Source: Oscillospiraceae bacterium
GTDB taxonomy: Bacteria; Bacillota; Clostridia; Oscillospirales; Acutalibacteraceae
Length of the DNA: 60,871 nucleotides
NCBI GenBank assembly: GCA_015066045.1
Contig: SVPD01000010.1
Coordinates: 1-60,871 of the forward strand
Reading direction: 5' to 3'
Below the pieces are notes generated by a model. That model made no database searches. It was not told the origin of the DNA and worked only from the letters and a program-made list of their open reading frames with translations. The position numbers and the translations under genes were made by a program. Positions 1-60,871 of the stretch are shown here, piece by piece. Every line of letters starts with the position of its first letter. Position 1 is the first letter of the stretch.

Positions 1-174
1 AATTAAATCCGTTAACAGTCTCTCATATTTTTAGTATTAGCCTACATCAAAAATTCAGAAAAAAACTTTCTTTGCACACTTTTTGCATCGATTGATGTAA
101 ATTTGATGTATGATGTAAGTTTTTGGAGTTTTATACCCCTCAAAACCCCAGTAAAATAGGGGTTTTGGACACTT

Positions 175-1683
175 TTATTTATCCAAGCTCTTCATTGTGG
201 GGAACAGAAGTACATCTCTGATGGCGGCACTGTCGGTGAGAAGCATTACCATTCTGTCGATGCCGAAGCCGATACCGCCTGTGGGGGCCATACCGTATTC
301 GAGTGCGCAGAGGAAATCCTCGTCGGTGGTGTTAGCCTCCTCGTCGCCCTGTGCGAGCTGCTCCTCCTGAGCCTTGAAGCGTTCTCTCTGGTCGATGGGA
401 TCGTTAAGCTCTGAGTATGCGTTTGCCATTTCCCAGCCGTTCATAAAGAACTCGAAGCGCTCTACATAATCGGGATTTTCGGGCTTTCTCTTTGTGAGAG
501 GAGAAATCTCTACGGGGTGGTCCATAAGGAAGGTGGGCTGAATCAGATGATGCTCTACAAACTCCTCAAAGAAAAGATTGAGGATGTCGCCTCTCTTGTG
601 TCTTGCCTCAAACTCTACACCCTTTTCCTTGGCAAGAGCTTTGGCTTCCTCGTCTGTTTTGATTTCACTGAAGTCGATGCCTGTATACTTTTTAACGGCG
701 TCAACCATAGTAATTCTTTCAAAGGGCTTGCCGAGATCCATCTCCACACCGTTATAAACTATCTTGGTAGTGCCGAGAACTGCCTGTGCCACGTGTCGGT
801 AAAGATTTTCCGTAAGGTCCATCATACCGTGATAGTCGGTGTATGCCTGATAAAGCTCCATAAGAGTGAACTCGGGATTATGTCTGGTATCGAGACCTTC
901 ATTACGGAAAACTCTGCCTATTTCGTAAACTCTTTCGAGGCCGCCTACGATAAGTCTCTTAAGATAAAGCTCGAGAGAAATACGGAGCTTGAAATCCTCG
1001 CTGAGAGCATTGAAGTGAGTTTCGAAAGGTCTGGCAGCGGCACCGCCCGCATTTGAAACGAGCATAGGTGTCTCTACCTCTAAGAAGCCCTGTGAGTCAA
1101 GATAGTTTCTTACCTCTCTGATAATTTTTGAGCGGTTGATAAGAGTCTGCTTTGACTCAGCATTCATAATAAGGTCCACATAACGCTGACGGTATCTGGT
1201 GTCAGTGTTTGTGAGTCCGTGGAACTTTTCGGGAAGAGGAAGAAGAGATTTGGTAAGAAGAGTAATCTTTTCTGCGTGGATAGAGATTTCACCTGTCTTG
1301 GTTTTGAAAACAGAGCCCTCGATACCGATGATGTCACCGATGTCGAGCTTTTTGAAGGCCTTGTATTCGTCTTCACCGAGGCTGTCACGTGCCACATAGG
1401 ACTGGATGTTTCCCTTGAGATCCTGAATGTTGCAGAAGGATGCCTTGCCCATAATACGCTTTGACATCATACGGCCTGCCACACGGACTGTTTTACCCTC
1501 AAGCTCATCAAAGTTTTCCTTGATTACTGCACTGTGGTGAGTCTGGTCGTATTTGGTGATTACAAAGGGATCTCTGCCGTCTGCCTGAAGAGCCTCGAGC
1601 TTTTCCACTCTTACTTTTCTTAATTCGTTAACGTCCTGCTGAACCTCCTGCTGAGGTACATTTACATTCTTTTCTTCTGACAT
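175..1683 (-). CDS. lysS: Lysyl-tRNA synthetase, class II
   Basis: Charges tRNA-Lys with lysine in the cytoplasm. The 502-residue length is normal for bacterial class II LysRS. An OB-fold anticodon-binding domain (about residues 60-170) precedes the class II catalytic core. The core shows [11 protein letters not shown], motif 2 ([16 protein letters not shown]) and the C-terminal motif 3 ([13 protein letters not shown]). The first 40 residues are a charged, Gln-rich extension. The start lies 13 bp after greA, with which it forms the usual Clostridia greA-lysS pair, so it is probably read from the greA promoter. An inverted repeat (CAAAACCCC/GGGGTTTTG, about 139-165) follows the gene but lacks a clean U-run, so I call it only a possible terminator. 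Confidence 0.97.
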
Positions 1684-1696
1684 AAGCTTTTTTCCT

Positions 1697-2179
1697 TTAT
1701 CTTAAAATTTCCATAACTTCGTATTTGATGATGCCGATGGGAGACTCTACCTCTACGATGTCGCCTGCCTTATGGCCTAAAAGTGCTTTGGCTACCGGTG
1801 ACTCGTCGCTGGTGATATAGTCGTCCACCTTATCCTTTGAGGTCGATGTGGAGGAGATAATCTGATATTTATATACATCGCCGTATTCGATGTCCTTGAT
1901 TTCTACCTTGGAGCCCATCTGAATAACATCGGTGCTCAGTGAATCCTCGTCGATAAGCTTAGCTCTGGAAAGAATGCTTTCGATTTCGAGAATACGTGCT
2001 TCCAGCTTTCCCTGGTCATTACGTGCTTCATCGTATTCGGCGTTTTCGGACAAGTCACCGAAGGAAAGAGCAACCTGAATTTTTTCTTTGATTTCCTGTC
2101 TGCCTCTTACCTTAAGATCTTCTAATTCAGCCTCTAATTCCTTGAGGCCCTGAGAGGTAAGCAAAATATCCTGTGCCAT
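1697..2179 (-). CDS. greA: Transcription elongation factor GreA
   Basis: Binds the secondary channel of RNA polymerase and stimulates cleavage of backtracked transcripts. At 160 residues it is full length. An N-terminal coiled-coil hairpin (about 1-75) carries the acidic tip in [12 protein letters not shown], the residues known to help hold the catalytic metal. The C-terminal FKBP-like domain ends in IIKYEVMEI. The ATG follows a GAAAGGAAG ribosome site. It is the first gene of a greA-lysS operon with a near-consensus promoter just upstream. Confidence 0.97.
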
Positions 2180-2244
2180 TGTATATCTTCCTTTCGTAAG
2201 TAAGTTTTACTAATGTATTATGTTACATAAACTGTCAGTTTAAT

Positions 2245-2273
2245 ATTATATAAAACTTTTGTAAATCTGTCAA
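2245..2273 (-). promoter_or_regulatory. Sigma-A-type promoter for greA-lysS
   Basis: On the minus strand TTGACA (2273-2268) and TATAAT (2250-2245) match consensus exactly with a 17-bp spacer, about 65 bp before the greA start. Confidence 0.85.
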
Positions 2274-2322
2274 GGGGTGAGGGCAAGATTAAAGCTCAGG
2301 AGTGCGCAGGACGTATTTTCCC

Positions 2323-2352
2323 TTGATTTTTCTCCCTTTATTATGTTATAAT
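2323..2352 (+). promoter_or_regulatory. Sigma-A-type promoter for the rpe operon
   Basis: TTGATT (2323-2328), 18-bp spacer and TATAAT (2347-2352), about 40 bp upstream of the rpe start with its AAGGAGA ribosome site. It is divergent from the greA promoter and probably drives the long plus-strand operon that follows. Confidence 0.75.
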
Positions 2353-2391
2353 ACATAATCAATATAAAATTAAATAAAGGAGATATATATT

Positions 2392-3054
2392 ATGATTAAA
2401 ATTTCACCGTCTATTCTTTCCTGTGACTACTCTAAAATGGGAGAGGAATTTGAAAATATGAAGCGCTGCGGTGCGGACTGGCTCCACATCGATGTTATGG
2501 ACGGTCATTTCGTGCCCAATATTACCTTAGGCGCACCTCTGGTAAAATGTCTGAGAAAATGCTCCGACCTGCTTTTCGACTGTCATCTTATGATAAGCGA
2601 GCCTCTTAAATACATTCCCGATTTCATCAGCGCAGGTGCAGACCTTATCTGCTTTCACGTGGAGGCTGACTCCCCCATCGACGAAACCATCGACTACATC
2701 AGAGAAAAGGGCAAAATCGCCGCTCTGGCAGTAAAGCCCGGCACGGAAATCGAGGCAGTTTATCCCTATCTCGAAAAGCTCGGTATGGTGCTGGTTATGA
2801 CCGTAGAGCCCGGCTTCGGCGGTCAGAGCTTTATGGCAGATATGATGCCCAAAATAGTAAAGCTCCGTGAGGAGTGCAAAAGAAGAGGCATAGAAATGGA
2901 CATTCAGGTAGACGGAGGCATCTCCCCCGCCACCGTGGAAGCTGCCGCTGAGGCAGGCGCCAACGTACTCGTGGCAGGCTCCGCTATTTTCTGTGCCGAA
3001 AACCCCAAAGAGGCCATCACCACTCTGCGTGAAAAGGCCGCTAAATATTTCTGA
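2392..3054 (+). CDS. rpe: Ribulose-phosphate 3-epimerase
   Basis: Interconverts D-ribulose 5-phosphate and D-xylulose 5-phosphate in the pentose phosphate pathway. The 220-residue TIM barrel has the family landmarks: SPSILSCDYSKMGEE, the metal and catalytic segment HIDVMDGHFVPN, VEPGFGGQSF and the phosphate-binding VDGGI/VAGSAIF near the C terminus. It is the first gene of the plus-strand operon, with a strong promoter and ribosome site, and is followed after 18 bp by the Rnf-like genes. In many Firmicutes rpe sits near rsgA/prkC, so this neighbourhood is different. Confidence 0.96.
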   Translation: MIKISPSILSCDYSKMGEEFENMKRCGADWLHIDVMDGHFVPNITLGAPLVKCLRKCSDLLFDCHLMISEPLKYIPDFISAGADLICFHVEADSPIDETIDYIREKGKIAALAVKPGTEIEAVYPYLEKLGMVLVMTVEPGFGGQSFMADMMPKIVKLREECKRRGIEMDIQVDGGISPATVEAAAEAGANVLVAGSAIFCAENPKEAITTLREKAAKYF

Positions 3055-3072
3055 TTTCCCGAGGTAAGCTCT

Positions 3073-4089
3073 ATGCAGAAAAGCAAAGAAATCTTTTCTT
3101 TCAGAAATCCCGTTTTCAGATATAACGCCGATATTTTCGCCATATGCCTCGCCCTGAGCGTGACGGGTATTTATCACGGCGGCATTTATGCCCTGTGGCA
3201 GCTGCTCATTTGCTCGGCTACGGCAGTCCTGTGCGAAAGCATCGGCTTTAAGGCCGTGCTCAAAAAGAACACCGCAGCAGACCTGAGTGCCCTTACCACA
3301 GGTATGATAATAGCACTTCTGCTGCCTGTTTCCGCACCCTTTTATGTGGGTATAAGTGCCTCAGCCTTCGCCATACTCGTGGCCAAGCTTCCCTTCGGTG
3401 ACGTGCGAAACACTCCCTTTCTGCCTGCAGCGGCAGGCTTCTGCTTCGCAGCGATGATGTTTACTGAGGCAGTTTTCACCTACCCCGCCACAGGCAGCGA
3501 CTTCGCATTTTTCGGCACCGATTCCTTCGTAAAGGGAGAAAGCCTTTTCGATATGCTTTCCAAAGGAAACAGTCTTTCACTGAATGTTTTCGGCAGAGTC
3601 TCTCTGCTCTCGGGTGCCTATCCCGGTGCCATAGGCACCACAAGCATGCTCGTTTTGGCGGGCGGCTTCGGTTATATGTCTCTCAGACACCCGAAAAGGC
3701 TTTTCGCCTCTGCAGGCTATCTTCTGGCGGCGGCAGTTTTCGCCCTGCTTTTCCCGAGAGTAAACTCCGGCAGACTTTCCTCCCTTATCATCGAGCTCTC
3801 CGCCGGCGGTCTTGTTTTCGCTGCACTGCTGCTGATAACCGATCCGGTAACCTCTCCGAGAAAGCCTGACAGAGCATTTTTCTACGGCCTTACGGGAGGA
3901 GCGGTATGTATGCTGCTGAGATATTTTTCCAAAGCTCCCGACTCTGCCTGCTTCAGCATTCTCATCACAAACGCTCTGTGGCCCGCAATAACGGGAGAAA
4001 CCATCCTCGCTAAAAAAACGGCTGAAAAATACAGGAAGCCCTTGATGAAGAAAAAGGCTGCTCTCAAAGGAAAGGCGGGTACAGAATGA
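3073..4089 (+). CDS. RnfD/NqrB-like membrane subunit, lacking the flavin-attachment motif
   Basis: A 338-residue polytopic membrane protein of the RnfD/NqrB family. In canonical Rnf complexes RnfD is a core subunit of the ion-translocating ferredoxin:NAD oxidoreductase and carries a covalent FMN on a Thr in an S-x-A-T-P-type motif. Family features seen here are LSALTTGMIIALLLP, the NTPFLPAAAGF segment (NPFNPA in relatives), PGAIGTTS and LLLITDPVTSP. The flavinylation site is not recognisable: the aligned stretch reads FVKGESLFDML. The basic C-terminal tail may be cytosolic. The stop overlaps the next start (ATGA). No rnfC, rnfG or rnfB lies nearby, so the usual function is doubtful. Family assignment is firm; the role is not. 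Confidence 0.8.
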   Translation: MQKSKEIFSFRNPVFRYNADIFAICLALSVTGIYHGGIYALWQLLICSATAVLCESIGFKAVLKKNTAADLSALTTGMIIALLLPVSAPFYVGISASAFAILVAKLPFGDVRNTPFLPAAAGFCFAAMMFTEAVFTYPATGSDFAFFGTDSFVKGESLFDMLSKGNSLSLNVFGRVSLLSGAYPGAIGTTSMLVLAGGFGYMSLRHPKRLFASAGYLLAAAVFALLFPRVNSGRLSSLIIELSAGGLVFAALLLITDPVTSPRKPDRAFFYGLTGGAVCMLLRYFSKAPDSACFSILITNALWPAITGETILAKKTAEKYRKPLMKKKAALKGKAGTE

Positions 4090-4868
4090 AAAAGAAAAGC
4101 TCAAAGCCCGTGCTGAGCCTTTCCACGGCTCTTTTCAAGGGCAGCTTCGTCCATAATCCCGTGCTGACTCAGATAATCGGTATCTGTCCCATAGTAGGTG
4201 CCGCCACCACTGCAGCCAACGGACTCAGTCTGGCAGTAGGTGTCGTGGCCGTGCTCGTGCTGACTGAGGCCGTAACGAGTCTGCTGCTGAAAAAGGTGCC
4301 CAGATGGCTCCGAATGGCAGCATACACCCTGCTTTCCCTTTCGGTGGTGCTGACGTGTGACAGGTTTATTTTTTCTCTCACCCCCGACGGAGGTGCAGGC
4401 CTCGGCATTTATTTTTATCTGCTGTGCGTAAATGCTCTGGCAGTTATCCGATGCGAAAAATTCGCCTGTAAAACCACAGTGCTCAACGCCGTCACCGACG
4501 GTGTGGCCGCAGGCATAGGCTACGGTGCAGTGGCACTCATAGTAGGTGCCGTCAGAGAGCTGATAACCTACGGCACTCTTTTTTCCGCCGCCGATGCCGT
4601 CCCCCGTTTTCCTCAGGGTGCTCTGCCCTTTGCGGCGCTGGTAATAGCAGGCTTTTTAGCCGCAGGGCACAAATGGCTTCTCATTAAGTTTTATCCCGAT
4701 GATATACGTGACACCTTCTCAATGAATGCCGTTTACGAAAAGCCCGTGAAAAAGGATCCGGGACTTTTTGCGGATAAACGCAAGCCCAAGGTGCTGCGTG
4801 ACTACGATGAAAAAATCCGTCCGAGACATTCGGCTGAGGAAAAAGAGAAGGGCGGTGAGGCGAAATGA
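4086..4868 (+). CDS. RnfE/NqrD-like membrane subunit
   Basis: A 260-residue membrane protein of the RnfA/RnfE family. RnfE and RnfA pair in the membrane and in characterised complexes hold an iron-sulfur centre between four conserved cysteines. Here the first site is kept (NPVLTQIIGICPIVG). The second, normally VNC, reads VNALAVIRCEKFAC, so the expected Cys is Ala, with two other cysteines a few residues on. About six hydrophobic helices are followed by an unusual charged C-terminal tail of about 60 residues rich in Lys, Glu and Arg. It overlaps the RnfD-like and RnfA-like genes by 4 bp at either end, which implies coupled translation. Confidence 0.8.
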   Translation: MKKKSSKPVLSLSTALFKGSFVHNPVLTQIIGICPIVGAATTAANGLSLAVGVVAVLVLTEAVTSLLLKKVPRWLRMAAYTLLSLSVVLTCDRFIFSLTPDGGAGLGIYFYLLCVNALAVIRCEKFACKTTVLNAVTDGVAAGIGYGAVALIVGAVRELITYGTLFSAADAVPRFPQGALPFAALVIAGFLAAGHKWLLIKFYPDDIRDTFSMNAVYEKPVKKDPGLFADKRKPKVLRDYDEKIRPRHSAEEKEKGGEAK

Positions 4869-5458
4869 CACAGTTTATCTCTATGCTCACCGCTGCCCTT
4901 TATGCTATGCTGGTACAGAATATGATTTTCAGCACAGGCTACGGTATGAGCGAAAGCATCAGAATGGCCAAGCGTCCGAAGCATTTGCTTATGTATGCAG
5001 GCACGGTGACCTTCTTTTCCCTCGCTCTGTCACTGATTTGCTTTTTCCTTAACAGGATACCCTTCGTTTTCGCTCTGGAGACGAAATACCGCATCGCACT
5101 TTACACCGCCGTGCTCACGGTGCTTTATCTGCTGGCAGCTCTTTTCTGCCTGACAGTGCTTAAGGCTGACAAAAAATTTATGAATTCACTGGGTATGTGC
5201 GCTCTGAACACTCTGATCATCGCTCTGCCTGTGGTAGATTTCAAAGCAGGCTACACTTTAGCCGAAACCGTAGGCACGGGCATCGGTGCAGGTTTTGCCT
5301 TTACGCTCTCCATGCTCCTCATAAACACGGGTATGAAGCATATAAAGGGTAACCGCTACATCCCCGAGGTGTTCAGAGGTACCCCCGCACTCTTTATTTA
5401 CATTTCGCTGATAGCTCTGGCTCTGAGCTGCATCTCAGGTCAATCTCTTTTCGTATAA
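4865..5458 (+). CDS. RnfA/NqrE-like membrane subunit without the cluster cysteines
   Basis: A 197-residue protein with about six transmembrane helices, similar in length and layout to RnfA. Canonical RnfA has N-x-x-L-T-Q-x-x-G-x-C-P in helix 1 and T-T-N-C in helix 4. The corresponding stretches here read VQNMIFSTGYG and LGMCALNTLIIALP, so both expected ligand cysteines appear to be missing. Assignment rests on position after an RnfE-like gene, length, and segments such as ALYAMLVQNMIFS and AETVGTGIGAGFAFTLSMLLI. Translation is coupled to the previous gene (ATGA). With its two neighbours it forms an Rnf-like membrane core of unknown activity. Confidence 0.7.
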   Translation: MTQFISMLTAALYAMLVQNMIFSTGYGMSESIRMAKRPKHLLMYAGTVTFFSLALSLICFFLNRIPFVFALETKYRIALYTAVLTVLYLLAALFCLTVLKADKKFMNSLGMCALNTLIIALPVVDFKAGYTLAETVGTGIGAGFAFTLSMLLINTGMKHIKGNRYIPEVFRGTPALFIYISLIALALSCISGQSLFV

Positions 5459-5468
5459 GGAAGATATT

Positions 5469-6692
5469 ATGTCTAAGAAAAAAACAGATAAGAAAAAATC
5501 ACCCTACCCCGAAAACGGCAGGGTAAGAATAAGACACAGCTACTACACCTTCGCCCGTGAGTTTCCGTCTAAGATTTTACCCTTGCAGGGCAAAAGAAGA
5601 AAGTACAGAAAAAACCGCATAGTCAGAAACATTCTGCTCTGTCTTCTTTTCGTCTTCGTAACGCTCTTTTCCTATTTCACGGTAAATCTGATGCTGGACA
5701 TTTCCTACACGGACACTGCTTCTCCCGACTCCTCGGCAGAGGTCACTGCTCCGCAGACGGGGGAAGAGCCTCTTTTGCCCTTCGGCGGTGAGAGTGTCAG
5801 GGCTCTGTATATGCCTGCGGAAAAATTAGGCGACAGAGAATATATCAGAAATTTCATAAAGCAGATAAAGAGAAAAAACTGCAGCAGCGTGCTCATCGAC
5901 TTCAAAAGCAGTGAGGGCAGCCTTTCCTACACCTCTCTGAACGAAACGGCCATTAAGGCAAGAGCCTCTCTTTTCGACAACAACACCGTCAGACAGGCTC
6001 TCGACCTTTTCGAAAGCGAGAAAATCAGGGTAATAGCCCGTGTTTTCTGCTTTGCGGACCATTCGGCAGCCACGGCTGAGCCGTCTATGGCAGTAAAATA
6101 TATGAATACTGACGTAAACTGGATAGATTCGGGAGCTGAAAGCGGCGGAAAAAGCCGTCTCAATCCCCTTTCGAAAGCCGCCAAGACCTATCTTCTCAGC
6201 ATTATCGAGGAGATACTGCAGTTTAAAATAGACGGTATTTTACTCGAGGAGGTATCCTTCCCCTACGGTGAATATGTTTCCGGTGCCACCTATCCCGGTG
6301 AAAAGAAGGGCACCGACAGAAACGGGGTGCTGAAGGACTTTATCGCAGACGTAAAGGAAAGCCTTCCCGAGGACTGTCTGCTGCTTCTGGGACACACGGC
6401 GAAGGATGCTCTCGGAGAAAACCGCACCCTTTATTCCGGCTCTTTGCTTAAAAGTGCCGCTGACGGCTTTGCCGTAAACACGCTGACAAGAGATGAGGGC
6501 ATCATCATAGATAAAAAAACAGACTATGCCTCACTTTTCTCTATGCTCTCAGACATTAAAAATAATCTTGGCGACAAGAGAGCCGTCTACACCGTGGATA
6601 TCTCCGAATATTCCGCCTCTCTGATAAGAAAAATGCAGAGAGCCGGCTACACGGACTTCATCATTTACAGCCCCGAAGGCATTTATAACTGA
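5469..6692 (+). CDS. Membrane-anchored putative glycoside hydrolase barrel (DUF4015-type)
   Basis: A 407-residue protein with a basic cytosolic N terminus (about 1-50), a single transmembrane helix (about 52-76) and a short low-complexity linker. The extracytoplasmic domain from about residue 105 resembles the putative glycosyl hydrolase family DUF4015, a TIM-barrel family related to GH13-like folds. Supporting segments are VRALYMPAEKLGDREYI, CSSVLIDFKSSEG, RVIARVFCFADH, IDGILLEEVSFPY and FIIYSPEGIYN, which follow the beta-strand spacing of such barrels. It starts 10 bp after the RnfA-like gene and ends 18 bp before era. Substrate is unknown; a role at the cell wall or an envelope glycan is inference. 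Confidence 0.7.
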   Translation: MSKKKTDKKKSPYPENGRVRIRHSYYTFAREFPSKILPLQGKRRKYRKNRIVRNILLCLLFVFVTLFSYFTVNLMLDISYTDTASPDSSAEVTAPQTGEEPLLPFGGESVRALYMPAEKLGDREYIRNFIKQIKRKNCSSVLIDFKSSEGSLSYTSLNETAIKARASLFDNNTVRQALDLFESEKIRVIARVFCFADHSAATAEPSMAVKYMNTDVNWIDSGAESGGKSRLNPLSKAAKTYLLSIIEEILQFKIDGILLEEVSFPYGEYVSGATYPGEKKGTDRNGVLKDFIADVKESLPEDCLLLLGHTAKDALGENRTLYSGSLLKSAADGFAVNTLTRDEGIIIDKKTDYASLFSMLSDIKNNLGDKRAVYTVDISEYSASLIRKMQRAGYTDFIIYSPEGIYN

Positions 6693-6710
6693 AACTGAAA
6701 GGAAAAGCTT

Positions 6711-7598
6711 ATGACTAAAACCGCTTTTATTGCTATAGTTGGCAGACCGAATGTAGGCAAATCCTCCATACTGAACAGGATGCTCGGTCAGAAAATCGCT
6801 ATCGTTTCCGACAAGCCGCAGACCACACGTACCCGTATTATGGGTGTGCTCACCGAGGGTGAAACTCAGCTCGTTTTCACTGACACACCCGGCTTCCACC
6901 GACCTAAAACCAAGCTCGGCGAAAAGATGGTAAAGGCAGTGGGCGACAGTATCTCCGGTGTGGATGCCTGCCTTTTCGTGGTGGAATGCACCGAGGACAT
7001 AAAGGACAGTGAAAAGGAGCTTTTAGAAAAGTTCCGTCAGCAGAAAATGCCCGTGGTTCTCGCCATAAATAAAATCGACACAGTCGAAAACAAAGAGGAT
7101 ATTATGCCGAAAATACTGCAGATGACGGCAGAATATGACTTCGAGGCCATAGTGCCCGTCTCAGCAGCGAAAAATGACGGCATAGACGAGCTGCAGAAAG
7201 AGCTGGAGGCTCTCGCCTTCCCCTCTGAGCATTTCTTTCCCGAGGACACTCTCACCGACCAGCCCGAAAGAGTCCTCGCCTCGGAGATTATCCGCGAAAA
7301 AATGCTTCGCCTTTTAGACAAGGAAATCCCTCACGGTGTGGCGGTTTCCATAGAAAAAATGCGTGAAAGATCAGACACTGACCTTATGGACATCGAGGCT
7401 ACCATTTACTGTGAAAAGGAAAGCCACAAGGGCATCATCATCGGCAAAAAGGGAGCCTCTCTCAAGCGTATTTCCACCTATGCCAGACAGGATATGGAAA
7501 GGTTTTTCGGCTGCAGAGTGAATCTGCGCTGCTGGGTAAAGGTAAAGGAAGACTGGAGAAACAGAGAGGGACTTATCCATAATTTCGGGCTTGATTAA
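6711..7598 (+). CDS. era: GTPase Era
   Basis: Essential GTPase that binds the 3' end of 16S rRNA and helps 30S subunit maturation. The 295 residues comprise a G domain with GRPNVGKS (G1), DTPGFH (G3) and NKID (G4), and a C-terminal KH domain with GIIIGKKGASLKRI. The length is normal. It starts with ATG after GAAAGGAAA. In many Firmicutes era is followed directly by yqzL and recO; here an inverted-repeat segment carrying an S23-type gene lies between. Confidence 0.97.
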   Translation: MTKTAFIAIVGRPNVGKSSILNRMLGQKIAIVSDKPQTTRTRIMGVLTEGETQLVFTDTPGFHRPKTKLGEKMVKAVGDSISGVDACLFVVECTEDIKDSEKELLEKFRQQKMPVVLAINKIDTVENKEDIMPKILQMTAEYDFEAIVPVSAAKNDGIDELQKELEALAFPSEHFFPEDTLTDQPERVLASEIIREKMLRLLDKEIPHGVAVSIEKMRERSDTDLMDIEATIYCEKESHKGIIIGKKGASLKRISTYARQDMERFFGCRVNLRCWVKVKEDWRNREGLIHNFGLD

Positions 7599-7612
7599 TT
7601 CGGAGGAATAAT

Positions 7613-7657
7613 GCGCAATTCACAATGCACAATTCGCAATCGCAGGAAAAGCTTACG
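7613..7657 (+). repeat. Left imperfect inverted repeat of the S23-gene segment
   Basis: A GCAATTCACAAT/CAATTCGCAATCGCAGG-type sequence running into AAAAGCTTACGG, 15 bp after the era stop. Its reverse complement recurs at 8133-8181, where CTGCGATTGCG and the AAGCTT end are shared. Together they bracket the four-helix-bundle gene. A related copy is at 30231-30264. Confidence 0.8.
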
Positions 7658-7701
7658 GAATTAAGAAGCGATATTCCGCCAAATTAAAAGGGAGAAAATA
7701 T

Positions 7702-8052
7702 ATGAAGCAAAACAACGTAATTGTTGATAAGAGTAAGAAATTCGCATTAAGAATCATCAAACTTTACAAATATCTCATAACGGAGAAAAAAGAGTATGTG
7801 CTTTCCAAGCAGATTCTTCGTAGCGGTACAAGTGTAGGCGCAAATATACGTGAAGCCGTCAGAGGCTATAGTGCGGCAGATTTTTATTTTAAGATGGGGC
7901 TTTCTCTTAAAGAGACTGAAGAAACGCTCTACTGGCTCGAGCTTTTACACGAAAGCGATTACATAGAGACAAAGCACTTCGAAAGCATCTACGCTGATGG
8001 TCGTGAAATAATCAGAATACTAACTTCAATTACCAAAAATCAAAGCCAATAA
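7702..8052 (+). CDS. Four-helix-bundle protein of the S23/IVP family
   Basis: A 116-residue, all-helical protein of the family named after proteins encoded in 23S rRNA intervening sequences (S23/IVP; related to the Avd accessory protein of diversity-generating retroelements). Characteristic segments are KKFALRIIKLYKYL, LSKQILRSGTSVGANIREA, YFKMGLSLKETEETLYWLELL and an EIIRILTSI C terminus. A good GGGAGA site precedes the ATG. It is not inside an rRNA gene and no reverse transcriptase is nearby. Instead it sits between era and yqzL, framed by inverted repeats, and it is more A/T-rich than its neighbours. Its function is unknown; the family is thought to bind nucleic acid or act as an adaptor. 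Confidence 0.88.
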   Translation: MKQNNVIVDKSKKFALRIIKLYKYLITEKKEYVLSKQILRSGTSVGANIREAVRGYSAADFYFKMGLSLKETEETLYWLELLHESDYIETKHFESIYADGREIIRILTSITKNQSQ

Positions 8053-8132
8053 ATCTTAACTGTAATTTTCTTGATTCAAAATTCATACACATTCGTTCAG
8101 CGCCCAAGTGGCGGTGTGCCGCATCTTGCTTT

Positions 8133-8181
8133 CCGAAGCTTATTTCTGCGATTGCGCATTGCGAATTGTGAATTGCGAATT
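8133..8181 (-). repeat. Right imperfect inverted repeat of the S23-gene segment
   Basis: CCGAAGCTTATTTCTGCGATTGCG followed by GCATTGCGAATTGTGAATTGCGAATTG-type sequence. It is the inverted partner of the repeat at 7613-7657, with internal tandem GCGAATT/GTGAATT units. It ends about 65 bp before the yqzL start. Confidence 0.8.
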
Positions 8182-8247
8182 GAACAATTGCATTATTCAC
8201 GCTTTTCTGCAAATGATATGTGTATCATTTACAGTGAGGTGTTATCG

Positions 8248-8445
8248 ATGAACAAAAAAGATTTATGGAATATTTTTATGAAAACAGGAAAGGTTTCCGA
8301 CTATCTCCGCTATAAGAATGCGACCGACAGACACACGGAGGCTCTGGATTCGATGGATATGGAGGCTGCCGAGGAGTTTTATCTTAACAACCCCCATGCA
8401 GAGGAGTTTGATTATGACGATTTTGACGGATGGTATAATAATTAA
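8248..8445 (+). CDS. yqzL: YqzL-family small protein
   Basis: A 65-residue acidic protein beginning MNKKDLWNIFMKTGKVSDYL. This matches the short YqzL-like family, which has DLW-x-x-F-x-x-TG-x-x-x-x-YL-x-Y at the N terminus and is commonly encoded between era and recO in Firmicutes. A GTGAGGTG ribosome site precedes the ATG; a longer in-frame extension upstream runs into the repeat and is not credible. The C-terminal half (EEFYLNNPHAEEFDYDDFDGWY) is strongly acidic and longer than in Bacillus. Its end overlaps the recO start by 32 bp. No molecular function is established. Confidence 0.8.
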   Translation: MNKKDLWNIFMKTGKVSDYLRYKNATDRHTEALDSMDMEAAEEFYLNNPHAEEFDYDDFDGWYNN

Positions 8446-9151
8446 CGAAAAGCCTCTCAAGGATAAGGACAAAATAATCACCGTCCTCACCCGTGAAAGA
8501 GGTGTCATAAGCATTTTCGCTAACGGCGCCAAGGTAGGAAAGCACAGCAGTGCCACAGGCCTTTTAGCCTACTCCGACCTTTCTCTGGCCAGCACCCGAG
8601 GCGACTCCTATGTGCTTAAGGATGCGGTACCCAAGCAGATATTTTTCCGTCTGCGTGAGGACCTGACGGTGCTTTCACTGGCTCAGTATTTCGCTGAGCT
8701 TACATATGAGCTCTGCCCCCGTGAGGACAGAGCCGAGGAGGAGCTTACTCTCATACTGAACGCTCTGCATCTGCTCTGCGAGGGCAAAAAGGATATCAGC
8801 CTCATAAAAAGCGTTACCGAGCTTCGTCTGCTCACTCTGGCAGGCTATATGCCTGCCGTGGAATGCTGCTGCGGGTGCGGCTGCGACCTTGCTGACGGAG
8901 AAATATATTTCGACTCGGCTACGGGAGAATTTTTCTGCGGAAAATGCAGGGCAAATAAAAGACTTCTCCCCTGCTCAGCGGGTGTGCTGACGGCGATGAG
9001 ATACATCTGTCTCGCTCCCGCAAATAAGGTTTTCAGCTTTTCTCTTTCCCCCGAGGGGCTTTCGTCTCTGGCGGAAAATACGGAAAGATATCTGAAAAGC
9101 ATAACACGTAAGAAATTTAAAACACTGGACTTTTATAAAAAAATGATGTGA
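8414..9151 (+). CDS. recO: DNA repair protein RecO
   Basis: RecFOR-pathway mediator that helps load RecA onto single-stranded DNA and anneals strands. With the ATG at 8414 the protein is 245 residues, the usual length. It starts with an OB fold (TDGIIINEKPLKDKDKIITV, FANGAKVG) and has a zinc-type cysteine cluster (CCCGCGCDL ... FFCGKC, about residues 150-178). The reading frame is open upstream, but this start has GAGGAG nine bases before it and matches the family N terminus. It overlaps yqzL, is followed by mutS2 after 10 bp, and is probably translationally coupled. Confidence 0.92.
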   Translation: MTILTDGIIINEKPLKDKDKIITVLTRERGVISIFANGAKVGKHSSATGLLAYSDLSLASTRGDSYVLKDAVPKQIFFRLREDLTVLSLAQYFAELTYELCPREDRAEEELTLILNALHLLCEGKKDISLIKSVTELRLLTLAGYMPAVECCCGCGCDLADGEIYFDSATGEFFCGKCRANKRLLPCSAGVLTAMRYICLAPANKVFSFSLSPEGLSSLAENTERYLKSITRKKFKTLDFYKKMM

Positions 9152-9161
9152 GGTTAAAGCA

Positions 9162-11552
9162 ATGAATAAACATCATATTTCACTGGAGCTGAATAAGGTG
9201 CTCTCTCTGCTTACGGAATATACCACCTGCGAGGATGCCCGTTATATGGCAGAGCATCTGGAGCCCGAGACAAATTTAGCCTTGGCAAAGGCACTTTTAG
9301 GCCAGACAGAGGATGCCCACGCCCTTATGGCGAAATTCGGCGCCCCCTCCTTCGGCTCTCTGAAAAACGTAAATAATGCTCTCAGCCGTGCCAATGCGGG
9401 CAGTGTGCTGAATATGCGTGAGCTTTTGGATATAGCGGAGGTGCTGCGTGTTATCCGTGCCCTGAGCGACTGGAGAAGTAAAAACGCAGGCATCACCACC
9501 CGAATAGACACCCTCTTTTACTCTATGTCACCGAATAAATTTCTCGAGGACAGAATCACCAACGCCATCATCAGCGAGGAGGAAATGAGCGACAATGCTT
9601 CCCCCGCACTTTACGAAATAAGAAGAAAAATCCGTGCCGCCTCCTCTAAGGTAAGAGACCAGCTGGACAAGCTCACCCACTCCCAGCACTACCAGAAATT
9701 TCTGCGTGACTCCATCGTTACCATGAGAAACGGCAGATACGTGGTCCCCGTAAAAATCGAGCACAGAAACGAGATAAGCGGTCTGGTCCACGACACCTCC
9801 TCCAGCGGTGCCACCGTGTTCGTGGAGCCGGCCGCAGTAGTGGAGGCAAACAACGAAATAAAGGTGCTGCAGGGCAAGGAAAGAGAGGAAATAGAAAGAA
9901 TACTCTATGAGCTTTCAGCCGAAGCAGGCGGCTTTTACGAGGGCATAAAGGCAAGCTACGAATGTGCCGTAGAGCTTAATCTTATCTTCGCCAAGGCCAA
10001 GCTCGCCTATGCTATGAAGGCCACGGTGCCCATACTCAATGACGAGGGCATAATCGACCTCAGACAGGCCAGACACCCTCTCATCGATCCTAAAAAGGTA
10101 GTTCCCACGGACATTAAGCTCGGAGAAAGCTTTGATACTCTCATCATCACCGGACCGAATACAGGCGGTAAAACCGTCTCCATAAAAACCGTGGGGCTTA
10201 TGTGCCTTATGGCTATGTGCGGTCTGATGCTCCCCGTAAAGGACCAGAGCCGTGTAAGTGTTTTCGACCGTATTTTAGCCGACATCGGTGACGAGCAAAG
10301 CATAGAGCAGTCTCTTTCCACCTTCTCGTCACACATGGTAAACATAATAAACATCATCGACACCGTTGACGAGCGCTCACTGGTGCTTATCGACGAGCTG
10401 GGTGCCGGTACCGATCCCATCGAGGGTGCGGCCTTAGCCATATCCATACTCGAAAGTCTCCACCGTAAGGGTGCCAGAATAGCCGCCACCACCCACTATG
10501 CCGAGCTTAAGGCCTATGCTCTTCAGACACCGGGCATAGAAAACGGCTCCTGTGAGTTCGATGTATCCTCTCTCAAGCCCACCTATCGCCTTTTAATCGG
10601 CACACCCGGCCGCTCGAATGCCTTCGCCATCTCTCTTCGCTTAGGCATGGAGGAAAGCATCATCGACAGAGCCCGTGAGCTCGTTTCCAAAGAAAGCACT
10701 CAGTTCGAGACCGTTATCGAATCTCTCGAAAAATCCCGTCAGGAATATGAGGAGCAGGCGAAGGAGGCTCAGGCTCTCAAGGAGCAGGCAGAAACGGAAA
10801 AGGCTCAGGCTCAGAAATACAAGGACAGCATAGAGGAAATGCGCCGACAGGAGCTGGAAAAGGCTCAGAGTCAGGCACTGAAGATAGTGGAGCAGGCCAA
10901 ACGCAGTGCCTATGCTCTGACGGCAGAATTAGAAAAGCTCAAAAAAGAAAGCGATAAAAATGCTGACAAGGCTGAAATGCTGCGCAGAGCAAAGCAGCTG
11001 ATGAAAAAGGGACTTGCAGACTTCGATGACATAACAAATCCCGTAGTAGCCGCAGTAATCGAGGACGAAAATTATGTTCTGCCCCGTCCGCTTAAATTAG
11101 GTGACGAGGTTTTCCTCGTGGATATAGGAAAAACCGCCACGGTAACTGCCCTCGAGGACAGAAAGGGAAACATCGAGGTGCTGGCGGGTATAATGAAAAT
11201 GCGCACGCCCGTTTCTAACATCCGTCTGACCGAAAAGCAAAAGACCAAAGCAGCCAAAAACCGCAGCGTTCCCAATAAAAAGGAGCACGTATTCTCTCCC
11301 GGCAGCGAGGCTCAGACTCGGTGTGACCTGCGCGGTATGAACATCGAAGAGGGTGTGCTCGAGCTGGAGCGCTACATCGATCAGGCTCTTCGCCTCGGTC
11401 TGGGTGAAATAACGGTAATCCACGGCAAGGGTACGGGTGCTCTGAGAAAGGGCATACAGGAATATCTGCGCAAAAGTAAATATGTAAAATCCTTCCGTCT
11501 CGGTGTTTACGGAGAGGGAGAAGCAGGCGTTACTGTAGTAACACTGAAATAA
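9162..11552 (+). CDS. mutS2: MutS2 ATPase with Smr domain
   Basis: A MutS homologue outside classical mismatch repair. In Firmicutes it is linked to suppression of homologous recombination and to rescue of collided ribosomes. At 796 residues it is full length. Features are an N-terminal clamp/core region, Walker A GPNTGGKT, Walker B LVLIDELGAGTDP, a long charged coiled coil (about 515-620, many Glu, Lys and Gln) and a C-terminal Smr domain (DLRGMNIEEGV ... VIHGKGTGALRKGI). It is the last gene of the rpe-era-recO operon by spacing. A GGCAG/CTGCC hairpin follows in the 123-bp gap, without a clear U-run. Confidence 0.96.
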   Translation: MNKHHISLELNKVLSLLTEYTTCEDARYMAEHLEPETNLALAKALLGQTEDAHALMAKFGAPSFGSLKNVNNALSRANAGSVLNMRELLDIAEVLRVIRALSDWRSKNAGITTRIDTLFYSMSPNKFLEDRITNAIISEEEMSDNASPALYEIRRKIRAASSKVRDQLDKLTHSQHYQKFLRDSIVTMRNGRYVVPVKIEHRNEISGLVHDTSSSGATVFVEPAAVVEANNEIKVLQGKEREEIERILYELSAEAGGFYEGIKASYECAVELNLIFAKAKLAYAMKATVPILNDEGIIDLRQARHPLIDPKKVVPTDIKLGESFDTLIITGPNTGGKTVSIKTVGLMCLMAMCGLMLPVKDQSRVSVFDRILADIGDEQSIEQSLSTFSSHMVNIINIIDTVDERSLVLIDELGAGTDPIEGAALAISILESLHRKGARIAATTHYAELKAYALQTPGIENGSCEFDVSSLKPTYRLLIGTPGRSNAFAISLRLGMEESIIDRARELVSKESTQFETVIESLEKSRQEYEEQAKEAQALKEQAETEKAQAQKYKDSIEEMRRQELEKAQSQALKIVEQAKRSAYALTAELEKLKKESDKNADKAEMLRRAKQLMKKGLADFDDITNPVVAAVIEDENYVLPRPLKLGDEVFLVDIGKTATVTALEDRKGNIEVLAGIMKMRTPVSNIRLTEKQKTKAAKNRSVPNKKEHVFSPGSEAQTRCDLRGMNIEEGVLELERYIDQALRLGLGEITVIHGKGTGALRKGIQEYLRKSKYVKSFRLGVYGEGEAGVTVVTLK

Positions 11553-11675
11553 ATACGGAGTGTGGCAGAGCTTTTAAGGACTGCTGCCGAAAAAATTTTT
11601 CAGTATCACTCTGCTTTTAAATTAAATCAAAGGAAACTGTGTTAAGCTTTTATATTATAAAAAAGGAGGACGTCT

Positions 11676-13643
11676 ATGAAAAAAATACTCACATTTTTAA
11701 TGCTTACCGTATTGATTCTTTCTTCCGCCATCCTTTTTTCTTTCGGTGCCGAAAGCAGTGCCGATGTCAGGATTAAAGAGGTTCAGCAGTATCTGAACAC
11801 GGAATTTGACAGCTACATAGACTATATTCCCTGTGACGGTGTCTCCTCGCCCTATATGTGCAAAGCTCTCGTTTATGCACTGCAGGCTCTCGAGGGCTTA
11901 CCCACAGGCACGGCTAACGGAAACTTCGGCCCTACCACGAAAAAGTGCTGCCCCGAAATACCCTATGACGGCTCGGCTCTTTCCTACTCGGGCAAAAAAT
12001 ACACCGACAGTCAGATAAAGGAATTTACCCGTCTGCTGCAGTACGCCCTTTATGTAAACGGCTTTGATGCGGGAGAGGCTGACGGCATTTTCGACGAAGA
12101 GGTGCAGACGGCACTTTCGGATTTTCAGACGCTTATGGGAATGGAGGTCACCTCCGAGGCAGAGCTTGCCACATGGCTGAGACTGCTGACGACTCCCGGT
12201 GACACCTCACGCAGTGCCGAGGCCGCCGACTCTGCCACCATCTTAGACGAAAGAAAGGCCGATTACCTTTACTCTGAGGGCTACAGATATATAGGCAGAT
12301 ACCTTACCAACGCAGCAGAAGGCTACGATAAGGCACTGACGAGGCAGGAGGCGGAAATCATCCTCGATGCGGGGCTGCATTTCTTCCCCATTTATCAGAC
12401 CTCGGGCAGAAAAGCCGAATACTTCACCGCCTCTCAGGGCACTGCGGATGCGGAAAAGGCTATGACGGCCGCCTTTAAGCTGGGACTTCCCGAGGGCACG
12501 GTCATTTATTTCGCCGTGGACTTCGATGCCACCCGCACACAGATGAAAAATAACATCCTCTCCTATTTTAAAGTTGTGTCAGAGAGAATGAGTAAGGTTT
12601 CCTACAGAGTAGGTGTTTACGGCTCGAAGGGTGTATGCCGCACCGTCTCTGAAAAGGGCTATGCCCACTTTAGCTTCGTAAGCAGTCTTTCCTCTGCCCA
12701 TTACGGAAATTCAGGCTTTAAAATGCCCGAAAACTGGAGCTTTAATCAGTTCGATGAAATCACCGTAAACGACGGAAAAACCTCCTTCGGCATAGATAAA
12801 AACGATTATTCCGGACGTGATGAGGGTGTTTCCTGTCTTGTCGAGCCACACACCCACTCCTATAAATCCTCCGTCACAAAGGAGGCTACCTGCACCAAAA
12901 AGGGCACTATGCTTTACTCGTGCTCCTGCGGTGACGGCTACACCGCATCCATAGCCAAAAAGGCTCACACTCCCGTCACGGATAAGGCGGTTTCACCCAC
13001 CTACAAAAAGTCGGGCAAAACCAAGGGCAGCCACTGTAAAAGCTGCGGCGAGGTGCTTACGGCTCAGGAAACCGTGGCAAGGCTGAAGCTGGGCAAGGTA
13101 AAGAGCCTCAAGGTCAGCAAAACCTACTCAGCCTCCGTAAAGCTCAGCTGGAAAAAGGTAACCGGCGCAGAGGGCTATAAGGTGCAGTACTCCACCGACG
13201 GAAAGAAGTGGACCTCACTCACCACCGAAAAGACCTCACTGACGGTAAAGAAGCTGAAGTCGGGTAAGTCCTACCGCTTCAGAGTACGTGCCACGGCAGG
13301 AAAATACAGCGGTGATTACTCCTCTCAGGTAAAGACGGTCACCAAGGTAAGCGCAGGCGAGCTCAAAAAGCTTAAATCCTCTAAAAGCGCGCAGCTTACC
13401 GCTACGTGGACCAAGCTCAGCGGAGCAGACGGTTATCAGCTTTATCTTTCCACAAGCAAAAAATTTACCTCGAAGACCACCAAAAAGGTTACTGTGAAAA
13501 AAGGAAAGACAGTAAAGACCACCGTTAAGTCTCTTAAAAAGAACAAGAAATATTATGTAAAAATCAGAGGCTATAAAACGGTGAATGACAAAAAGGTTTA
13601 CGGCTCCTTCAGCGAGGTTAAAAGCATAAAGGTGAAGAAATAA
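11676..13643 (+). CDS. Secreted DUF1906 glycoside-hydrolase-like protein with Fn3 domains
   Basis: A 655-residue exported protein. Signal peptide about 1-25. Residues about 30-165 hold two peptidoglycan-binding-like helical units (VQQYLNTEFD ... NGNFGPTT and LLQYALYVNGFDAGEADGIF). Residues about 190-390 match the DUF1906 (Rv2525c-like) domain, a TIM barrel similar to GH25 lysozymes, with YRYIGRYLTN, VIYFAVDFDATRTQM and YRVGVYGSKGVC. A Cys/His-rich segment (HTHSYKSSVTKEATC ... HCKSCGEV, about 395-470) and two Lys-rich Fn3 domains follow. An AAAAAGGAGG site precedes the ATG. A wall-associated hydrolase is likely, but the substrate is unproven. A strong terminator follows. Confidence 0.82.
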   Translation: MKKILTFLMLTVLILSSAILFSFGAESSADVRIKEVQQYLNTEFDSYIDYIPCDGVSSPYMCKALVYALQALEGLPTGTANGNFGPTTKKCCPEIPYDGSALSYSGKKYTDSQIKEFTRLLQYALYVNGFDAGEADGIFDEEVQTALSDFQTLMGMEVTSEAELATWLRLLTTPGDTSRSAEAADSATILDERKADYLYSEGYRYIGRYLTNAAEGYDKALTRQEAEIILDAGLHFFPIYQTSGRKAEYFTASQGTADAEKAMTAAFKLGLPEGTVIYFAVDFDATRTQMKNNILSYFKVVSERMSKVSYRVGVYGSKGVCRTVSEKGYAHFSFVSSLSSAHYGNSGFKMPENWSFNQFDEITVNDGKTSFGIDKNDYSGRDEGVSCLVEPHTHSYKSSVTKEATCTKKGTMLYSCSCGDGYTASIAKKAHTPVTDKAVSPTYKKSGKTKGSHCKSCGEVLTAQETVARLKLGKVKSLKVSKTYSASVKLSWKKVTGAEGYKVQYSTDGKKWTSLTTEKTSLTVKKLKSGKSYRFRVRATAGKYSGDYSSQVKTVTKVSAGELKKLKSSKSAQLTATWTKLSGADGYQLYLSTSKKFTSKTTKKVTVKKGKTVKTTVKSLKKNKKYYVKIRGYKTVNDKKVYGSFSEVKSIKVKK

Positions 13644-13672
13644 AATGTTTTGTCTGTCAGACAGGCAGTATT

Positions 13673-13699
13673 AAAAGGCGTTTCCGAACGCCTTTTTTA
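13673..13699 (+). terminator. Rho-independent terminator after the DUF1906 gene
   Basis: Perfect 10-bp stem AAAAGGCGTT/AACGCCTTTT with a four-base loop, followed by a T-rich run. Confidence 0.85.
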
Positions 13700-13780
13700 T
13701 TTGTTTATTTATTTGTTTATTTATTTGTATATTGATTTTTATTTTTATTATTATTTTCTTTTGTTTTTTTATTTTATTTA
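13698..13780. repeat. T-rich low-complexity tract
   Basis: Tandem TTTATTTG/TTTATT units run directly out of the preceding terminator and continue as almost pure T/A to about 13780. A reading frame crosses it (Phe/Tyr/Leu/Ile only), but that is an artefact of composition. Confidence 0.7.
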
Positions 13781-13782
13781 CC

Positions 13783-13821
13783 TGCAAATGCATACAAATG
13801 TTAAAGCACTATGCATTTGCA
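13783..13821 (-). terminator. Perfect 12-bp inverted repeat downstream of the DUF6291 gene
   Basis: TGCAAATGCATA and TATGCATTTGCA are exact inverted copies with a 15-bp loop, ending 6 bp past the stop of the minus-strand gene. On the plus strand it is followed by CCTTTTT. It probably terminates transcription, although the stem is A/T-rich for a terminator. Confidence 0.5.
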
Positions 13822-13826
13822 CCTTT

Positions 13827-14108
13827 TTAATAATCCTCTCCCCTTGACTCCAAAGCAGCTTTTATGCGGCGTCTTTCAGCTGCGGCTTCACGGCGTTCAC
13901 AGGTTTTTTCGTACTTCTCTTTATTTTTGTCGATGAAATCCATTATCCTCAGAAAGCTGCAGGCCATCATTCTGTCCTCGAAATCGGTGGCATTACCGCT
14001 GATGTCATATCTGAAGGCGGCCTTGATAAGCCGACCTACCTCCTCATCGGTATGCAGACAGAACATAGCCGAAAAATCGTGATGTAAAACCAATGCTCGG
14101 TTTCTCAT
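13827..14108 (-). CDS. DUF6291-like small protein
   Basis: A 93-residue protein. The start at 14108 is chosen because AAAGGAGG lies just before it; the reading frame is open further upstream, but that part overlaps the promoter leader. The N-terminal half (ALVLHHDFSAMFCLHTDEEVGRLIKAAFRY) and the centre (CSFLRIMDFIDKNKEKYEKTCERR) resemble the DUF6291 family, short proteins seen mainly in prophages and integrated elements of Clostridia, often near replication genes. The C terminus is a basic, Ala/Arg-rich helix (EAAAERRRIKAALESRG). No phage genes are next to it, so it is either a lone remnant or a domesticated gene. Function unknown. Confidence 0.6.
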   Translation of the reverse strand: MRNRALVLHHDFSAMFCLHTDEEVGRLIKAAFRYDISGNATDFEDRMMACSFLRIMDFIDKNKEKYEKTCERREAAAERRRIKAALESRGEDY

Positions 14109-14186
14109 TGTTTTTTCCTCCTTTGAAAAGTAAAAGAAGACAGTACAAATCGTCTGACGGGAGATCGATTTATCTGTCATAATTTA

Positions 14187-14215
14187 AGTTTAGCGGAGAA
14201 AAAAGGCCTTGTCAA
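14187..14215 (-). promoter_or_regulatory. Promoter of the DUF6291-like gene, with leader hairpin
   Basis: On the minus strand TTGACA (14215-14210), 17-bp spacer and TAAACT (14192-14187). The predicted start near 14180 leaves a leader of about 70 nt. It can fold as GACAGATAAATCG pairing with CGATTTGTACTGTC (14137-14180) before the ribosome site. Confidence 0.65.
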
Positions 14216-14347
14216 GGCTTTAAAAAAATAAAAATTTATTTTGCATAAAAAGGCATTTCTTTTGCGTAAAGTGCGCAAAAAACGGCAGTTTTGGAGGTAT
14301 ATAGGGGTGTTTTTATTTTCCGTAGGTTTTTTAGGGTGACAGAAAAA
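14216..14347. other. Intergenic stretch, A/T-rich, no gene seen
   Basis: Part of the 310-bp gap between the DUF6291-like gene and the 870-residue protein gene. Beyond the promoter on one side and the terminator on the other it holds A/T-rich sequence with two similar TTTTGCATAAA/TTTTGCGTAAA segments. I see no gene or RNA in it. Confidence 0.5.
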
Positions 14348-14390
14348 ACAAAACAAAAAAACAGATGTGCTTAATAAAACACATCTGTTA
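14348..14390 (-). terminator. Rho-independent terminator of the 870-residue protein gene
   Basis: Minus-strand stem AACAGATGTG/CACATCTGTT followed by TTTTTGTTTTG, 29 bp beyond the stop codon. Confidence 0.85.
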
Positions 14391-14418
14391 CAATTATTTT
14401 TCAGCTTACCGTTCCGCC

Positions 14419-17031
14419 TTATTTCAGCATACCGTGGTATCTGCCCATCCAGTATGGAAGAGTATAGGTGGTGGAGCCTTCCATTTCGTAAGGATTGTGG
14501 TTGTTATCCATTTCGTAGGTAGAGCCGTTATACTTATGCATTGATCTTTCATCAGCGGGAGCTACTGCCCATTCGAGCTTGCCCAGAGCGAGCACCATAC
14601 CGATGAGCTTAAGGATACTGTTATCGGAGTTCCAGAAAAGAGGCACCTTCTCAGTAAGGTCGAAGGAAAGCTCACTGGTTCCGCCGATGCCTACATCGTC
14701 CAGATCGAGCTCTGCGATGTCGTCTCTGTTTGAGTTAGAGGCGAGATAACGTCTGGTGTCGATGGGGTGACGTGAAAGAACCCATGAGGAGGTCTCTACG
14801 AGACTGTTTCCGTAAGCGTCGGTCATTTCACTTTCGGGATATGCCAGCTGATAAATGTAGTACCAGAGAGCATTTTCGCTGAAGCTCATGGAATACCACC
14901 AGTCGCTCAGTCCCTCTCTGTAGTAGCTGAGAAGCTCTTCATCATCCTCCATCTGGAAAAGAAGATAATAGCCGAGCATAGCCATTTCCTCGTCAGAATA
15001 GTTAAGGATAATTCTTACGAGAGCTTTGAACATCTCTGTGCCTACGAGAGGACGGAGAATGAAGCCTAAAACGGGAGACACACTGTTTGCGTATTCGAGA
15101 ACACACATTTCATATCTCTCTTTTTCCTGTGTCATAACCTTGGCATACTGATACTGCTCGTCGAGTGCTGCCATTCTGTATTCGTCCTCCCACTTCTGCT
15201 CACCGGTGAGATAGTATGCGAGCTTGAATACGTTAAGACACACGAGAGTCTGGAGAGGTGCGCCGCCTAAAACCTGTCCGTTATGCAGATAGGTTCTGGA
15301 GAATTTACCCCATGTGGTGGGCTGACCTGAGCCGTCTACGAGACAGTAGCTGTTATCTACGAGATGCTGAGCAAACTTGTCTACAGAATTTACGATGAGC
15401 TCCTTAAGCTCGGGATCCTCATCGCCTAAAATATCATAGGCTAACTTATAAAGGAAGAGATGACCGATGATTTCGTCGGCACTGGTGTCGCCCTTGTAGA
15501 AAATATCCTCTACATCGTAGCCTGCACCGATAAGGTCGTTCCATAATCTTTCGGGAATTTCCTTGGTAGCGTCTACCTTGAGGCCACGGTAGTTTTCGTA
15601 ATGGAGAAGATAATCGGAGCCGTCTGAGTTTTTCTTGGTAGAAATGCCTGTAGCGGTACCGTCACCGTTATGTGACCAGTAGGCATAGCCGTCATAGTCA
15701 AATTTTTCGTCCTTGAAGGAGTAGGTTCTGGCCCAGAAGCCTTCGAGAAGTCTGGTTCTTTTGGCGTAGCTTACGTCCTCACCTGCGGTAGTGGTGTCTA
15801 CCCATGAGGCACTGTCCTCCAGGGCAAGATTTCCTTCATCGTCCTGAATATAAGAGGGAATACCGTAAAGCATATATTTGGCATTCATCTTATCAAACAT
15901 AGTGGCAGGGCTTTCAAAGGGCACGTTCTGTCCGTAGTTACCGCCCACTATAAGAGCACCGGGAGTGTAATACTTACCCTTGTCATAATCTGTAACACCG
16001 CCGTTTCTCTGTGCTCTGACATAGCTTTCGGTAGTGCCGTCACGCATAGAGATGTATGTAAGCAGAACCACTGCCTCTGTGGCCAGAGTAGCGGTCTTTC
16101 GTGCTGCCTCGATTTCCTCTGCGGTAGCATCGGGATCGTCACGGAGAACTGCATATCTCATCAGCTCACCTGCACCGTACATAGAGGTCCAGAGACCGTC
16201 ATTATCGCTTTCATTGGGAACCCATTCACCGTCGATATAAAAGGCCTCGGAAACCATGCCACGTCTGGAAACATATTTCTGAGTATTTTCGCTCATCATG
16301 GCTGCCTTGTCCGTGCCGTTAATTTCGAGCATTTCGATGTGGGTATAGCCCTCTGCCATTACTGTCCAGATACCGTTTTTACCGTCAGCGAAGATAGCTA
16401 AAACCTTACCGTCGGTGGTGTCTGCCGAGAAGAAATATCTGTCACCCATAAAGCGCTGGAGCTTATCTCTCTCATTAAGAGCCTTTTCGTCGGTACGGAG
16501 CACGCCGTAGCTCGTCACTGTCCACACTGCACCGTCAGCGGTGGTAGCGGTCTGTGCGTCGGCATAGTTAGCCTTATCGGCTATCTCGGCAGGAACATCC
16601 TTGCTTCCGGCTTCATATCTGGTAACTATCTTCTGCAGAGTTTCGTTTTCGGCTATGGCCTCACCCTGATAGTCTACCTTGGTTTTCTGCACGTTGCTCT
16701 TCGCGGGCTCGGAAACCACCTTGAGAGTCACGCTTGACTTACAACCGTCAGCGTTTACGGCAGTGATAGCTGCCTCACCCACCTTCAGAGCCGTGACTCG
16801 GCCGAACTCGTCCACTGATGCCACATCGGCAGGCTCTGCAGACCACTGAACGTAGTTGCTGGTGTTCTGTGCAGCGCAGTCCACGCTTCTGCTGTCGCCC
16901 ACTTCCATCTCCCAGTTTTCGGGAACGATGAGACGGATGGATGCTTCCTTGTCAAAGAGACCTGCTGAAGCGGGAAGGCAAGCACCGAAGGCAAGGATAG
17001 CAGCAAGAACAACCGCTAAAATTTTCTTCAT
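14419..17031 (-). CDS. Large secreted protein with Ig-like (BIG2) domain, function unknown
   Basis: 870 residues. A clear signal peptide (about 1-23, ending ASA) is followed by one bacterial Ig-like group 2 domain (about 30-108: VQWSAEPADVASVDEFGRVTALKVGEAAITAV). The rest is a long, mostly helical region with repeated aromatic residues (WARTYSF, WWYSMSF, ALWYYIYQLAYP) and a C terminus ending LPYWMGRYHGMLK. The helical part could be an alpha/alpha toroid as in some polysaccharide-active enzymes, but I recognise no catalytic signature, so no activity is claimed. It has no sorting signal or wall-binding repeat. An AAAAGGAGA site precedes the ATG and a terminator follows. It lies beside two other secreted-protein genes. 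Confidence 0.75.
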   Translation of the reverse strand: MKKILAVVLAAILAFGACLPASAGLFDKEASIRLIVPENWEMEVGDSRSVDCAAQNTSNYVQWSAEPADVASVDEFGRVTALKVGEAAITAVNADGCKSSVTLKVVSEPAKSNVQKTKVDYQGEAIAENETLQKIVTRYEAGSKDVPAEIADKANYADAQTATTADGAVWTVTSYGVLRTDEKALNERDKLQRFMGDRYFFSADTTDGKVLAIFADGKNGIWTVMAEGYTHIEMLEINGTDKAAMMSENTQKYVSRRGMVSEAFYIDGEWVPNESDNDGLWTSMYGAGELMRYAVLRDDPDATAEEIEAARKTATLATEAVVLLTYISMRDGTTESYVRAQRNGGVTDYDKGKYYTPGALIVGGNYGQNVPFESPATMFDKMNAKYMLYGIPSYIQDDEGNLALEDSASWVDTTTAGEDVSYAKRTRLLEGFWARTYSFKDEKFDYDGYAYWSHNGDGTATGISTKKNSDGSDYLLHYENYRGLKVDATKEIPERLWNDLIGAGYDVEDIFYKGDTSADEIIGHLFLYKLAYDILGDEDPELKELIVNSVDKFAQHLVDNSYCLVDGSGQPTTWGKFSRTYLHNGQVLGGAPLQTLVCLNVFKLAYYLTGEQKWEDEYRMAALDEQYQYAKVMTQEKERYEMCVLEYANSVSPVLGFILRPLVGTEMFKALVRIILNYSDEEMAMLGYYLLFQMEDDEELLSYYREGLSDWWYSMSFSENALWYYIYQLAYPESEMTDAYGNSLVETSSWVLSRHPIDTRRYLASNSNRDDIAELDLDDVGIGGTSELSFDLTEKVPLFWNSDNSILKLIGMVLALGKLEWAVAPADERSMHKYNGSTYEMDNNHNPYEMEGSTTYTLPYWMGRYHGMLK

Positions 17032-17208
17032 AAAAACATCTCCTTTTAAGTTTTTAATGCTTTACTATAATATAATAGCACTAACGGCTGATATGGTCAA
17101 GATATTATAGAAAACAGAAATAAATATTAATAAAGGAGCATTACGGCAGAGCAGCCTTTCCGTTACGCTAAAGCAGACTGAATAATTGTTTTAATCTTTT
17201 GGATGCTT

Positions 17209-17250
17209 TAAAGGGCTTCTACGGATTTTTCAATCCATAGAAACCCTCTG
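17209..17250 (-). terminator. Probable terminator after the clostripain-like gene
   Basis: Minus-strand stem AGGGTTTCTATGGAT/ATCCGTAGAAGCCCT with a short loop, followed by TTTAAAG. The U-run is weak. Confidence 0.6.
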
Positions 17251-17273
17251 TTTATCTTGGCTTATGCTATGTC

Positions 17274-18899
17274 TTATTTGGTTTTTACGGTCTTTTTAGC
17301 TGACCAGGCTGAATAAATCTTCTTTCCGTCCACGGTTTTATAGGCACGGATGCGGACATAGTATTTTTTCTTGCTTTTCAGCTTTTTTACGGATACGCCG
17401 GAGCTGTCTGCCTTTTTAACGGTTTTGGTATCTGCGCCCGAAAGAGAGGATTTCAGACCGTACTGTACCTGATAACCCGTCACTGCACCCGATACAGGCT
17501 TCCATTTCAGCTTGAAGCCCTTTTTAAGAGCAGAAATTCCCGTTACGCTTACCTTCTGAGGCTTTACGGTAAAGAAAAGCTCTTCCTTGCTTCCGTAATT
17601 ACCCTTCAGAGAAACGGTAACCTTATATTTTCCCACATTCTTTCTTCCCTTAGCATAGGAAACAGTATAGCCGCCGTTTTTACCCGAGGTGAGGACCGCA
17701 CCGTTAGTGAGAGCTACCTTAACCGAGGGCTTTCGTGCCTTACCGTTGTAGGTGTACTGCGTCTCGGAAAGCTCCAGCTTGTAAATCAGCGTGCGTGCGG
17801 TCAGACCGTAGGACTTTTTATCCCATACTAAAATCTCTTTACTGTTATTATCCTTATAGTAAATAACAAATTTCTTGTAAAGATTTTGCAGCTTTTTGCT
17901 GCCCTTTTTCTTTATGAGAGCATAAACATCTGAGCCGTGGCTTTCGGGATTTTTGTAAAGAAGCTTGGCAAATTCAGGCATAAAGTCATCATAGGCACTC
18001 ATATCCAGAAGTGTCATAGACTGCTTGAGCTTATCCTTTCTGAGGTCCTTTTTACAGTACTTCCATCGCTCGGTGCTTTTATTTACTATGCTTTTGCCTG
18101 CCTGCTCTATGGTGGAGCCTACCTTGAACATATCCCCGTAGCAGTAATCTATGTCTACCTTTTTATAAATCTCATAATCCCACTCGTCCCAGCCGTAGCC
18201 GCCGAAATCGAACTGAGAAAGGAGAAGATAGTCAGTGTAGTTATGATAAACCTGCACATAGTCCGTATTACCCGACTGACAGTTAGTACCGAAATCAATC
18301 AGAGCAAATTTCTGTCCGAAAATCTTGACACCCTTTTCGAGCATAATTTTCGTATCCTCCACATTCATGCATCCGCTATAGCCGATGTTACCGTGGCCTG
18401 AATATTTCAGCACGATATTTTTAGAGGGAGTCTTTTTATCCACTACACGGAAAAATTCTACAAAGGCATCACGGAGAGTTTCGCTGCTTTTACTCATATT
18501 TTCCGTATCCTTACAGGGAACGCTCTTAAGACAGAAGGACTCCCTCCACTCTACATATTTTTTTAGTCCCGAGGGAGTGCTGACATCGCAGCTGAAATCA
18601 AAGCCCTCTTTTTCATTATGCTCCACATCATTTGGGAACTTATAAAGATTTATTCTGTCCTCCCAGATGATTACATCATAAAGGATGTAGCCCTCTTTGT
18701 CCTTTTCGGGCACAGCCGTATGTACACCGCCCCAGTTGTCACTGTAGCCGCAGGTGGCGAAGGAGCTTCTGATAACCACGGCGGGATTTTTCTTGGTGAT
18801 TTTGTGAGTGCTTTTAGCCGCAGAGCTTTCAAAGGAAAGCCCGCAAAGCATAGTAAGCAGCATCACGGCAGTCATTAAAAATGAAACGATTCTTTTCAT
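17274..18899 (-). CDS. Secreted clostripain-like (C11) cysteine peptidase candidate with Fn3 tail
   Basis: 541 residues. Signal peptide about 1-28. The N-terminal half has the look of a caspase-fold C11 domain: a strand ending in the candidate catalytic His (KYSGHGNIGYSG, His169) and a second strand ending in a candidate Cys (ALIDFGTNCQSGN, Cys207), in the order and spacing of clostripain. The usual D-A-C-L-M motif is not conserved. Residues about 375-445 form a YNGKARKPSV-type beta domain common in clostridial surface proteins. The C terminus is an Fn3 domain rich in Lys (KKYYVRIRAYKTVDGKKIYSAWS). GAAAGGAG precedes the ATG. Peptidase activity is inference. Confidence 0.65.
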   Translation of the reverse strand: MKRIVSFLMTAVMLLTMLCGLSFESSAAKSTHKITKKNPAVVIRSSFATCGYSDNWGGVHTAVPEKDKEGYILYDVIIWEDRINLYKFPNDVEHNEKEGFDFSCDVSTPSGLKKYVEWRESFCLKSVPCKDTENMSKSSETLRDAFVEFFRVVDKKTPSKNIVLKYSGHGNIGYSGCMNVEDTKIMLEKGVKIFGQKFALIDFGTNCQSGNTDYVQVYHNYTDYLLLSQFDFGGYGWDEWDYEIYKKVDIDYCYGDMFKVGSTIEQAGKSIVNKSTERWKYCKKDLRKDKLKQSMTLLDMSAYDDFMPEFAKLLYKNPESHGSDVYALIKKKGSKKLQNLYKKFVIYYKDNNSKEILVWDKKSYGLTARTLIYKLELSETQYTYNGKARKPSVKVALTNGAVLTSGKNGGYTVSYAKGRKNVGKYKVTVSLKGNYGSKEELFFTVKPQKVSVTGISALKKGFKLKWKPVSGAVTGYQVQYGLKSSLSGADTKTVKKADSSGVSVKKLKSKKKYYVRIRAYKTVDGKKIYSAWSAKKTVKTK

Positions 18900-19027
18900 A
18901 ACGGTTCTCCTTTCTGCTTAGGGTGGCGAGCATAATCCGAACCCCGTTTTTTACGGGCGGATTTCCGCCAACACTTCGTTAAAATACTCGTAAATCTTAA
19001 CAAGACAACACTGTAAATTTCAATTTA

Positions 19028-19708
19028 TCAGTAAAACACTGTTACCAATATAATAGTAAGCAGGCCGCATATGCCGATTGCGACGCCGCTGAGGGCTGAC
19101 TGAATTTCACCGATTTCAACAGCCTTTGATGTGCCGATAACATGGCTGCAGGTACCGATGGCAAGGCCCTCTGCAACGGCTGACTTAACCCTGAAAAGCT
19201 TCGCAAGTGAGGGGGCAAGCACTGCTCCCACGACACCCGTAAATATAACGGCAATTACCGTTATGCCCTCCATTCCGCCGTTCATAAGGGAAACGTCAAG
19301 AGCAATAGGCGTTGTGCAGCTTTTGCCGATAAAGGACGCCTCTATAGCCTTGTCTGCACCGAAAAGCCTGCAAAGTCCGACCACGCTCAAAATACTTGTG
19401 ACTGAGCCCGCAAGGCAGCTGACGACAATGACAAGAGCATATTTTCTGACGGTTTTGAGCTGCTTATAGATGTTCACTGCAAGCAGGGCAGTTGCAACGG
19501 GCAGAAGATTTGTGAGAAAAGCATTGTCAGCCATATACTTTTCATAGGAAATCAGACCTGACCGAACAAAAAGCACACAACAGATAATCGCAAAAAGTAA
19601 CGGGTTGAGAAGCGGTGTTTTCAGCTTCGAAAACAAAAGTGAGCCAACGCCGAAGGACAGTACGCTCAGAAATAAACCGAACAAGGGTGAAGCAAGCACT
19701 GTTTCCAT
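19028..19708 (-). CDS. lrgB: LrgB/CidB-family membrane protein
   Basis: A 226-residue polytopic membrane protein of the LrgB family, the second half of holin/antiholin-like LrgAB systems. These affect autolysis in staphylococci and have been linked to pyruvate or glycolate transport elsewhere. Family segments are FGVGSLLFSKLKTPLLNPLL, FIGKSCTTPIALDVS, VVGAVLAPSLAKLF and ATGTCSHVIGTSKA-like (GLAIGTCSHVIGTSKAVEIGE). The length is normal. Its start overlaps the lrgA stop (TAATG). No LytSR regulator lies nearby. Confidence 0.9.
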   Translation of the reverse strand: METVLASPLFGLFLSVLSFGVGSLLFSKLKTPLLNPLLFAIICCVLFVRSGLISYEKYMADNAFLTNLLPVATALLAVNIYKQLKTVRKYALVIVVSCLAGSVTSILSVVGLCRLFGADKAIEASFIGKSCTTPIALDVSLMNGGMEGITVIAVIFTGVVGAVLAPSLAKLFRVKSAVAEGLAIGTCSHVIGTSKAVEIGEIQSALSGVAIGICGLLTIILVTVFY

Positions 19709-20079
19709 TATTCCTTCTCCCCTTTCTGCATTTTCATAATGAGCATAGCGGTAAGTGCCGTTACGCCGTAAACTACAGGCGTTGTTACAAGGACTATAAG
19801 CAAAAACAGAACAAGATTTTCTCTGATTATATCAAGATATTGCAGTACCTTTACTCCGTACGGAATAAAAAGAACTGCCATATTGGACGTAAGAAATTCT
19901 GCAGTAGCTTTGATGCTTTCAAATTTCAAGGCTTTTACAACAAGAAGTAAAAGCAAAATTATCATACTTAACACACTTGCCGAAAAGTCAAAGGGAAGAA
20001 GCTCTGCAATAAAGTCCCCTAAAAGGCACACACCGAATATAACGGCAAGCTCGACAGTTATATGTAACGGTTTTTTCAA
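19708..20079 (-). CDS. lrgA: LrgA/CidA-family holin-like membrane protein
   Basis: A 123-residue protein with about four transmembrane helices, matching the LrgA/CidA family. Supporting segments are VFGVCLLGDFIAELLPFDFSASVLSM, a conserved Phe in FLTSNMAVLFIPYGVKVL and a basic C terminus (MKMQKGEKE). It is the first gene of a two-gene operon with lrgB and has its own promoter. In known systems the pair forms a membrane complex; the substrate or role here is not shown. Confidence 0.88.
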   Translation of the reverse strand: MKKPLHITVELAVIFGVCLLGDFIAELLPFDFSASVLSMIILLLLLVVKALKFESIKATAEFLTSNMAVLFIPYGVKVLQYLDIIRENLVLFLLIVLVTTPVVYGVTALTAMLIMKMQKGEKE

Positions 20080-20099
20080 AATGTATCACCCCGATATTT

Positions 20100-20128
20100 A
20101 TTATAACTTAATCCGTTTTCAACTGCAA
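20100..20128 (-). promoter_or_regulatory. Promoter of lrgAB
   Basis: Minus strand TTGCAG (20128-20123), 17-bp spacer and TATAAT (20105-20100), about 20 bp upstream of the lrgA start. The -35 is off-consensus, which would fit regulated expression. Confidence 0.6.
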
Positions 20129-20236
20129 ATATTATATCCTTAAGAGGAATAACTGTCAATTGTTTTGGCAGTTTTGTTTTTGGGGTTATGATAAGAAAGC
20201 ACTGTAAAAACACCTGAATAGTGATTTTTATTCGTT

Positions 20237-20854
20237 TCAGATGTCAAAATCAGACTCTTTTCCGAATGTCATCCGCTCCCCCGTCACGGGATGAACGAAG
20301 GATATACAGCAGGACCACAGGGCGAGTATTTTACTCTCCCGTTTACTGCCGTAGCGTCTGTCACCCACGATGGGCATTTTCCGTGAGGCTAACTGAACTC
20401 TTATCTGATGGGTTCTGCCCGTATGAAGCCTTATTCTCATAAGAGAGAGACCGTCTTTTTCCGCTAAAACCTTATAACTTAAAGCCGCCCTTTTCACGCC
20501 ACGTCTTTCCTTTTTTACGGTAAAGGCCTTATTTTTACCTCTGTCGAAAAAGAGCAGATCCTCCATAGTCCCCTCTTTTTCCTCGGGGACACCCTCCGCC
20601 AGAGTCAAATATTCCTTTTCCATGGTACGGTCGGACACCTGCGCAGAAAGAGCTGCGGCGGCCTTCTGATTTTTGGCGAAAACCATAACTCCGCCCACCT
20701 CTCTGTCGAGGCGGTGAACGGGATAAATCTCCGTGCCCGTATGCGCCGAAAGCAGAGAAAGCATCGTTGCTTCATTCTCTTTGCCCTGCTGAGAGAGAAC
20801 TCCTCTTTCCTTTATGCATACAATCAAGGCTCTGTCTTCATAAAGTATTTCCAT
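20237..20854 (-). CDS. RluA-family pseudouridine synthase
   Basis: Isomerises uridine to pseudouridine in rRNA or tRNA. The catalytic Asp is in HRLDREVGGVMVFAKN, and GRTHQIRVQLASRKMPIVGD is the second family signature. There is no N-terminal S4 domain and the protein is short (205 residues), so it is an RluA-type single-domain enzyme. The target site cannot be read from sequence. I chose the ATG at 20854 over an in-frame GTG three codons earlier because GGTGGG is then well spaced. The rny terminator lies directly upstream. Confidence 0.88.
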   Translation of the reverse strand: MEILYEDRALIVCIKERGVLSQQGKENEATMLSLLSAHTGTEIYPVHRLDREVGGVMVFAKNQKAAAALSAQVSDRTMEKEYLTLAEGVPEEKEGTMEDLLFFDRGKNKAFTVKKERRGVKRAALSYKVLAEKDGLSLMRIRLHTGRTHQIRVQLASRKMPIVGDRRYGSKRESKILALWSCCISFVHPVTGERMTFGKESDFDI

Positions 20855-20868
20855 TTTCTTCACCCACC

Positions 20869-20900
20869 AAAAAAAGGAGCCGCCATCCGCGACTCCTTTT
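20869..20900 (-). terminator. Rho-independent terminator of rny
   Basis: Minus-strand stem AAAAGGAG/CTCCTTTT with a 13-base loop and a run of T, just after the rny stop. It ends about 15 bp before the next gene's start, so the pseudouridine synthase either depends on read-through or has a promoter I could not see. Confidence 0.85.
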
Positions 20901-20904
20901 ATAA

Positions 20905-22455
20905 TTATTTAGCGTAATCTACCGCTCTGGTCTCACGGATCATATTTACTCGGATCTGACCGGGATATTCGAGCTCCTGCTCGATTTTTTCTACGATACT
21001 GTGAGCCAGAAGAACCATTTCTTCATCACTGACTGCCTCGGGCTTGACGAGAATACGAACCTCACGGCCTGCCTGAATTGCGAAGGCGCTGTCTACGCCG
21101 CTGAAGGATTTGGAAATCTTCTCGAGAGACTCGAGACGTTTGATGTAGTTCTGGAGATTTTCTCTTCTTGCACCCGGTCTTGCAGCTGAAATGGCATCAG
21201 CGGCCTGAACGAGACAGGCAACGATGCTTTTCGGCTCTACATCACCGTGGTGAGCGTGGATAGCATTTACAACGATATCGTTTTCCTTATACTTTTTAGC
21301 TGCCTCCACACCGAGCTCGATATGTGAGCCCTCCTGCTGATGGTCGATAGCCTTACCGATATCGTGGAGAAGACCTGCACGGCGTGCAAGCTTCACATCC
21401 ACACCGAGCTCAGCGGCCATAAGACCTGCGATGTAGGAAACCTCCAGTGAATGATTCAGAACATTCTGACCGTAGCTGGTACGGTACTTAAGACGGCCCA
21501 GAAGCTTCACAAGCTCATTATGGACACCGTTTACACCCGCATCGATAACGGCTCTTTCACCGGCCTGCTTGATGGTCTGGTCAACCTCACGCTTGGCCTT
21601 TTCGTGAATCTTTTCGATAAGAGCGGGATGGATTCGTCCGTCACCGATGAGTCTTTCGAGAGTGATTCTCGCTACCTCTCTGCGAACGGGATCGAAGGAT
21701 GAAAGGGTGATAGCCTCGGGGGTGTCATCGATGATGAGATCCACACCTGTGATGGTTTCGAGTGTACGGATGTTTCTGCCCTCACGGCCGATAATTCTGC
21801 CCTTCATTTCGTCGTTGGGAAGAGCAACCACGGAAACCGTAGCCTCTGATGCATGGTCAGCGGCGCAGCGCTGAATAGCAGTGGTAATGATTTCACGGGC
21901 AAGATTTTCGCTTTCCTCACGAACCATCTGCTCGTATTCCATAACCTTGACGGCCTTTTCTCTTTTGAGATTTTCTTCGATTGTATTTATTAAATCGATC
22001 TTAGCCTGCTCTTTTGTATAGCCCGATATTTTTTCAAGCATTTCTAACTGACTTCTTTTGATGCTTTCTGCTTCGGAAAGTTGGTTTTCAGCCTGCTTGA
22101 TTTTTTCGTCAAGCAGTTCTTCTTTTTTCTCTAAGTTTTCAGTTCTTTTATCAAGACTTTCTTCCTTCTGGATCATTCTTCTTTCCTGACGCTGAACCTC
22201 GTTTCTTCTTTCACGGAGTTCCTTATCAGTTTCATTTCTGAATTTATGAATTTCATCCTTGGCTTCGAGAATAGCCTCTTTTTTCTTCGTTTCGGCCTCA
22301 GCAACTGCCTGGTTGACAATGCGGATAGCCTCTTCATTAGCGGAGCCGATAAGTGCCTCAGCGGTCTTTTTTCTGTGTGCCTGACCTAAAACGAAGCCGA
22401 GAACACCGAATACCACTGCACATACAGCGCCGATTACAATATATAACCAATCCAA
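20905..22455 (-). CDS. rny: Ribonuclease Y
   Basis: Membrane-anchored endoribonuclease that initiates mRNA decay in Firmicutes. 516 residues: an N-terminal transmembrane helix (about 3-25), a long coiled coil (about 30-185, rich in Glu, Lys and Arg), a KH domain ([26 protein letters not shown]) and an HD domain with [12 protein letters not shown]. The length is normal. The start codon is TTG, preceded at the right distance by AAGGAGGTG. It has its own strong promoter and terminator, so it is a single-gene unit. Confidence 0.97.
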
Positions 22456-22558
22456 AGTAGCAGCACCTCCTTCTTTTTAAAATTATAATATCACCGTTAG
22501 GTTCATCAAAAGAATTACAGTAATGTTACTCGAATGACAGTTTCGCACTATCCTGTAT

Positions 22559-22587
22559 ATTTTAAAACAATTTACACAATATGTCAA
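22559..22587 (-). promoter_or_regulatory. Promoter of rny
   Basis: Minus strand TTGACA (22587-22582), 17-bp spacer and TAAAAT (22564-22559), leaving a 5' leader of about 95 nt. Confidence 0.8.
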
Positions 22588-22649
22588 GTCTAACAGGGTT
22601 AATTTTGATTAAAAATTTATATAATCTGAATAATTTTTCTTTTTACAGA

Positions 22650-22713
22650 ACAAAAAGACCGTAGAGAAACGCTGACATCCCATAAGGCAGGATTTGTTTC
22701 TCTGCGATCTTTT
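22650..22713 (-). terminator. Rho-independent terminator of gdhA
   Basis: Long minus-strand stem with arms AAAAAGATCGCAGAGAAAC and GTTTCTCTACGGTCTTTTT and a loop of about 26 bases. It is symmetric, so it may act in both directions. Confidence 0.8.
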
Positions 22714-22730
22714 TAATATTTATTATCTCA

Positions 22731-24074
22731 TCAGATAAGGCCCTGTGCCATCATAGCATCGGCAACCTTAAGGAAGCCTGCGATATTGGCACCTGCTACA
22801 AGATTATAGCCGAGACCGTACTGCTCAGCAGCTGCTGCAGAAGAGTCGTGAATGTTTTTCATAATCTTCTTAAGCTTTACGTCAACCTCTTCCTCTGTCC
22901 AGCTGAAGCGCATAGCGTTCTGGCTCATTTCGAGAGAGGAGCAGGCTACACCGCCGGCGTTTACTGCCTTTGAGGGAGCGACTGCCTTACAGTTTTCCAT
23001 AAGATAAGCCATAGCCTCGTTAGTGGTGGGCATATTTGCTACCTCTACATAGTAGGGTACACCGTTGGCTACGAGCTGCTCTGCTTCCTTCATACCGATT
23101 TCGTTCTGGGTAGCGCAGGGCATAGCGATGTCAACCTTGACGCCCCAGGGCTTTTCTCCTGCATGGAACTCTACGCCGAATTTATCTGCGTAATCCTGTA
23201 CCTTATCTCTGCCTGAAGCTCTCATTTCGAGAAGATAGTTAATCTTTTCCTCTGTAATAACACCGTCGGGATCGTAGATGTAGCCGTCGGGACCTGAAAG
23301 GGTTACTACCTTACCGCCCAGCTCTGCTACCTTCTTAGCCGTACCCCATGCTACGTTACCGAAGCCTGAAACTGCGACAGTCTTATCCTTGATATCCTCA
23401 CCGAAGTGCTTGAGCATCTCTACCACATAATATGTAGCACCGTAGCCTGTAGCCTCGGGGCGGATAAGAGAGCCGCCGTAGGAAAGACCTTTACCGGTGA
23501 GAACACCGTTTTCGAAGTTACCGTTGATTCGTCTGTACTGGCCGAAAAGATAGCCGATTTCTCTGCCGCCTACACCGATATCACCTGCGGGAACGTCGAG
23601 AGAGGGACCGATGTGTCTGCTGAGCTCTGTCATAAAGGCCTGACAGAAGCGGAGAACCTCTCCGTCACTCTTGCCTCTGGGATCGAAGTCACTGCCGCCC
23701 TTGGCACCGCCCATAGGAAGGGTGGTAAGGCTGTTTTTAAAGGTCTGCTCGAAGGCGAGGAACTTCATAATACCTGTGTAAACAGAGGGGTGGAAGCGAA
23801 GACCGCCCTTATAGGGACCGATAGCACCGTTAAACTGAACTCTGTAGCCTGTGTTTACCTGCACCTTGCCCTCATCGTCTACCCATGTAACACGGAAGCT
23901 TACTGTTCTTTCGGGCTCTACCATTCTTTCGAGAAGGGCAGCCTTTTCGTATTCGGGATGCTTTTCCACTACGGGCTCAAGTGAAGCGAGAACCTCTGTT
24001 ACTGTCTGCACAAACTCAGGCTCGTGGGGATACTTTTTTGCGACTGAATCGATTACATTCTGTACATAACTCAT
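22731..24074 (-). CDS. gdhA: Glutamate dehydrogenase (NADP-type, hexameric)
   Basis: Interconverts glutamate and 2-oxoglutarate plus ammonia. At 447 residues it matches the bacterial NADP-type hexameric enzyme in length and motifs: GGLRFHPSV, the catalytic-Lys segment LPMGGAKGGSDFDP, GDIGVGGREIGYLFGQY and the Rossmann motif GFGNVAWGTA. Cofactor preference is inferred from overall type, not tested. A 300-bp divergent region separates it from the LUD gene. A TTGCAT/TATAAA pair with a short spacer lies there, but I would not call it a firm promoter. Confidence 0.95.
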   Translation of the reverse strand: MSYVQNVIDSVAKKYPHEPEFVQTVTEVLASLEPVVEKHPEYEKAALLERMVEPERTVSFRVTWVDDEGKVQVNTGYRVQFNGAIGPYKGGLRFHPSVYTGIMKFLAFEQTFKNSLTTLPMGGAKGGSDFDPRGKSDGEVLRFCQAFMTELSRHIGPSLDVPAGDIGVGGREIGYLFGQYRRINGNFENGVLTGKGLSYGGSLIRPEATGYGATYYVVEMLKHFGEDIKDKTVAVSGFGNVAWGTAKKVAELGGKVVTLSGPDGYIYDPDGVITEEKINYLLEMRASGRDKVQDYADKFGVEFHAGEKPWGVKVDIAMPCATQNEIGMKEAEQLVANGVPYYVEVANMPTTNEAMAYLMENCKAVAPSKAVNAGGVACSSLEMSQNAMRFSWTEEEVDVKLKKIMKNIHDSSAAAAEQYGLGYNLVAGANIAGFLKVADAMMAQGLI

Positions 24075-24315
24075 TTAATTCCAAACTCCTTTTATACCCT
24101 GAAAAGGGCGAATAAACATTAAAGTTATTAACGCTTTAATGTGTGATGAAAAATATTTTATACCTATAATGTCGAAAATGCAAGAAAAAAATAAAACCGT
24201 ATTTCAATTTTGTAAATAAAACAAAAAGTTTTTATACATACCTTATTTTTTTATATATAATCTACAAATAAGCCCAATAAATTTCGTAGACAGATGTATA
24301 TTAATCCACAAAGTA

Positions 24316-24344
24316 TTGTAATAAGGCGCTTTATTTGCTAAAAT
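24316..24344 (+). promoter_or_regulatory. Promoter of the LUD-domain gene
   Basis: TTGTAA (24316-24321), 17-bp spacer and TAAAAT (24339-24344), in the 300-bp A/T-rich divergent region between gdhA and this gene. The rest of that region (24075-24315) shows no gene or RNA. Confidence 0.65.
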
Positions 24345-24374
24345 ACTCATATAAAAAGAAAAAGGAGAATTTTT

Positions 24375-25013
24375 ATGTCACATCTTTTTACTGCCAGAGA
24401 AAATCAGGCCAAATCAATTATAGCCGCTCTCGAAAAGAGAAATATGACCGGCCATTACTGCGCTACCAAGGAGGAATGTCTTGCTCTCGTGCTTTCTCTT
24501 ATGCCCGAGAGCAGCAGTGTCGCCTGGGGCGGAAGCGAAAGCATAAAGGAATGCGGTATCCCCTCGGCTCTTCAGGAAAGCGGAAAATACACCGTCTACG
24601 ACAGAAGCCGCTATGTAACACCCGCAGAGCAGAAGCAGTTTTATGCACTGGCCTTTCAGTCGGACTATTTCTTTATGAGCACCAACGCCATTACTCTCGA
24701 CGGTGAGCTGGTAAACATCGACGGAGCGGGCAACCGTTTATCCTCTCTCATTTTCGGACCTGAGCACGTCATCGTGGTGGCAGGTATGAATAAGGTCGTA
24801 GCCAATGTAGAGGAGGGCGTGAGACGCACGAGAAACATCGCCTCTCCCCCGAATACCGTAAGACTCAATAAAAACACTCCCTGTGCCGTTACGGGTAAAT
24901 GCGGGGACTGTATGTCACCCGACTGCATCTGTAACCAGATAGTCATTACCCGCAGAAGCAGAGACAAGGACAGAATCCACGTTATTTTAGTCAATGATAA
25001 CCTAGGATTTTAA
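24375..25013 (+). CDS. LUD-domain protein (lactate-utilisation C-like)
   Basis: 212 residues of the LUD (DUF162/LutC-like) family. Family segments are SVAWGGSESIKECGI, FFMSTNAITLDGELVNIDGAGNRLS and VAGMNKVVANVEEGVRR. The C terminus has a four-cysteine cluster (CGDCMSPDCIC) that might bind an iron-sulfur centre or zinc. In LutABC operons such proteins assist lactate oxidation, but here it is a single gene with no LutA or LutB, as is common in Clostridia, and its role is unknown. AAAGGAGA precedes the ATG. Confidence 0.88.
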   Translation: MSHLFTARENQAKSIIAALEKRNMTGHYCATKEECLALVLSLMPESSSVAWGGSESIKECGIPSALQESGKYTVYDRSRYVTPAEQKQFYALAFQSDYFFMSTNAITLDGELVNIDGAGNRLSSLIFGPEHVIVVAGMNKVVANVEEGVRRTRNIASPPNTVRLNKNTPCAVTGKCGDCMSPDCICNQIVITRRSRDKDRIHVILVNDNLGF

Positions 25014-25094
25014 TTAAATATATTTATTTTATCTCCTTCTTATGCAACAAAACCCCGTTATATTTTATCCTATATAATGAAAGGGGCTGATTGA

Positions 25095-25721
25095 ATGAAA
25101 AAGAGAATCAAGACTGTACTTACGGTTTTTCTTGTCTCAGCAGTCATAGCTCTGACTGTCATTACGGGCGGTTACATAAAAATACGGGTAATGGAGAGTA
25201 AGCTCCACCCCGTAACAGAGCCGTTTTCATCAATGAAGGTGGTTCCGATGTGCGTGGATTACATCTTTCCCTTAAGTGACACGGAAAAGAGCATCGGATG
25301 GTCGGACTATACATTTATCGGCACCGTGGAGGAAGTTCTCGGCACGGAATATAATGAGCTCGAATACCTTTGGAACGAACACTGGTTCGGTCTTTATGAC
25401 AGTGATCCCATCACCCACTACCGCATAAAGGTAAAGCATAACATAAAGGGCAAAGCACCCGAAGAGTTCACCATGCTTTGCTGGGGCGGTCAGCAGCCGA
25501 ACGGAATGCTCAGTGATATGAACCGTGCGATGCCCGAAAAGGACACCACCTATGTTTTCATGTGCACTGACTCCGGAGAAAATGACAGCAAGATTTATTT
25601 TCACACCTCTCGCTATCTCGGAGACAAAAAATGGTATGAAAGCTCCGGTAACAGAGACGAGATTATCAGGCAGTATGAGGAGTATTATAAAAATCAGGAT
25701 TTAAGTGTGAGAATCGACTGA
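25095..25721 (+). CDS. Membrane-anchored protein of unknown function
   Basis: 208 residues. The N terminus (about 8-28) is a hydrophobic anchor or uncleaved signal. The remainder is a soluble, presumably external domain with alternating strands (SDYTFIGTVEEVLGTEY, HYRIKVKHNIKGKAPEEFTML, KDTTYVFMCTDSG). Such a pattern is seen in small surface proteins of Firmicutes, but I do not recognise a named family. A TATAAT lies 14 bp before the ATG with GAAAGGGG as ribosome site. A terminator follows. It appears to be a single-gene unit. Confidence 0.7.
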   Translation: MKKRIKTVLTVFLVSAVIALTVITGGYIKIRVMESKLHPVTEPFSSMKVVPMCVDYIFPLSDTEKSIGWSDYTFIGTVEEVLGTEYNELEYLWNEHWFGLYDSDPITHYRIKVKHNIKGKAPEEFTMLCWGGQQPNGMLSDMNRAMPEKDTTYVFMCTDSGENDSKIYFHTSRYLGDKKWYESSGNRDEIIRQYEEYYKNQDLSVRID

Positions 25722-25738
25722 CACGAATAATAAAGCAG

Positions 25739-25773
25739 AAACAGGTTACCCGTGAGGATAACCTGTTTTTTTC
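25739..25773. terminator. Bidirectional terminator between convergent genes
   Basis: Perfect stem AACAGGTTA/TAACCTGTT, then TTTTTTT on the plus strand. It lies between the converging ends of the unknown gene and aspS. Confidence 0.85.
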
Positions 25774-25775
25774 AA

Positions 25776-27560
25776 TTACTCTTCTTCCTTTATGATACCG
25801 ATACCAAGCATATCAAGCTGGTCACCGTCTACTACTGACGGACACTCTGTCATAGGCTCACTGGCATTCTGGAGCTTCGGAAAGGCTACTACATCACGGA
25901 GTGTTTCGAGCTTCAGCATCTGCATAACGAGTCTGTCGAGGCCGAGACCGATACCGCCGTGAGGGGGTGCACCGTATTTGAAGGCGTCAGTGAGGAAGCC
26001 GAACTTCTCGTGTGCCTCTTCATCGCTGAGACCGAGCAGAGAGAAGATTCTCTTCTGCAGGTCGGGATTGGTAATACGGATGGAGCCGGAAGCCAGCTCG
26101 ATGCCGTTAAGCACCAGATCGTAGGCGTTGGCTCTTACCTTAGCCTTATCTGTTTCGAGATATTCCATACATTCGTCCAGAGGAGCGGTGAAGGGATGAT
26201 GCATAGCCACATACTCGCCTGCCTCCTCGTCCCAATCGAAGAAGGGGAACTCTACCACCCAGAGAAGATTATACTTATCTGTGGGGATGATGTCGAGCTT
26301 TTTAGCCACTATCTGACGCAGAGCACCGAGAACGGAAAGAGTGGTGCTTACCTTGTCAGCGATGATAAGAATAACGTCACCGTTTTCGGCACCGCACTTA
26401 GCCATAATAGCCTTCATTTCGTCCTCTGTCATAAATTTGGCAAAGGATGAAGCGATGGTGCCGTCGTCACCGATTCTCGCCCAGGCAAGACCTTTGGCGC
26501 CGATGCCTCTTACGGTTTCAGTGAGCTTATCCACTTCCTTACGTGTAAGCACGGAGAAAGCCTTTTTGGCGGTGATGGCAGCTACCTTGCCGCCGTTTTC
26601 TATAGCACCGGTGAACACACCGAAGCCGCAGGACTTAACCTCGTCGCAGATGTCGGTGATTTCCATAGCATATCTGGTATCGGGCTTATCGGAGCCGTAG
26701 CGCTCCATAGCCTCCTTATAGGTAAGGCGGGGCAGAGGTGTTTCGATTTCCACACCGATAGCCTCCTTGAACACCTTTTTCATAAAGCCCTCGATAAGAC
26801 CGAGAATATCCTCCATATCGATGAAGCTCATTTCCACGTCTATCTGTGTGAATTCAGGCTGACGGTCGGCACGAAGGTCCTCGTCACGGAAGCAGCGTGC
26901 TATCTGCATATAACGGTCGAAGCCTGCCACCATAGAAAGCTGCTTGTAAAGCTGAGGTGACTGGGGAAGAGCATAAAAGCTTCCCTTGTGAATACGTGAG
27001 GGAACGAGGAAGTCACGTGCACCCTCGGGAGTAGATTTAACGAGAATGGGAGTCTCGATTTCGATAAAGCCGTTATCGTCGAAATAGTCACGGATAATCT
27101 TGGTTATCTTGTGACGCATAATGATGTTTTTCTGCAGGTCGGGACGGCGAAGGTCCAGATAACGGTACTTGAGACGGGTGTTCTCTGCAGTCTGGCAGTT
27201 TTCCACGATTTCAAAGGGAGGAGTTTCACTCTTTCCGAGGATGCGAAGGTCTGTGACGAAAATCTCTATCTCGCCTGTGGGAATATCCATATTCTTTGAC
27301 GAACGCTCTCTTACGGTGCCCTTAGCCATAAGAACATATTCGCTTCTTACGGTGAAGGCCTTGTCGAAGATTTCCTTCTGTGTATTATCGTCGAAAGCAA
27401 GCTGAACGATACCTGTTCTGTCACGAAGATCCACGAAGATAAGAGCACCCAGGTCTCTCTGTCTCTGCACCCAGCCGGCTACCACTACCTCTCTGCCGCA
27501 GTCCCCCGCAGTGAAGGTGCCGCAGTAGTCTGTTCTTTTAAGTCCTGTCATAAAATCCAT
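25776..27560 (-). CDS. aspS: Aspartyl-tRNA synthetase
   Basis: Charges tRNA-Asp. 594 residues, the bacterial length with the inserted GAD domain between motifs 2 and 3. Seen: N-terminal OB fold (VAGWVQRQRDLGALIFVDLRDR), motif 1 (FIEIETPILVKSTPEGARDFLVP), motif 2 (QIARCFRDEDLRADRQPEFTQ) and motif 3 (GGIGLGLDRLVMQML). The RDLG form in the anticodon domain is, from the literature as I recall it, typical of Asp-specific enzymes rather than Asp/Asn non-discriminating ones; this is inference. It lies 13 bp after hisS, in the operon headed by the Asp-type T-box. A terminator follows. Confidence 0.97.
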   Translation of the reverse strand: MDFMTGLKRTDYCGTFTAGDCGREVVVAGWVQRQRDLGALIFVDLRDRTGIVQLAFDDNTQKEIFDKAFTVRSEYVLMAKGTVRERSSKNMDIPTGEIEIFVTDLRILGKSETPPFEIVENCQTAENTRLKYRYLDLRRPDLQKNIIMRHKITKIIRDYFDDNGFIEIETPILVKSTPEGARDFLVPSRIHKGSFYALPQSPQLYKQLSMVAGFDRYMQIARCFRDEDLRADRQPEFTQIDVEMSFIDMEDILGLIEGFMKKVFKEAIGVEIETPLPRLTYKEAMERYGSDKPDTRYAMEITDICDEVKSCGFGVFTGAIENGGKVAAITAKKAFSVLTRKEVDKLTETVRGIGAKGLAWARIGDDGTIASSFAKFMTEDEMKAIMAKCGAENGDVILIIADKVSTTLSVLGALRQIVAKKLDIIPTDKYNLLWVVEFPFFDWDEEAGEYVAMHHPFTAPLDECMEYLETDKAKVRANAYDLVLNGIELASGSIRITNPDLQKRIFSLLGLSDEEAHEKFGFLTDAFKYGAPPHGGIGLGLDRLVMQMLKLETLRDVVAFPKLQNASEPMTECPSVVDGDQLDMLGIGIIKEEE

Positions 27561-27573
27561 TTTTCAGTCCTCC

Positions 27574-28923
27574 TTAAAATAAGTTTCCGTTTAATATGGA
27601 ATTGATGTCAATATTGCTTTCGTAGCCAAGGTCCTCTAATTCCTTAAGGCTTTCATTAATAGAAATGCGCATAAAGATGTCTTCGAAGCCCTCGAGAGGA
27701 ATTTCCGTTTCCTCACCTGTAGCCATATTCTTAAGCTTAGCCTTGCCCTCCTCGAGCTCACTGTCGCCTAAAACTACAGTGTAAGCGGCACCGATTTTAT
27801 TGGCGAACTTCATCTGTGCCTTGACACTTCTGCCTACCACGTCAAACTGTGCGTGAATGCCCTCGCCGCGAAGGTCGGAGGCTATCTGTGCTGCTTTGAT
27901 TGTGGCGTTTTCGCCCATTGAGGCAAGATAAATGTCACACTTTGCCTCCTCGGGGAAGGGTGTATTCTGTGCCGCCATAAGCAGCAGAAGTCTTTCGATA
28001 CCGATAGCGAAGCCGAGAGCAGGAGTGTCGGGACCTCCCACCTCCTTTACCAGACCGTCATAACGGCCGCCGCCGCAGACGGTGCCCTGTGCGCCTATCT
28101 GATTTGAGACAAACTCAAAAACGGTTTTGGTGTAGTAGTCGAGACCTCTGACGATAGAGGGATTAACCTTATACTGAATACCCATAGCGTCGAGATATTT
28201 CTGCACGGAAGCGAAGTGGCTTTCGCACTCATCACAGAGATAGTCCGTAACCTTGGGTGCATCCTTGGCTATGCCGGAGCAGACGGGACTTTTACAGTCC
28301 AGAATTCTCATGGGGTTTCTCTCGAGTCTGTCGAGACAGGTGCCGCAAAGCTCACCCTTTTTGCTCTCGAAATAGTCGTGGAGAGCCTTATGATAGTTCT
28401 TTCTGCATTCGGGGCAGCCGATAGAGTTAATTTCAAGTGAAATATCCTTCACATTAAGGAAAGCGAAAATATCATTTACCAGAGAAATAACCTCTGCATC
28501 GGCGGCAGGAGAGGCAGTACCGATGCATTCGCAGCCGAACTGGTGGAACTCACGGAGTCTGCCCGCCTGAGGCTTTTCATAGCGGTAGCAGGAGGTGAGA
28601 TAGCACATTTTCATGGGCTGAGGCTCATTGAAAAGTCCGTGCTCGAGATAGGAGCGTACTACACCTGCAGTACCCTCGGGACGCAGAGTGATGCTTCTGC
28701 CGCCCTTATCCTCGAAGGTATACATTTCCTTCTGCACTACATCGGTGGTATCGCCCACACCTCTCTGGAAAAGCTCCGTGTGCTCGAAAACAGGCACTCT
28801 GATTTCTCTATAGCCGTAATTTTTCGCAGTTTCGAGAACAGTCTGCTCTAAAAACTGCACCTTATAGCTTTCGTTTGGCAGGGTATCCTGTGTACCCTTG
28901 ATTGATTTGGTTACTAATGCCAT
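27574..28923 (-). CDS. hisS: Histidyl-tRNA synthetase
   Basis: Charges tRNA-His. 449 residues, class II. Motif 1 lies around FEHTELFQRGVGD, motif 2 is RYEKPQAGRLREFHQFGCE, and the histidine-specific segment GLDYYTKTVFEF is present. The C-terminal anticodon domain (DIYLASMGENATIKAAQIASDLR) is complete. The last about 25 residues (LKELEDLGYESNIDINSILNGNLF) extend beyond many homologues. It is followed by aspS. Upstream, where the T-box leader would normally adjoin it, the nuclease-like gene intervenes. Confidence 0.96.
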   Translation of the reverse strand: MALVTKSIKGTQDTLPNESYKVQFLEQTVLETAKNYGYREIRVPVFEHTELFQRGVGDTTDVVQKEMYTFEDKGGRSITLRPEGTAGVVRSYLEHGLFNEPQPMKMCYLTSCYRYEKPQAGRLREFHQFGCECIGTASPAADAEVISLVNDIFAFLNVKDISLEINSIGCPECRKNYHKALHDYFESKKGELCGTCLDRLERNPMRILDCKSPVCSGIAKDAPKVTDYLCDECESHFASVQKYLDAMGIQYKVNPSIVRGLDYYTKTVFEFVSNQIGAQGTVCGGGRYDGLVKEVGGPDTPALGFAIGIERLLLLMAAQNTPFPEEAKCDIYLASMGENATIKAAQIASDLRGEGIHAQFDVVGRSVKAQMKFANKIGAAYTVVLGDSELEEGKAKLKNMATGEETEIPLEGFEDIFMRISINESLKELEDLGYESNIDINSILNGNLF

Positions 28924-28945
28924 AATTTATCCTCCGTTTAACTAT

Positions 28946-29998
28946 TTACTGTTTTTCTTTTGTTTCACGGTCTATATCGTCAAGATATGTTAATATTTGC
29001 TTTTTAATATCTTTACAGACAACATCTTCAGTAGCGTAAGGTAAAGCATTAAGGGCAAGATATACTACAGAGTTGTATTCCTCTTTTACCTTATGGTCAT
29101 ACTTTTTAAACACTTTTAAAATTTCTTTCGTTTGTTCCCACCGGTTGTTTTTTATTAACAACCAAAATGGGGTTTCAACAGAATTATTACTACGCCAGAA
29201 ATATCTGTCATAACATATTCCTAATCCATAACCGTTTACATAAATATAACTAATAGTACCATCGCTATTTGGTGTTAACCTCAAACCCTTTTTATTAGCA
29301 TTAATTGTATCGTCGCACAATAAAAGGTCTGTAACTTTATCAATAACGGTATAGAATCTGTCTTCTTTTTTTGCATTAATTGCCGTAAGTTCTTCGGGTT
29401 TAAACGGAATGAATGCTTCTTCGTCAATAAGTTCACAATATCCTTTAAGTTGTTCAATGTCTGCAATCAATCTTTTTTCTGATGCTTGGGCTGTGTCCAT
29501 AAGAGTCCTAATTATTTCCATCCAAGTTATGACCGACAAACTTATTCCATCAACACAAACACAGCGTTTATCTGTTTTTATAAGATTTTTTCCCTTACAT
29601 ATTTTTTCAAGTTCATACCAAAGAGTTTCTATCCTGCTTTCGGGGCAAATAAATAAAAGCCCTTTACCACCATTTTTCTTTAGTCTATCTAAATAGCCCA
29701 AAGGTTGATTATCGGTTAGTCCTGCGTAAAATTTCATTTCACAAATAAGCATTTCTTTGCCTTCGCTATCGACACCGACCATATCAGGTCTTTCCTTATC
29801 TTCTCCCGTGACCTGCGTATCATACTGTAATGTTTCGTCTGTGTCAATATGTAAAATCTTTGATACCTTTTTGGTAAAGGTCTTATTAAGTTCAGCAGAC
29901 TGCATCAGCAAATATTGCAGTGACATTGTCGCAATATCCTCCTGTGAGCCTCTTATATGTGTGTATAAATGAGCAAGTAATGATTTTGCCATTTTCAT
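28946..29998 (-). CDS. PD-(D/E)XK nuclease-superfamily protein
   Basis: 350 residues. The N-terminal third has the PD-(D/E)XK pattern: ERPDMVGVD (Asp72), then a strand with CEMKF (Glu87-x-Lys89), followed by AGLTDNQPLGYL, as in restriction-type endonuclease folds. The remainder is helical and unrecognised. It is distinctly more A/T-rich than the synthetase genes beside it. It lies between the T-box terminator and hisS, with dispersed repeats upstream, so it looks like an insertion into the tRNA-synthetase operon. A defence or mobile-element function is possible but not shown. It ends 22 bp before hisS and would be co-transcribed with it. Confidence 0.75.
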   Translation of the reverse strand: MKMAKSLLAHLYTHIRGSQEDIATMSLQYLLMQSAELNKTFTKKVSKILHIDTDETLQYDTQVTGEDKERPDMVGVDSEGKEMLICEMKFYAGLTDNQPLGYLDRLKKNGGKGLLFICPESRIETLWYELEKICKGKNLIKTDKRCVCVDGISLSVITWMEIIRTLMDTAQASEKRLIADIEQLKGYCELIDEEAFIPFKPEELTAINAKKEDRFYTVIDKVTDLLLCDDTINANKKGLRLTPNSDGTISYIYVNGYGLGICYDRYFWRSNNSVETPFWLLIKNNRWEQTKEILKVFKKYDHKVKEEYNSVVYLALNALPYATEDVVCKDIKKQILTYLDDIDRETKEKQ

Positions 29999-30230
29999 TC
30001 TCCTATCATTCAGGTGAACAGGCGGATGATATCCGCCCCTACCGTTTAAGGTAGGTTTGATGAAATCACCTCTCCTTATTAAGAAGATCTGTCACGAAGT
30101 GACTGAGAGATTTTCTTTGCGGACACGGCACGCCATTTCCCGAAGCGTTCCTCGCCCGTTTAGCGTTTATCATTTAGCACTTAGCGTTTAAACGGCGGTG
30201 TATCTCTTCTTTTTTCCCGAAGTCTGTCCT
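29999..30230. repeat. Cluster of dispersed intergenic repeats between T-box and nuclease gene
   Basis: No gene is seen. The stretch holds a GGCGGAT/ATCCGCC palindrome (about 30012-30030), a GTCACGAAGTGAC inverted repeat (about 30091-30103) and tandem TTTAGCG/TTTATCA/TTTAGCA units (about 30158-30194). These look like dispersed repeats rather than regulatory sites. Confidence 0.55.
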
Positions 30231-30264
30231 GCGATTGCGCATTGCGAATTGTGCATTGCGAATT
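30231..30264 (-). repeat. Third copy of the GCAATTCGCAATT-type repeat
   Basis: GCGATTGCGCATTGCGAATT followed by GTGCATTGCGAATT. On the minus strand it reads like the left repeat of the S23-gene segment at 7613. It begins 3 bp beyond the U-run of the T-box terminator, marking the probable edge of the insertion that separates the leader from hisS. Confidence 0.75.
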
Positions 30265-30267
30265 AAT

Positions 30268-30493
30268 AAAAAAACTCCATCTCCAACGCAAAAAACTGCA
30301 TTGGGGATGAAGCATAAGCTCCACGGTACCACCCCGCTTGAACAGACGAACTGTTCCTCTCTATGCCTTAACGCAGCAAACGGTCGGCTCGGGAATGTCT
30401 TGGCAGCTTTCCTTACGTAAGACGCTTTCAGCACGGGGCGTCTCTCTCTGAACGGGGGCAGCTGTTACTCTTTTCCGTCATAGCCGTTACGGT
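30268..30493 (-). promoter_or_regulatory. T-box leader, Asp (GAC) specifier, for the hisS-aspS operon
   Basis: A tRNA-sensing leader that binds uncharged tRNA and switches between terminator and antiterminator. On the minus strand: stem I base CGGCT/AGCCG, the 5' AAGAGTAA loop-E strand, the distal AGAGAG element with a GACGC/GCGTC stem, and the T-box core GCGGGGTGGTACCGTGG (30338-30322). A long terminator stem (CTTCATCCCCAATGC with GCGTTGGAGATGGAG) ends in seven T. In the specifier loop the bases after CAA and before A read GAC (30399-30397), an aspartate codon. Asp specifiers ahead of hisS-aspS are known in Bacillus-type genomes. The leader starts within a few bases of the mgsA stop. Confidence 0.93.
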
Positions 30494-30496
30494 TAT

Positions 30497-30904
30497 TTAC
30501 TTGGTTTTCGGGTTGATAATGTCACGCCAGTCGAGGTCGCCTCTTTCCAGAGCCATAATCAGTGCCTCCGCCGTAGCGATGTTTGTGGCTACAGGGATGT
30601 TATGAACGTCACAAAGTCTGAGAAGATTTGCTTCGTTGGGTTCGTTCGGTTTAGCAGTAAGAGGATCACGGAAAAGCAGGAGAAGGTCGATTTCATTGCA
30701 GGCTATTCTGGCTGCGATCTGCTCCTCACCGCCCTGATAACCGCAAAGGAATTTCGTAATCTCAAGTCCTGTTGCTTCACTTACAATTTTACCGGTCGTA
30801 CCTGTTGCACACAGTGAGTGTTTGCTGAATGTACCGCAGTAGGCGATACAGAATTGTGTCATTAGTTCTTTTTTTGCGTCATGTGCAATTAAAGCAATAT
30901 TCAT
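30497..30904 (-). CDS. mgsA: Methylglyoxal synthase
   Basis: Converts dihydroxyacetone phosphate to methylglyoxal and phosphate, a glycolytic overflow bypass. 135 residues, the usual length. Family segments are [13 protein letters not shown] at the N terminus, [28 protein letters not shown] (with the catalytic Asp region) and [17 protein letters not shown]. The stop codon abuts the T-box leader. Often encoded near minD/mreB in Clostridia, and here it follows the minD-like gene after a 159-bp gap that contains a candidate promoter. Confidence 0.95.
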
Positions 30905-30936
30905 CTACTCATCCCTTTCAAATCTTCGTCAAAATA

Positions 30937-30959
30937 TATAGTAACAAAAAAATTGTCAA
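30937..30959 (-). promoter_or_regulatory. Candidate promoter of mgsA
   Basis: Minus strand TTGACA (30959-30954), then an A/T-rich TATATATTTT segment at the expected distance (spacer 15-17 bp depending on the -10 chosen). Confidence 0.5.
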
Positions 30960-31063
30960 AAATCAATAGATTAGTGTAAAAAAAGCATAGATTTTTGTGT
31001 TTACGGACAAAAACAGAATACTTTTCTTCTGAAAAGCTTTAAATATATCCGTTTCCGAAAAAA

Positions 31064-31777
31064 TTACAAATCCAAAGGCACATACTCCCCTGTTATTCTG
31101 GCCGCAATATTATTTAGCGAATCAAAGGAAATCTGATTTTCTCTGTAAATATTCATACCCATAGCACCGAAACGGATTTTTCCGTCCTCGGGAACTACAC
31201 CGATAAGCTGCACCTCCACTCCGTCGATAACAGAGTCGATGTTCAGAAGTCTGCCTCTGATAACATCACGGCGTGCCACACGGTTAATGATAAGTCTCAC
31301 ATCCTCGATGCCGAGCGTGCCTAACCTACGGGCGGCAATGCATGCGCTTCTCACACAGACCAGATCGGGTGTAGAGATTACTATAGCCCTGTCAGCGGCT
31401 GCGGCAGAGAGAGTGAGTCCCCTGTCCACACCGGCAGGTGCATCGATGAGTATGTAATTAAAGTCTGCATCGTATTTATCGAGAAGCTTTTTCATATCCT
31501 TGCCGGTAATGTCGCCGTAATCCTCCGGACAGGTGAGCACCCAGACATCCCCTGCATCATAGAGGGCATCCTCACTGTCCGCACCTCCGATTACGTCGCC
31601 CCAGTCATAGACTATCTTTTCGGTGACACCTACCAGAAGGTCTATGCTTCTCAGACAGTCGCAGTCGATGAGAAGAACCCTGTTACCCATAGCGGCCAGA
31701 GCCTTACCGAGGCCTACGGTCAGAGAGGTTTTACCTACTCCGCCCTTACCCGAAGCAATAAGAATTTTTTCTGCCAT
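31064..31777 (-). CDS. minD: MinD-like ATPase lacking the membrane-targeting tail
   Basis: A 237-residue ParA/MinD-family ATPase. Deviant Walker A GKGGVGKTS, LIDCDCLRSIDLLVG (switch I region) and YILIDAPAGVDRG (Walker B region) match MinD, as does the C-terminal ARITGEYVPL, which corresponds to the GEEVP segment of MinD. MinD normally continues for about 25 residues to a basic amphipathic helix that binds membrane; here the protein ends right after that segment. minC and minE are absent from the operon. It is the last gene after PBP2 (11-bp gap). It may position division or wall enzymes in another way; the MinD name is by similarity. Confidence 0.82.
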   Translation of the reverse strand: MAEKILIASGKGGVGKTSLTVGLGKALAAMGNRVLLIDCDCLRSIDLLVGVTEKIVYDWGDVIGGADSEDALYDAGDVWVLTCPEDYGDITGKDMKKLLDKYDADFNYILIDAPAGVDRGLTLSAAAADRAIVISTPDLVCVRSACIAARRLGTLGIEDVRLIINRVARRDVIRGRLLNIDSVIDGVEVQLIGVVPEDGKIRFGAMGMNIYRENQISFDSLNNIAARITGEYVPLDL

Positions 31778-31788
31778 AATTATACCTC

Positions 31789-33816
31789 TTAACCAAGTAA
31801 TGTGTTTTCGTTCTGCTGACTTTCGGCCGTATCCTTTTCGGCGAAATAATGCTCCATTATCGCTGAGGCGATGGGAGCCGTGGAGCCGCCGCTTCCCGCA
31901 CCCTCGACCACGACCGCTATTGCGATTTCGGGATCGTCATAGGGCGCAAAGGTAAGAATAAGACCGTTATATGTTTCTATCTTTCTGCCGTTCACCGTCT
32001 TTTCGATGGTGGTGGTACCCGTTTTGGCGGCTACCTTTACGGGAACATTTCTGAAATTTGCATAGCTTTCCGTACCTACCAGAAGCATACCTCTGTGAAC
32101 CAGATCCCAGTTAGCGTCGGAAAAATCAGCCTGAGAAAGAATCTGAACCTTGTTTTCCGTAACCGTTTCCGAAAGGTCGGCAGTCTTTACGCTTTTAATT
32201 ATGCTTGCTTTGTATCTGGTGCCTCTGTTAGCGATGGTGGACACATAAGAGCAAAGCTGAATGGGTGTGAACTGGTTATTACCGTGACCGATGCCTGCCT
32301 GAATGGTAAGACCGGGAGTCCATAGCTCACCCATACTCTTTCTGAGTGCTACCGAGTCCACGGTACCCGTAGATTCGTAAAGCTCCACGCCCGTTTCCTC
32401 ACCGAGGCCAAACATAGCGAAATAGCTGTTCAGCTTTTCTATACCTAAAAGGCGTGAGGTTTCGTAAAAAAAGATGTTACAGGAATTAAAGATAGCGTTT
32501 ACCACGTTCTGATTTCCGTGATGTCCCGTGCATCCCGGCTGATAGTCCTCGTAGTAGGTGTAAATACCGAGGCATTTGATGAGAGTGGAAGCGGAAATAA
32601 CTCTTTCCTGCAGTCCCGCCATAGCCACTGCCGGCTTGATGGTCGAGCCGGGGGTATAGGTGCTTCGCAAGGCTCTGTTCCAGAGAGGCTTACTCTGGTC
32701 TGTATTTAATTTGTCTGAGTTTTCGTTATAGGTGGAGTTATCATAGGTAGGATATGAGGCCATAGCTAAAACCTCATTGTTTTTCGTATTCATAACCACC
32801 ACGGCACCCGACATAGGGTAGATTCTTTCGAGACTGGTCTGCAGACTTTTAACGCCCTCGGCCAGTGCCTCCTGCGCCACCTTCTGCAGCTCATAGTCAA
32901 TGGTGAGAATTACCGTGTCGCCCGTCTGAGGCAGCAGAGTATATTCCTCACTTTTATTTCCCGAGGCATCGGTATTGATGGTCTTGACTCCCTTAGTGCC
33001 CCTGAGATAGCTTTCCATAGCAGACTCGACACCGCTTTTACCGATAACATCGTTAAGGGTGTAGCCCTGCTCCTTTTTGCTTTCATATTCCTCATTTGTA
33101 ATGGGGCCTACCATACCTAAAAGGTGAGGTGCTATTTTACCGTCGGTATACTGTCTTTCAGAGGAAACCTGCACATCCACACCGGGGAAAGCCGCACTTT
33201 TTTCCTTTATGACGGAAACAAGAGATGAGGAAACCTCTGTGGCAAACTCATAGTTGCGCCCTGCGTTAAAGCCGTCCTTTACCATAGAATAATAAACGGA
33301 GGCTATGTCTCTCTGCTGGCTGAGTGTATATTCCGAAAGGCCGTATTTTTCCACCAGCGCATTGAAGCAATCCTCTACGTCAGCGTAGTAGTTAAGGTCC
33401 AGAAAGGCCTCACTTTTAAGATAGGAAACCTCATTGTCCCTGTCCTTTGCGAAGCTGAGCTTACCCTTTTTAAGCTCGATGGGCAGATTATCCTTCCACT
33501 CCACGCCGTTTTTATCGAAAAGCCTTATAAGCTCGAGGATAATGGGATTTCTCTCACTGTAAGCCGTAGGGAAGGCAAGATAGTTAAATACGATTTTATT
33601 TACCTGCTTGTTCGTTACCAAAGGATAGCCGTTTCTGTCGAGGATATTGCCTCTGATGGCATCGACGCTTACCTCCACAGAGGAAACCACCGTATCCTCA
33701 TTCTGTTTGGTATCGATAATCTGGATGTTGAAAAGATAGGTCAGAAAGCCGAAAAAAAGCATAACAAACATAACTATAACCAAAGTATATCTTTTTCTGC
33801 CTGATTTGCTCTGCAT
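31789..33816 (-). CDS. mrdA: Penicillin-binding protein 2 (elongasome transpeptidase)
   Basis: Class B PBP that cross-links peptidoglycan during side-wall growth with MreB, MreC, MreD and RodA. 675 residues: N-terminal transmembrane helix (about 10-32), dimerisation/pedestal domain starting at RGNILDRNGYPLVTN, and the transpeptidase domain with STIK (Ser391 to Lys394), SCN (445-447) and KTG (598-600). All three active-site motifs are intact. It lies in the mreB-mreC-mreD-PBP2-minD operon. No rodA is seen in the window. Confidence 0.95.
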   Translation of the reverse strand: MQSKSGRKRYTLVIVMFVMLFFGFLTYLFNIQIIDTKQNEDTVVSSVEVSVDAIRGNILDRNGYPLVTNKQVNKIVFNYLAFPTAYSERNPIILELIRLFDKNGVEWKDNLPIELKKGKLSFAKDRDNEVSYLKSEAFLDLNYYADVEDCFNALVEKYGLSEYTLSQQRDIASVYYSMVKDGFNAGRNYEFATEVSSSLVSVIKEKSAAFPGVDVQVSSERQYTDGKIAPHLLGMVGPITNEEYESKKEQGYTLNDVIGKSGVESAMESYLRGTKGVKTINTDASGNKSEEYTLLPQTGDTVILTIDYELQKVAQEALAEGVKSLQTSLERIYPMSGAVVVMNTKNNEVLAMASYPTYDNSTYNENSDKLNTDQSKPLWNRALRSTYTPGSTIKPAVAMAGLQERVISASTLIKCLGIYTYYEDYQPGCTGHHGNQNVVNAIFNSCNIFFYETSRLLGIEKLNSYFAMFGLGEETGVELYESTGTVDSVALRKSMGELWTPGLTIQAGIGHGNNQFTPIQLCSYVSTIANRGTRYKASIIKSVKTADLSETVTENKVQILSQADFSDANWDLVHRGMLLVGTESYANFRNVPVKVAAKTGTTTIEKTVNGRKIETYNGLILTFAPYDDPEIAIAVVVEGAGSGGSTAPIASAIMEHYFAEKDTAESQQNENTLLG

Positions 33817-33874
33817 ATCCTGTCACATCCTTTCTGATTAATTATGAATTATGAGCCGCAGCTGCGGTAAGGCT

Positions 33875-34393
33875 TTATTTCTTTTCTGCACAGATGTCGA
33901 AAATCGCCTTGACGAGATAATAATAAACGAACACAAACACCAGAGAATAAAGCACCGAGGGAAGATAACGGGAAAAGAGCAGGTCTGCTCCGCCCTCATA
34001 GCCCTTTCTCACGATAAACATAAGCCAGTGAGACACGTTGCACACCGTCAGCGCACCGAAGGAAAGAATAAGGGCCGCACGGATATTATTTCTGAAAACG
34101 AAGGTAACCAATGCACCCGAGAAAAAGCCTGCCGCCGTAAGAAGCACGGAAAAAAATCCGTCACCGCCCGATGCGGCGAAATCCCACAGAAGCCCCGCCA
34201 GCACACCGAAGCACATACCCGGTATGCTCCTCTCAAACATAGCTATACACACCGTCAGAGGCACTAAAAGCAGGGCAGGAGCTCCGAAAAGCTCGGGAAT
34301 AAAGCCTGAATGCTGAAAAAGAGCAGTCACAAAAACGAGAAGTGCCGTAAAAAATCTTCTGATGTAAATATTACGTGAAGAAGCAAATCTCAT
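33875..34393 (-). CDS. mreD: Rod-shape-determining membrane protein MreD
   Basis: 172 residues with about five transmembrane helices. MreD proteins are poorly conserved; the assignment rests on length, hydrophobic layout (FFTALLVFVTALFQHSG, MCFGVLAGLLWDFAASGGDGFFSVLL) and position between mreC and PBP2. The GLLWDFAASGGDGFFS segment resembles the conserved G-x-x-x-D region of the family. Works with MreC to link MreB filaments to wall synthesis. Confidence 0.9.
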   Translation of the reverse strand: MRFASSRNIYIRRFFTALLVFVTALFQHSGFIPELFGAPALLLVPLTVCIAMFERSIPGMCFGVLAGLLWDFAASGGDGFFSVLLTAAGFFSGALVTFVFRNNIRAALILSFGALTVCNVSHWLMFIVRKGYEGGADLLFSRYLPSVLYSLVFVFVYYYLVKAIFDICAEKK

Positions 34394-34466
34394 TTTAATA
34401 ACTCTCCTTTCTGTTATTTGTAATCCTGAATTTCAGCTGTGGATAAAGCTGAACCGATTTTTTTAA

Positions 34467-35333
34467 TCAGTCTACCTTTTCCTCTATGCCCTGTCCGTCG
34501 AAATCGGTAATAACATAAACATCCTCTATTTCACGGACATTTACACCGGGCTCTATTACTGCGAAGTTTGAAAGGTCATATTTGCTCTCGTTTACCTCGC
34601 TTACGGTACCGATGATGATTCCCTTGGGATAGGTACCGCCTATACCCGAGGTGATAACTATACCGCCGGGAGTTACCTCTGTGGTCCTCTCCAGACCTGA
34701 GAGCATACAGGCTCCCTTGCCCGAAAGCTCCACAGTGGTGGTCACATAGGCCGTCTCTCTGGTTTTACTCTCGAGAGCGCTGATGTTAAGGTCGGGGCTG
34801 AGCACTGTCTCCACCACACAGTAGGAGGGGTTGACCTTGCTGACGATACCCACCAGATAATTACCGCTGATTACCGGATCGTTTACGGCGATGTCGTCAT
34901 TACTGCCCTTATCGATGATAAGTGAGGAAAACACATCCGCACTGTCGGTACCGATAACATCGGCTCTCTGTAGAGCATAGTCACGGTTTTTTTCCTTTAC
35001 ACCGAGCATTTTTTCGTAGGAGGCCACCTTCTGCTCCATATCGTTATAGTCCACTATTTTATTTTCATATTCTGCTATCTTCTGCTGCAGTCTCTCTATC
35101 TCCTGCAGATAGGCTCCCGAGCCTCTGAAGGAGGCCTTAAGCCAGTCAGCCTTTTCGGCGACAAAGCCCGAAAGCTTCTGCACGGGGCTGAACACCACAC
35201 CGATGGCGGCAGTGAAGGGAGAGGAGGAGCTTCTCACCGCCACGGCTAAAACCGCACCCACAGTGAGAGCACAGACAGTCAGAAGAAATGTTTTAAATTT
35301 TCTGCCTTTAAAAAACTGAAGCATTTCAAACAC
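34467..35333 (-). CDS. mreC: Cell-shape-determining protein MreC
   Basis: 288 residues: N-terminal transmembrane helix (about 14-32), a coiled coil (about 75-110, LQQKIAEYENKIVDYNDMEQKVASYEKMLGV) and a C-terminal beta domain with VIGTDSADVFSSLIIDKGSNDDI, GIVSKVNPSYCVVETVLSP and GIVITSGIGGTYPKGIIIGTV, all typical of MreC. It scaffolds PBP2 on the outer side of the membrane. Starts 33 bp after mreB. Confidence 0.96.
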   Translation of the reverse strand: MFEMLQFFKGRKFKTFLLTVCALTVGAVLAVAVRSSSSPFTAAIGVVFSPVQKLSGFVAEKADWLKASFRGSGAYLQEIERLQQKIAEYENKIVDYNDMEQKVASYEKMLGVKEKNRDYALQRADVIGTDSADVFSSLIIDKGSNDDIAVNDPVISGNYLVGIVSKVNPSYCVVETVLSPDLNISALESKTRETAYVTTTVELSGKGACMLSGLERTTEVTPGGIVITSGIGGTYPKGIIIGTVSEVNESKYDLSNFAVIEPGVNVREIEDVYVITDFDGQGIEEKVD

Positions 35334-35366
35334 CTTTATATTTTTCTGTCATATCTTTATTTTTAC

Positions 35367-36377
35367 TTAAAATCTCTTTCCGTTGGCACCGAGCACATCC
35401 GATTCCAGATAAATTCCCGTGCCGTCAACCACACAGTCGAGAGGGTTATCGGAAACATTTACGGGCATACCCGTCTGCTGAGAGATGAGCTTGTCGATGC
35501 CTCTGAGCAGCGCACCGCCACCCGTAAGGGTTATGCCGTGCTCCATAATATCTGCCGAAAGCTCGGGAGGAGTTTTCTCGAGAGTGGATTTGACTGCATC
35601 GAGTATCTGCTCCACGGAATCCTTAAGAGCCTCACGTACCTCTTCACTGGTGATAGTGATGCTTTTCGGCAGACCGTCGAGAAGATTTCTTCCCTTGACC
35701 TCCATTTTACCCTCGCCCTCATATTCCGTAGCAGAGCCGATTTTTATTTTGATTTCCTCAGCGGTTCTTTCGCCGACGAGAAGGTTATATTTTTTCTTGA
35801 TGTAAAGACTGATGGCGTTATCGAAGCTGTCGCCCGCTATTCTGACGGAGCGTGAGCAGACGATGTCACCCAGTGAAATTACCGCCACCTCTGCCGTGCC
35901 GCCGCCGATATCCACGACCATACTGCCCATAGCCTGTCCCACGGGAAGCCCCGCACCGATAGCTGCCGCCATAGGCTCCTCGATAAGGCTTACGTACTTT
36001 GCGCCTGCCTCGATAGCCACGTCGTGAACGTTTCGTCTTTCGACCTCGGTAACTCCCGAGGGAATGCAGATTACCACTCTCGCTTTAGCCAGATAAGAGC
36101 CGCCCATAGCCTTATGGATAAACTTTTTAAGCATTTCGCAGGTAACGTCGAAATCCGCTATAACGCCGTCCTTCAGAGGGCGCATGGCGGTGATGGAGCC
36201 GGGGGTTCTGCCTATCATTTCCTTGGCCTCGGTGCCTACTGCTACCACCTTGGCAGGTCTGGAGGCCACATTAATGGCTACCACGGAGGGCTCACGGATA
36301 ACGATGCCCTTACCCTTGACGAAAACGAGTGTATTGGCAGTGCCTAAATCTATACCTATATCCTGAGAAAATAACAT
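35367..36377 (-). CDS. mreB: Rod-shape-determining actin homologue MreB
   Basis: Bacterial actin that guides lateral wall synthesis. With the ATG at 36377 the protein is 336 residues ([19 protein letters not shown]). I prefer this over an in-frame ATG 17 codons upstream because AAAGGAGAA sits at the right distance and family members start here. Phosphate and adenosine motifs are present ([42 protein letters not shown]). First gene of the elongasome operon, with its own promoter. Confidence 0.97.
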
Positions 36378-36439
36378 ATATTTTTCTCCTTTCCTTTTAA
36401 AAAAGTATAAAGGGGCATAATAATTCATTGTAATAACTT

Positions 36440-36468
36440 ATTATATAATAAATTTTGCCCATTAACAA
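36440..36468 (-). promoter_or_regulatory. Promoter of the mreB operon
   Basis: Minus strand TTGTTA (36468-36463), 17-bp spacer and TATAAT (36445-36440), about 60 bp upstream of the mreB start. Confidence 0.75.
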
Positions 36469-36550
36469 TAGGATTAAGAAAAAATTATCAGTTTTTTTGA
36501 TTTTGGGATGAAACCGGTGAAGACATCGGATTATTCTCTTTCTTTTATGC

Positions 36551-36584
36551 AAAAAAGCACAGGGTATTCATCCCTATGCTTTTC
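36551..36584. terminator. Terminator after the ATC hydrolase gene
   Basis: Stem AAAAGCACAGGG/CCCTATGCTTTT with a loop of about 8 bases. On the minus strand it is followed by TTTTTT-type sequence after GCTTTT. Confidence 0.8.
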
Positions 36585-36627
36585 CATATACACTTTTTTA
36601 CCAAGACAGAAATCTTACTGCCTTTCG

Positions 36628-37122
36628 TTATTTCTTATGGTATCTTAAATGGCAGATATCGTCACCGTTTGCGATGGTTTTGGGTAAGTCGAGCTCTGCA
36701 CCGTAGCGTTCACCGATACCTCTGTCGCCGCACATAGCGATATCGCAGAGCATAGCGATTTCCTCGTCGCTGCAGCCGGCCTTCTGCCATGCCTTTACGA
36801 GAGGACAGTAGTGGAAGTGAATTTCCAGCTCGTCATCCGTACAGTTTTTGATGTCCATTTCGAAAACCCACTGTGCAGGCTTGGTGAAAAGAGTTTTACG
36901 CAGTCCCTTGAGAGAGTCTGTTTTGCCCTTTTCCACGAGACCTGCGCCCTGCATAAGACCGCAGCGCTTTACTGCACCAGAGCCGAAATCCTTGGGATCG
37001 AGACCTCTTTTGCTCGCCTCATCACAGAGAAGATAAAGCCATGTGGCTCTGTGCTCTAACTGCTCACGCACGGCTACGATAAGAGGATTTTTGATTTTTG
37101 CTTCGTTTTTAACCTTACTCAT
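36628..37122 (-). CDS. L-2-amino-thiazoline-4-carboxylate (ATC) hydrolase-like protein
   Basis: 164 residues of the ATC hydrolase family, first described for the Pseudomonas enzyme that opens 2-amino-thiazoline-4-carboxylate on the way to L-cysteine. The conserved central segment is present: LEIHFHYCPLVKAWQKAGCSDEEIAMLCDIAMCGDRGIGE. Members are common in Clostridia without any thiazoline pathway, so the substrate here is uncertain. Four conserved-looking Cys (FHYCPL, AGC, LCD, AMCGD) are notable. It follows trmB by 43 bp and has its own terminator. Confidence 0.8.
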   Translation of the reverse strand: MSKVKNEAKIKNPLIVAVREQLEHRATWLYLLCDEASKRGLDPKDFGSGAVKRCGLMQGAGLVEKGKTDSLKGLRKTLFTKPAQWVFEMDIKNCTDDELEIHFHYCPLVKAWQKAGCSDEEIAMLCDIAMCGDRGIGERYGAELDLPKTIANGDDICHLRYHKK

Positions 37123-37165
37123 TTTATCTTTCCTTTCTTATATACAATTTTTATTTTTTTACTGA

Positions 37166-37837
37166 TCAATACCACGCCTCAAGCCTGTAGATAGGCTGAC
37201 CGAGGTCGGAAAAGCGTTTTTCGTATTCGGTAACTATGTTGCCCTCGAAATCACTGTTATGAAGATCCAGAGAAACATTTTTTATCTTCCAGCCGCTTTG
37301 GGAAAGCTCTGCCACAGAAAACTCAAAAAAGTGCATATTATCGGTTTTCTGATGAATTTCCGCGCCGTCCTTAAGCAGGCTGCGGTAAATGTCGAGGAAA
37401 AACCGATGCGTGAGTCGGTGTCTCGCATACCTTGCCTTCGGATAAGGGCAGGAGAAATTAAGATAAAGCAGCTCTATGCTCTTTTCGGGGATAAACTTCG
37501 GCAGATATTCCGCAGAGCCGCAGATAAATTTTATGTTCGTAAGCCCCTCTCTTTTAGCCTTTTCACAGGCTAAAACGATAACATTCAGCACCTTTTCCAC
37601 GGCGATGAAATTTATGTCCGGATGTCTTTTGGCTATTTCCATAGCGAACTGACCTCTGCCGCAGCCGATTTCCATTCTCACAGGATTATCGTTTCCGAAA
37701 ATCTCCTTATAGTCGATAAGGCTTTTTTCCTCGATGGCTTTATTGAAATCTCTCTCATCGCCCAAAGGCAGGTCGAGGATGTAATCTCTGACATTTTCCA
37801 GTCGGGTGTCAAGATTTTTCTTTTTTCTCATTCTCAT
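37166..37837 (-). CDS. trmB: tRNA (guanine-46-N7)-methyltransferase
   Basis: Methylates G46 in the tRNA variable loop using S-adenosylmethionine. 223 residues, the usual length. SAM-binding motif MEIGCGRGQFAMEIA, then FIAVEK, the acidic FICGSAEYL and the family segment LNFSCPYPKARYARHRLTHRFFL. TrmB enzymes usually read L-N-F-P-D-P-W-P here; the S-C-P-Y form is a divergence typical of some Clostridia. Starts 4 bp after the threonine aldolase gene, so translation is probably coupled. Confidence 0.94.
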   Translation of the reverse strand: MRMRKKKNLDTRLENVRDYILDLPLGDERDFNKAIEEKSLIDYKEIFGNDNPVRMEIGCGRGQFAMEIAKRHPDINFIAVEKVLNVIVLACEKAKREGLTNIKFICGSAEYLPKFIPEKSIELLYLNFSCPYPKARYARHRLTHRFFLDIYRSLLKDGAEIHQKTDNMHFFEFSVAELSQSGWKIKNVSLDLHNSDFEGNIVTEYEKRFSDLGQPIYRLEAWY

Positions 37838-37841
37838 AATT

Positions 37842-38873
37842 TTACAGCTCCATTATCTTTTCTATGAGGAAGTCCACATCCTTTTCCGGAGTTGCCCAGC
37901 TGGTGCAGAAGCGAACGGCGGTTTTATCGCCTGCCTTCGCCCAATAGGATGAAACGAAATGCTCATTGAGCTTTGCCAGCTGCTCATCGGTGAGGATAGG
38001 GAACTGCTGATTTGTGTAGGAATCGTAATAAAGCTCTATGCCCTTGGTCAGGAAGGCCTCACGGATTTTCATAGCCAGAGAGGCTGCGTGACGTGCAATT
38101 TTATGATAAAGGCCGTCAGTAAAAAGCACATCAAACTGCAGACCTAAAAGTCTGCCCTTGGCGAGCATAGCACCCTTCTGCTTTTCTATGTAGCGGAAAT
38201 CCTTTTTGCAGGACTCCCTCGTAATAACCAGTGCCTCACCGAAAAGTGCGCCCACCTTGGTGCCGCCGATGTAAAAGGCGTCACTGAGAGCGGCGATGTC
38301 ACGGAGTGTAAGGTCGTTTTTCTCACTGGCCAGACCGTAGCCCATTCTCGCACCGTCAATGAAAAGGATGAGATCGTTTTCCTTACATACCGCATAAAGG
38401 TCGCTGAGCTCCTTTTTGGAATAGATGGTGCCGTTTTCCGTGGGGAAGGAGATGTAAACCATTTTCGGCTGAACCGTATGCTCGAAGGTAGGATCTGCAT
38501 AGTGGTCCTTTACAGTCCTTTCCACCTGAGCGGCGGTAATCTTTCCGTCCTCGGAGGGAAGACCGATAACCTTATGTCCCACAGACTCTACCGAGCCGCT
38601 TTCGTGAACGTTTATGTGTCCCGTGCAGGCAGAGATAACACCCTGATGGGGACGGAGAGCGCTGGCGATAAAGATGTAGTTTGTCTGGGTGCCGCCCACG
38701 AGAAAGTGAACATCGGCCGTTTCGTCTCCGATTTCCTTTTTTATCTTTTCTGCGGCAGACATACAGTATTTATCGGTGCCGTAGCCGGGAGTCTGCTCTA
38801 AGTTGGTCTCGACCAGCTTTTCGATTATTTCGGGTACTGCGCCCTGTGTGTAGTCACTTTCAAATCTTATCAT
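37842..38873 (-). CDS. ltaE: Low-specificity L-threonine aldolase-like PLP enzyme
   Basis: PLP-dependent cleavage of threonine-type beta-hydroxy amino acids to glycine and an aldehyde. 343 residues of the beta-eliminating lyase/threonine aldolase family. Seen: the N-terminal YTQGAVPEIIEKL, VHESGSVESVGHKV, LFIDGARMGYGLA (cofactor Asp/Arg region) and the lysine segment DAFYIGGTKVGALFG. It lies between alr and trmB, each gap under 12 bp. Substrate preference cannot be read from sequence. Confidence 0.9.
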   Translation of the reverse strand: MIRFESDYTQGAVPEIIEKLVETNLEQTPGYGTDKYCMSAAEKIKKEIGDETADVHFLVGGTQTNYIFIASALRPHQGVISACTGHINVHESGSVESVGHKVIGLPSEDGKITAAQVERTVKDHYADPTFEHTVQPKMVYISFPTENGTIYSKKELSDLYAVCKENDLILFIDGARMGYGLASEKNDLTLRDIAALSDAFYIGGTKVGALFGEALVITRESCKKDFRYIEKQKGAMLAKGRLLGLQFDVLFTDGLYHKIARHAASLAMKIREAFLTKGIELYYDSYTNQQFPILTDEQLAKLNEHFVSSYWAKAGDKTAVRFCTSWATPEKDVDFLIEKIMEL

Positions 38874-38884
38874 TTCTTTTTACC

Positions 38885-39994
38885 TCATTTATAAATCTTT
38901 TTTGCTCTGGGAGAGAAGGTGCACAGTGCCTCATAAGCGAAGGAGCCGTACATTTTACCGTAGTCATTGGCAGTGATTTCTCTTTCACCGCTTTTACCGA
39001 TAATTACTGCCTCGTCACCCACGGTAACACCCTCTATATCCGTTACGTCCACCATAACCAGGTCCATACAGACCTTGCCTGTCACGTAAGCACGCTCACC
39101 TCTGATGAGCACATAGCCTTTATTGGAAAGCACACGTCTGAAGCCGTCGGCATAGCCCACGGAAAGAGTGGCTATTTTTCTTTTTTCTTTCGCCACATAG
39201 GTGTGACCGTAGCTGATGCCCTCGCCCTCAGATACCTCGTGAACGTGGATAACGTGAGTTTTTACCTCCATAGCCGGAAGAAGTCCCTCGTCCTGAGTGG
39301 GATAATCCATGGGATTTATGCCGTAAATAGCGATGCCCATGCGCACCATAGGATATCTGTTTTCGAAGCGGAAAACACCTGCCGTGTTATAAAGATGCGG
39401 CAGAGGAATGCTGACTCCCCTTTCCGAAAGCCAGACAAGAAAGGCATCAAAAAGTCTTCTCTGCTCATCTGAAAAGCAGTCATCCTCCATATCAGCCTTG
39501 GCAAAATGGCTGAAGATACCCTCTAAGCTTATAAAGGGAAGAGCGGCTATCTGTGCGATTATGTCAGCAGAAGCATCCGTAAGAGGAAAGCCTATACGGC
39601 TCATTCCCGTGTCAAGAGCGATATGCACCTTGGCTCTTTTCCCCTTTTTCTCCGCTGCCCTGTTAAGCTCCAGAGCGTCGTCAAGAGTGTAGACCGTGGC
39701 GGTGATGTCCCTCTCCACCGCCTCACCGAAATAATCGGGGCAGATATAGGACAGTACAAGCACAGGTATGGTGATGCCTGCCTCCCGCAGCTCCACGGCC
39801 TCATCGAAGCAGGCCACTGCGAAATAGTCTGCCTTTTTTTCGAGCACCTTAGCCACAGGCACGGCGCCGTGACCGTAAGCGTCCGCCTTTATTACGGCAC
39901 ATTTTTTCACACCCTCGGCCACCTTGCGGGACAGTAGTGCGAAATTATGCTCTATAGCTTTTAAGTCGATTTCTCTGTAAGTTCTGTTATACAT
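38885..39994 (-). CDS. alr: Alanine racemase
   Basis: Makes D-alanine for peptidoglycan. 369 residues. PLP Lys in AVIKADAYGHGAV near residue 38, the second catalytic base Tyr in ISYGHTYVA and SVGYADGFRR of the C-terminal beta domain are all present. The length and both domains are complete. First gene of an alr-ltaE-trmB cluster. The 173-bp gap to rmuC carries no clear promoter. Confidence 0.96.
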   Translation of the reverse strand: MYNRTYREIDLKAIEHNFALLSRKVAEGVKKCAVIKADAYGHGAVPVAKVLEKKADYFAVACFDEAVELREAGITIPVLVLSYICPDYFGEAVERDITATVYTLDDALELNRAAEKKGKRAKVHIALDTGMSRIGFPLTDASADIIAQIAALPFISLEGIFSHFAKADMEDDCFSDEQRRLFDAFLVWLSERGVSIPLPHLYNTAGVFRFENRYPMVRMGIAIYGINPMDYPTQDEGLLPAMEVKTHVIHVHEVSEGEGISYGHTYVAKEKRKIATLSVGYADGFRRVLSNKGYVLIRGERAYVTGKVCMDLVMVDVTDIEGVTVGDEAVIIGKSGEREITANDYGKMYGSFAYEALCTFSPRAKKIYK

Positions 39995-40167
39995 AATTAC
40001 CTCGTATCAATCCGGAGCAGGAGTCCGGAATGCGGAATTGCGCCCTGTCCGCAGGGATAAAGAGCCCTTCTTCCGCAGAATTAATGATTACAAATAGTTT
40101 ATAAAGATATTTGCCGTGTAAAACGGTCGGATATCTCTCGGACTTGTCTGCAACTACACACTGCAGA

Positions 40168-41445
40168 TTATTCCTCGAGTCCCAATATCTCCGCTCCCTC
40201 AATGGCATCGATGGTTTCCACGGTGCGGAGCTTTTTCTGAATAATATCGTTTCTGCTTTTAGCGTCATCAAGGCTCTTTCCCGCCTCTTCGATTTTCTTT
40301 TTCGCCTTTTCGAGGACTGTGCCGAACTTTTCATACTGCACCTTGGCGGCAGCCAGCACGGTCCGCACCTCCTTGGCCTTTTCGTTGATAGCCATGGCAC
40401 GGAAGCCGATGGAAAGAGAATTAAGCAGTGCCGTAACGGTGCTCGGTCCGGCTATCATAATATTGTATTCATTCTGGCATCTTTCGGCTATGCCGTTTTT
40501 AGAGGAGATAATCTCACTGTAAAGGCCTTCCGTGGCCAGATAAAGAATAGCAAAGGGAGTGGTGGCAGGCTCATTGATATATTTTTTTACTTCCTTGGCC
40601 TGATTTATTACGGTAGTTTCCAAAGCCTTTCTGTTTGCCTCCACCTGTGCCGTGTCTCCTCTGTCTGCCGCCTCACAGAGACGGATGTAGGACTCGATGG
40701 GAAATTTGGAGTCGATGGGAAGCCAGGTGATAATGTTTTTGTCCTCGCCCGAGGGGATTTTTACTGCGAACTCTACTATATTTCTCGATGCAGGGTTAGT
40801 CATAACGTTTCTGTCGTACATACCGGGGATAGTCTGGTCTAAAAGTCCCTCCAGCTGCACCTCAGCCCAGGTGCCTCTCGCCTTTACATTGGTAAGAATA
40901 CGGTTAAGAGAGGTTACGTTTTCCGTAACGCTGCCCGAAAGCACCTTCATTTCACCGAGGGATTTATAGACATTTTCCAGCTGCTCACTGACTGTCCTGA
41001 AGGAGGAGTCGAGACGCTTGGTAAGAGTTTCATTCAGCTTTTCGTCTACGGTAAGGCGCATCTGCTCCAGCTTTTCCTCGTTACCCTTGCGCATTTCGAG
41101 AAGCTTTTGAGAAATGCTTTCACTCATTTTCATATTATGCTCATAGTTATCGTTCGTCATTTTACGCAGAATGACATTCATATCTGCAAAGGCTGCGGTA
41201 AGCTCCTTTCTCTGCTGAGCGGCAGAAGCAGTATTTTCCATACGGCTTTTACTGAATTCATCACGTACACTGCCCTCGACCGAGTTTACTACCTTATCGA
41301 TTTTATCCATGGTTTTTTCATTTTGCTCAAAAAGTCTGTCATATTCTCCGTTATTTTTCTTTTTTAGCAACAAAACTAAAAGAACTACGCATATAATAAG
41401 TAGTATCAGTATGGCATATATAATTATACTCGGTACACCGTTCAT
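40168..41445 (-). CDS. rmuC: RmuC-family protein
   Basis: 425 residues: N-terminal transmembrane helix (about 6-27), a long coiled coil (about 30-165) and the RmuC core (GTWAEVQLEGLLDQTIPGMYDRN, WLPIDSKFPIESYIRL, TPFAILYLATEGLYSEI, IAGPSTVTALLNSLSIGF). The core is a PD-(D/E)XK-type fold. RmuC in E. coli limits inversions between short inverted repeats. AAGGAGA precedes the ATG. It is a single-gene unit by spacing. Confidence 0.93.
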   Translation of the reverse strand: MNGVPSIIIYAILILLIICVVLLVLLLKKKNNGEYDRLFEQNEKTMDKIDKVVNSVEGSVRDEFSKSRMENTASAAQQRKELTAAFADMNVILRKMTNDNYEHNMKMSESISQKLLEMRKGNEEKLEQMRLTVDEKLNETLTKRLDSSFRTVSEQLENVYKSLGEMKVLSGSVTENVTSLNRILTNVKARGTWAEVQLEGLLDQTIPGMYDRNVMTNPASRNIVEFAVKIPSGEDKNIITWLPIDSKFPIESYIRLCEAADRGDTAQVEANRKALETTVINQAKEVKKYINEPATTPFAILYLATEGLYSEIISSKNGIAERCQNEYNIMIAGPSTVTALLNSLSIGFRAMAINEKAKEVRTVLAAAKVQYEKFGTVLEKAKKKIEEAGKSLDDAKSRNDIIQKKLRTVETIDAIEGAEILGLEE

Positions 41446-41559
41446 TTTTTATTCTCCTTAAAGCGGTAAAATCTTACCCTTTATTATAACAGTAAAGAAC
41501 GAAAGGTTATTTCGATTTCGGAAATTTATCTTATTTTAATATATTAAGGAATGAAAAAA

Positions 41560-43188
41560 ATGCTGAAAAAACTTACCTGCTTATCTCTCGTGGTGCTTCT
41601 GCTGCTTACCTTATGCTCCTGCGGCGGAAACAAGGGTGCGGATGCTCAGCTCGTTTATCCCATAGACAGAGATCCCCGCTTTCTGGACCCACAGATAATT
41701 TATGACATCGGAGCTAAAAATATTATCGCAAACTGCTTTGAGGGACTGGTCGCCATAGACAGTGACGGCAGCATCATCCCCGCAGCCGCAGAAAAATGGA
41801 AAACCAATACCGATGAAACAGTCTATACCTTTTATCTGCGTCAGGATATGAAATGGAAGGTGACCTCCGCAGCCGGTAAGGTTATCGGTGAAAACTATAA
41901 GGAGGAATTTGATTTCCGTGTAACGGCTCACGATTTCGCCTTCGGTCTCACCCGTGCCCTTTTGCCCGAAACCCTGTGCCCCGGTGCGGACAGTCTTTTC
42001 TCCATAAAAAACGCCCGTAAGGTTTACAAAGGCTCTCTTCCCGCTTCCGCTCTCGGCATCAAGGTAATCGATGATTACACTCTGCGCATCACACTCTCTC
42101 AGGCTGATCCCGATTTTCTCTACACTCTGCTCGAAAGCTACTGTATGCCCTGTAACGAGGAGTTTTTCGAAAAGACGGGCGGCAGATACGGTCTTGCCAC
42201 CAGATACCTTATCTATAACGGCCCGTTTTACATCAATAACTGGGCTGACGACAGCTCCGTTTCCGTAAGAAAGAGTGATGCTTACCACAGTGCAGACAGT
42301 GTTATGCCCGCTTCGGTTTATTACTCGATGAATAACGAGCAGCCCACCCGACTGAAAAAGCTCACTGACAGTACCTACTCCGTTACGCCCCTGACTGCCG
42401 CACAGGCTGAGGAGCTTTCCGAAAAGAAGCACTACACGGTAAACACCTTCCCCTCCTCTGTCACGGCTCTCATTTTTAACTGCAGTGACGAAGGTCTGAA
42501 AAACGAAAACATCAGAAAAGGAATAGTTTCCTCCTTCGACTATTCCGCAGCAGAAGCGGCTATGGGCGAGTGCGATGCGGCAGGCCTCATTCCCGACTCC
42601 TTCCTGACGGGAACGCTCAAATTCAGCGAATACAGAAAGGAAACAGACAGATATTCCAACCCGAGTCCTCTCACGGTTTTCAAAAAAGGCCTTTCAGAGC
42701 TGGACAAGACAGGCATAGAGGTAACCGTTCTCTGCTCCGAGGAAAACGAAAACACTGTCCGTACTCTTATGCAGTCCTGGCAGTCGGTTCTGGGCGTTTC
42801 CTTTACTGTCTATGCCGAGGCCACGGATGAGGTAACCCTCAGAGAGCGTGTACGAAAGGGTGACTATCAGATAGCTCTGACGGACCTCAGCTTCACGGGC
42901 AACAGTGCCTACCGTGTGCTGAGTACATTCACCTCCTCGAGCAAGGAAAGCTTTACCTTCTTCAAGGATAAAAAATACGATGCTCTCGTTTCCGAAATGA
43001 AAAAGGCTGACGGCATAGCCGTTCTCTCCACCGCCGCCAGAAAGGCTGAGCAATATCTGATTTCCGCCTGTGTAGCCGTTCCTCTTTACAAAACAGACAA
43101 CTACTACGGTCTGGGTAAAAAGGTCAGCGGTGTGGTGCATAATGTAAGCGGTGAGATAGTTTATTTTAAATATGCGGTAAAGAAATAA
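41560..43188 (+). CDS. Peptide-type ABC substrate-binding lipoprotein (SBP_bac_5), orphan
   Basis: Solute-binding protein of the OppA/DppA type. The ATG at 41560 is favoured because AAGGA is then 8 bp away; an ATG nine bases earlier overlaps the site. The 542-residue product has a lipoprotein signal (lipobox LCSC, Cys at about 23). Family segments are RFLDPQIIYDIGAKNIIANCFEGLVAID, VTAHDFAFGLTRALLP, YNGPFYINNW and a domain I/II layout of normal length. No permease or ATPase genes are adjacent, so it must either share a transporter encoded elsewhere or act as a sensor or chaperone. Confidence 0.88.
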   Translation: MLKKLTCLSLVVLLLLTLCSCGGNKGADAQLVYPIDRDPRFLDPQIIYDIGAKNIIANCFEGLVAIDSDGSIIPAAAEKWKTNTDETVYTFYLRQDMKWKVTSAAGKVIGENYKEEFDFRVTAHDFAFGLTRALLPETLCPGADSLFSIKNARKVYKGSLPASALGIKVIDDYTLRITLSQADPDFLYTLLESYCMPCNEEFFEKTGGRYGLATRYLIYNGPFYINNWADDSSVSVRKSDAYHSADSVMPASVYYSMNNEQPTRLKKLTDSTYSVTPLTAAQAEELSEKKHYTVNTFPSSVTALIFNCSDEGLKNENIRKGIVSSFDYSAAEAAMGECDAAGLIPDSFLTGTLKFSEYRKETDRYSNPSPLTVFKKGLSELDKTGIEVTVLCSEENENTVRTLMQSWQSVLGVSFTVYAEATDEVTLRERVRKGDYQIALTDLSFTGNSAYRVLSTFTSSSKESFTFFKDKKYDALVSEMKKADGIAVLSTAARKAEQYLISACVAVPLYKTDNYYGLGKKVSGVVHNVSGEIVYFKYAVKK

Positions 43189-43240
43189 AAAAGAAAGCTC
43201 CCGATGTGAAGCTGACTTTTAAAACGGAATAAACACCTGA

Positions 43241-43285
43241 GGGCAGGATAGTTGTGACGACGGCATAGCTATCCTGCCCCTTTAT
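43241..43285 (+). terminator. Terminator after the binding-protein gene
   Basis: Perfect 11-bp stem GGGCAGGATAG/CTATCCTGCCC with a 17-base loop, followed by CTTTATATT. The U-run is short but the stem is strong. Confidence 0.7.
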
Positions 43286-43414
43286 ATTGCATTCTGCACA
43301 AAAAATAAAATATTAAACCATACAAATTAAACAAGAAATTTTCTCAATGCTATAGAAATAAAAATTTAAAAGTGCTATAATTAACGGGTATTATGTAAAA
43401 TCACGGAGGTTAAA

Positions 43415-44794
43415 ATGAACAGAGAAAACAAAATGGGCGTTATGTCCGTAAAAAAGCTCGTTATCACTATGTCTCTGCCTATGATGATATCTATGCTCGT
43501 ACAGGCACTTTATAATGTAGTAGACAGTATTTTCGTTTCTCAGGTATGTGAGGATGCTCTCACTGCCGTTTCCCTCGCCTTTCCTGCCCAGAACCTTATG
43601 ATAGGTGTGGCCACGGGTACGGGCGTAGGTGTAAACGCACTCCTTTCGAGAAGTCTCGGCGAAAAGAACTTCGAAAAAGCAAACAAAATCGCTGCTCAGG
43701 GTGTGCTTCTGGCTATGCTCAGCTCTGTGCTTTTCGCTCTTTTCGGTCTTTTCGGAACGAAAATCTTTTTCGCCGCACAGGTAGAAAAGGGCAGTGCTAT
43801 TTATAACTACGGTGTGGATTATCTGTCGGTGGTCTGCATCGTCTCCGTCGGTCTTTTCGGTCAGGTTATTATGGAAAGACTGATGCAGGCTACGGGTAAA
43901 ACCACTCTTTCTATGTCTACCCAGCTCATCGGTGCCATAGCAAACATCATCCTCGATCCCCTGTTCATTCTCGGCATAGGTCCCTTCCCCCGTCTGGAAG
44001 CAAAGGGTGCTGCCGTGGCTACGGTTATCGGTCAGATTTTAGCCTTTATCGCCGGTGTAATTTTAAACGAAAGGGCAAACAAGGAAATCAATCTCCGCTT
44101 TTCAAATCTCCGTCCCGACCTTAAAATCATCGGTGATATTTATAAAATAGGTATCCCCTCCGTGCTTATGGTGGGCATCGGCTCTCTGATGACCTTTTTC
44201 CTTAATAAAATTCTTCTTTCCTTCACCACCACTGCCGCAGCAGTATTCGGTGTTTATTTCAAGCTTCAGTCCTTTATCTTTATGCCTATTTTCGGCCTCA
44301 ATAACGGTGTTATTCCCATCATCGCATATAACTACGGTGCCAGAAAAAAGGAAAGAATCACCGAATGTCTCCGCTTCAGCTGCCTGATAGCCGTAAGCAT
44401 TATGGCTTTGGGTACAGTGCTGATGTGGCTTATGCCCGAGCAGATGCTCCGTCTCTTCGATGCAAAGGATGAAATGATGGAATTAGGTGTACCGGCACTG
44501 AAGATAATCAGCACCAGCTTCGTTCTGGCAGGTGTGTGCATAAACCTCGGCTCTGCCTTCCAGGCTTTGGGCAAAAGCTATTTCTCCATGATTATTTCCT
44601 TCTGCCGCCAGATAGTAGTTCTGCTCCCCTCAGCATATCTTCTCTCTAAAACAGGAGTGCTTAATAACGTTTGGTTTGCCTTCCCCATAGCTGAGGTTAT
44701 GTCTCTTACGGTTACTGCCGTCAGCTTCCTTTATGTTTACAGAAAAATTATAAAGCCTATTTCTTTCCCCGAAAATACAGAAAAAAAGGCTTGA
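43415..44794 (+). CDS. MATE-family efflux transporter
   Basis: 459 residues with twelve predicted transmembrane helices in two similar halves, as in MATE exporters (cation-coupled drug or metabolite efflux). Family segments are MSLPMMISMLVQALYNVVDSIFVSQ, TGTGVGVNALLSRSLGEKNFEKANKIA, IILDPLFILGIGPFPRLEAKGAAVATVIGQ and GLNNGVIPIIAYNYGARKKERI. A CACGGAGGT ribosome site precedes the ATG and a TATAAT lies about 34 bp upstream. Substrate unknown. The last codons overlap the -35 element of the RNA promoter that follows. Confidence 0.92.
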   Translation: MNRENKMGVMSVKKLVITMSLPMMISMLVQALYNVVDSIFVSQVCEDALTAVSLAFPAQNLMIGVATGTGVGVNALLSRSLGEKNFEKANKIAAQGVLLAMLSSVLFALFGLFGTKIFFAAQVEKGSAIYNYGVDYLSVVCIVSVGLFGQVIMERLMQATGKTTLSMSTQLIGAIANIILDPLFILGIGPFPRLEAKGAAVATVIGQILAFIAGVILNERANKEINLRFSNLRPDLKIIGDIYKIGIPSVLMVGIGSLMTFFLNKILLSFTTTAAAVFGVYFKLQSFIFMPIFGLNNGVIPIIAYNYGARKKERITECLRFSCLIAVSIMALGTVLMWLMPEQMLRLFDAKDEMMELGVPALKIISTSFVLAGVCINLGSAFQALGKSYFSMIISFCRQIVVLLPSAYLLSKTGVLNNVWFAFPIAEVMSLTVTAVSFLYVYRKIIKPISFPENTEKKA

Positions 44795-44819
44795 CATTTC
44801 AGGTAAACAGATGTATTAT
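44791..44819 (+). promoter_or_regulatory. Strong promoter overlapping the MATE stop codon
   Basis: TTGACA (44791-44796), 17-bp spacer and TATTAT (44814-44819). The MATE stop codon lies inside the -35 box. It reads into the candidate RNA unit at 44826-44932. Confidence 0.75.
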
Positions 44820-44825
44820 ATAAGT

Positions 44826-44932
44826 GTTGAGTGCAACATTTTTCTTTCTTTTGTTGCTCACTCGACACTTTTCTGTTTCTCTATAGTATAAATACGATTC
44901 CCTCACTCTCCGGTGAGGGTTTTGTATTTTTT
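44826..44932 (+). ncRNA. Candidate small RNA or attenuated leader
   Basis: About 107 nt from the predicted start to a terminator. The first half folds as a long hairpin: GTGTTGAGTGCAACA with TGTTGCTCACTCGACAC across a U/C-rich loop. The second is a textbook terminator, CCCTCAC/GTGAGGG followed by TTTTGTATTTTTT. No reading frame with a ribosome site is inside. It is either a free small RNA or a leader that controls the FAD/Rieske oxidoreductase gene 68 bp downstream. It resembles no RNA family I recognise. Confidence 0.5.
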
Positions 44933-44999
44933 AATCAGCAGTGAATATACCGCCTCGCTTTTACAGATACTATAAAAAAACTGACTTCGAGGTGCATAT

Positions 45000-46292
45000 A
45001 TGTCTTCTCTGTGGCACGAAACGGCGTCTCTTCCCTCTTTTCCGAGACTCCGTGAAAATTTAAAGGCCGATGTGCTTATCATCGGCGGCGGTATGGCCGG
45101 TCTGCTTACGGCTTATCTTCTTAAGGAAAAAGGCATTTCCTCAGTAATTCTCGAAAGCGGCAAAATCTGCGGCGGCACCACGGGAAACACCACGGCAAAA
45201 ATCACCTTTCAGCACGGGCTGATTTATTCCGACCTTATTAAAAAAGGAGAGGAAAAGGCCAAGGCCTACTATGAAATCAACCGTAAGGCTCTCGAAAAAT
45301 ACAGGGAGCTTTCAAAAAGCATTAAATGTGATTTCGAAACAAAGGATAACTACATCTACTCTGTCGATGACCGCAGAAAAATCGAGGACGAGCTGAATGC
45401 CCTTCGAATTATCGGAGCCGAAGGCACCTTCGCAGAAAAGCTGTCTCTCCCCTTCTCTGCCGTCGGTGCGGTAAAAACAGAAAAGCAGGCACAGTTTCAC
45501 CCTCTGCTTTTTGCCTCGCAGATAGCAAAGGAGCTTAATATTTACGAAAACAGCCGTGTGACCGAAATGAAGGGTAACACCGCTGTCACAGAGGAGGGCT
45601 CCGTAAGGGCTGAAAATGTCATAGTCGCCACCCACTTTCCTTTCATAAACAAGCACGGGCTTTACTCACTGAAGCTTTATCAGCACCGCTCCTATGTGAT
45701 AGCACTGGAAAATGCAGCAGAAGCCGACGGAATGTATCTGGACGAAAAGGAAAACGGTCTGTCCTTGCGCAGCTACCGCAACCTGCTGCTTATGGGCGGC
45801 GGCGATCACAGAACGGGCAAAAAGGGCGGAGGCTATAATGAGCTCAGGAAGAATGCAAAGAAATTTTATCCCGGGGCACAGGAAAAATTTCACTGGGCGA
45901 CACAGGACTGCATAAGCCTCGACTCCATGCCCTACATCGGCTCATACTCTGAAAGCACCCACCGTCTTTACACCCTGACCGGCTTCAATAAATGGGGAAT
46001 GACAGGCTCTATGGCAGGAGCAGACCTTCTCTGCGACCTTGTTTCGGGCAAGACAAGCCCCCATGCTGAGATATTTTCCCCCTCACGCAGTATGCTCACC
46101 CCTCAGCTTTTTATTAACAGTGCGGAAAGCCTGCTCGGTTATCTCTTTCCCACGGTGAAGAGATGTCCGCATCTCGGCTGCGCTCTCAGATATAACAAAG
46201 CAGAGCATAGCTGGGACTGTCCCTGTCACGGCTCGAGATTTACGGAAAGCGGGCGGGTAATCGACGGTCCCGCAAACGGAAATCTCCGATAA
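45000..46292 (+). CDS. FAD-dependent oxidoreductase with C-terminal Rieske domain
   Basis: 430 residues. N-terminal FAD-binding DAO-type fold with VLIIGGGMAGLLTAYLL (about 25-40) and the C-terminal FAD contact TGFNKWGMTGSMAGADLL. The last about 45 residues form a Rieske [2Fe-2S] site with CPHLGC (Cys389, His391) and CPCHG (Cys407, His410), so all four ligands are present. The architecture matches Bacillus YhfW-type proteins. Substrate unknown; it could pass electrons from an amine or amino acid to an unidentified acceptor. A GAGGTG site precedes the ATG. It is a single gene after the candidate RNA. Confidence 0.88.
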   Translation: MSSLWHETASLPSFPRLRENLKADVLIIGGGMAGLLTAYLLKEKGISSVILESGKICGGTTGNTTAKITFQHGLIYSDLIKKGEEKAKAYYEINRKALEKYRELSKSIKCDFETKDNYIYSVDDRRKIEDELNALRIIGAEGTFAEKLSLPFSAVGAVKTEKQAQFHPLLFASQIAKELNIYENSRVTEMKGNTAVTEEGSVRAENVIVATHFPFINKHGLYSLKLYQHRSYVIALENAAEADGMYLDEKENGLSLRSYRNLLLMGGGDHRTGKKGGGYNELRKNAKKFYPGAQEKFHWATQDCISLDSMPYIGSYSESTHRLYTLTGFNKWGMTGSMAGADLLCDLVSGKTSPHAEIFSPSRSMLTPQLFINSAESLLGYLFPTVKRCPHLGCALRYNKAEHSWDCPCHGSRFTESGRVIDGPANGNLR

Positions 46293-46396
46293 GGCATAAC
46301 ACCCTTTACAGTGGCTCCCGACCTTTACTCGGGAGCCGGATTTCCGTCTCATATGTAAGCTTAAGAAATTCTTAATAATCTTTGATGTCTAAATAA

Positions 46397-46425
46397 TTGA
46401 CTATAGTTTTTTCTTATGATAAAAT
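46397..46425 (+). promoter_or_regulatory. Promoter of the carboxypeptidase gene
   Basis: TTGACT (46397-46402), 17-bp spacer and TAAAAT (46420-46425), about 45 bp before the ATG. Confidence 0.75.
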
Positions 46426-46470
46426 TATATTTCAAAGATAAAATAATCCGATTTATGAGGTACATATATT

Positions 46471-48309
46471 ATGAAAAAGCTATATTATTTACTGGTGCTG
46501 ACCGCACTTTTCACCTTTACGGTGTCGGGAACGGCGATCGCCTCGGCAGAGGAGTCTCTGTCACAGGAAATCACCACACAGGAAGCCTCAGAGGAGGTCA
46601 TCACCGAGCCGACGACCACTGAGCCGACGACCACCGAGCCTACCACTACTGAGCCTACCACTACCGAGCCGGCAACTACGGCACCGCCAACCACGGCTCC
46701 CACCACCACGAAGCCCGTCACCACCACAAAACCTGCAACAACCAAGCCGGCTGCCAAGCCCAAAAAGGAGAAGCTTGCCACACCGACAGGTCTTGCCTAC
46801 TCCAAAGCAACCACATCGAGCATCACCGTTAAATGGAAGGCAGTCAAGGGCGCCGAGACCTACTATGTTTACTGCGGCATATCGGGCAAGGACGGCTACA
46901 CCCTCGTCGGCAAGACGAGTGCCACCTCCTACACCATAAAAAAGCTTTCTACGGATAAAAAGTATAAAATCAAGGTAAAGGCTACCGCTAAGGGAAAAAC
47001 CTCCTCAGCCAGAAGTGAGCTCATCAGACTCTGCACTCTTCCGCCTCGTGGTGCTAAGCCCTCGGTCGTTTCCCGTGACGGAGCGAGCGTAACCGTTAAA
47101 TGGGCTAAATCGGGCAGAGCAAACCTTTACGCCGTTTATGTGGCTTCCTCTAAAAACGGCAAGTATAAAAAGGTCACAACCACTGAAAAGACCACCTATA
47201 CCTACAAAAAGAAAACTCCCGAAAAGGCCTGTTATTTCAAAATAGTTCCCATACTTGAAACCAAAAATCAATACTCTGTAGGAAAGGCCTCGAAGATAAG
47301 AAAGGCCTCCATCGGAAAAATCACCATAGAGCTTCCCGAAATCATCAGAAAGGGCGAATACCCCGAAATAACCGTCCCTTACTATAACTCAAAGGTAAAA
47401 TGGAAATCCTCGGATAAATCCGTTATAAAAATCAAAAACGGCAGAATTTTAGCCGCAGGTCAGGGCACGGCAAAGCTTACCGCCACCTATAAGAAAAAAT
47501 ACAAGGCCACCGTAACCGTAAAGGTATCGGCACCCACGGTAAATTATATGTCCGCCGTTTACGATGTGACCAATAAGGAATACATCTACCATAACCGACT
47601 GAACGACCGCTGCTACCCCGCCAGCATCACCAAGCTCGTAACGGCTCTGGTTGCACTGAAATATATGGACCTTGACGATACCATAGTGGTAGGAAATGAG
47701 CTGAATATAGTCGAGGCCTACTCCAGCCGCTGCGGACTTAAAAAGGGAGAGAAATTCAGGCTGAAGGATATCCTTTACGGTCTGCTGCTGCCCTCGGGCG
47801 GTGATGCAGCCTACACCATCGCCGTAAACTGCGCCCGTAAGGTTTCGGGTAACAAGAATATGGGCTATGTAGCGGCTAAAAACTATTTCGTAAATATGAT
47901 GAATAAATATATGAAGGATATCGGTGCCACTGGCTCCCATTTCGTAAACCCCCACGGATACCCCGTAAAGGGGCATTATTCCACGGTACACGATCTGGTA
48001 CTCGTAGCACAGAAGGTGCTTAAGAATAAAACACTGAAAAGCATAACCTCCACATCCTATAAATATGTAACGGCTCTGACGGGACAGGGACACTCATGGG
48101 GCACCACCAACTCCCTTATCGCCTCTTATGCCTACTACTATTCGCCCTATGCCCACGGTATGAAAACAGGAACCGTTGACGACGAATACACCGGCATAAT
48201 AGGAGCCTTCACGAAAAAGAAGCGCACCATCATCACGGTGGTTATCGGCTGCGAAAGCTATAATGCGAGATATAATGCCACACACAGACTGATAAACACC
48301 TATCTGTAA
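46471..48309 (+). CDS. Secreted D-alanyl-D-alanine carboxypeptidase (S11) with Fn3 and Ig-like domains
   Basis: 612 residues. Signal peptide about 1-26; Thr/Pro linker about 45-98 with EPTTT repeats; two Fn3 domains (about 102-188 and 194-280); one Ig-like group 2 domain (about 283-352, VKWKSSDKSVIKIKNGRILAAGQG); then an S11 D,D-peptidase domain from about 355. Active-site motifs are SITK (Ser385 to Lys388), SGG (442-444) where S-x-N is usual, and KTG (565-567). Trims the D-Ala from peptidoglycan stems. The catalytic domain at the C terminus behind a long stalk is unusual for DacA-type enzymes. The Asn-to-Gly change may alter activity. Confidence 0.87.
   Translation: MKKLYYLLVLTALFTFTVSGTAIASAEESLSQEITTQEASEEVITEPTTTEPTTTEPTTTEPTTTEPATTAPPTTAPTTTKPVTTTKPATTKPAAKPKKEKLATPTGLAYSKATTSSITVKWKAVKGAETYYVYCGISGKDGYTLVGKTSATSYTIKKLSTDKKYKIKVKATAKGKTSSARSELIRLCTLPPRGAKPSVVSRDGASVTVKWAKSGRANLYAVYVASSKNGKYKKVTTTEKTTYTYKKKTPEKACYFKIVPILETKNQYSVGKASKIRKASIGKITIELPEIIRKGEYPEITVPYYNSKVKWKSSDKSVIKIKNGRILAAGQGTAKLTATYKKKYKATVTVKVSAPTVNYMSAVYDVTNKEYIYHNRLNDRCYPASITKLVTALVALKYMDLDDTIVVGNELNIVEAYSSRCGLKKGEKFRLKDILYGLLLPSGGDAAYTIAVNCARKVSGNKNMGYVAAKNYFVNMMNKYMKDIGATGSHFVNPHGYPVKGHYSTVHDLVLVAQKVLKNKTLKSITSTSYKYVTALTGQGHSWGTTNSLIASYAYYYSPYAHGMKTGTVDDEYTGIIGAFTKKKRTIITVVIGCESYNARYNATHRLINTYL
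46606..46680 (+). repeat. 15-bp tandem repeat encoding the EPTTT linker
   Basis: Five consecutive 15-bp units encoding Glu-Pro-Thr-Thr-Thr, with codon-position drift between copies (the last has Ala). It is coding sequence inside the carboxypeptidase gene and a probable site of length variation. Confidence 0.85.
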
Positions 48310-48340
48310 GCTAAGGTGACATTTCAGAAAGACTGCACTA

Positions 48341-48383
48341 AAAAATCCATTGTAAGAGTCCGTGAGACCTTACAATGGATTTT
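48341..48383. terminator. Bidirectional terminator between convergent genes
   Basis: Perfect 15-bp stem AAAATCCATTGTAAG/CTTACAATGGATTTT with a 12-base loop, flanked by A-run and T-rich sequence. Confidence 0.85.
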
Positions 48384-48389
48384 ATGCTT

Positions 48390-49466
48390 TTATTTGCTTT
48401 CGGGCTTTTCCAGAGTTTTCAGCACCTCATAATCCTCATCCCAGAGATGCTTTGAAATCAGCTTGAAATATTTTTCAGCCGTTTCATCCCACGAGGAATA
48501 CTCCTCTTTACCTCTTTTATCCTCGAAGCCGTAGTTTTCGATAAGATAGTCGGCTATGTAGTCCGTCACCAGAACAGAGCCGTGTATATTCGTATGTCTT
48601 TCATCGTAGTAATGCTTACTGTAATCGATGCCTATTTCCGACACCCTTTTACGCAGGTCCAGAACATCGAAGCCGTTTTCCTCCAAGATTCCGGCCACGG
48701 TATTCTGTCTGTTATTGCTGAGCTCTCTTTGGAGAGGCTGAGGCATCATAACGAAGAGAACCTTTACCTCCTCTTCCTTGCAGTAATCCATAATGTTCTG
48801 CAGGGCGGTTTTCATAATGTCCGTAAGCTCGGGATAATTATCGAAATCATAAACTACAGGCTCACGTACCTTGGATTTTTTCAGATAAGACGAATACTTG
48901 CTGGCTGATTTATAGTTATCATAGGTAAAGGTCACATCAAACTTTTTCATTTCCTTCCATCTGGAATGGAAACGGACAATAGGGAAATAATACTCCACTC
49001 TTTCGTCGAGAGGTACATCCGTAAGCTCCAGCATATAATTGAGTGCCTTGTATTTATTCGCCGTCAGAGGATAATTATTTCTGAAACGGTGTACCTTAGC
49101 GTTATAGTACTGTTCTATCTCGAGCATACGGGTTATATTTATGATATAGAGAGCATCCGGCTGCTTTTTTCTTATGTCGTCGATAAGATAGTGCGCTATC
49201 TCTACGGGCTGAGAAGCATTAGCCATCATATAAACCGCTATACCCTTTTCCGCCCACGCAGTCATAGGATTCCAGTAGGCATAGGTGGTGCTTGAGCCGA
49301 GAAAAACTGCGTCAAGAGAGTTTTCGGGCTCATCGTAAATATCATGGAGTCTGACATAATCCTGTGCTATTTTGCTGGCTAAAACGGACTGCACATTTAA
49401 CAGACAAAGGCAGCAGATAACAGTAAAAAGAACTACTCTTATTATAATTTTGTTTTTTTCTTTCAT
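48390..49466 (-). CDS. Membrane-anchored SGNH-type hydrolase or acyltransferase partner
   Basis: 358 residues. N-terminal signal anchor (about 8-28). The external domain has SGNH features: AVFLGSSTTYAYWNP with the candidate nucleophile Ser59, an N-containing MANASQ block, and DERHTNIHGS near the C terminus with candidate Asp/His. Similar proteins (DltD/AlgX-like) act with an MBOAT O-acyltransferase in acetylation or alanylation of envelope polymers; no MBOAT gene lies in the window, so the role is inference. GAGGG precedes the ATG. Confidence 0.72.
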   Translation of the reverse strand: MKEKNKIIIRVVLFTVICCLCLLNVQSVLASKIAQDYVRLHDIYDEPENSLDAVFLGSSTTYAYWNPMTAWAEKGIAVYMMANASQPVEIAHYLIDDIRKKQPDALYIINITRMLEIEQYYNAKVHRFRNNYPLTANKYKALNYMLELTDVPLDERVEYYFPIVRFHSRWKEMKKFDVTFTYDNYKSASKYSSYLKKSKVREPVVYDFDNYPELTDIMKTALQNIMDYCKEEEVKVLFVMMPQPLQRELSNNRQNTVAGILEENGFDVLDLRKRVSEIGIDYSKHYYDERHTNIHGSVLVTDYIADYLIENYGFEDKRGKEEYSSWDETAEKYFKLISKHLWDEDYEVLKTLEKPESK

Positions 49467-49638
49467 CTTTTTCCCTCTGTAATTCCTTTATATTTCACAC
49501 GAAAAAGCTATGTGAGATAAAATGCGACATAATTATACATACCACAGGATTATACAACCTAAATGTGAACATTGTATTAATACAGACCTTGATTTGGTTT
49601 TTTTATCCTCACAATATAAATAAAACCGTAAGAAATCA

Positions 49639-49676
49639 AAAATCACCGATAATGCTGACGCATACCGGTGATTTTC
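49639..49676 (-). terminator. Terminator of the first lipase-like gene
   Basis: Minus-strand stem AAAATCACCG/CGGTGATTTT with a 17-base loop followed by TGATTT. It lies in the 284-bp gap before the SGNH gene. The remainder of that gap is A/T-rich with TATAAT-like boxes but no firm promoter. Confidence 0.65.
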
Positions 49677-49750
49677 AGTTAATTATAAGGCTGTTTTACT
49701 TTTAAAAGAAATACTTCCTTATCAGTCAGATCAATTCCTGTCCGCAGAAA

Positions 49751-51190
49751 TCAAAAACCGATGAAGTTTTCGTTTGCATCTACCTTAAGGAATCTGGGAT
49801 AATCGGGATTTGTGTAAACTGTGGGCTGAGTATCCTGAGTAAGTAACCAGATAGCAAACTCTGTGTGGTCACTGCCGTCCTTGCAGCCAACGTGCTTAGC
49901 ACCGTTTACGATCCAGGTTCTGTCAGCATAGAGACAGGTGGAAGCGTTTACTACCTTATCGGGAGAGATGTACTCATCAGCTACACCGGCGATCTGCTCG
50001 TCAGTGAGAGTAGCACCGTAGTTAGCGAAGGTACCGCCGAGAGAGGTTCTTGCGCTTTCGATAACGCCGTCACCGTGGAGATAAGCCTTTGAATAGATGG
50101 GAAGCTGCTCTCTGTTATAGTGAGAAACGAAGCTCACCTTTACATCGGTAGCCATAAGCTCAGCCATAATATCCTCTGTGCTTGTAACGAATTCTTTAAT
50201 CTCTGCGATTTCTTCACGGGCAGCGTCGTAGCCTTCCTTGTCACCGTAGAAGAGCTCTACTGCATCATCGAAATATTCGTCGGGAACGAGGCCCCAGAGA
50301 CCGAATGCGGTAGCGAAGGTTTCACAAAGGAAATCATCGTAAATCATATCCTTGTATGTAACGATAACATCGTTTACGAAATTAGCCAAAGAATCGATAA
50401 TGCCTAAGAAATCTAAGATTTTAATGATAATCTTTAAGAAGAAGTTGCTGCCGATTTTACCTACGAGGAAATCGGTTAAAACATTACCGTCGATGGTAAG
50501 GTCGCCTGTGAAGGCTGAGCCTACTACATCTACGCCGTTATGAGCAGAGGATAAGTATGCAACTGTGTCGAAAATGTCTGCACCGTATTTGTCGATGTAA
50601 GCAGTGGTGATCATACCGCCCATGCTGCAGGCTGCTACGTCAAGCTTTGCGGCACCGGTATCTGCTACTACCATATCGAGGAAGGATTTGAGGTCATCAG
50701 CTAAAGCTGAGGGGCTGAGTCTCCAGTCGAAGGTGTAAAGATATACCTGATCTGCATCGTATACCTTGGAAAGAGAACGGAAAAGACCTACAGCAGTATC
50801 TGCCCATTCGTCACCGCTTAAATCAAGCTCTGAAGCGGGTGCAAGGAATTTGGGAATGGTTACACCTGCATTAGCGGGGTTACCTTCATTGTCACAGGCT
50901 AAATCGCTGAATAAATTGTTACCGAAGTTAACGATAGCCTTGGCAGCTGCGTCTTTGTCTCTGCGCATTTTGTAGGTACCCATATCGAGGATAAGATTGA
51001 AAATATCAAAGGGATCAAAAGAGAGAGCCTTTGAGCCGTCTTCCTTTACGAGACCTGCAAAGTCGATACCTCTTACTACTACGAGGGGTTCACTGTTTGT
51101 TTTCACTTCTGTTTCGGCTGCTGCAGAAGCAGGAACAAATAATGAAAAAACAAGAATTGCTGCGAGAACTAATGAAATAATCTTTTTCAT
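49751..51190 (-). CDS. Secreted alpha/beta-hydrolase (lipase-like), paralogue 1
   Basis: 479 residues. Signal peptide about 1-23 (ASA). The core has the shape of lecithin-cholesterol-acyltransferase-like lipases: VVVRGIDFAGL oxyanion strand, YLYTFDWRLSP, the nucleophile elbow VAACSMGGM (Ser189, with Ala for the usual first Gly) and a C-terminal His in RTWIVNGAKHVGC. It shares the order of these blocks and the ending VYTNPDYPRFL with the gene at 52279-53859, so the two are paralogues. AAGGAGG precedes the ATG. A lipid or ester substrate is likely but not identified. Confidence 0.75.
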   Translation of the reverse strand: MKKIISLVLAAILVFSLFVPASAAAETEVKTNSEPLVVVRGIDFAGLVKEDGSKALSFDPFDIFNLILDMGTYKMRRDKDAAAKAIVNFGNNLFSDLACDNEGNPANAGVTIPKFLAPASELDLSGDEWADTAVGLFRSLSKVYDADQVYLYTFDWRLSPSALADDLKSFLDMVVADTGAAKLDVAACSMGGMITTAYIDKYGADIFDTVAYLSSAHNGVDVVGSAFTGDLTIDGNVLTDFLVGKIGSNFFLKIIIKILDFLGIIDSLANFVNDVIVTYKDMIYDDFLCETFATAFGLWGLVPDEYFDDAVELFYGDKEGYDAAREEIAEIKEFVTSTEDIMAELMATDVKVSFVSHYNREQLPIYSKAYLHGDGVIESARTSLGGTFANYGATLTDEQIAGVADEYISPDKVVNASTCLYADRTWIVNGAKHVGCKDGSDHTEFAIWLLTQDTQPTVYTNPDYPRFLKVDANENFIGF

Positions 51191-51294
51191 TTATATTGCC
51201 TCCTTAAAAAATATTTAAAAACTCGTAAAATCATATTATCACATTAAACACGGGATGTCAACCACCCTATGTTTTTTCTGTGCACTTTTTTCCG

Positions 51295-51327
51295 AAAAAA
51301 ATCAGCACCTGCCGTGAGGTGCTGAAA
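51295..51327 (-). terminator. Terminator of the metallophosphoesterase gene
   Basis: Minus-strand stem TCAGCACCT/AGGTGCTGA with a six-base loop, followed by TTTTTTTC, just after the stop codon. Confidence 0.85.
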
Positions 51328-51333
51328 AATTTT

Positions 51334-52218
51334 TCAGTATGTATATGTGAGCCCTTCTATCCATTCGTTTGAAACGAAGTTTCTGCCTCTGACGAGAATC
51401 TCATCCTCATAAACCTCTACTACTACGCCGTTACCCTCAGCGGTAGCACGGGGAACATTGATAGTCTTGACTCCGCCCTGAACACCGAAACTGTCTGCAT
51501 CAATTTCCTTATGAGTATGTCCGTAAAGATATAAAAGGTTATCATAATCGTTAAGCAGCTCAGCCAATGCATCACGCTCTACGCCCGTAAGCTGATAAAG
51601 AGGATGGTGGTTAAAAACGAAAATATTGCTGCCCTTGGCCTCTGCTTCGTCGAGAACGCCCTCGAGCCACAGGAGCTGAGCCTCGGTCATAAAGCAGTCA
51701 TTGACCGCCAGATCCTCGCTGGCAAGGAAAATCATATAGCAGCCGTTCAATTCCTCGTAATAGTAAGGCTTATTGATGTCATTGCCGAGATAGAATCTGT
51801 TATTAAGGATATATTCACTTCTGAATTTCTCATAATCACCCTCACCGTTTCCGATATCGTGATTACCCAGTGCCACGAAAATCTTTTCTGCAGGCTTCAT
51901 CGCTCTGACGGCAGAGAAGAAAAAGATGTTTTCGATAGTCTGTCCGTTCATTGTGTTGTCGCCGAGGAAAACCACGGCATCGTTATCGGCACCCGACTTG
52001 AGTCCCTCGAGCACGTTATAAAATACGCCGTAGGGCTTGGGATTGTTTGACTCCACGTGAATATCCGAAACCGCAGAAAAGCTCATAATAACCTCCTCGG
52101 GCTTTTCGGCAGTGTAGGTAATCTCAGATGAGCCGAAGGCGGGAGACATCATCATAAGCAGAGTCAGCACAGTGGCCATAAAGTCCTTGATAAAAACCGC
52201 TATTGTAGTAAAATCCAT
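51334..52218 (-). CDS. Secreted or membrane-anchored calcineurin-like metallophosphoesterase
   Basis: 294 residues. A hydrophobic N terminus (about 5-28) suggests export or anchoring. All metal-binding blocks of the calcineurin-like family are present: SDIHVES, FLGDNTM, ALGNHDIGNG, FNHHPLYQL and YGHTHKEID. The substrate is open (phosphoesters, possibly phospholipid head groups or nucleotides). It is flanked by the two paralogous lipase-like genes on the same strand, which suggests a shared theme of ester or phospholipid breakdown outside the cell (inference). Confidence 0.88.
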   Translation of the reverse strand: MDFTTIAVFIKDFMATVLTLLMMMSPAFGSSEITYTAEKPEEVIMSFSAVSDIHVESNNPKPYGVFYNVLEGLKSGADNDAVVFLGDNTMNGQTIENIFFFSAVRAMKPAEKIFVALGNHDIGNGEGDYEKFRSEYILNNRFYLGNDINKPYYYEELNGCYMIFLASEDLAVNDCFMTEAQLLWLEGVLDEAEAKGSNIFVFNHHPLYQLTGVERDALAELLNDYDNLLYLYGHTHKEIDADSFGVQGGVKTINVPRATAEGNGVVVEVYEDEILVRGRNFVSNEWIEGLTYTY

Positions 52219-52278
52219 ATTTTTTCCTTCTTTCTTTTTAGTTTATTAAATTGTAGCATATCCTTTTCACTTTGTAAA

Positions 52279-53859
52279 TTATTTGCTGAAAAAATCCGAT
52301 ATTTTACCGAAAATAAACTCGAAAATGTTTTTCGGTAACAGAACTATTCTTCTGAACACAGCAAAAGCCCTGTCGTAGGCTGTCTCTTTCTTTTCCTCGG
52401 GTGCCGTCAGAAGCTCGAGCTTGCCGGAGGCTTCGTCATATCTGAGGAACTGAGGTCTGGCGGGATTAGTGAAAACGTCGATATTATCGTGAATAATTTC
52501 TGCAGAAAGAGTTTCATAATCTCCGGGGCTTGTAGCGTGACCGACATCCTTTATAAACCATGTTCTGAAGGGGAAGGCACAGGTGGATGCATCTATATTC
52601 CACTCGGGAGACATAAAGTTATATTCGGTATGCTTCTGCTGCTTATAATCGTCGGGGAAAGCAACTCCGTAGGTTGTGCAGGTTGCACCGGAGGAAGTGA
52701 CGGGAAGACTTACCAGTCCGTCATCCATTGTGTTCTCACCGTCTGTAAGCGGGATTGCTGCCTGACCGAATTTTGCGATAATCGCTACCTTAAGGTCTTC
52801 GTTTTCCGCTTCGGCATCGAGATAAATCTCTGTTGCCTTGTTGGCTATTTCATTATGATAATAGGTCACCTTTGAAATGAGCTCTGCATACTCGTGATCC
52901 GCATCCGAATAGTTTTTACCGTAAAGAAATTCCATAGCCGGAATAAAGTATTGGTCGGGTATACATACCCACATGGTCGGAAGGGTGGAAAGCAAATCAC
53001 GTGCAGCATCAGCTACGCCCATATAAACAGCCGTCTTCAGCACCGGTTCCGCAAAGCAGTCAAGCAAAAGCTTGAGAAGACCGGTCTCCTCAAAGAGATA
53101 AAGAAAATCGGAAAAGACGGGAGCTTCAGCCATGTCGTCCAAAAAATCGCACAAGCCGATGGGGCTGATATTGAAATTACCGCTGAAAAGCTCGCCGAGG
53201 AAATTCATACCGCCCGTCGAAGGTGCACGGAGAAGAACCGTATCAATTCTGTAAAGCTGATCCTTATATTCCTTCATATAGGCCGTAACAACATTAGCAC
53301 CGAAGGAGGAGCCTACAAGCTCAATTTTCTCAGCATCCGTTTCTCTGAAAACCTGCTCAATACCTTCATTTAAATAATGAGCAAGGTCTGCCGGAGACAT
53401 TCTGCAGTCGTAATAGAATTCATATTTACCGTCACCCTTGTACCTCAGTCCCATAGGCTCCGTGGTAACACCCTCCATATTTGAACCGTCAGGATTTAAT
53501 GCAAGCATACCGAGAGAATCCATAATGTAGCTGTATATAACGGTACGCAGTATATTAGGCTGCTTTTCCTTTATTGACTTTACAATATAGCTTCCGATAT
53601 TGTCAAGATTAGAAATAAGCCTGTCCTCGTCTATGGGATAAAACAGTGATTTCTGTTCAGGATCGTCCTCATAATAAATTTTTACACTGCTGGCTCCGAA
53701 GCCCTTGACTCTGACCTCAGGATAATGATTATATGTCTCGCCTCTTCCGTTGACGACAGGTCTTTCTGCATCAGCAGCAAAGGAAGCCATGGGTATAACA
53801 GAAAAAAGCATAATGCAGACAAAAAAAATTGATACAAGCTTTTTAGTCGTGTTTTTCAT
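52279..53859 (-). CDS. Secreted alpha/beta-hydrolase (lipase-like), paralogue 2
   Basis: 526 residues from the ATG at 53859, chosen over an ATG 22 codons upstream because AAAGGAG is well placed and a signal peptide (about 1-29, SFA) starts there. Key blocks are VKGFGASS, YEFYYDCRMSP, the full lipase elbow ELVGSSFGAN (Ser185 in G-S-S-F-G), FSGNFNISPIGLCDFLDD and a C-terminal His in RTWFIKDVGHATSPG. Ends in a hydrophobic FEFIFGKISDFF helix absent from paralogue 1, perhaps a membrane-binding tail. Unlike paralogue 1, its nucleophile motif is canonical. Confidence 0.77.
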   Translation of the reverse strand: MKNTTKKLVSIFFVCIMLFSVIPMASFAADAERPVVNGRGETYNHYPEVRVKGFGASSVKIYYEDDPEQKSLFYPIDEDRLISNLDNIGSYIVKSIKEKQPNILRTVIYSYIMDSLGMLALNPDGSNMEGVTTEPMGLRYKGDGKYEFYYDCRMSPADLAHYLNEGIEQVFRETDAEKIELVGSSFGANVVTAYMKEYKDQLYRIDTVLLRAPSTGGMNFLGELFSGNFNISPIGLCDFLDDMAEAPVFSDFLYLFEETGLLKLLLDCFAEPVLKTAVYMGVADAARDLLSTLPTMWVCIPDQYFIPAMEFLYGKNYSDADHEYAELISKVTYYHNEIANKATEIYLDAEAENEDLKVAIIAKFGQAAIPLTDGENTMDDGLVSLPVTSSGATCTTYGVAFPDDYKQQKHTEYNFMSPEWNIDASTCAFPFRTWFIKDVGHATSPGDYETLSAEIIHDNIDVFTNPARPQFLRYDEASGKLELLTAPEEKKETAYDRAFAVFRRIVLLPKNIFEFIFGKISDFFSK

Positions 53860-54093
53860 AGAAAAAGTCTCCTTTTGTTTCAATTCGTTAAATTTTACTA
53901 TAAAACTATTCGGAAGTTTCTGCAAATATATTAACGTTCAGTTAACTGTTTTTTCTTTATCAAAAAGTTAAAGCACTGAAGAAGGCTTCAGTACTTGTCT
54001 TTGTTAATATATTGTAAATATTTCTAACAACTGTGTGTTAAAGTCTTTGTGTATACTTCCAAATTAAACAGAATAATATAAAAGGAGCACAAA

Positions 54094-55851
54094 ATGAATC
54101 AAGCAGTCGAAAAAAAGAGAATCTCTGTTGAAAAGCCTTGGATGAAGTATTATTCCGAGGATGTGAGAGATTTGCCGAGGCCTGAAACCACCGCTTACCG
54201 TTATATGACCGAAGCCAATGCAGATCGTCTTAATGAGGTTGCAATCAATTATTACGGCAGAAAAATAACTCACGGGGCACTAAAAAATAACATTGATGCC
54301 GCAGCGGATGCTTTTGCGGCAGCAGGTGTAAAAGAGGGTGATATTATATCATTCCTTTCAGTTGCCACTCCGGAAACAATCTACTGCATCTATGCCCTGA
54401 ATAAGCTCGGTGCAACTGCCAACACAATCGATCCCCGCATGGATATCGAAAGCATCCGTCGTGCCGTTGCAGAGTCTGAATCGAAAATCTTCGTTGTTAT
54501 GGACGTTGTATACGAAAAGATTTCACCGATTGCCTCTGAGCTTAATCAGGAGCTCATTATTGCAGTTTCAGCCTCCCAATCACTTCCGTTAATTAAAAGA
54601 ATTGCAATGAAGCTTAAGGTCAGGACAAGCCTGCCCTACAGTAAAAAGCTCGTTTCTTATAATACCTTTATCAAAAACGGCAAGGGAACATCAGCCGTTG
54701 AGGCTCCCTATTCGGGTGATGCCGTTTTCTCAATCCCTTATACCGGCGGTACAACCGGCTTTGCAAAAGGTGTTATGATAACAAACGACGGTATCAACTC
54801 AACCGCTTTTAACTTTGTGCATGCCGGTCTTGATTATGAAAAGGGGGATACGTTCCTTGATATTATCCCGGTATTCACATCGTACGGTATGTGCTGCGGC
54901 ATGCATATGCCTCTTACTCTGGGGCTTGTTCTTATACCCATTCCTAAATTCGACCTCAGCCAATACGGTAAGCTTTATAAAACCTTCAAACCGAATCATT
55001 CGGTAAGCACCCCTGCCTTTTATGAATCTCTTATGCATAGCAAAGAGCTGAAAAATATGGACCTCTCATTTATCAAGCTTCTCGGCTCAGGCGGCGATAC
55101 AATGAATCTTGGCCTCGAAAAAAAGCTTAATGAGTTTATGAAGGCTCACGGTATGCGTTATCCCATCACTCAGGGCTACGGGCTTTCAGAAGCATCTGCT
55201 GCAGTTACCTTCGGTATAAACAATGTTTGTAAAACAGGCAGTGTCGGCATACCTTCTCTTTCAATTACGGCAGGTGTTTTTGATGAAGAGACAGGTGAAG
55301 AATTGACCTATAATGAAATCGGTGAGATCTGCATTGCGGGCTCATCGCTTATGAAGGGCTACTATAAGCGTAAAGAGGAAACAGAAAATGTTCTTCGCAG
55401 GCATGAAGCAGACGGTAAAATATGGCTTCATACGGGAGACCTCGGCTATATTGACGAAGACGGCTTCCTTTTCATTATCGGCAGAATAAAAAGGATGATT
55501 ACCCGTTTCGACGGCCATAAGGTTTTCCCTGTAAGCATCGAAAGTCTTGTCGCCCGTCATAAGGAGGTCAAAAACTGTTCTGCCGTCGGCGTTGCTGATA
55601 TGGAGCGTACACAAGGCCACTATCCTGTTGTGTTTGTTGAATTCATTGAAGATATTGATGACAGAAATGACCTCTGCAAAAAAATCTTCAAAGAATGCCA
55701 TGCACTTCTTGAAGAACGGGGACGACCTGTCGCTGTTGTTCCGATCGACAAAATTCCTCTTACCGGCTCGGGTAAAAATGATTTCCGTACTCTGGAAAAA
55801 GAAAACGAACACTTTGATTACAAGGCATGGAATGCTTTTTTAAACATATAA
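54094..55851 (+). CDS. AMP-forming acyl-CoA synthetase-like ligase
   Basis: 585 residues of the ANL superfamily. The phosphate loop YTGGTTGFAKGVM (about 216-228), QGYGLSEASAA, LHTGDLGYIDEDGFLFIIGR and the C-terminal catalytic Lys in PLTGSGKNDF are present, so both domains are complete. These enzymes activate carboxylates, often fatty acids, to acyl-AMP then acyl-CoA or another acceptor. The substrate is not readable. AAAAGGAG precedes the ATG. Codon usage is more A/T-ending than the housekeeping genes. Being next to two lipase-like genes, it may activate released fatty acids (inference). Confidence 0.88.
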   Translation: MNQAVEKKRISVEKPWMKYYSEDVRDLPRPETTAYRYMTEANADRLNEVAINYYGRKITHGALKNNIDAAADAFAAAGVKEGDIISFLSVATPETIYCIYALNKLGATANTIDPRMDIESIRRAVAESESKIFVVMDVVYEKISPIASELNQELIIAVSASQSLPLIKRIAMKLKVRTSLPYSKKLVSYNTFIKNGKGTSAVEAPYSGDAVFSIPYTGGTTGFAKGVMITNDGINSTAFNFVHAGLDYEKGDTFLDIIPVFTSYGMCCGMHMPLTLGLVLIPIPKFDLSQYGKLYKTFKPNHSVSTPAFYESLMHSKELKNMDLSFIKLLGSGGDTMNLGLEKKLNEFMKAHGMRYPITQGYGLSEASAAVTFGINNVCKTGSVGIPSLSITAGVFDEETGEELTYNEIGEICIAGSSLMKGYYKRKEETENVLRRHEADGKIWLHTGDLGYIDEDGFLFIIGRIKRMITRFDGHKVFPVSIESLVARHKEVKNCSAVGVADMERTQGHYPVVFVEFIEDIDDRNDLCKKIFKECHALLEERGRPVAVVPIDKIPLTGSGKNDFRTLEKENEHFDYKAWNAFLNI

Positions 55852-55942
55852 AAAGACTTTGAGCTTATTACAAAATCCGTGCCGTTGCACAAAGTGCAGA
55901 CCAAAAAGCAAAAAACCAGATGTATTAAAGTTGCTTTCAACT
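55852..55942. other. Intergenic stretch before the IS remnant
   Basis: Together with 55943-56217 this makes a 366-bp gap. It shows a TTGCACAAAGTGCA palindrome (about 55885-55898) and an AAAGTTGCTTTCAACTT palindrome (about 55927-55943) next to the IS end. No gene and no clear terminator are seen. Confidence 0.5.
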
Positions 55943-56122
55943 TGAACTGCCCCAATTTGTGCGGACGCACAAAAACAGACCTTAATGACAGAATATTAAA
56001 AACTAAGCGACATACTGACTTCGTTTTTCAAGCGGAGTCAGTTTTGTTTTCAGTTGGATTCTTTCGTTGTTGTAAAAGTGGATATATTGACCGATGACAA
56101 AGTGCTCAGGTTTCTTATTTTT
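55943..56122 (-). mobile_element. Remnant of an IS3-family (IS150-type) insertion sequence
   Basis: On the minus strand 56122-56003 encodes the last 39 residues of an IS3-type transposase: HFVIGQYIHFYNNERIQLK, then TKLTPLEKRSQYVA and a stop. The YNNERIQ block followed by a P-x-E segment is typical of the DDE integrase C terminus. About 60 bp further is TGAACTGCCCC (55943-55953), which looks like the terminal inverted repeat of such elements. The rest of the element is missing. An upstream in-frame stop shows it is not functional. It marks the border of the pilus locus. Confidence 0.75.
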
Positions 56123-56217
56123 TTATAACTCGATTTCTTGTAAAGTTTTGTAAAGTTTCGGGATGTGGGATGGAGGTTTAAACCTTTTCCGTTCTGCAGT
56201 TTTGCTTGTTAAAGTAA

Positions 56218-56805
56218 TCATTCCACATAGTTGCATCTGACAATTATTCTCTTTTCACCGCCGTAGGTGCAGGTATACAGTATGAGGTCATCTCCTGCCT
56301 CCTTGACTTTATCAACATCTGTCGGCATAAGCAGCTCTACTGAATCAACCTTGTAATTATGTCTAACTGCATCCATATCCGTGAAAACAACGGTATCTCC
56401 CGGTTTAAGATTACCCAGATAGCCGAAATGTGCTCTGTAATTATGAGCAGCAACAACTAAATTGTCTGTCTTTGTGCTGCCGTAATATCTGCAAGGAGAT
56501 ATTTTAAGCCTGCCATAATCCCATTCTGACATAACGGGCAGGTCAATGTCAAGTTCCGGAACGGAAAGATACCCTATATAACCGTAACCGTCAATTTCTT
56601 TGACTGTCATTTCTTCATCAAAGGGATCGGCGGTAATTTCAGCCGTTTCCCTTTCTGCGATTGCTACACGAACCGACTCCGCAATCTTATCAGAACTTTC
56701 CTGAGCTTTTTGATTTTCATAATTATTATAAACAAGAAGTGCCGCTGCAAAACCGATAAGAATAATCCCTGCAGACATAAGAGTAATAGCTATTTTTCTT
56801 TTCAT
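56218..56805 (-). CDS. Sortase (second sortase of the pilus locus)
   Basis: 195 residues. N-terminal transmembrane helix (about 5-27), then a sortase beta-barrel with VVAAHNYRAHFGYLGNL (catalytic His), LILYTCTYGGEKRIIVRC (catalytic Cys and Arg). It is shorter than class C sortases and lacks a lid, more like class D or B types; I leave the class open. Its start overlaps the minor-pilin stop by 4 bp, so the two are translationally coupled. It may attach the finished pilus or the minor pilin to the wall. Confidence 0.85.
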   Translation of the reverse strand: MKRKIAITLMSAGIILIGFAAALLVYNNYENQKAQESSDKIAESVRVAIAERETAEITADPFDEEMTVKEIDGYGYIGYLSVPELDIDLPVMSEWDYGRLKISPCRYYGSTKTDNLVVAAHNYRAHFGYLGNLKPGDTVVFTDMDAVRHNYKVDSVELLMPTDVDKVKEAGDDLILYTCTYGGEKRIIVRCNYVE

Positions 56806-57899
56806 ACCGGTTCCTCATCTTTTTTGCTTGAATTAAACAATAACCACCCTGCAGCGAAAAGCAACATACCCACTATGGAAAAAACAGGTACAGGCCAGTT
56901 AAGCTGTCCGGTGTCTATAAGCTCTTCGGGCTTTGTTGTGCTTTCGGGTGGAGAGACAGGCTTTGTTGTTTCCGTCGGTTTTGTTGGATATTCGGTGGGT
57001 GAGGTTGTATCATCCGGCTTTGTTGTTTCCGTCGGTTTTGTTGGATTTTCGGTGGGTGAGGTTGTATCATCCGGCTTTGTTGTCTGATCATTGTTATAAT
57101 CAACCTTGGTGTTTGTGATGATTATTGCGTTGGCTGAAAAGTCATAGGATACCTTGTATCCATCGGGTACAATGCTTTCAACAACATTCCATGTATGCTG
57201 TTTTTCAAGGTTGTCCCAACGATAATACCAGTTGTTTTTTTCACTCAGTTCAACTCTTTCAACCTCCTGCAGATTACGAAGGAGACTTACTGTAATCTTT
57301 TCGGGTGTTTTTTCATCAGTGCTCCAAAGCTTTTTTACGCTCAGATAAGTTGTTTCGCCAATAAGACTGCTGCCGCAAAGCTGCATTTTCGGAGTAGCGT
57401 TCACATTATATTCCCAGTCCTTGTTTTCGTGGTTATAAAGAGGGATATTGATAATAAAGGGAGAGGGTAAAAAATAACCGTCAACAATCTCCGTAGCAAG
57501 AATGAGATACACACCGGGCTTAAGATTACCGAATACTGTATTACCCTTTGAGTCTGAGGTCTTTTCGGTGTAAGGCAAATTATGAGTCAGTGCAAAATGT
57601 GAAAGATGCACCGCAAGATAAGCATCCTGAAGGTTATTCATATCCATATTACAGTCATCATAAGGTACAACATAGTCATAACCTACGCCGTTATTTTTTT
57701 CGTATGCGGCGGCAAATAAATAAAGTCGGAAACGGGCTCCTTCCATAGGCGTTTTCTTTTCTGAATCTGCAACATGGAGAGTTATACTGCCGTTTCTTTC
57801 AAGAGATACAGCGGCAGTACCGAAAGAAAACAGAGTGAAGCATAAAACTGTAATAATCAGCATTGCAAAGACTCTTTTAGCTGTTTTATTGAAATTCAT
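56802..57899 (-). CDS. Minor pilin with Cna-B-like domains and atypical LIDTG sorting signal
   Basis: 365 residues from the ATG at 57899, preferred over an ATG two codons upstream because of ribosome-site spacing. Signal peptide about 1-30. A SpaA/prealbumin-like domain (NGSITLHVADSEKKTPMEGARF) and a Cna-B domain (YLSVKKLWSTDEKTPEKITVSLL ... YRWDNL) are followed by a Thr/Pro stalk with a 19-residue tandem repeat and the sorting signal ELIDTGQ, a hydrophobic helix and a KK tail. LIDTG instead of LPxTG is unusual and may be matched to the adjacent sortase. Probably a basal or minor pilin. Confidence 0.82.
   Translation of the reverse strand: MNFNKTAKRVFAMLIITVLCFTLFSFGTAAVSLERNGSITLHVADSEKKTPMEGARFRLYLFAAAYEKNNGVGYDYVVPYDDCNMDMNNLQDAYLAVHLSHFALTHNLPYTEKTSDSKGNTVFGNLKPGVYLILATEIVDGYFLPSPFIINIPLYNHENKDWEYNVNATPKMQLCGSSLIGETTYLSVKKLWSTDEKTPEKITVSLLRNLQEVERVELSEKNNWYYRWDNLEKQHTWNVVESIVPDGYKVSYDFSANAIIITNTKVDYNNDQTTKPDDTTSPTENPTKPTETTKPDDTTSPTEYPTKPTETTKPVSPPESTTKPEELIDTGQLNWPVPVFSIVGMLLFAAGWLLFNSSKKDEEPV
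56968..57081 (-). repeat. 57-bp tandem repeat in the minor-pilin stalk
   Basis: Two nearly identical 57-bp copies (56968-57024 and 57025-57081), differing at one base, that encode the TKPTETTKPDDTTSPTE stalk segment. Confidence 0.85.
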
Positions 57900-57923
57900 A
57901 TACATTCACTCCTTTTTGTTGTA

Positions 57924-58814
57924 TTATTTCTTATCCTGAGTTTTATTTGCCTGTTTTCTGTTTTTGCCCGACTTTCTGCTCTTAACAATAAGTATAACAA
58001 GAAGAATACCAAGCATAGGTGCCGCAACTGCAGGCGTAACAATAAGGGGATCTATCTGATAAGCTTCGGTAATTACATTAATAACTCTGTCGGGCTCAAT
58101 GTTTTCAATTCTGGTACCTCTTACAAGCATTCTGTGGGTATTGATGCCGTAAGGTGTGCAGGTGACAAGGGTGCAATAGTCCTCACCGGGCACAAGGTTG
58201 AGAGCCTCCGTCTCGTGAGGAAGAACAATAAGAATCTGATCAACCTGATATGTTATTGTTCTGTCAAGAATCCTTATTGTGAACACATCACCGACTTCAA
58301 CCTTATCAAGATTAGTGAAAAGCTTTGCTGAGGGCAGACCTCTGTGTGCTGATAAAACCGAATGTGTACTCTCCCCGCCTACAGGCAGACTTGAGCCTTC
58401 AACATGACCGACGGCTGAATTAAGCACTTTATCGCTTGTGCCGTGGTATATGGGCAGCTGGACCTTGATTTTTTCAATGGTGATATAACCCATCATTCCG
58501 TCACCGTTCACATCAAGGGTGCTGTTATATTCATCAGCAATATTCTTGTGATTGAGGAAAGGGAAGGACATATTTCTGATCTTTTGGTTATAAATATCGG
58601 CCTTTGAAAAAAGCTCAGTGTAATCCTCGGGGGTAAGGTCAACAATAAGGTCATCATAGTTGATGATTGCCTGAGACTGCCTTTTTTCATTCCAGAAATC
58701 ACTTACTGTCGGGTAAAGAAGGACACTCAATCCGACAAAAAATATTGCCACAAGAATAATAGTTGAAGCACTACCGCTTTTTTTCTTTTTTGGAGCAGTT
58801 TTATTTTCTTTCAT
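57924..58814 (-). CDS. Class C sortase (pilin polymerase)
   Basis: Cross-links pilin subunits through a Lys in the pilin. 296 residues from the ATG at 58814; an in-frame GTG four codons earlier is possible. Features: N-terminal helix (about 15-37), IEKIKVQLPIYHGT, VLSAHRGLPSAKLFTNLD (catalytic His), LVTCTPYGINTHRMLVRG (catalytic Cys and Arg) and a second C-terminal transmembrane helix, typical of class C. It follows the major pilin and precedes the minor pilin. Confidence 0.93.
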   Translation of the reverse strand: MKENKTAPKKKKSGSASTIILVAIFFVGLSVLLYPTVSDFWNEKRQSQAIINYDDLIVDLTPEDYTELFSKADIYNQKIRNMSFPFLNHKNIADEYNSTLDVNGDGMMGYITIEKIKVQLPIYHGTSDKVLNSAVGHVEGSSLPVGGESTHSVLSAHRGLPSAKLFTNLDKVEVGDVFTIRILDRTITYQVDQILIVLPHETEALNLVPGEDYCTLVTCTPYGINTHRMLVRGTRIENIEPDRVINVITEAYQIDPLIVTPAVAAPMLGILLVILIVKSRKSGKNRKQANKTQDKK

Positions 58815-58901
58815 ATTAAATCTCACTTAATTTAAAATTCTCAACGTCATCACTGAAAAATTTCAGAAACAACGGTCAGATTTTTAAAGGGCCAGGTATC
58901 A

Positions 58902-58926
58902 CCCTGCCGACATTAAGCCGGCAGGG
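58902..58926 (-). promoter_or_regulatory. Stem-loop between major pilin and class C sortase
   Basis: CCCTGCCG and CGGCAGGG pair exactly with a nine-base loop in the 213-bp intergenic gap. There is no U-run, so it is more likely an mRNA-stabilising or processing hairpin than a full terminator. Confidence 0.6.
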
Positions 58927-59027
58927 ATTTATATTACCGTCCGTCAGCTTTTAACTGCTGAATCTTTTGGCTCAGAGTCAATTGCTTAGTTATCTTCAGA
59001 CTCGGAACCGTCCGATTCTTTATCCCT

Positions 59028-60521
59028 TCAAGCGAAGGAAGCCATTCTCTTCTTGGAGATGAGAACGATACCTGCGCCGAGCATCATTACGATACCTACA
59101 ACATAGAAAATTGTTGTACCGATACCGCCGGTTTCGGGAAGAAGACCACCGGTCTTGTTTTCTACTTCGATTGTTGCAGGATCAGCATTATTGATTTTGT
59201 ATGCAGCTGTAAGAGCATCTTCATCATAAGTGCTTGTGATAACAACATCAAGGTCAGCGGCAAGCTTGTTATAGCCTGCGGGAGCCTCTGTTTCGTGAAG
59301 CTTATATGCGCCTTCGTCAAGACCAACAAGCTCAAACTTACCGTTAGCATCAGTTGTGATTGTATCGATTGCACCGTCTTTATCAACCTTGTATGTGGGA
59401 ACTGCAGCACCTGTTACTTCTGAGAACTTGATAGCCTTGCCGTCTGCACCGAGAAGCTGGAACTTAGCACCTGCAAGTTTAATCTGGGTTTCGCCGTCCT
59501 TTGCAAACTTTAATACATCCATTTTCCAGGTGTATGTTGTTGTCTTGTGTTCAGCTGTTTCCCATGTGCTGTCTTCACCGTATGAAAGGTAAACTGTGTT
59601 GTCATTACCGTCAGTTACGATGTTAGCGTTTTCATTAAGAGTTGCCGAGTAGTAAACTGTGAACTGTGTGCCCTTAGCAAGACCTGCGATGAAGCTGTTT
59701 TCGAACTTAACATCAAATGTGTGACCGTCTGTTGCGGGATATACTACTGTATAGTTTGCAGCGTCAACAGCTGTGCCGTCAGCAAGCTTTACAACAACAT
59801 CGTTATTGAATGTAAGACCTGCTTCCATGGTATCGTGCATTACATAGTTTGTTGCACCGACGCCAACTGTGATTGTTGACTTGTAGTTAACCTGCTGGTC
59901 AATGTCAGCATCGTTAACCTTGCCCCAGCCTTCGTCAGCATTTGTCATTTCGCTATCTTCCTGAACGAACTTATCGATGTCGGGCTTTTCGTTCTTTTCA
60001 GTTGCTTTGAAGTCTGAGTTTGTGTTTGTGAGAGCACAGAGAGTACCGAGTGAGGTGTCGATTGCATAGTAACCGAGAGCAAGGTTTTCGAATTTTACTT
60101 CTTTGCCTGTTTCAGGATCGGTAAGATCACCACTGGCAGTCTTTGTTTCTGTTGCTGCAATAGAATTATCTTTTGCATACTGGATAGCTGCCTTTGCGAG
60201 AGTCTGGTCAACTTCTGTAACACCGTCTTTAAGATCAACAGTGATTCTTTCATCATCTGTGTCTTTGTCAACTACTGTGTAATCAAAGTAGTTTGTTGCA
60301 GGTTCTTTTGTAAAGAAGTCTTCCCAACCAGCTTCAACAGTGTAGATACCCTTGTCACCTGTTGTGTTTGAAGGCGTAAAACTGAGCATCTTGTAGATGT
60401 TGTAGGTTGCGCCTTCAAGTGCATTTTCGATTGTGATTGTGCCTGTGTCGGCTGCGAGTGCGATTGTTCCCATTGAGAGAACGAGAGTAAGTGCCAATAA
60501 AACTGCAAATAATTTCTTCAT
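59028..60521 (-). CDS. LPXTG major pilin (isopeptide-forming, SpaA/EbpB-like)
   Basis: 497 residues from the ATG at 60521 (ribosome site GAAAGGAAG; an upstream in-frame ATG gives an implausible basic lead). Signal peptide about 1-22. N-terminal pilin domain with ENALEGATYNIYKM, central D2-like domain (YVMHDTMEAGLTFNNDVVVKL), C-terminal Cna-B domain with the E-box YKLHETEAPAGY and sorting signal LPETGG, a hydrophobic helix and KKR tail. Isopeptide bonds are expected in such pilins. As the longest pilin next to the class C sortase it is probably the shaft subunit. Confidence 0.9.
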   Translation of the reverse strand: MKKLFAVLLALTLVLSMGTIALAADTGTITIENALEGATYNIYKMLSFTPSNTTGDKGIYTVEAGWEDFFTKEPATNYFDYTVVDKDTDDERITVDLKDGVTEVDQTLAKAAIQYAKDNSIAATETKTASGDLTDPETGKEVKFENLALGYYAIDTSLGTLCALTNTNSDFKATEKNEKPDIDKFVQEDSEMTNADEGWGKVNDADIDQQVNYKSTITVGVGATNYVMHDTMEAGLTFNNDVVVKLADGTAVDAANYTVVYPATDGHTFDVKFENSFIAGLAKGTQFTVYYSATLNENANIVTDGNDNTVYLSYGEDSTWETAEHKTTTYTWKMDVLKFAKDGETQIKLAGAKFQLLGADGKAIKFSEVTGAAVPTYKVDKDGAIDTITTDANGKFELVGLDEGAYKLHETEAPAGYNKLAADLDVVITSTYDEDALTAAYKINNADPATIEVENKTGGLLPETGGIGTTIFYVVGIVMMLGAGIVLISKKRMASFA

Positions 60522-60618
60522 TTTCTTTACTTCCTTTCTTTTTTTAATTTGCAATTTTTTTGTGAATCAGTGTGCATTCTCCGTCGCAATCGGATTGTTT
60601 TTTTGCGGTTTGGAGATT

Positions 60619-60871
60619 TTATGAAAACCTCCTTTCCCGTTTACGACGAATTGTGCTATACAAAATCGGAAATGCCGTTAAAGCGAAACCGATTATTGCC
60701 AAAGGCAGTATATATGTACCACCCGTTTCGGGAAGTACAAAGCCATAGGTGTAGTTTTCTATTGCTATAATAGTGGTAACCGTCTGTATAATTCCGTCGG
60801 GGTCAGGCTCGTAGAAATAGAAATATACGGGCTTTTCAAGCTTATTATACCCTTCGGGGGCTGTTTTCTCG
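60619..60871 (-). CDS. Third LPXTG pilin or adhesin (C-terminal part, cut by window end)
   Basis: Partial gene: the minus strand from the window end to the TAA at 60619 encodes about 83 residues. It contains a Cna-B E-box-like EKTAPEGYNKL, a short linker, the sorting signal VLPETGG, a hydrophobic helix (YILPLAIIGFALTAFPIL) and a basic tail. The EGYNKL block is nearly the same as in the major pilin. By position (upstream in the operon) it is probably the tip adhesin or another minor pilin. The N-terminal part lies outside the window. Confidence 0.85.
   Translation of the reverse strand, partial: EKTAPEGYNKLEKPVYFYFYEPDPDGIIQTVTTIIAIENYTYGFVLPETGGTYILPLAIIGFALTAFPILYSTIRRKRERRFS

Follow-up and report, generated by a model that had tools for sequence, protein, structure and literature searches.

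The window, which is the whole stretch of 60,871 nucleotides of Oscillospiraceae DNA that was analysed, carries three genes resembling rnfD, rnfE and rnfA in a locus that holds no rnfB, rnfC or rnfG. The question raised by this locus is what the membrane core of an Rnf complex does once these partners are missing. The original prediction was that classical electron transfer had been lost and that the complex may have become a transporter or a redox path with other cofactors.

Organization of the D'E'A' locus

As had been predicted, the three genes, here called D', E' and A', overlap on the + strand in D-E-A order; D' and E', and likewise E' and A', share 4 bases. The cluster reads rpe-D'-E'-A'-DUF4015, and its features are as follows.

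2392..3054, + strand: rpe, encoding ribulose-phosphate 3-epimerase; lies upstream, with 18 bases between it and D'
3073..4089, + strand: D', RnfD/NqrB-like membrane protein, 338 aa (ORF and Pfam NQR2_RnfD_RnfE, 1.3e-51)
3541..3543, + strand: Ser157 codon of D', in the column of FMN-linked Thr153 (C. tetanomorphum numbering)
3841..3843, + strand: Asp257 codon of D', equivalent to Asp248 of RnfD (riboflavin / proposed Na+ site); the column is D in 63/83 and E in 8/83
4086..4868, + strand: E', RnfE/NqrD-like membrane protein, 260 aa (ORF and Pfam Rnf-Nqr, 2.3e-33)
4185..4187, + strand: Cys34 codon of E', the only kept [2Fe-2S] ligand position in the window
4434..4436, + strand: Ala117 codon of E', where canonical RnfE has its second Cys ligand of the [2Fe-2S] cluster
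4665..4865, + strand: 67-aa C-terminal tail of E', an extension characteristic of the clade without C'
4865..5458, + strand: A', RnfA/NqrE-like membrane protein, 197 aa (ORF and Pfam Rnf-Nqr, 6.1e-14)
4949..4951, + strand: Ser29 codon of A', where canonical RnfA has its first Cys ligand of the [2Fe-2S] cluster
5207..5212, + strand: Asn115 and Thr116 codons of A'; Asn115 is kept in 78/79, and Thr116 is the second [2Fe-2S] position (canonical Cys)
5469..6692, + strand: DUF4015 protein (putative glycosyl hydrolase domain), downstream of A'

Pfam, a PDB search and the tree showed that the trio is homologous to the Rnf membrane subunits and forms one operon. None of the three proteins came near the NCBIfam cut-off for rnfD, rnfE or rnfA, and those for NqrB, NqrD and NqrE were missed as well; the RnfD domain was the sole above-cut-off match in D'. 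Structure prediction from a five-row alignment gave a pLDDT of 38.5 and is of no use for pore, pockets or fold.

Occurrence and selection

A survey of genomes, a check that the original prediction had proposed, yielded 83 D' loci with ligand loss throughout. One locus (L060, a copy of L008) was left out of the counts. The loci occur in many genera with full-length genes, and those with group codes belong to families f1, f14, f22 and f24 of one Clostridia order. In L116 and L119, D' was present with no E' or A' found in their stretches, and in L125 E' was short (134 aa). In the tree, D' formed one side of a branch with SH-aLRT 100 against 29 canonical-type RnfD. At a threshold of E 1e-36 the A' profile had no hit among the 298 other genomes sampled from the phylum, and its best score in the class sample outside the order was 126.7 bits, which is the canonical level. 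The dN/dS values between the window and three relatives were 0.049-0.14. Because of this purifying selection and the conservation in 83 loci, chance is excluded as the origin of the observation.

A second reduction was found in another genus, of family f6, where four loci (L134, L137, L145 and L146) have the order C-D-E-A-DUF4015; their proteins stand outside the 83/81/79 counts used here. All four cluster cysteines and the FMN threonine are gone from these loci, and their branch is nested beside the complete Rnf of the same genus. The f6 D protein, with dN/dS of 0.06-0.12, keeps N124, D248 and E185, and the f6 E protein has an N-terminal extension. The tree position suggests that the f6 loci are an independent repeat of the reduction.

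Partner genes and gene neighbourhood

The statement that rnfB, rnfC and rnfG are absent was correct for the window locus and did not hold genome-wide, as contig C60 of the same genome carries RnfCDGEAB and ApbE. The genes on C60 make up a full Rnf that has D, E and A subunits of its own, and they were rejected as a source of the trio's missing partners. Neither rnfB nor rnfG, nor any other RnfG/NqrC-type gene, was found in the examined stretches around the 83 D' loci. An RnfC-like gene, C', was present at 39 loci; both [4Fe-4S] motifs were found in 39/39 and the FMN motif in 0/39, against 21/24 for canonical RnfC. One C', that of L045, passes the Complex1_51K cut-off. The window locus has no C', and the best match to the C' profile in its genome was the RnfC of C60, with four weaker matches besides. 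The window's clade lacks C'; L080 and L119 were not scored as losses, as C' lies on another contig of their genomes.

Seven genomes (G266, G371, G186, G279, G378, G354 and G341) contain exactly two Rnf-Nqr genes each. No FMN_bind domain was matched anywhere in these seven; their RnfB matches were weak or of ferredoxin type, none passing on the RnfB-specific part, and no RnfC was found in G266 and G371. Completeness is 94% or more in five of the seven, one of these being in two contigs. Apart from the trio's own, the seven genomes show neither RnfA/E nor a convincing RnfB, and FMN_bind is missing as well, so the trio does not need a normal Rnf there. Among 73 genomes with a locus, ApbE was found in 70/73 and an FMN_bind domain in 65/73.

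DUF4015 directly follows A' in 29/64 loci with downstream room and in 7/7 later loci, and it also follows canonical rnfB in the order. Among the 26 commonest neighbour groups, judged by eye, none had the appearance of an outer electron acceptor. A thiN candidate in the gap of 600-700 bases from rpe to C' or D' was rejected; the gap holds an opposite-strand frame, which was MecA-like in 4/4 scanned.

Cluster ligands in E' and A'

Ligand positions were determined by comparing the window proteins with solved Rnf sequences and 11 canonical loci. Ser29 and Thr116 of A' stand where canonical RnfA has Cys, in agreement with the claim that both expected cysteines are lacking. The description of E', with one Cys kept and Ala at the second site, also proved accurate (Cys34 and Ala117). 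The window thus retains one of the four RnfA/E cluster cysteines. Among the 79 loci with both E' and A', 28 have none, 49 have one and 2 have two, and no locus has more than two of the four. A displaced ligand set was not found in E' or A': Cys reached at least 40% of relatives solely at E' Cys34 (43/81). As a group, the FMN and cluster columns were kept less than other canonical-invariant columns (7 columns of D/E/A against 131, p = 0.0013). With an alternative set, made up of the E/A ligands and RnfB contacts, the p value was 0.03 over all loci and 0.06 within the window's clade.

The flavin site of D'

The claimed absence of the S-x-A-T-P flavin-attachment motif from D' was confirmed; Ser157 occupies the FMN-Thr column and the S/T-x-A-T context around it is gone. 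A hydroxyl residue occurs at this position in 73/83 D' (Ser in 64, Thr in 9), and the three nearest relatives of the window D' have Thr, so that "no motif" is correct but "no acceptor residue" is too strong. R130 and E185, which contact FMN, survive in 0/83 D', and the riboflavin-side N124 in 42/83. N124 is N in 30/38 C'-bearing rows against 10/41 C'-less rows (four rows omitted), and in 1/30 of the window's clade. This association with C' was dropped as proof, as the counts are suggestive but rest on 2-3 independent pairs.

In each of the seven genomes that lack an FMN_bind match, D' carries Ser or Thr in the flavin column, and five of these genomes encode ApbE without any FMN_bind substrate. 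For these reasons D' could be flavinylated. The family also has residues of its own, P228-R229 and E241 (R229 in 73/83, E241 in 76/83), and four recurrent Cys columns with Cys in 53, 39, 38 and 50 of 83 rows. All four cysteines occur together in 11/83 rows, and the window D' has one; a new Cys-based site may be present in D'.

Residues of the sodium path

Thirteen conserved columns were taken from the Na+-path positions of A. woodii RnfA/E. In the window's clade the E' side is kept at R67 (30/30), E115 (28/30) and L103 (26/30), and N112 of A' is kept in 29/29; Na+ roles of these four residues are described in the available text of PMC11889175. The RnfA-side columns E88, T110, T111, P107, L108, Q85, Y105 and T73 are lost or nearly so in this clade. 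Taken together, the Na+-path columns were no better conserved than the remaining columns (median 0.07 against 0.24, p = 0.51).

The C'-bearing loci differ at E115, which is E in 5% of them. The rarity of Glu at this position and the two [4Fe-4S] motifs of C' fit a redox role in these loci, an observation that speaks against translocation.

Possible functions of the module

The loss of the Rnf electron path in D'E'A', as originally predicted, is well supported by the incomplete cluster cysteines, the complete absence of R130 and E185, the lack of rnfB and rnfG in the examined stretches and the seven genomes without a normal Rnf. A slimmed second Rnf copy that has lost its electron parts, with its core still under selection, suggests a second job for the core. 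The original idea of a transporter is plausible: the RnfE-side Na+ residues are kept in the window's clade, whereas most of the RnfA-side ones are lost and the path as a set is not favoured. The reading that we favour, at somewhat less than an even chance, is that D'E'A' would be a redox-independent translocator of ions or solutes.

The ancestor may have been an rnfCDGEAB-DUF4015 cluster adjoining rpe. From this, rnfG and rnfB would have been lost together with the FMN ligands of D and the [2Fe-2S] ligands of A and E, and C' would have lost its FMN/NADH site and kept its two [4Fe-4S] motifs. In the window's clade C' would have been lost too, and E' would have gained its C-terminal tail. E' and A' would form a pseudo-symmetric alternating-access pair of the kind that in Rnf may move Na+ past the cluster, with D' as a channel-like companion. 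A gradient may drive the three, or gating may come from the tail in the window and from C' in the other half. A first guess at the substrate would be Na+ or another small cation, and DUF4015, which is envelope enzyme-like, may be an outside partner.

It is possible, although we consider it doubtful, that the module still carries electrons by means of other cofactors. The candidates are riboflavin and a flavin bound to the Ser/Thr of D'; the [4Fe-4S] clusters of C' would supply the electrons, a task that would fall to a separate ferredoxin in loci that have lost C'. The module may then serve as a short redox path or as a redox sensor gating the core. Such a role would fit the motifs kept in every C', the partly kept N124 and D248, the frequent hydroxyl residue with its orphan ApbE, the retention of N124, D248 and E185 in the f6 reduction, and the recurrent D' cysteines. 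Orphan ApbE genes are described in the available text of PMC8238504, and in that of PMC10979944 an Nqr/Rnf-like system of two subunits, which lacks the covalent Thr, is held to be redox-active. However, the window's clade has neither C' nor, with one exception, N124, and the C'/N124 association has few independent pairs behind it. E' and A' have no conserved cluster ligand set, few D' have all four cysteines, the context of the flavin Thr is gone, and an outer electron acceptor was not seen by eye among the commonest neighbours.

D'E'A' might instead act in the membrane as an anchor or scaffold on which an envelope process involving DUF4015 takes place, with no transport. The DUF4015 position behind A', and the extensions of E (the C-terminal tail in the window's clade, the N-terminal one in f6), are consistent with this. 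We think it improbable, as 35/64 loci have no DUF4015 there, this gene order may go back to canonical rnf, and the translocation-site residues of E' are conserved.

There is very little to recommend the idea that the trio is an alternative core within a single pump and shares the RnfB, RnfG and RnfC of its genome's complete Rnf; the C60 set and the frequent FMN_bind domains would allow it, but in the seven genomes no further Rnf-Nqr gene, FMN_bind match or convincing RnfB was found, and the ligands that partner subunits would feed are gone. Decay of a duplicated rnf operon, to which the missing partners and ligands, the short E' of L125 and the D' of L116 and L119 without E' and A' might point, can practically be dismissed in view of the low dN/dS, the near-invariant A' Asn115 and D' R229 and E241, and the full-length genes across many genera.

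Returning to the translocator, we propose tentatively, at odds a little lower than for the translocator itself, that at least twice in one gut Clostridia order an Rnf pump became a cofactor-free translocator, having lost RnfB, RnfG and all the membrane redox ligand sets while D-E-A stayed under selection. A core freed twice from the known redox centres would show which residues are kept for purposes other than electron transfer, and the moving parts of a redox pump would be open to study without its redox parts. The annotation "electron transport complex" for RnfD/E/A genes may be wrong for many Clostridia, which bears on metabolic models of gut microbes.

Comparison with known systems

In the searched literature (subscription papers and bioRxiv lay outside its scope), neither the titles and abstracts nor the available texts described a D-E-A set without B and G. 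Two mentions of "rnfCDEA" were rejected as precedents, as the texts available actually concern rnfCDEAB. The coupling of Rnf and NQR is itself debated, including an ion route via RnfD or RnfA/E, according to the accessible parts of PMC12174285 and PMC11889175. RnfD/NqrB is said in excerpts of PMC12174285 and PMC9588780 to share fold and evolution with urea/ammonium transporters; the PDB sequence search gave no match of D' to such a transporter at E 0.001.

Compared with Rnf (RnfABCDGE, ferredoxin:NAD+ oxidoreductase), the trio has the same D, E and A homology over most of the length, the same D-(G)-E-A order and the same frequent DUF4015 neighbour in this order. The trio loci differ in that B and G are missing, D lacks the FMN motif and there is no [2Fe-2S] ligand set; C' is either without its FMN motif or absent. 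The two-subunit Nqr/Rnf-like flavinylation systems, as far as the available texts of PMC8238504 and PMC10979944 describe them, are also partial sets with a D-like subunit lacking the flavinylated Thr. Those systems have retained an FMN protein of the RnfG type together with a fused NAD-binding domain, whereas the trio has E and A and no G.

Na+-NQR has been argued, in the accessible portion of PMC4014512, to derive from rnf duplication, rnfB loss and cofactor decay in RnfC, so that both it and the trio would be rnf-derived with rnfB lost. In NQR, NqrC/RnfG was retained along with the FMNs and the membrane cluster, and NqrF was acquired, whereas the trio loci lost those ligands. C' lost the FMN motif and kept the Fe-S motifs, which is the reverse of NqrA.

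Organization and distribution of the D' loci

The RnfD-, RnfE- and RnfA-like genes (D', E' and A') of the window overlap by 4 bases at both the D'/E' and the E'/A' junctions. The rpe gene ends 18 bases before D', and a DUF4015 gene starts 10 bases past A'. Features of the region are as follows.

3073-4089, + strand: D'; RnfD/NqrB family match (1.3e-51), solved-structure matches RnfD chains
4086-4868, + strand: E'; Rnf-Nqr family match (2.3e-33), solved-structure matches RnfE chains
4865-5458, + strand: A'; Rnf-Nqr family match (6.1e-14), solved-structure matches RnfA chains
5469-6692: DUF4015 gene, putative glycosyl hydrolase
7702-8052: frame of 116 aa with era and recO on its two sides, resembling a 23S rRNA intervening-sequence four-helix protein

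Relatives were collected from surveys with D' and A', 89 stretches and four named MAG loci (which bear no group code), together with the window. After a copy (L060) and ten canonical stretches, that is ordinary Rnf loci, were left out, 83 distinct D' loci remained. They form one side of a branch separating them from canonical RnfD (SH-aLRT 100). Neither rnfB nor rnfG was found in any of the 83 stretches. E' was present at 81 loci and A' at 79; at L075 and L115 the stretch stops at the contig end, L116 and L119 have D' with neither E' nor A' in the stretch, and E' of L125 is short. An RnfC-like gene (C') occurs at 39 of the 83. Upstream of the locus rpe was found in 74 cases; most of the other nine are cut near contig ends, and L040 and L069 have room yet no rpe. 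In L040 a CAP-domain protein gene (5418-6191) lies between D' and E', and in another genome (G320, contig C85) the C' match falls in an 825-aa open frame, possibly a fusion.

At E 1e-38, a cut-off that misses at least one D' genome (G158, locus L044), the A' profile detected 19 of 197 genomes of the order sample, in families f1, f14, f22 and f24. In the class sample, scores above 145 bits occurred inside the order only, and in the phylum sample (E 1e-36) the window alone passed among 299 genomes.

Comparison of the window with three relatives gave dN/dS of 0.075-0.098 for D', 0.096-0.14 for E' and 0.049-0.074 for A'. D'-specific residues Pro228 (75/83), Arg229 (73/83) and Glu241 (76/83) were not conserved in 11 canonical RnfD.

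Cofactor sites

The original prediction that most cofactor ligands are gone was borne out for the membrane cluster, as each of the 79 loci with both E' and A' has at most two of the four [2Fe-2S] Cys (28 loci have no Cys, 49 a single one and 2 have two); all 11 canonical loci have four. The first Cys column of E' retains Cys in 43 of 81 and the second in none (Ser 42, Thr 12, Ala 12). In A', the first column has no Cys in 79 (Ser 64) and the second has 12 (Thr 38). R130 and E185 of RnfD, which face FMN according to PMC9588780, are kept in 0/83 D'. Of the 83 residues in the FMN Thr column, 64 are Ser and 9 are Thr; at Asp248, of the riboflavin and proposed Na+ site, 63 loci have Asp and 8 have Glu. 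Retention of seven redox columns was below that of 131 further canonical-invariant columns (p = 0.0013), E' Cys1 (0.53) not being among the lowest; with another set of columns the p value was 0.03.

All 39 C' carry two CxxCxxCxxxC motifs. The GxGGxxFP motif was found in 0/39 C' vs 21/24 canonical proteins, one of the three canonical misses (L050) being a cut gene, and one of five scanned C' passed the Complex1_51K cut-off. Recurrent Cys columns of D' at 129, 198, 220 and 293 (window numbering) are occupied in 53, 39, 38 and 50 of 83, and all four together in 11; the window has Cys293 alone.

Partner subunits elsewhere in the genome

The absence of rnfB, rnfC and rnfG holds at the D' locus and does not extend to the genome. 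The assembly (2.24 Mb, 97.9% complete) contains four Rnf-Nqr genes, namely E', A' and two on contig C60, where a complete RnfC-D-G-E-A-B lies with an ApbE gene nearby (C, D, G, B and ApbE were read from frames, with profile support). On C60 the partner subunits come with D, E and A of their own, as parts of one full complex. In this genome the C' profile matched RnfC of C60 best; four weaker matches were counted as well.

FMN_bind had no match in 8 of 73 genomes with a D' locus, of which G324 (56% complete) was set aside. In the other seven (G266, G371, G186, G279, G378, G354 and G341; completeness 91-99%), E' and A' are the only two Rnf-Nqr genes. In six of them matches to the RnfB model were confined to its ferredoxin-like part (positions 92-180), tandem ferredoxin repeats lifting G266 above the summed cut-off. 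In G341 the model was matched weakly twice (24 bits), at positions 33-91, by frames of 445 and 579 aa. The C' profile found no RnfC in G266 and G371, only ferredoxin-type matches. G341 (91% complete) may simply be incomplete, since its sister G227 has an FMN_bind domain. ApbE was found in 70 of the 73 genomes and in five of the seven (G186, G279, G266, G371 and G341, which thus have ApbE without any FMN_bind match). The flavin position is occupied by Ser or Thr in each of the seven D'. Both observations count against a flavin-free complex.

A second reduction and the rpe site

Among 18 canonical-type loci picked for DUF4015 near on the same contig, 14 have complete CDGEAB-DUF4015. The other four (L134, L137, L145 and L146, one f6 genus) read C-D-E-A-DUF4015, with no G or B within the stretches, and the surveys showed a single RnfD match for each of their genomes. 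At the four Cys positions E has Phe and Gly and A has Arg and Val; D has Asn for the FMN Thr and Lys for R130, and retains E185, N124 and D248. In the tree this D groups beside that of the complete Rnf in G061, which is assigned to the same genus (SH-aLRT 99). The f6 arrangement is a second reduction, independent of the D' loci. Its dN/dS values were 0.06-0.12 (D), 0.11-0.14 (A), 0.09-0.15 (C) and 0.32-0.44 (E, whose N terminus is extended by about 300 aa).

In family f4 (L130, L131 and L144), complete rnfCDGEAB-DUF4015 stands downstream of rpe, the site occupied by the D' locus elsewhere. The D' locus may therefore be an old rnf site and not a new copy.

Translocation path, E' tail and neighbouring genes

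PMC11889175 describes RnfA/E of Acetobacterium woodii as an alternating-access pair carrying Na+ past the [2Fe-2S] cluster, along a path that includes, in RnfE, the R67-E115 ion pair, L103, V106 and N107 and, in RnfA, N112. The window's clade, the C'-less clade, keeps R67 (30/30), L103 (26/30), V106 (21/30), N107 (25/30), E115 (28/30) and A' N112 (29/29). Little or nothing is left there of E88, T110, T111, P107, L108, Q85, Y105 and T73 on the RnfA side. At C'-bearing loci E115 is mostly lost. As a set, Na+-path residues were retained no better than other columns (p = 0.51). Given this pattern of kept and lost residues, the core could plausibly still rock and pass something through a rebuilt site.

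E' of the C'-less clade has gained a C-terminal tail, with a median of 161.5 aa and a length above 60 aa in 29/30; medians are 17 aa in canonical and 21 aa in C'-bearing loci. The E' of L062 (6176-8269) has a tail of 503 aa. The 67-aa tail of the window is conserved in five relatives. A motif like S-[LIM]-D-D-I-I, a pattern picked after viewing the tails, occurs in 8/30 vs a mean of 0.3 in shuffles. It is possible that the tail takes the regulatory place of C'.

DUF4015 directly follows A' at 29 of 64 loci with room and at 7/7 added loci. It often closes rnf clusters in this order (window, L049, L128, L129-L146) and was present in 57 of 117 sampled genomes; among the papers searched, one names the domain, in a supporting-figure legend. 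Between rpe and C'/D', 46 loci with a gap of at least 300 bases have an opposite-strand frame, MecA-like (Pfam MecA) in 4/4 scanned. Loci with a MecA-like gene at this place include L062 (4470-5039), L045, L051 and L066. The window, with its 18-base gap, has no MecA-like gene. Neither neighbour names a substrate.

Relation to Rnf

The original prediction offered a transporter or a redox path with other cofactors. That D'E'A' is a redox-independent translocator is a tentative reading, to which we give slightly less than an even chance. It is very probably an Rnf-derived complex unable to run the known Rnf electron path. D'E'A' lacks four tested defining features of Rnf and should therefore not be classed with the Rnf complexes.
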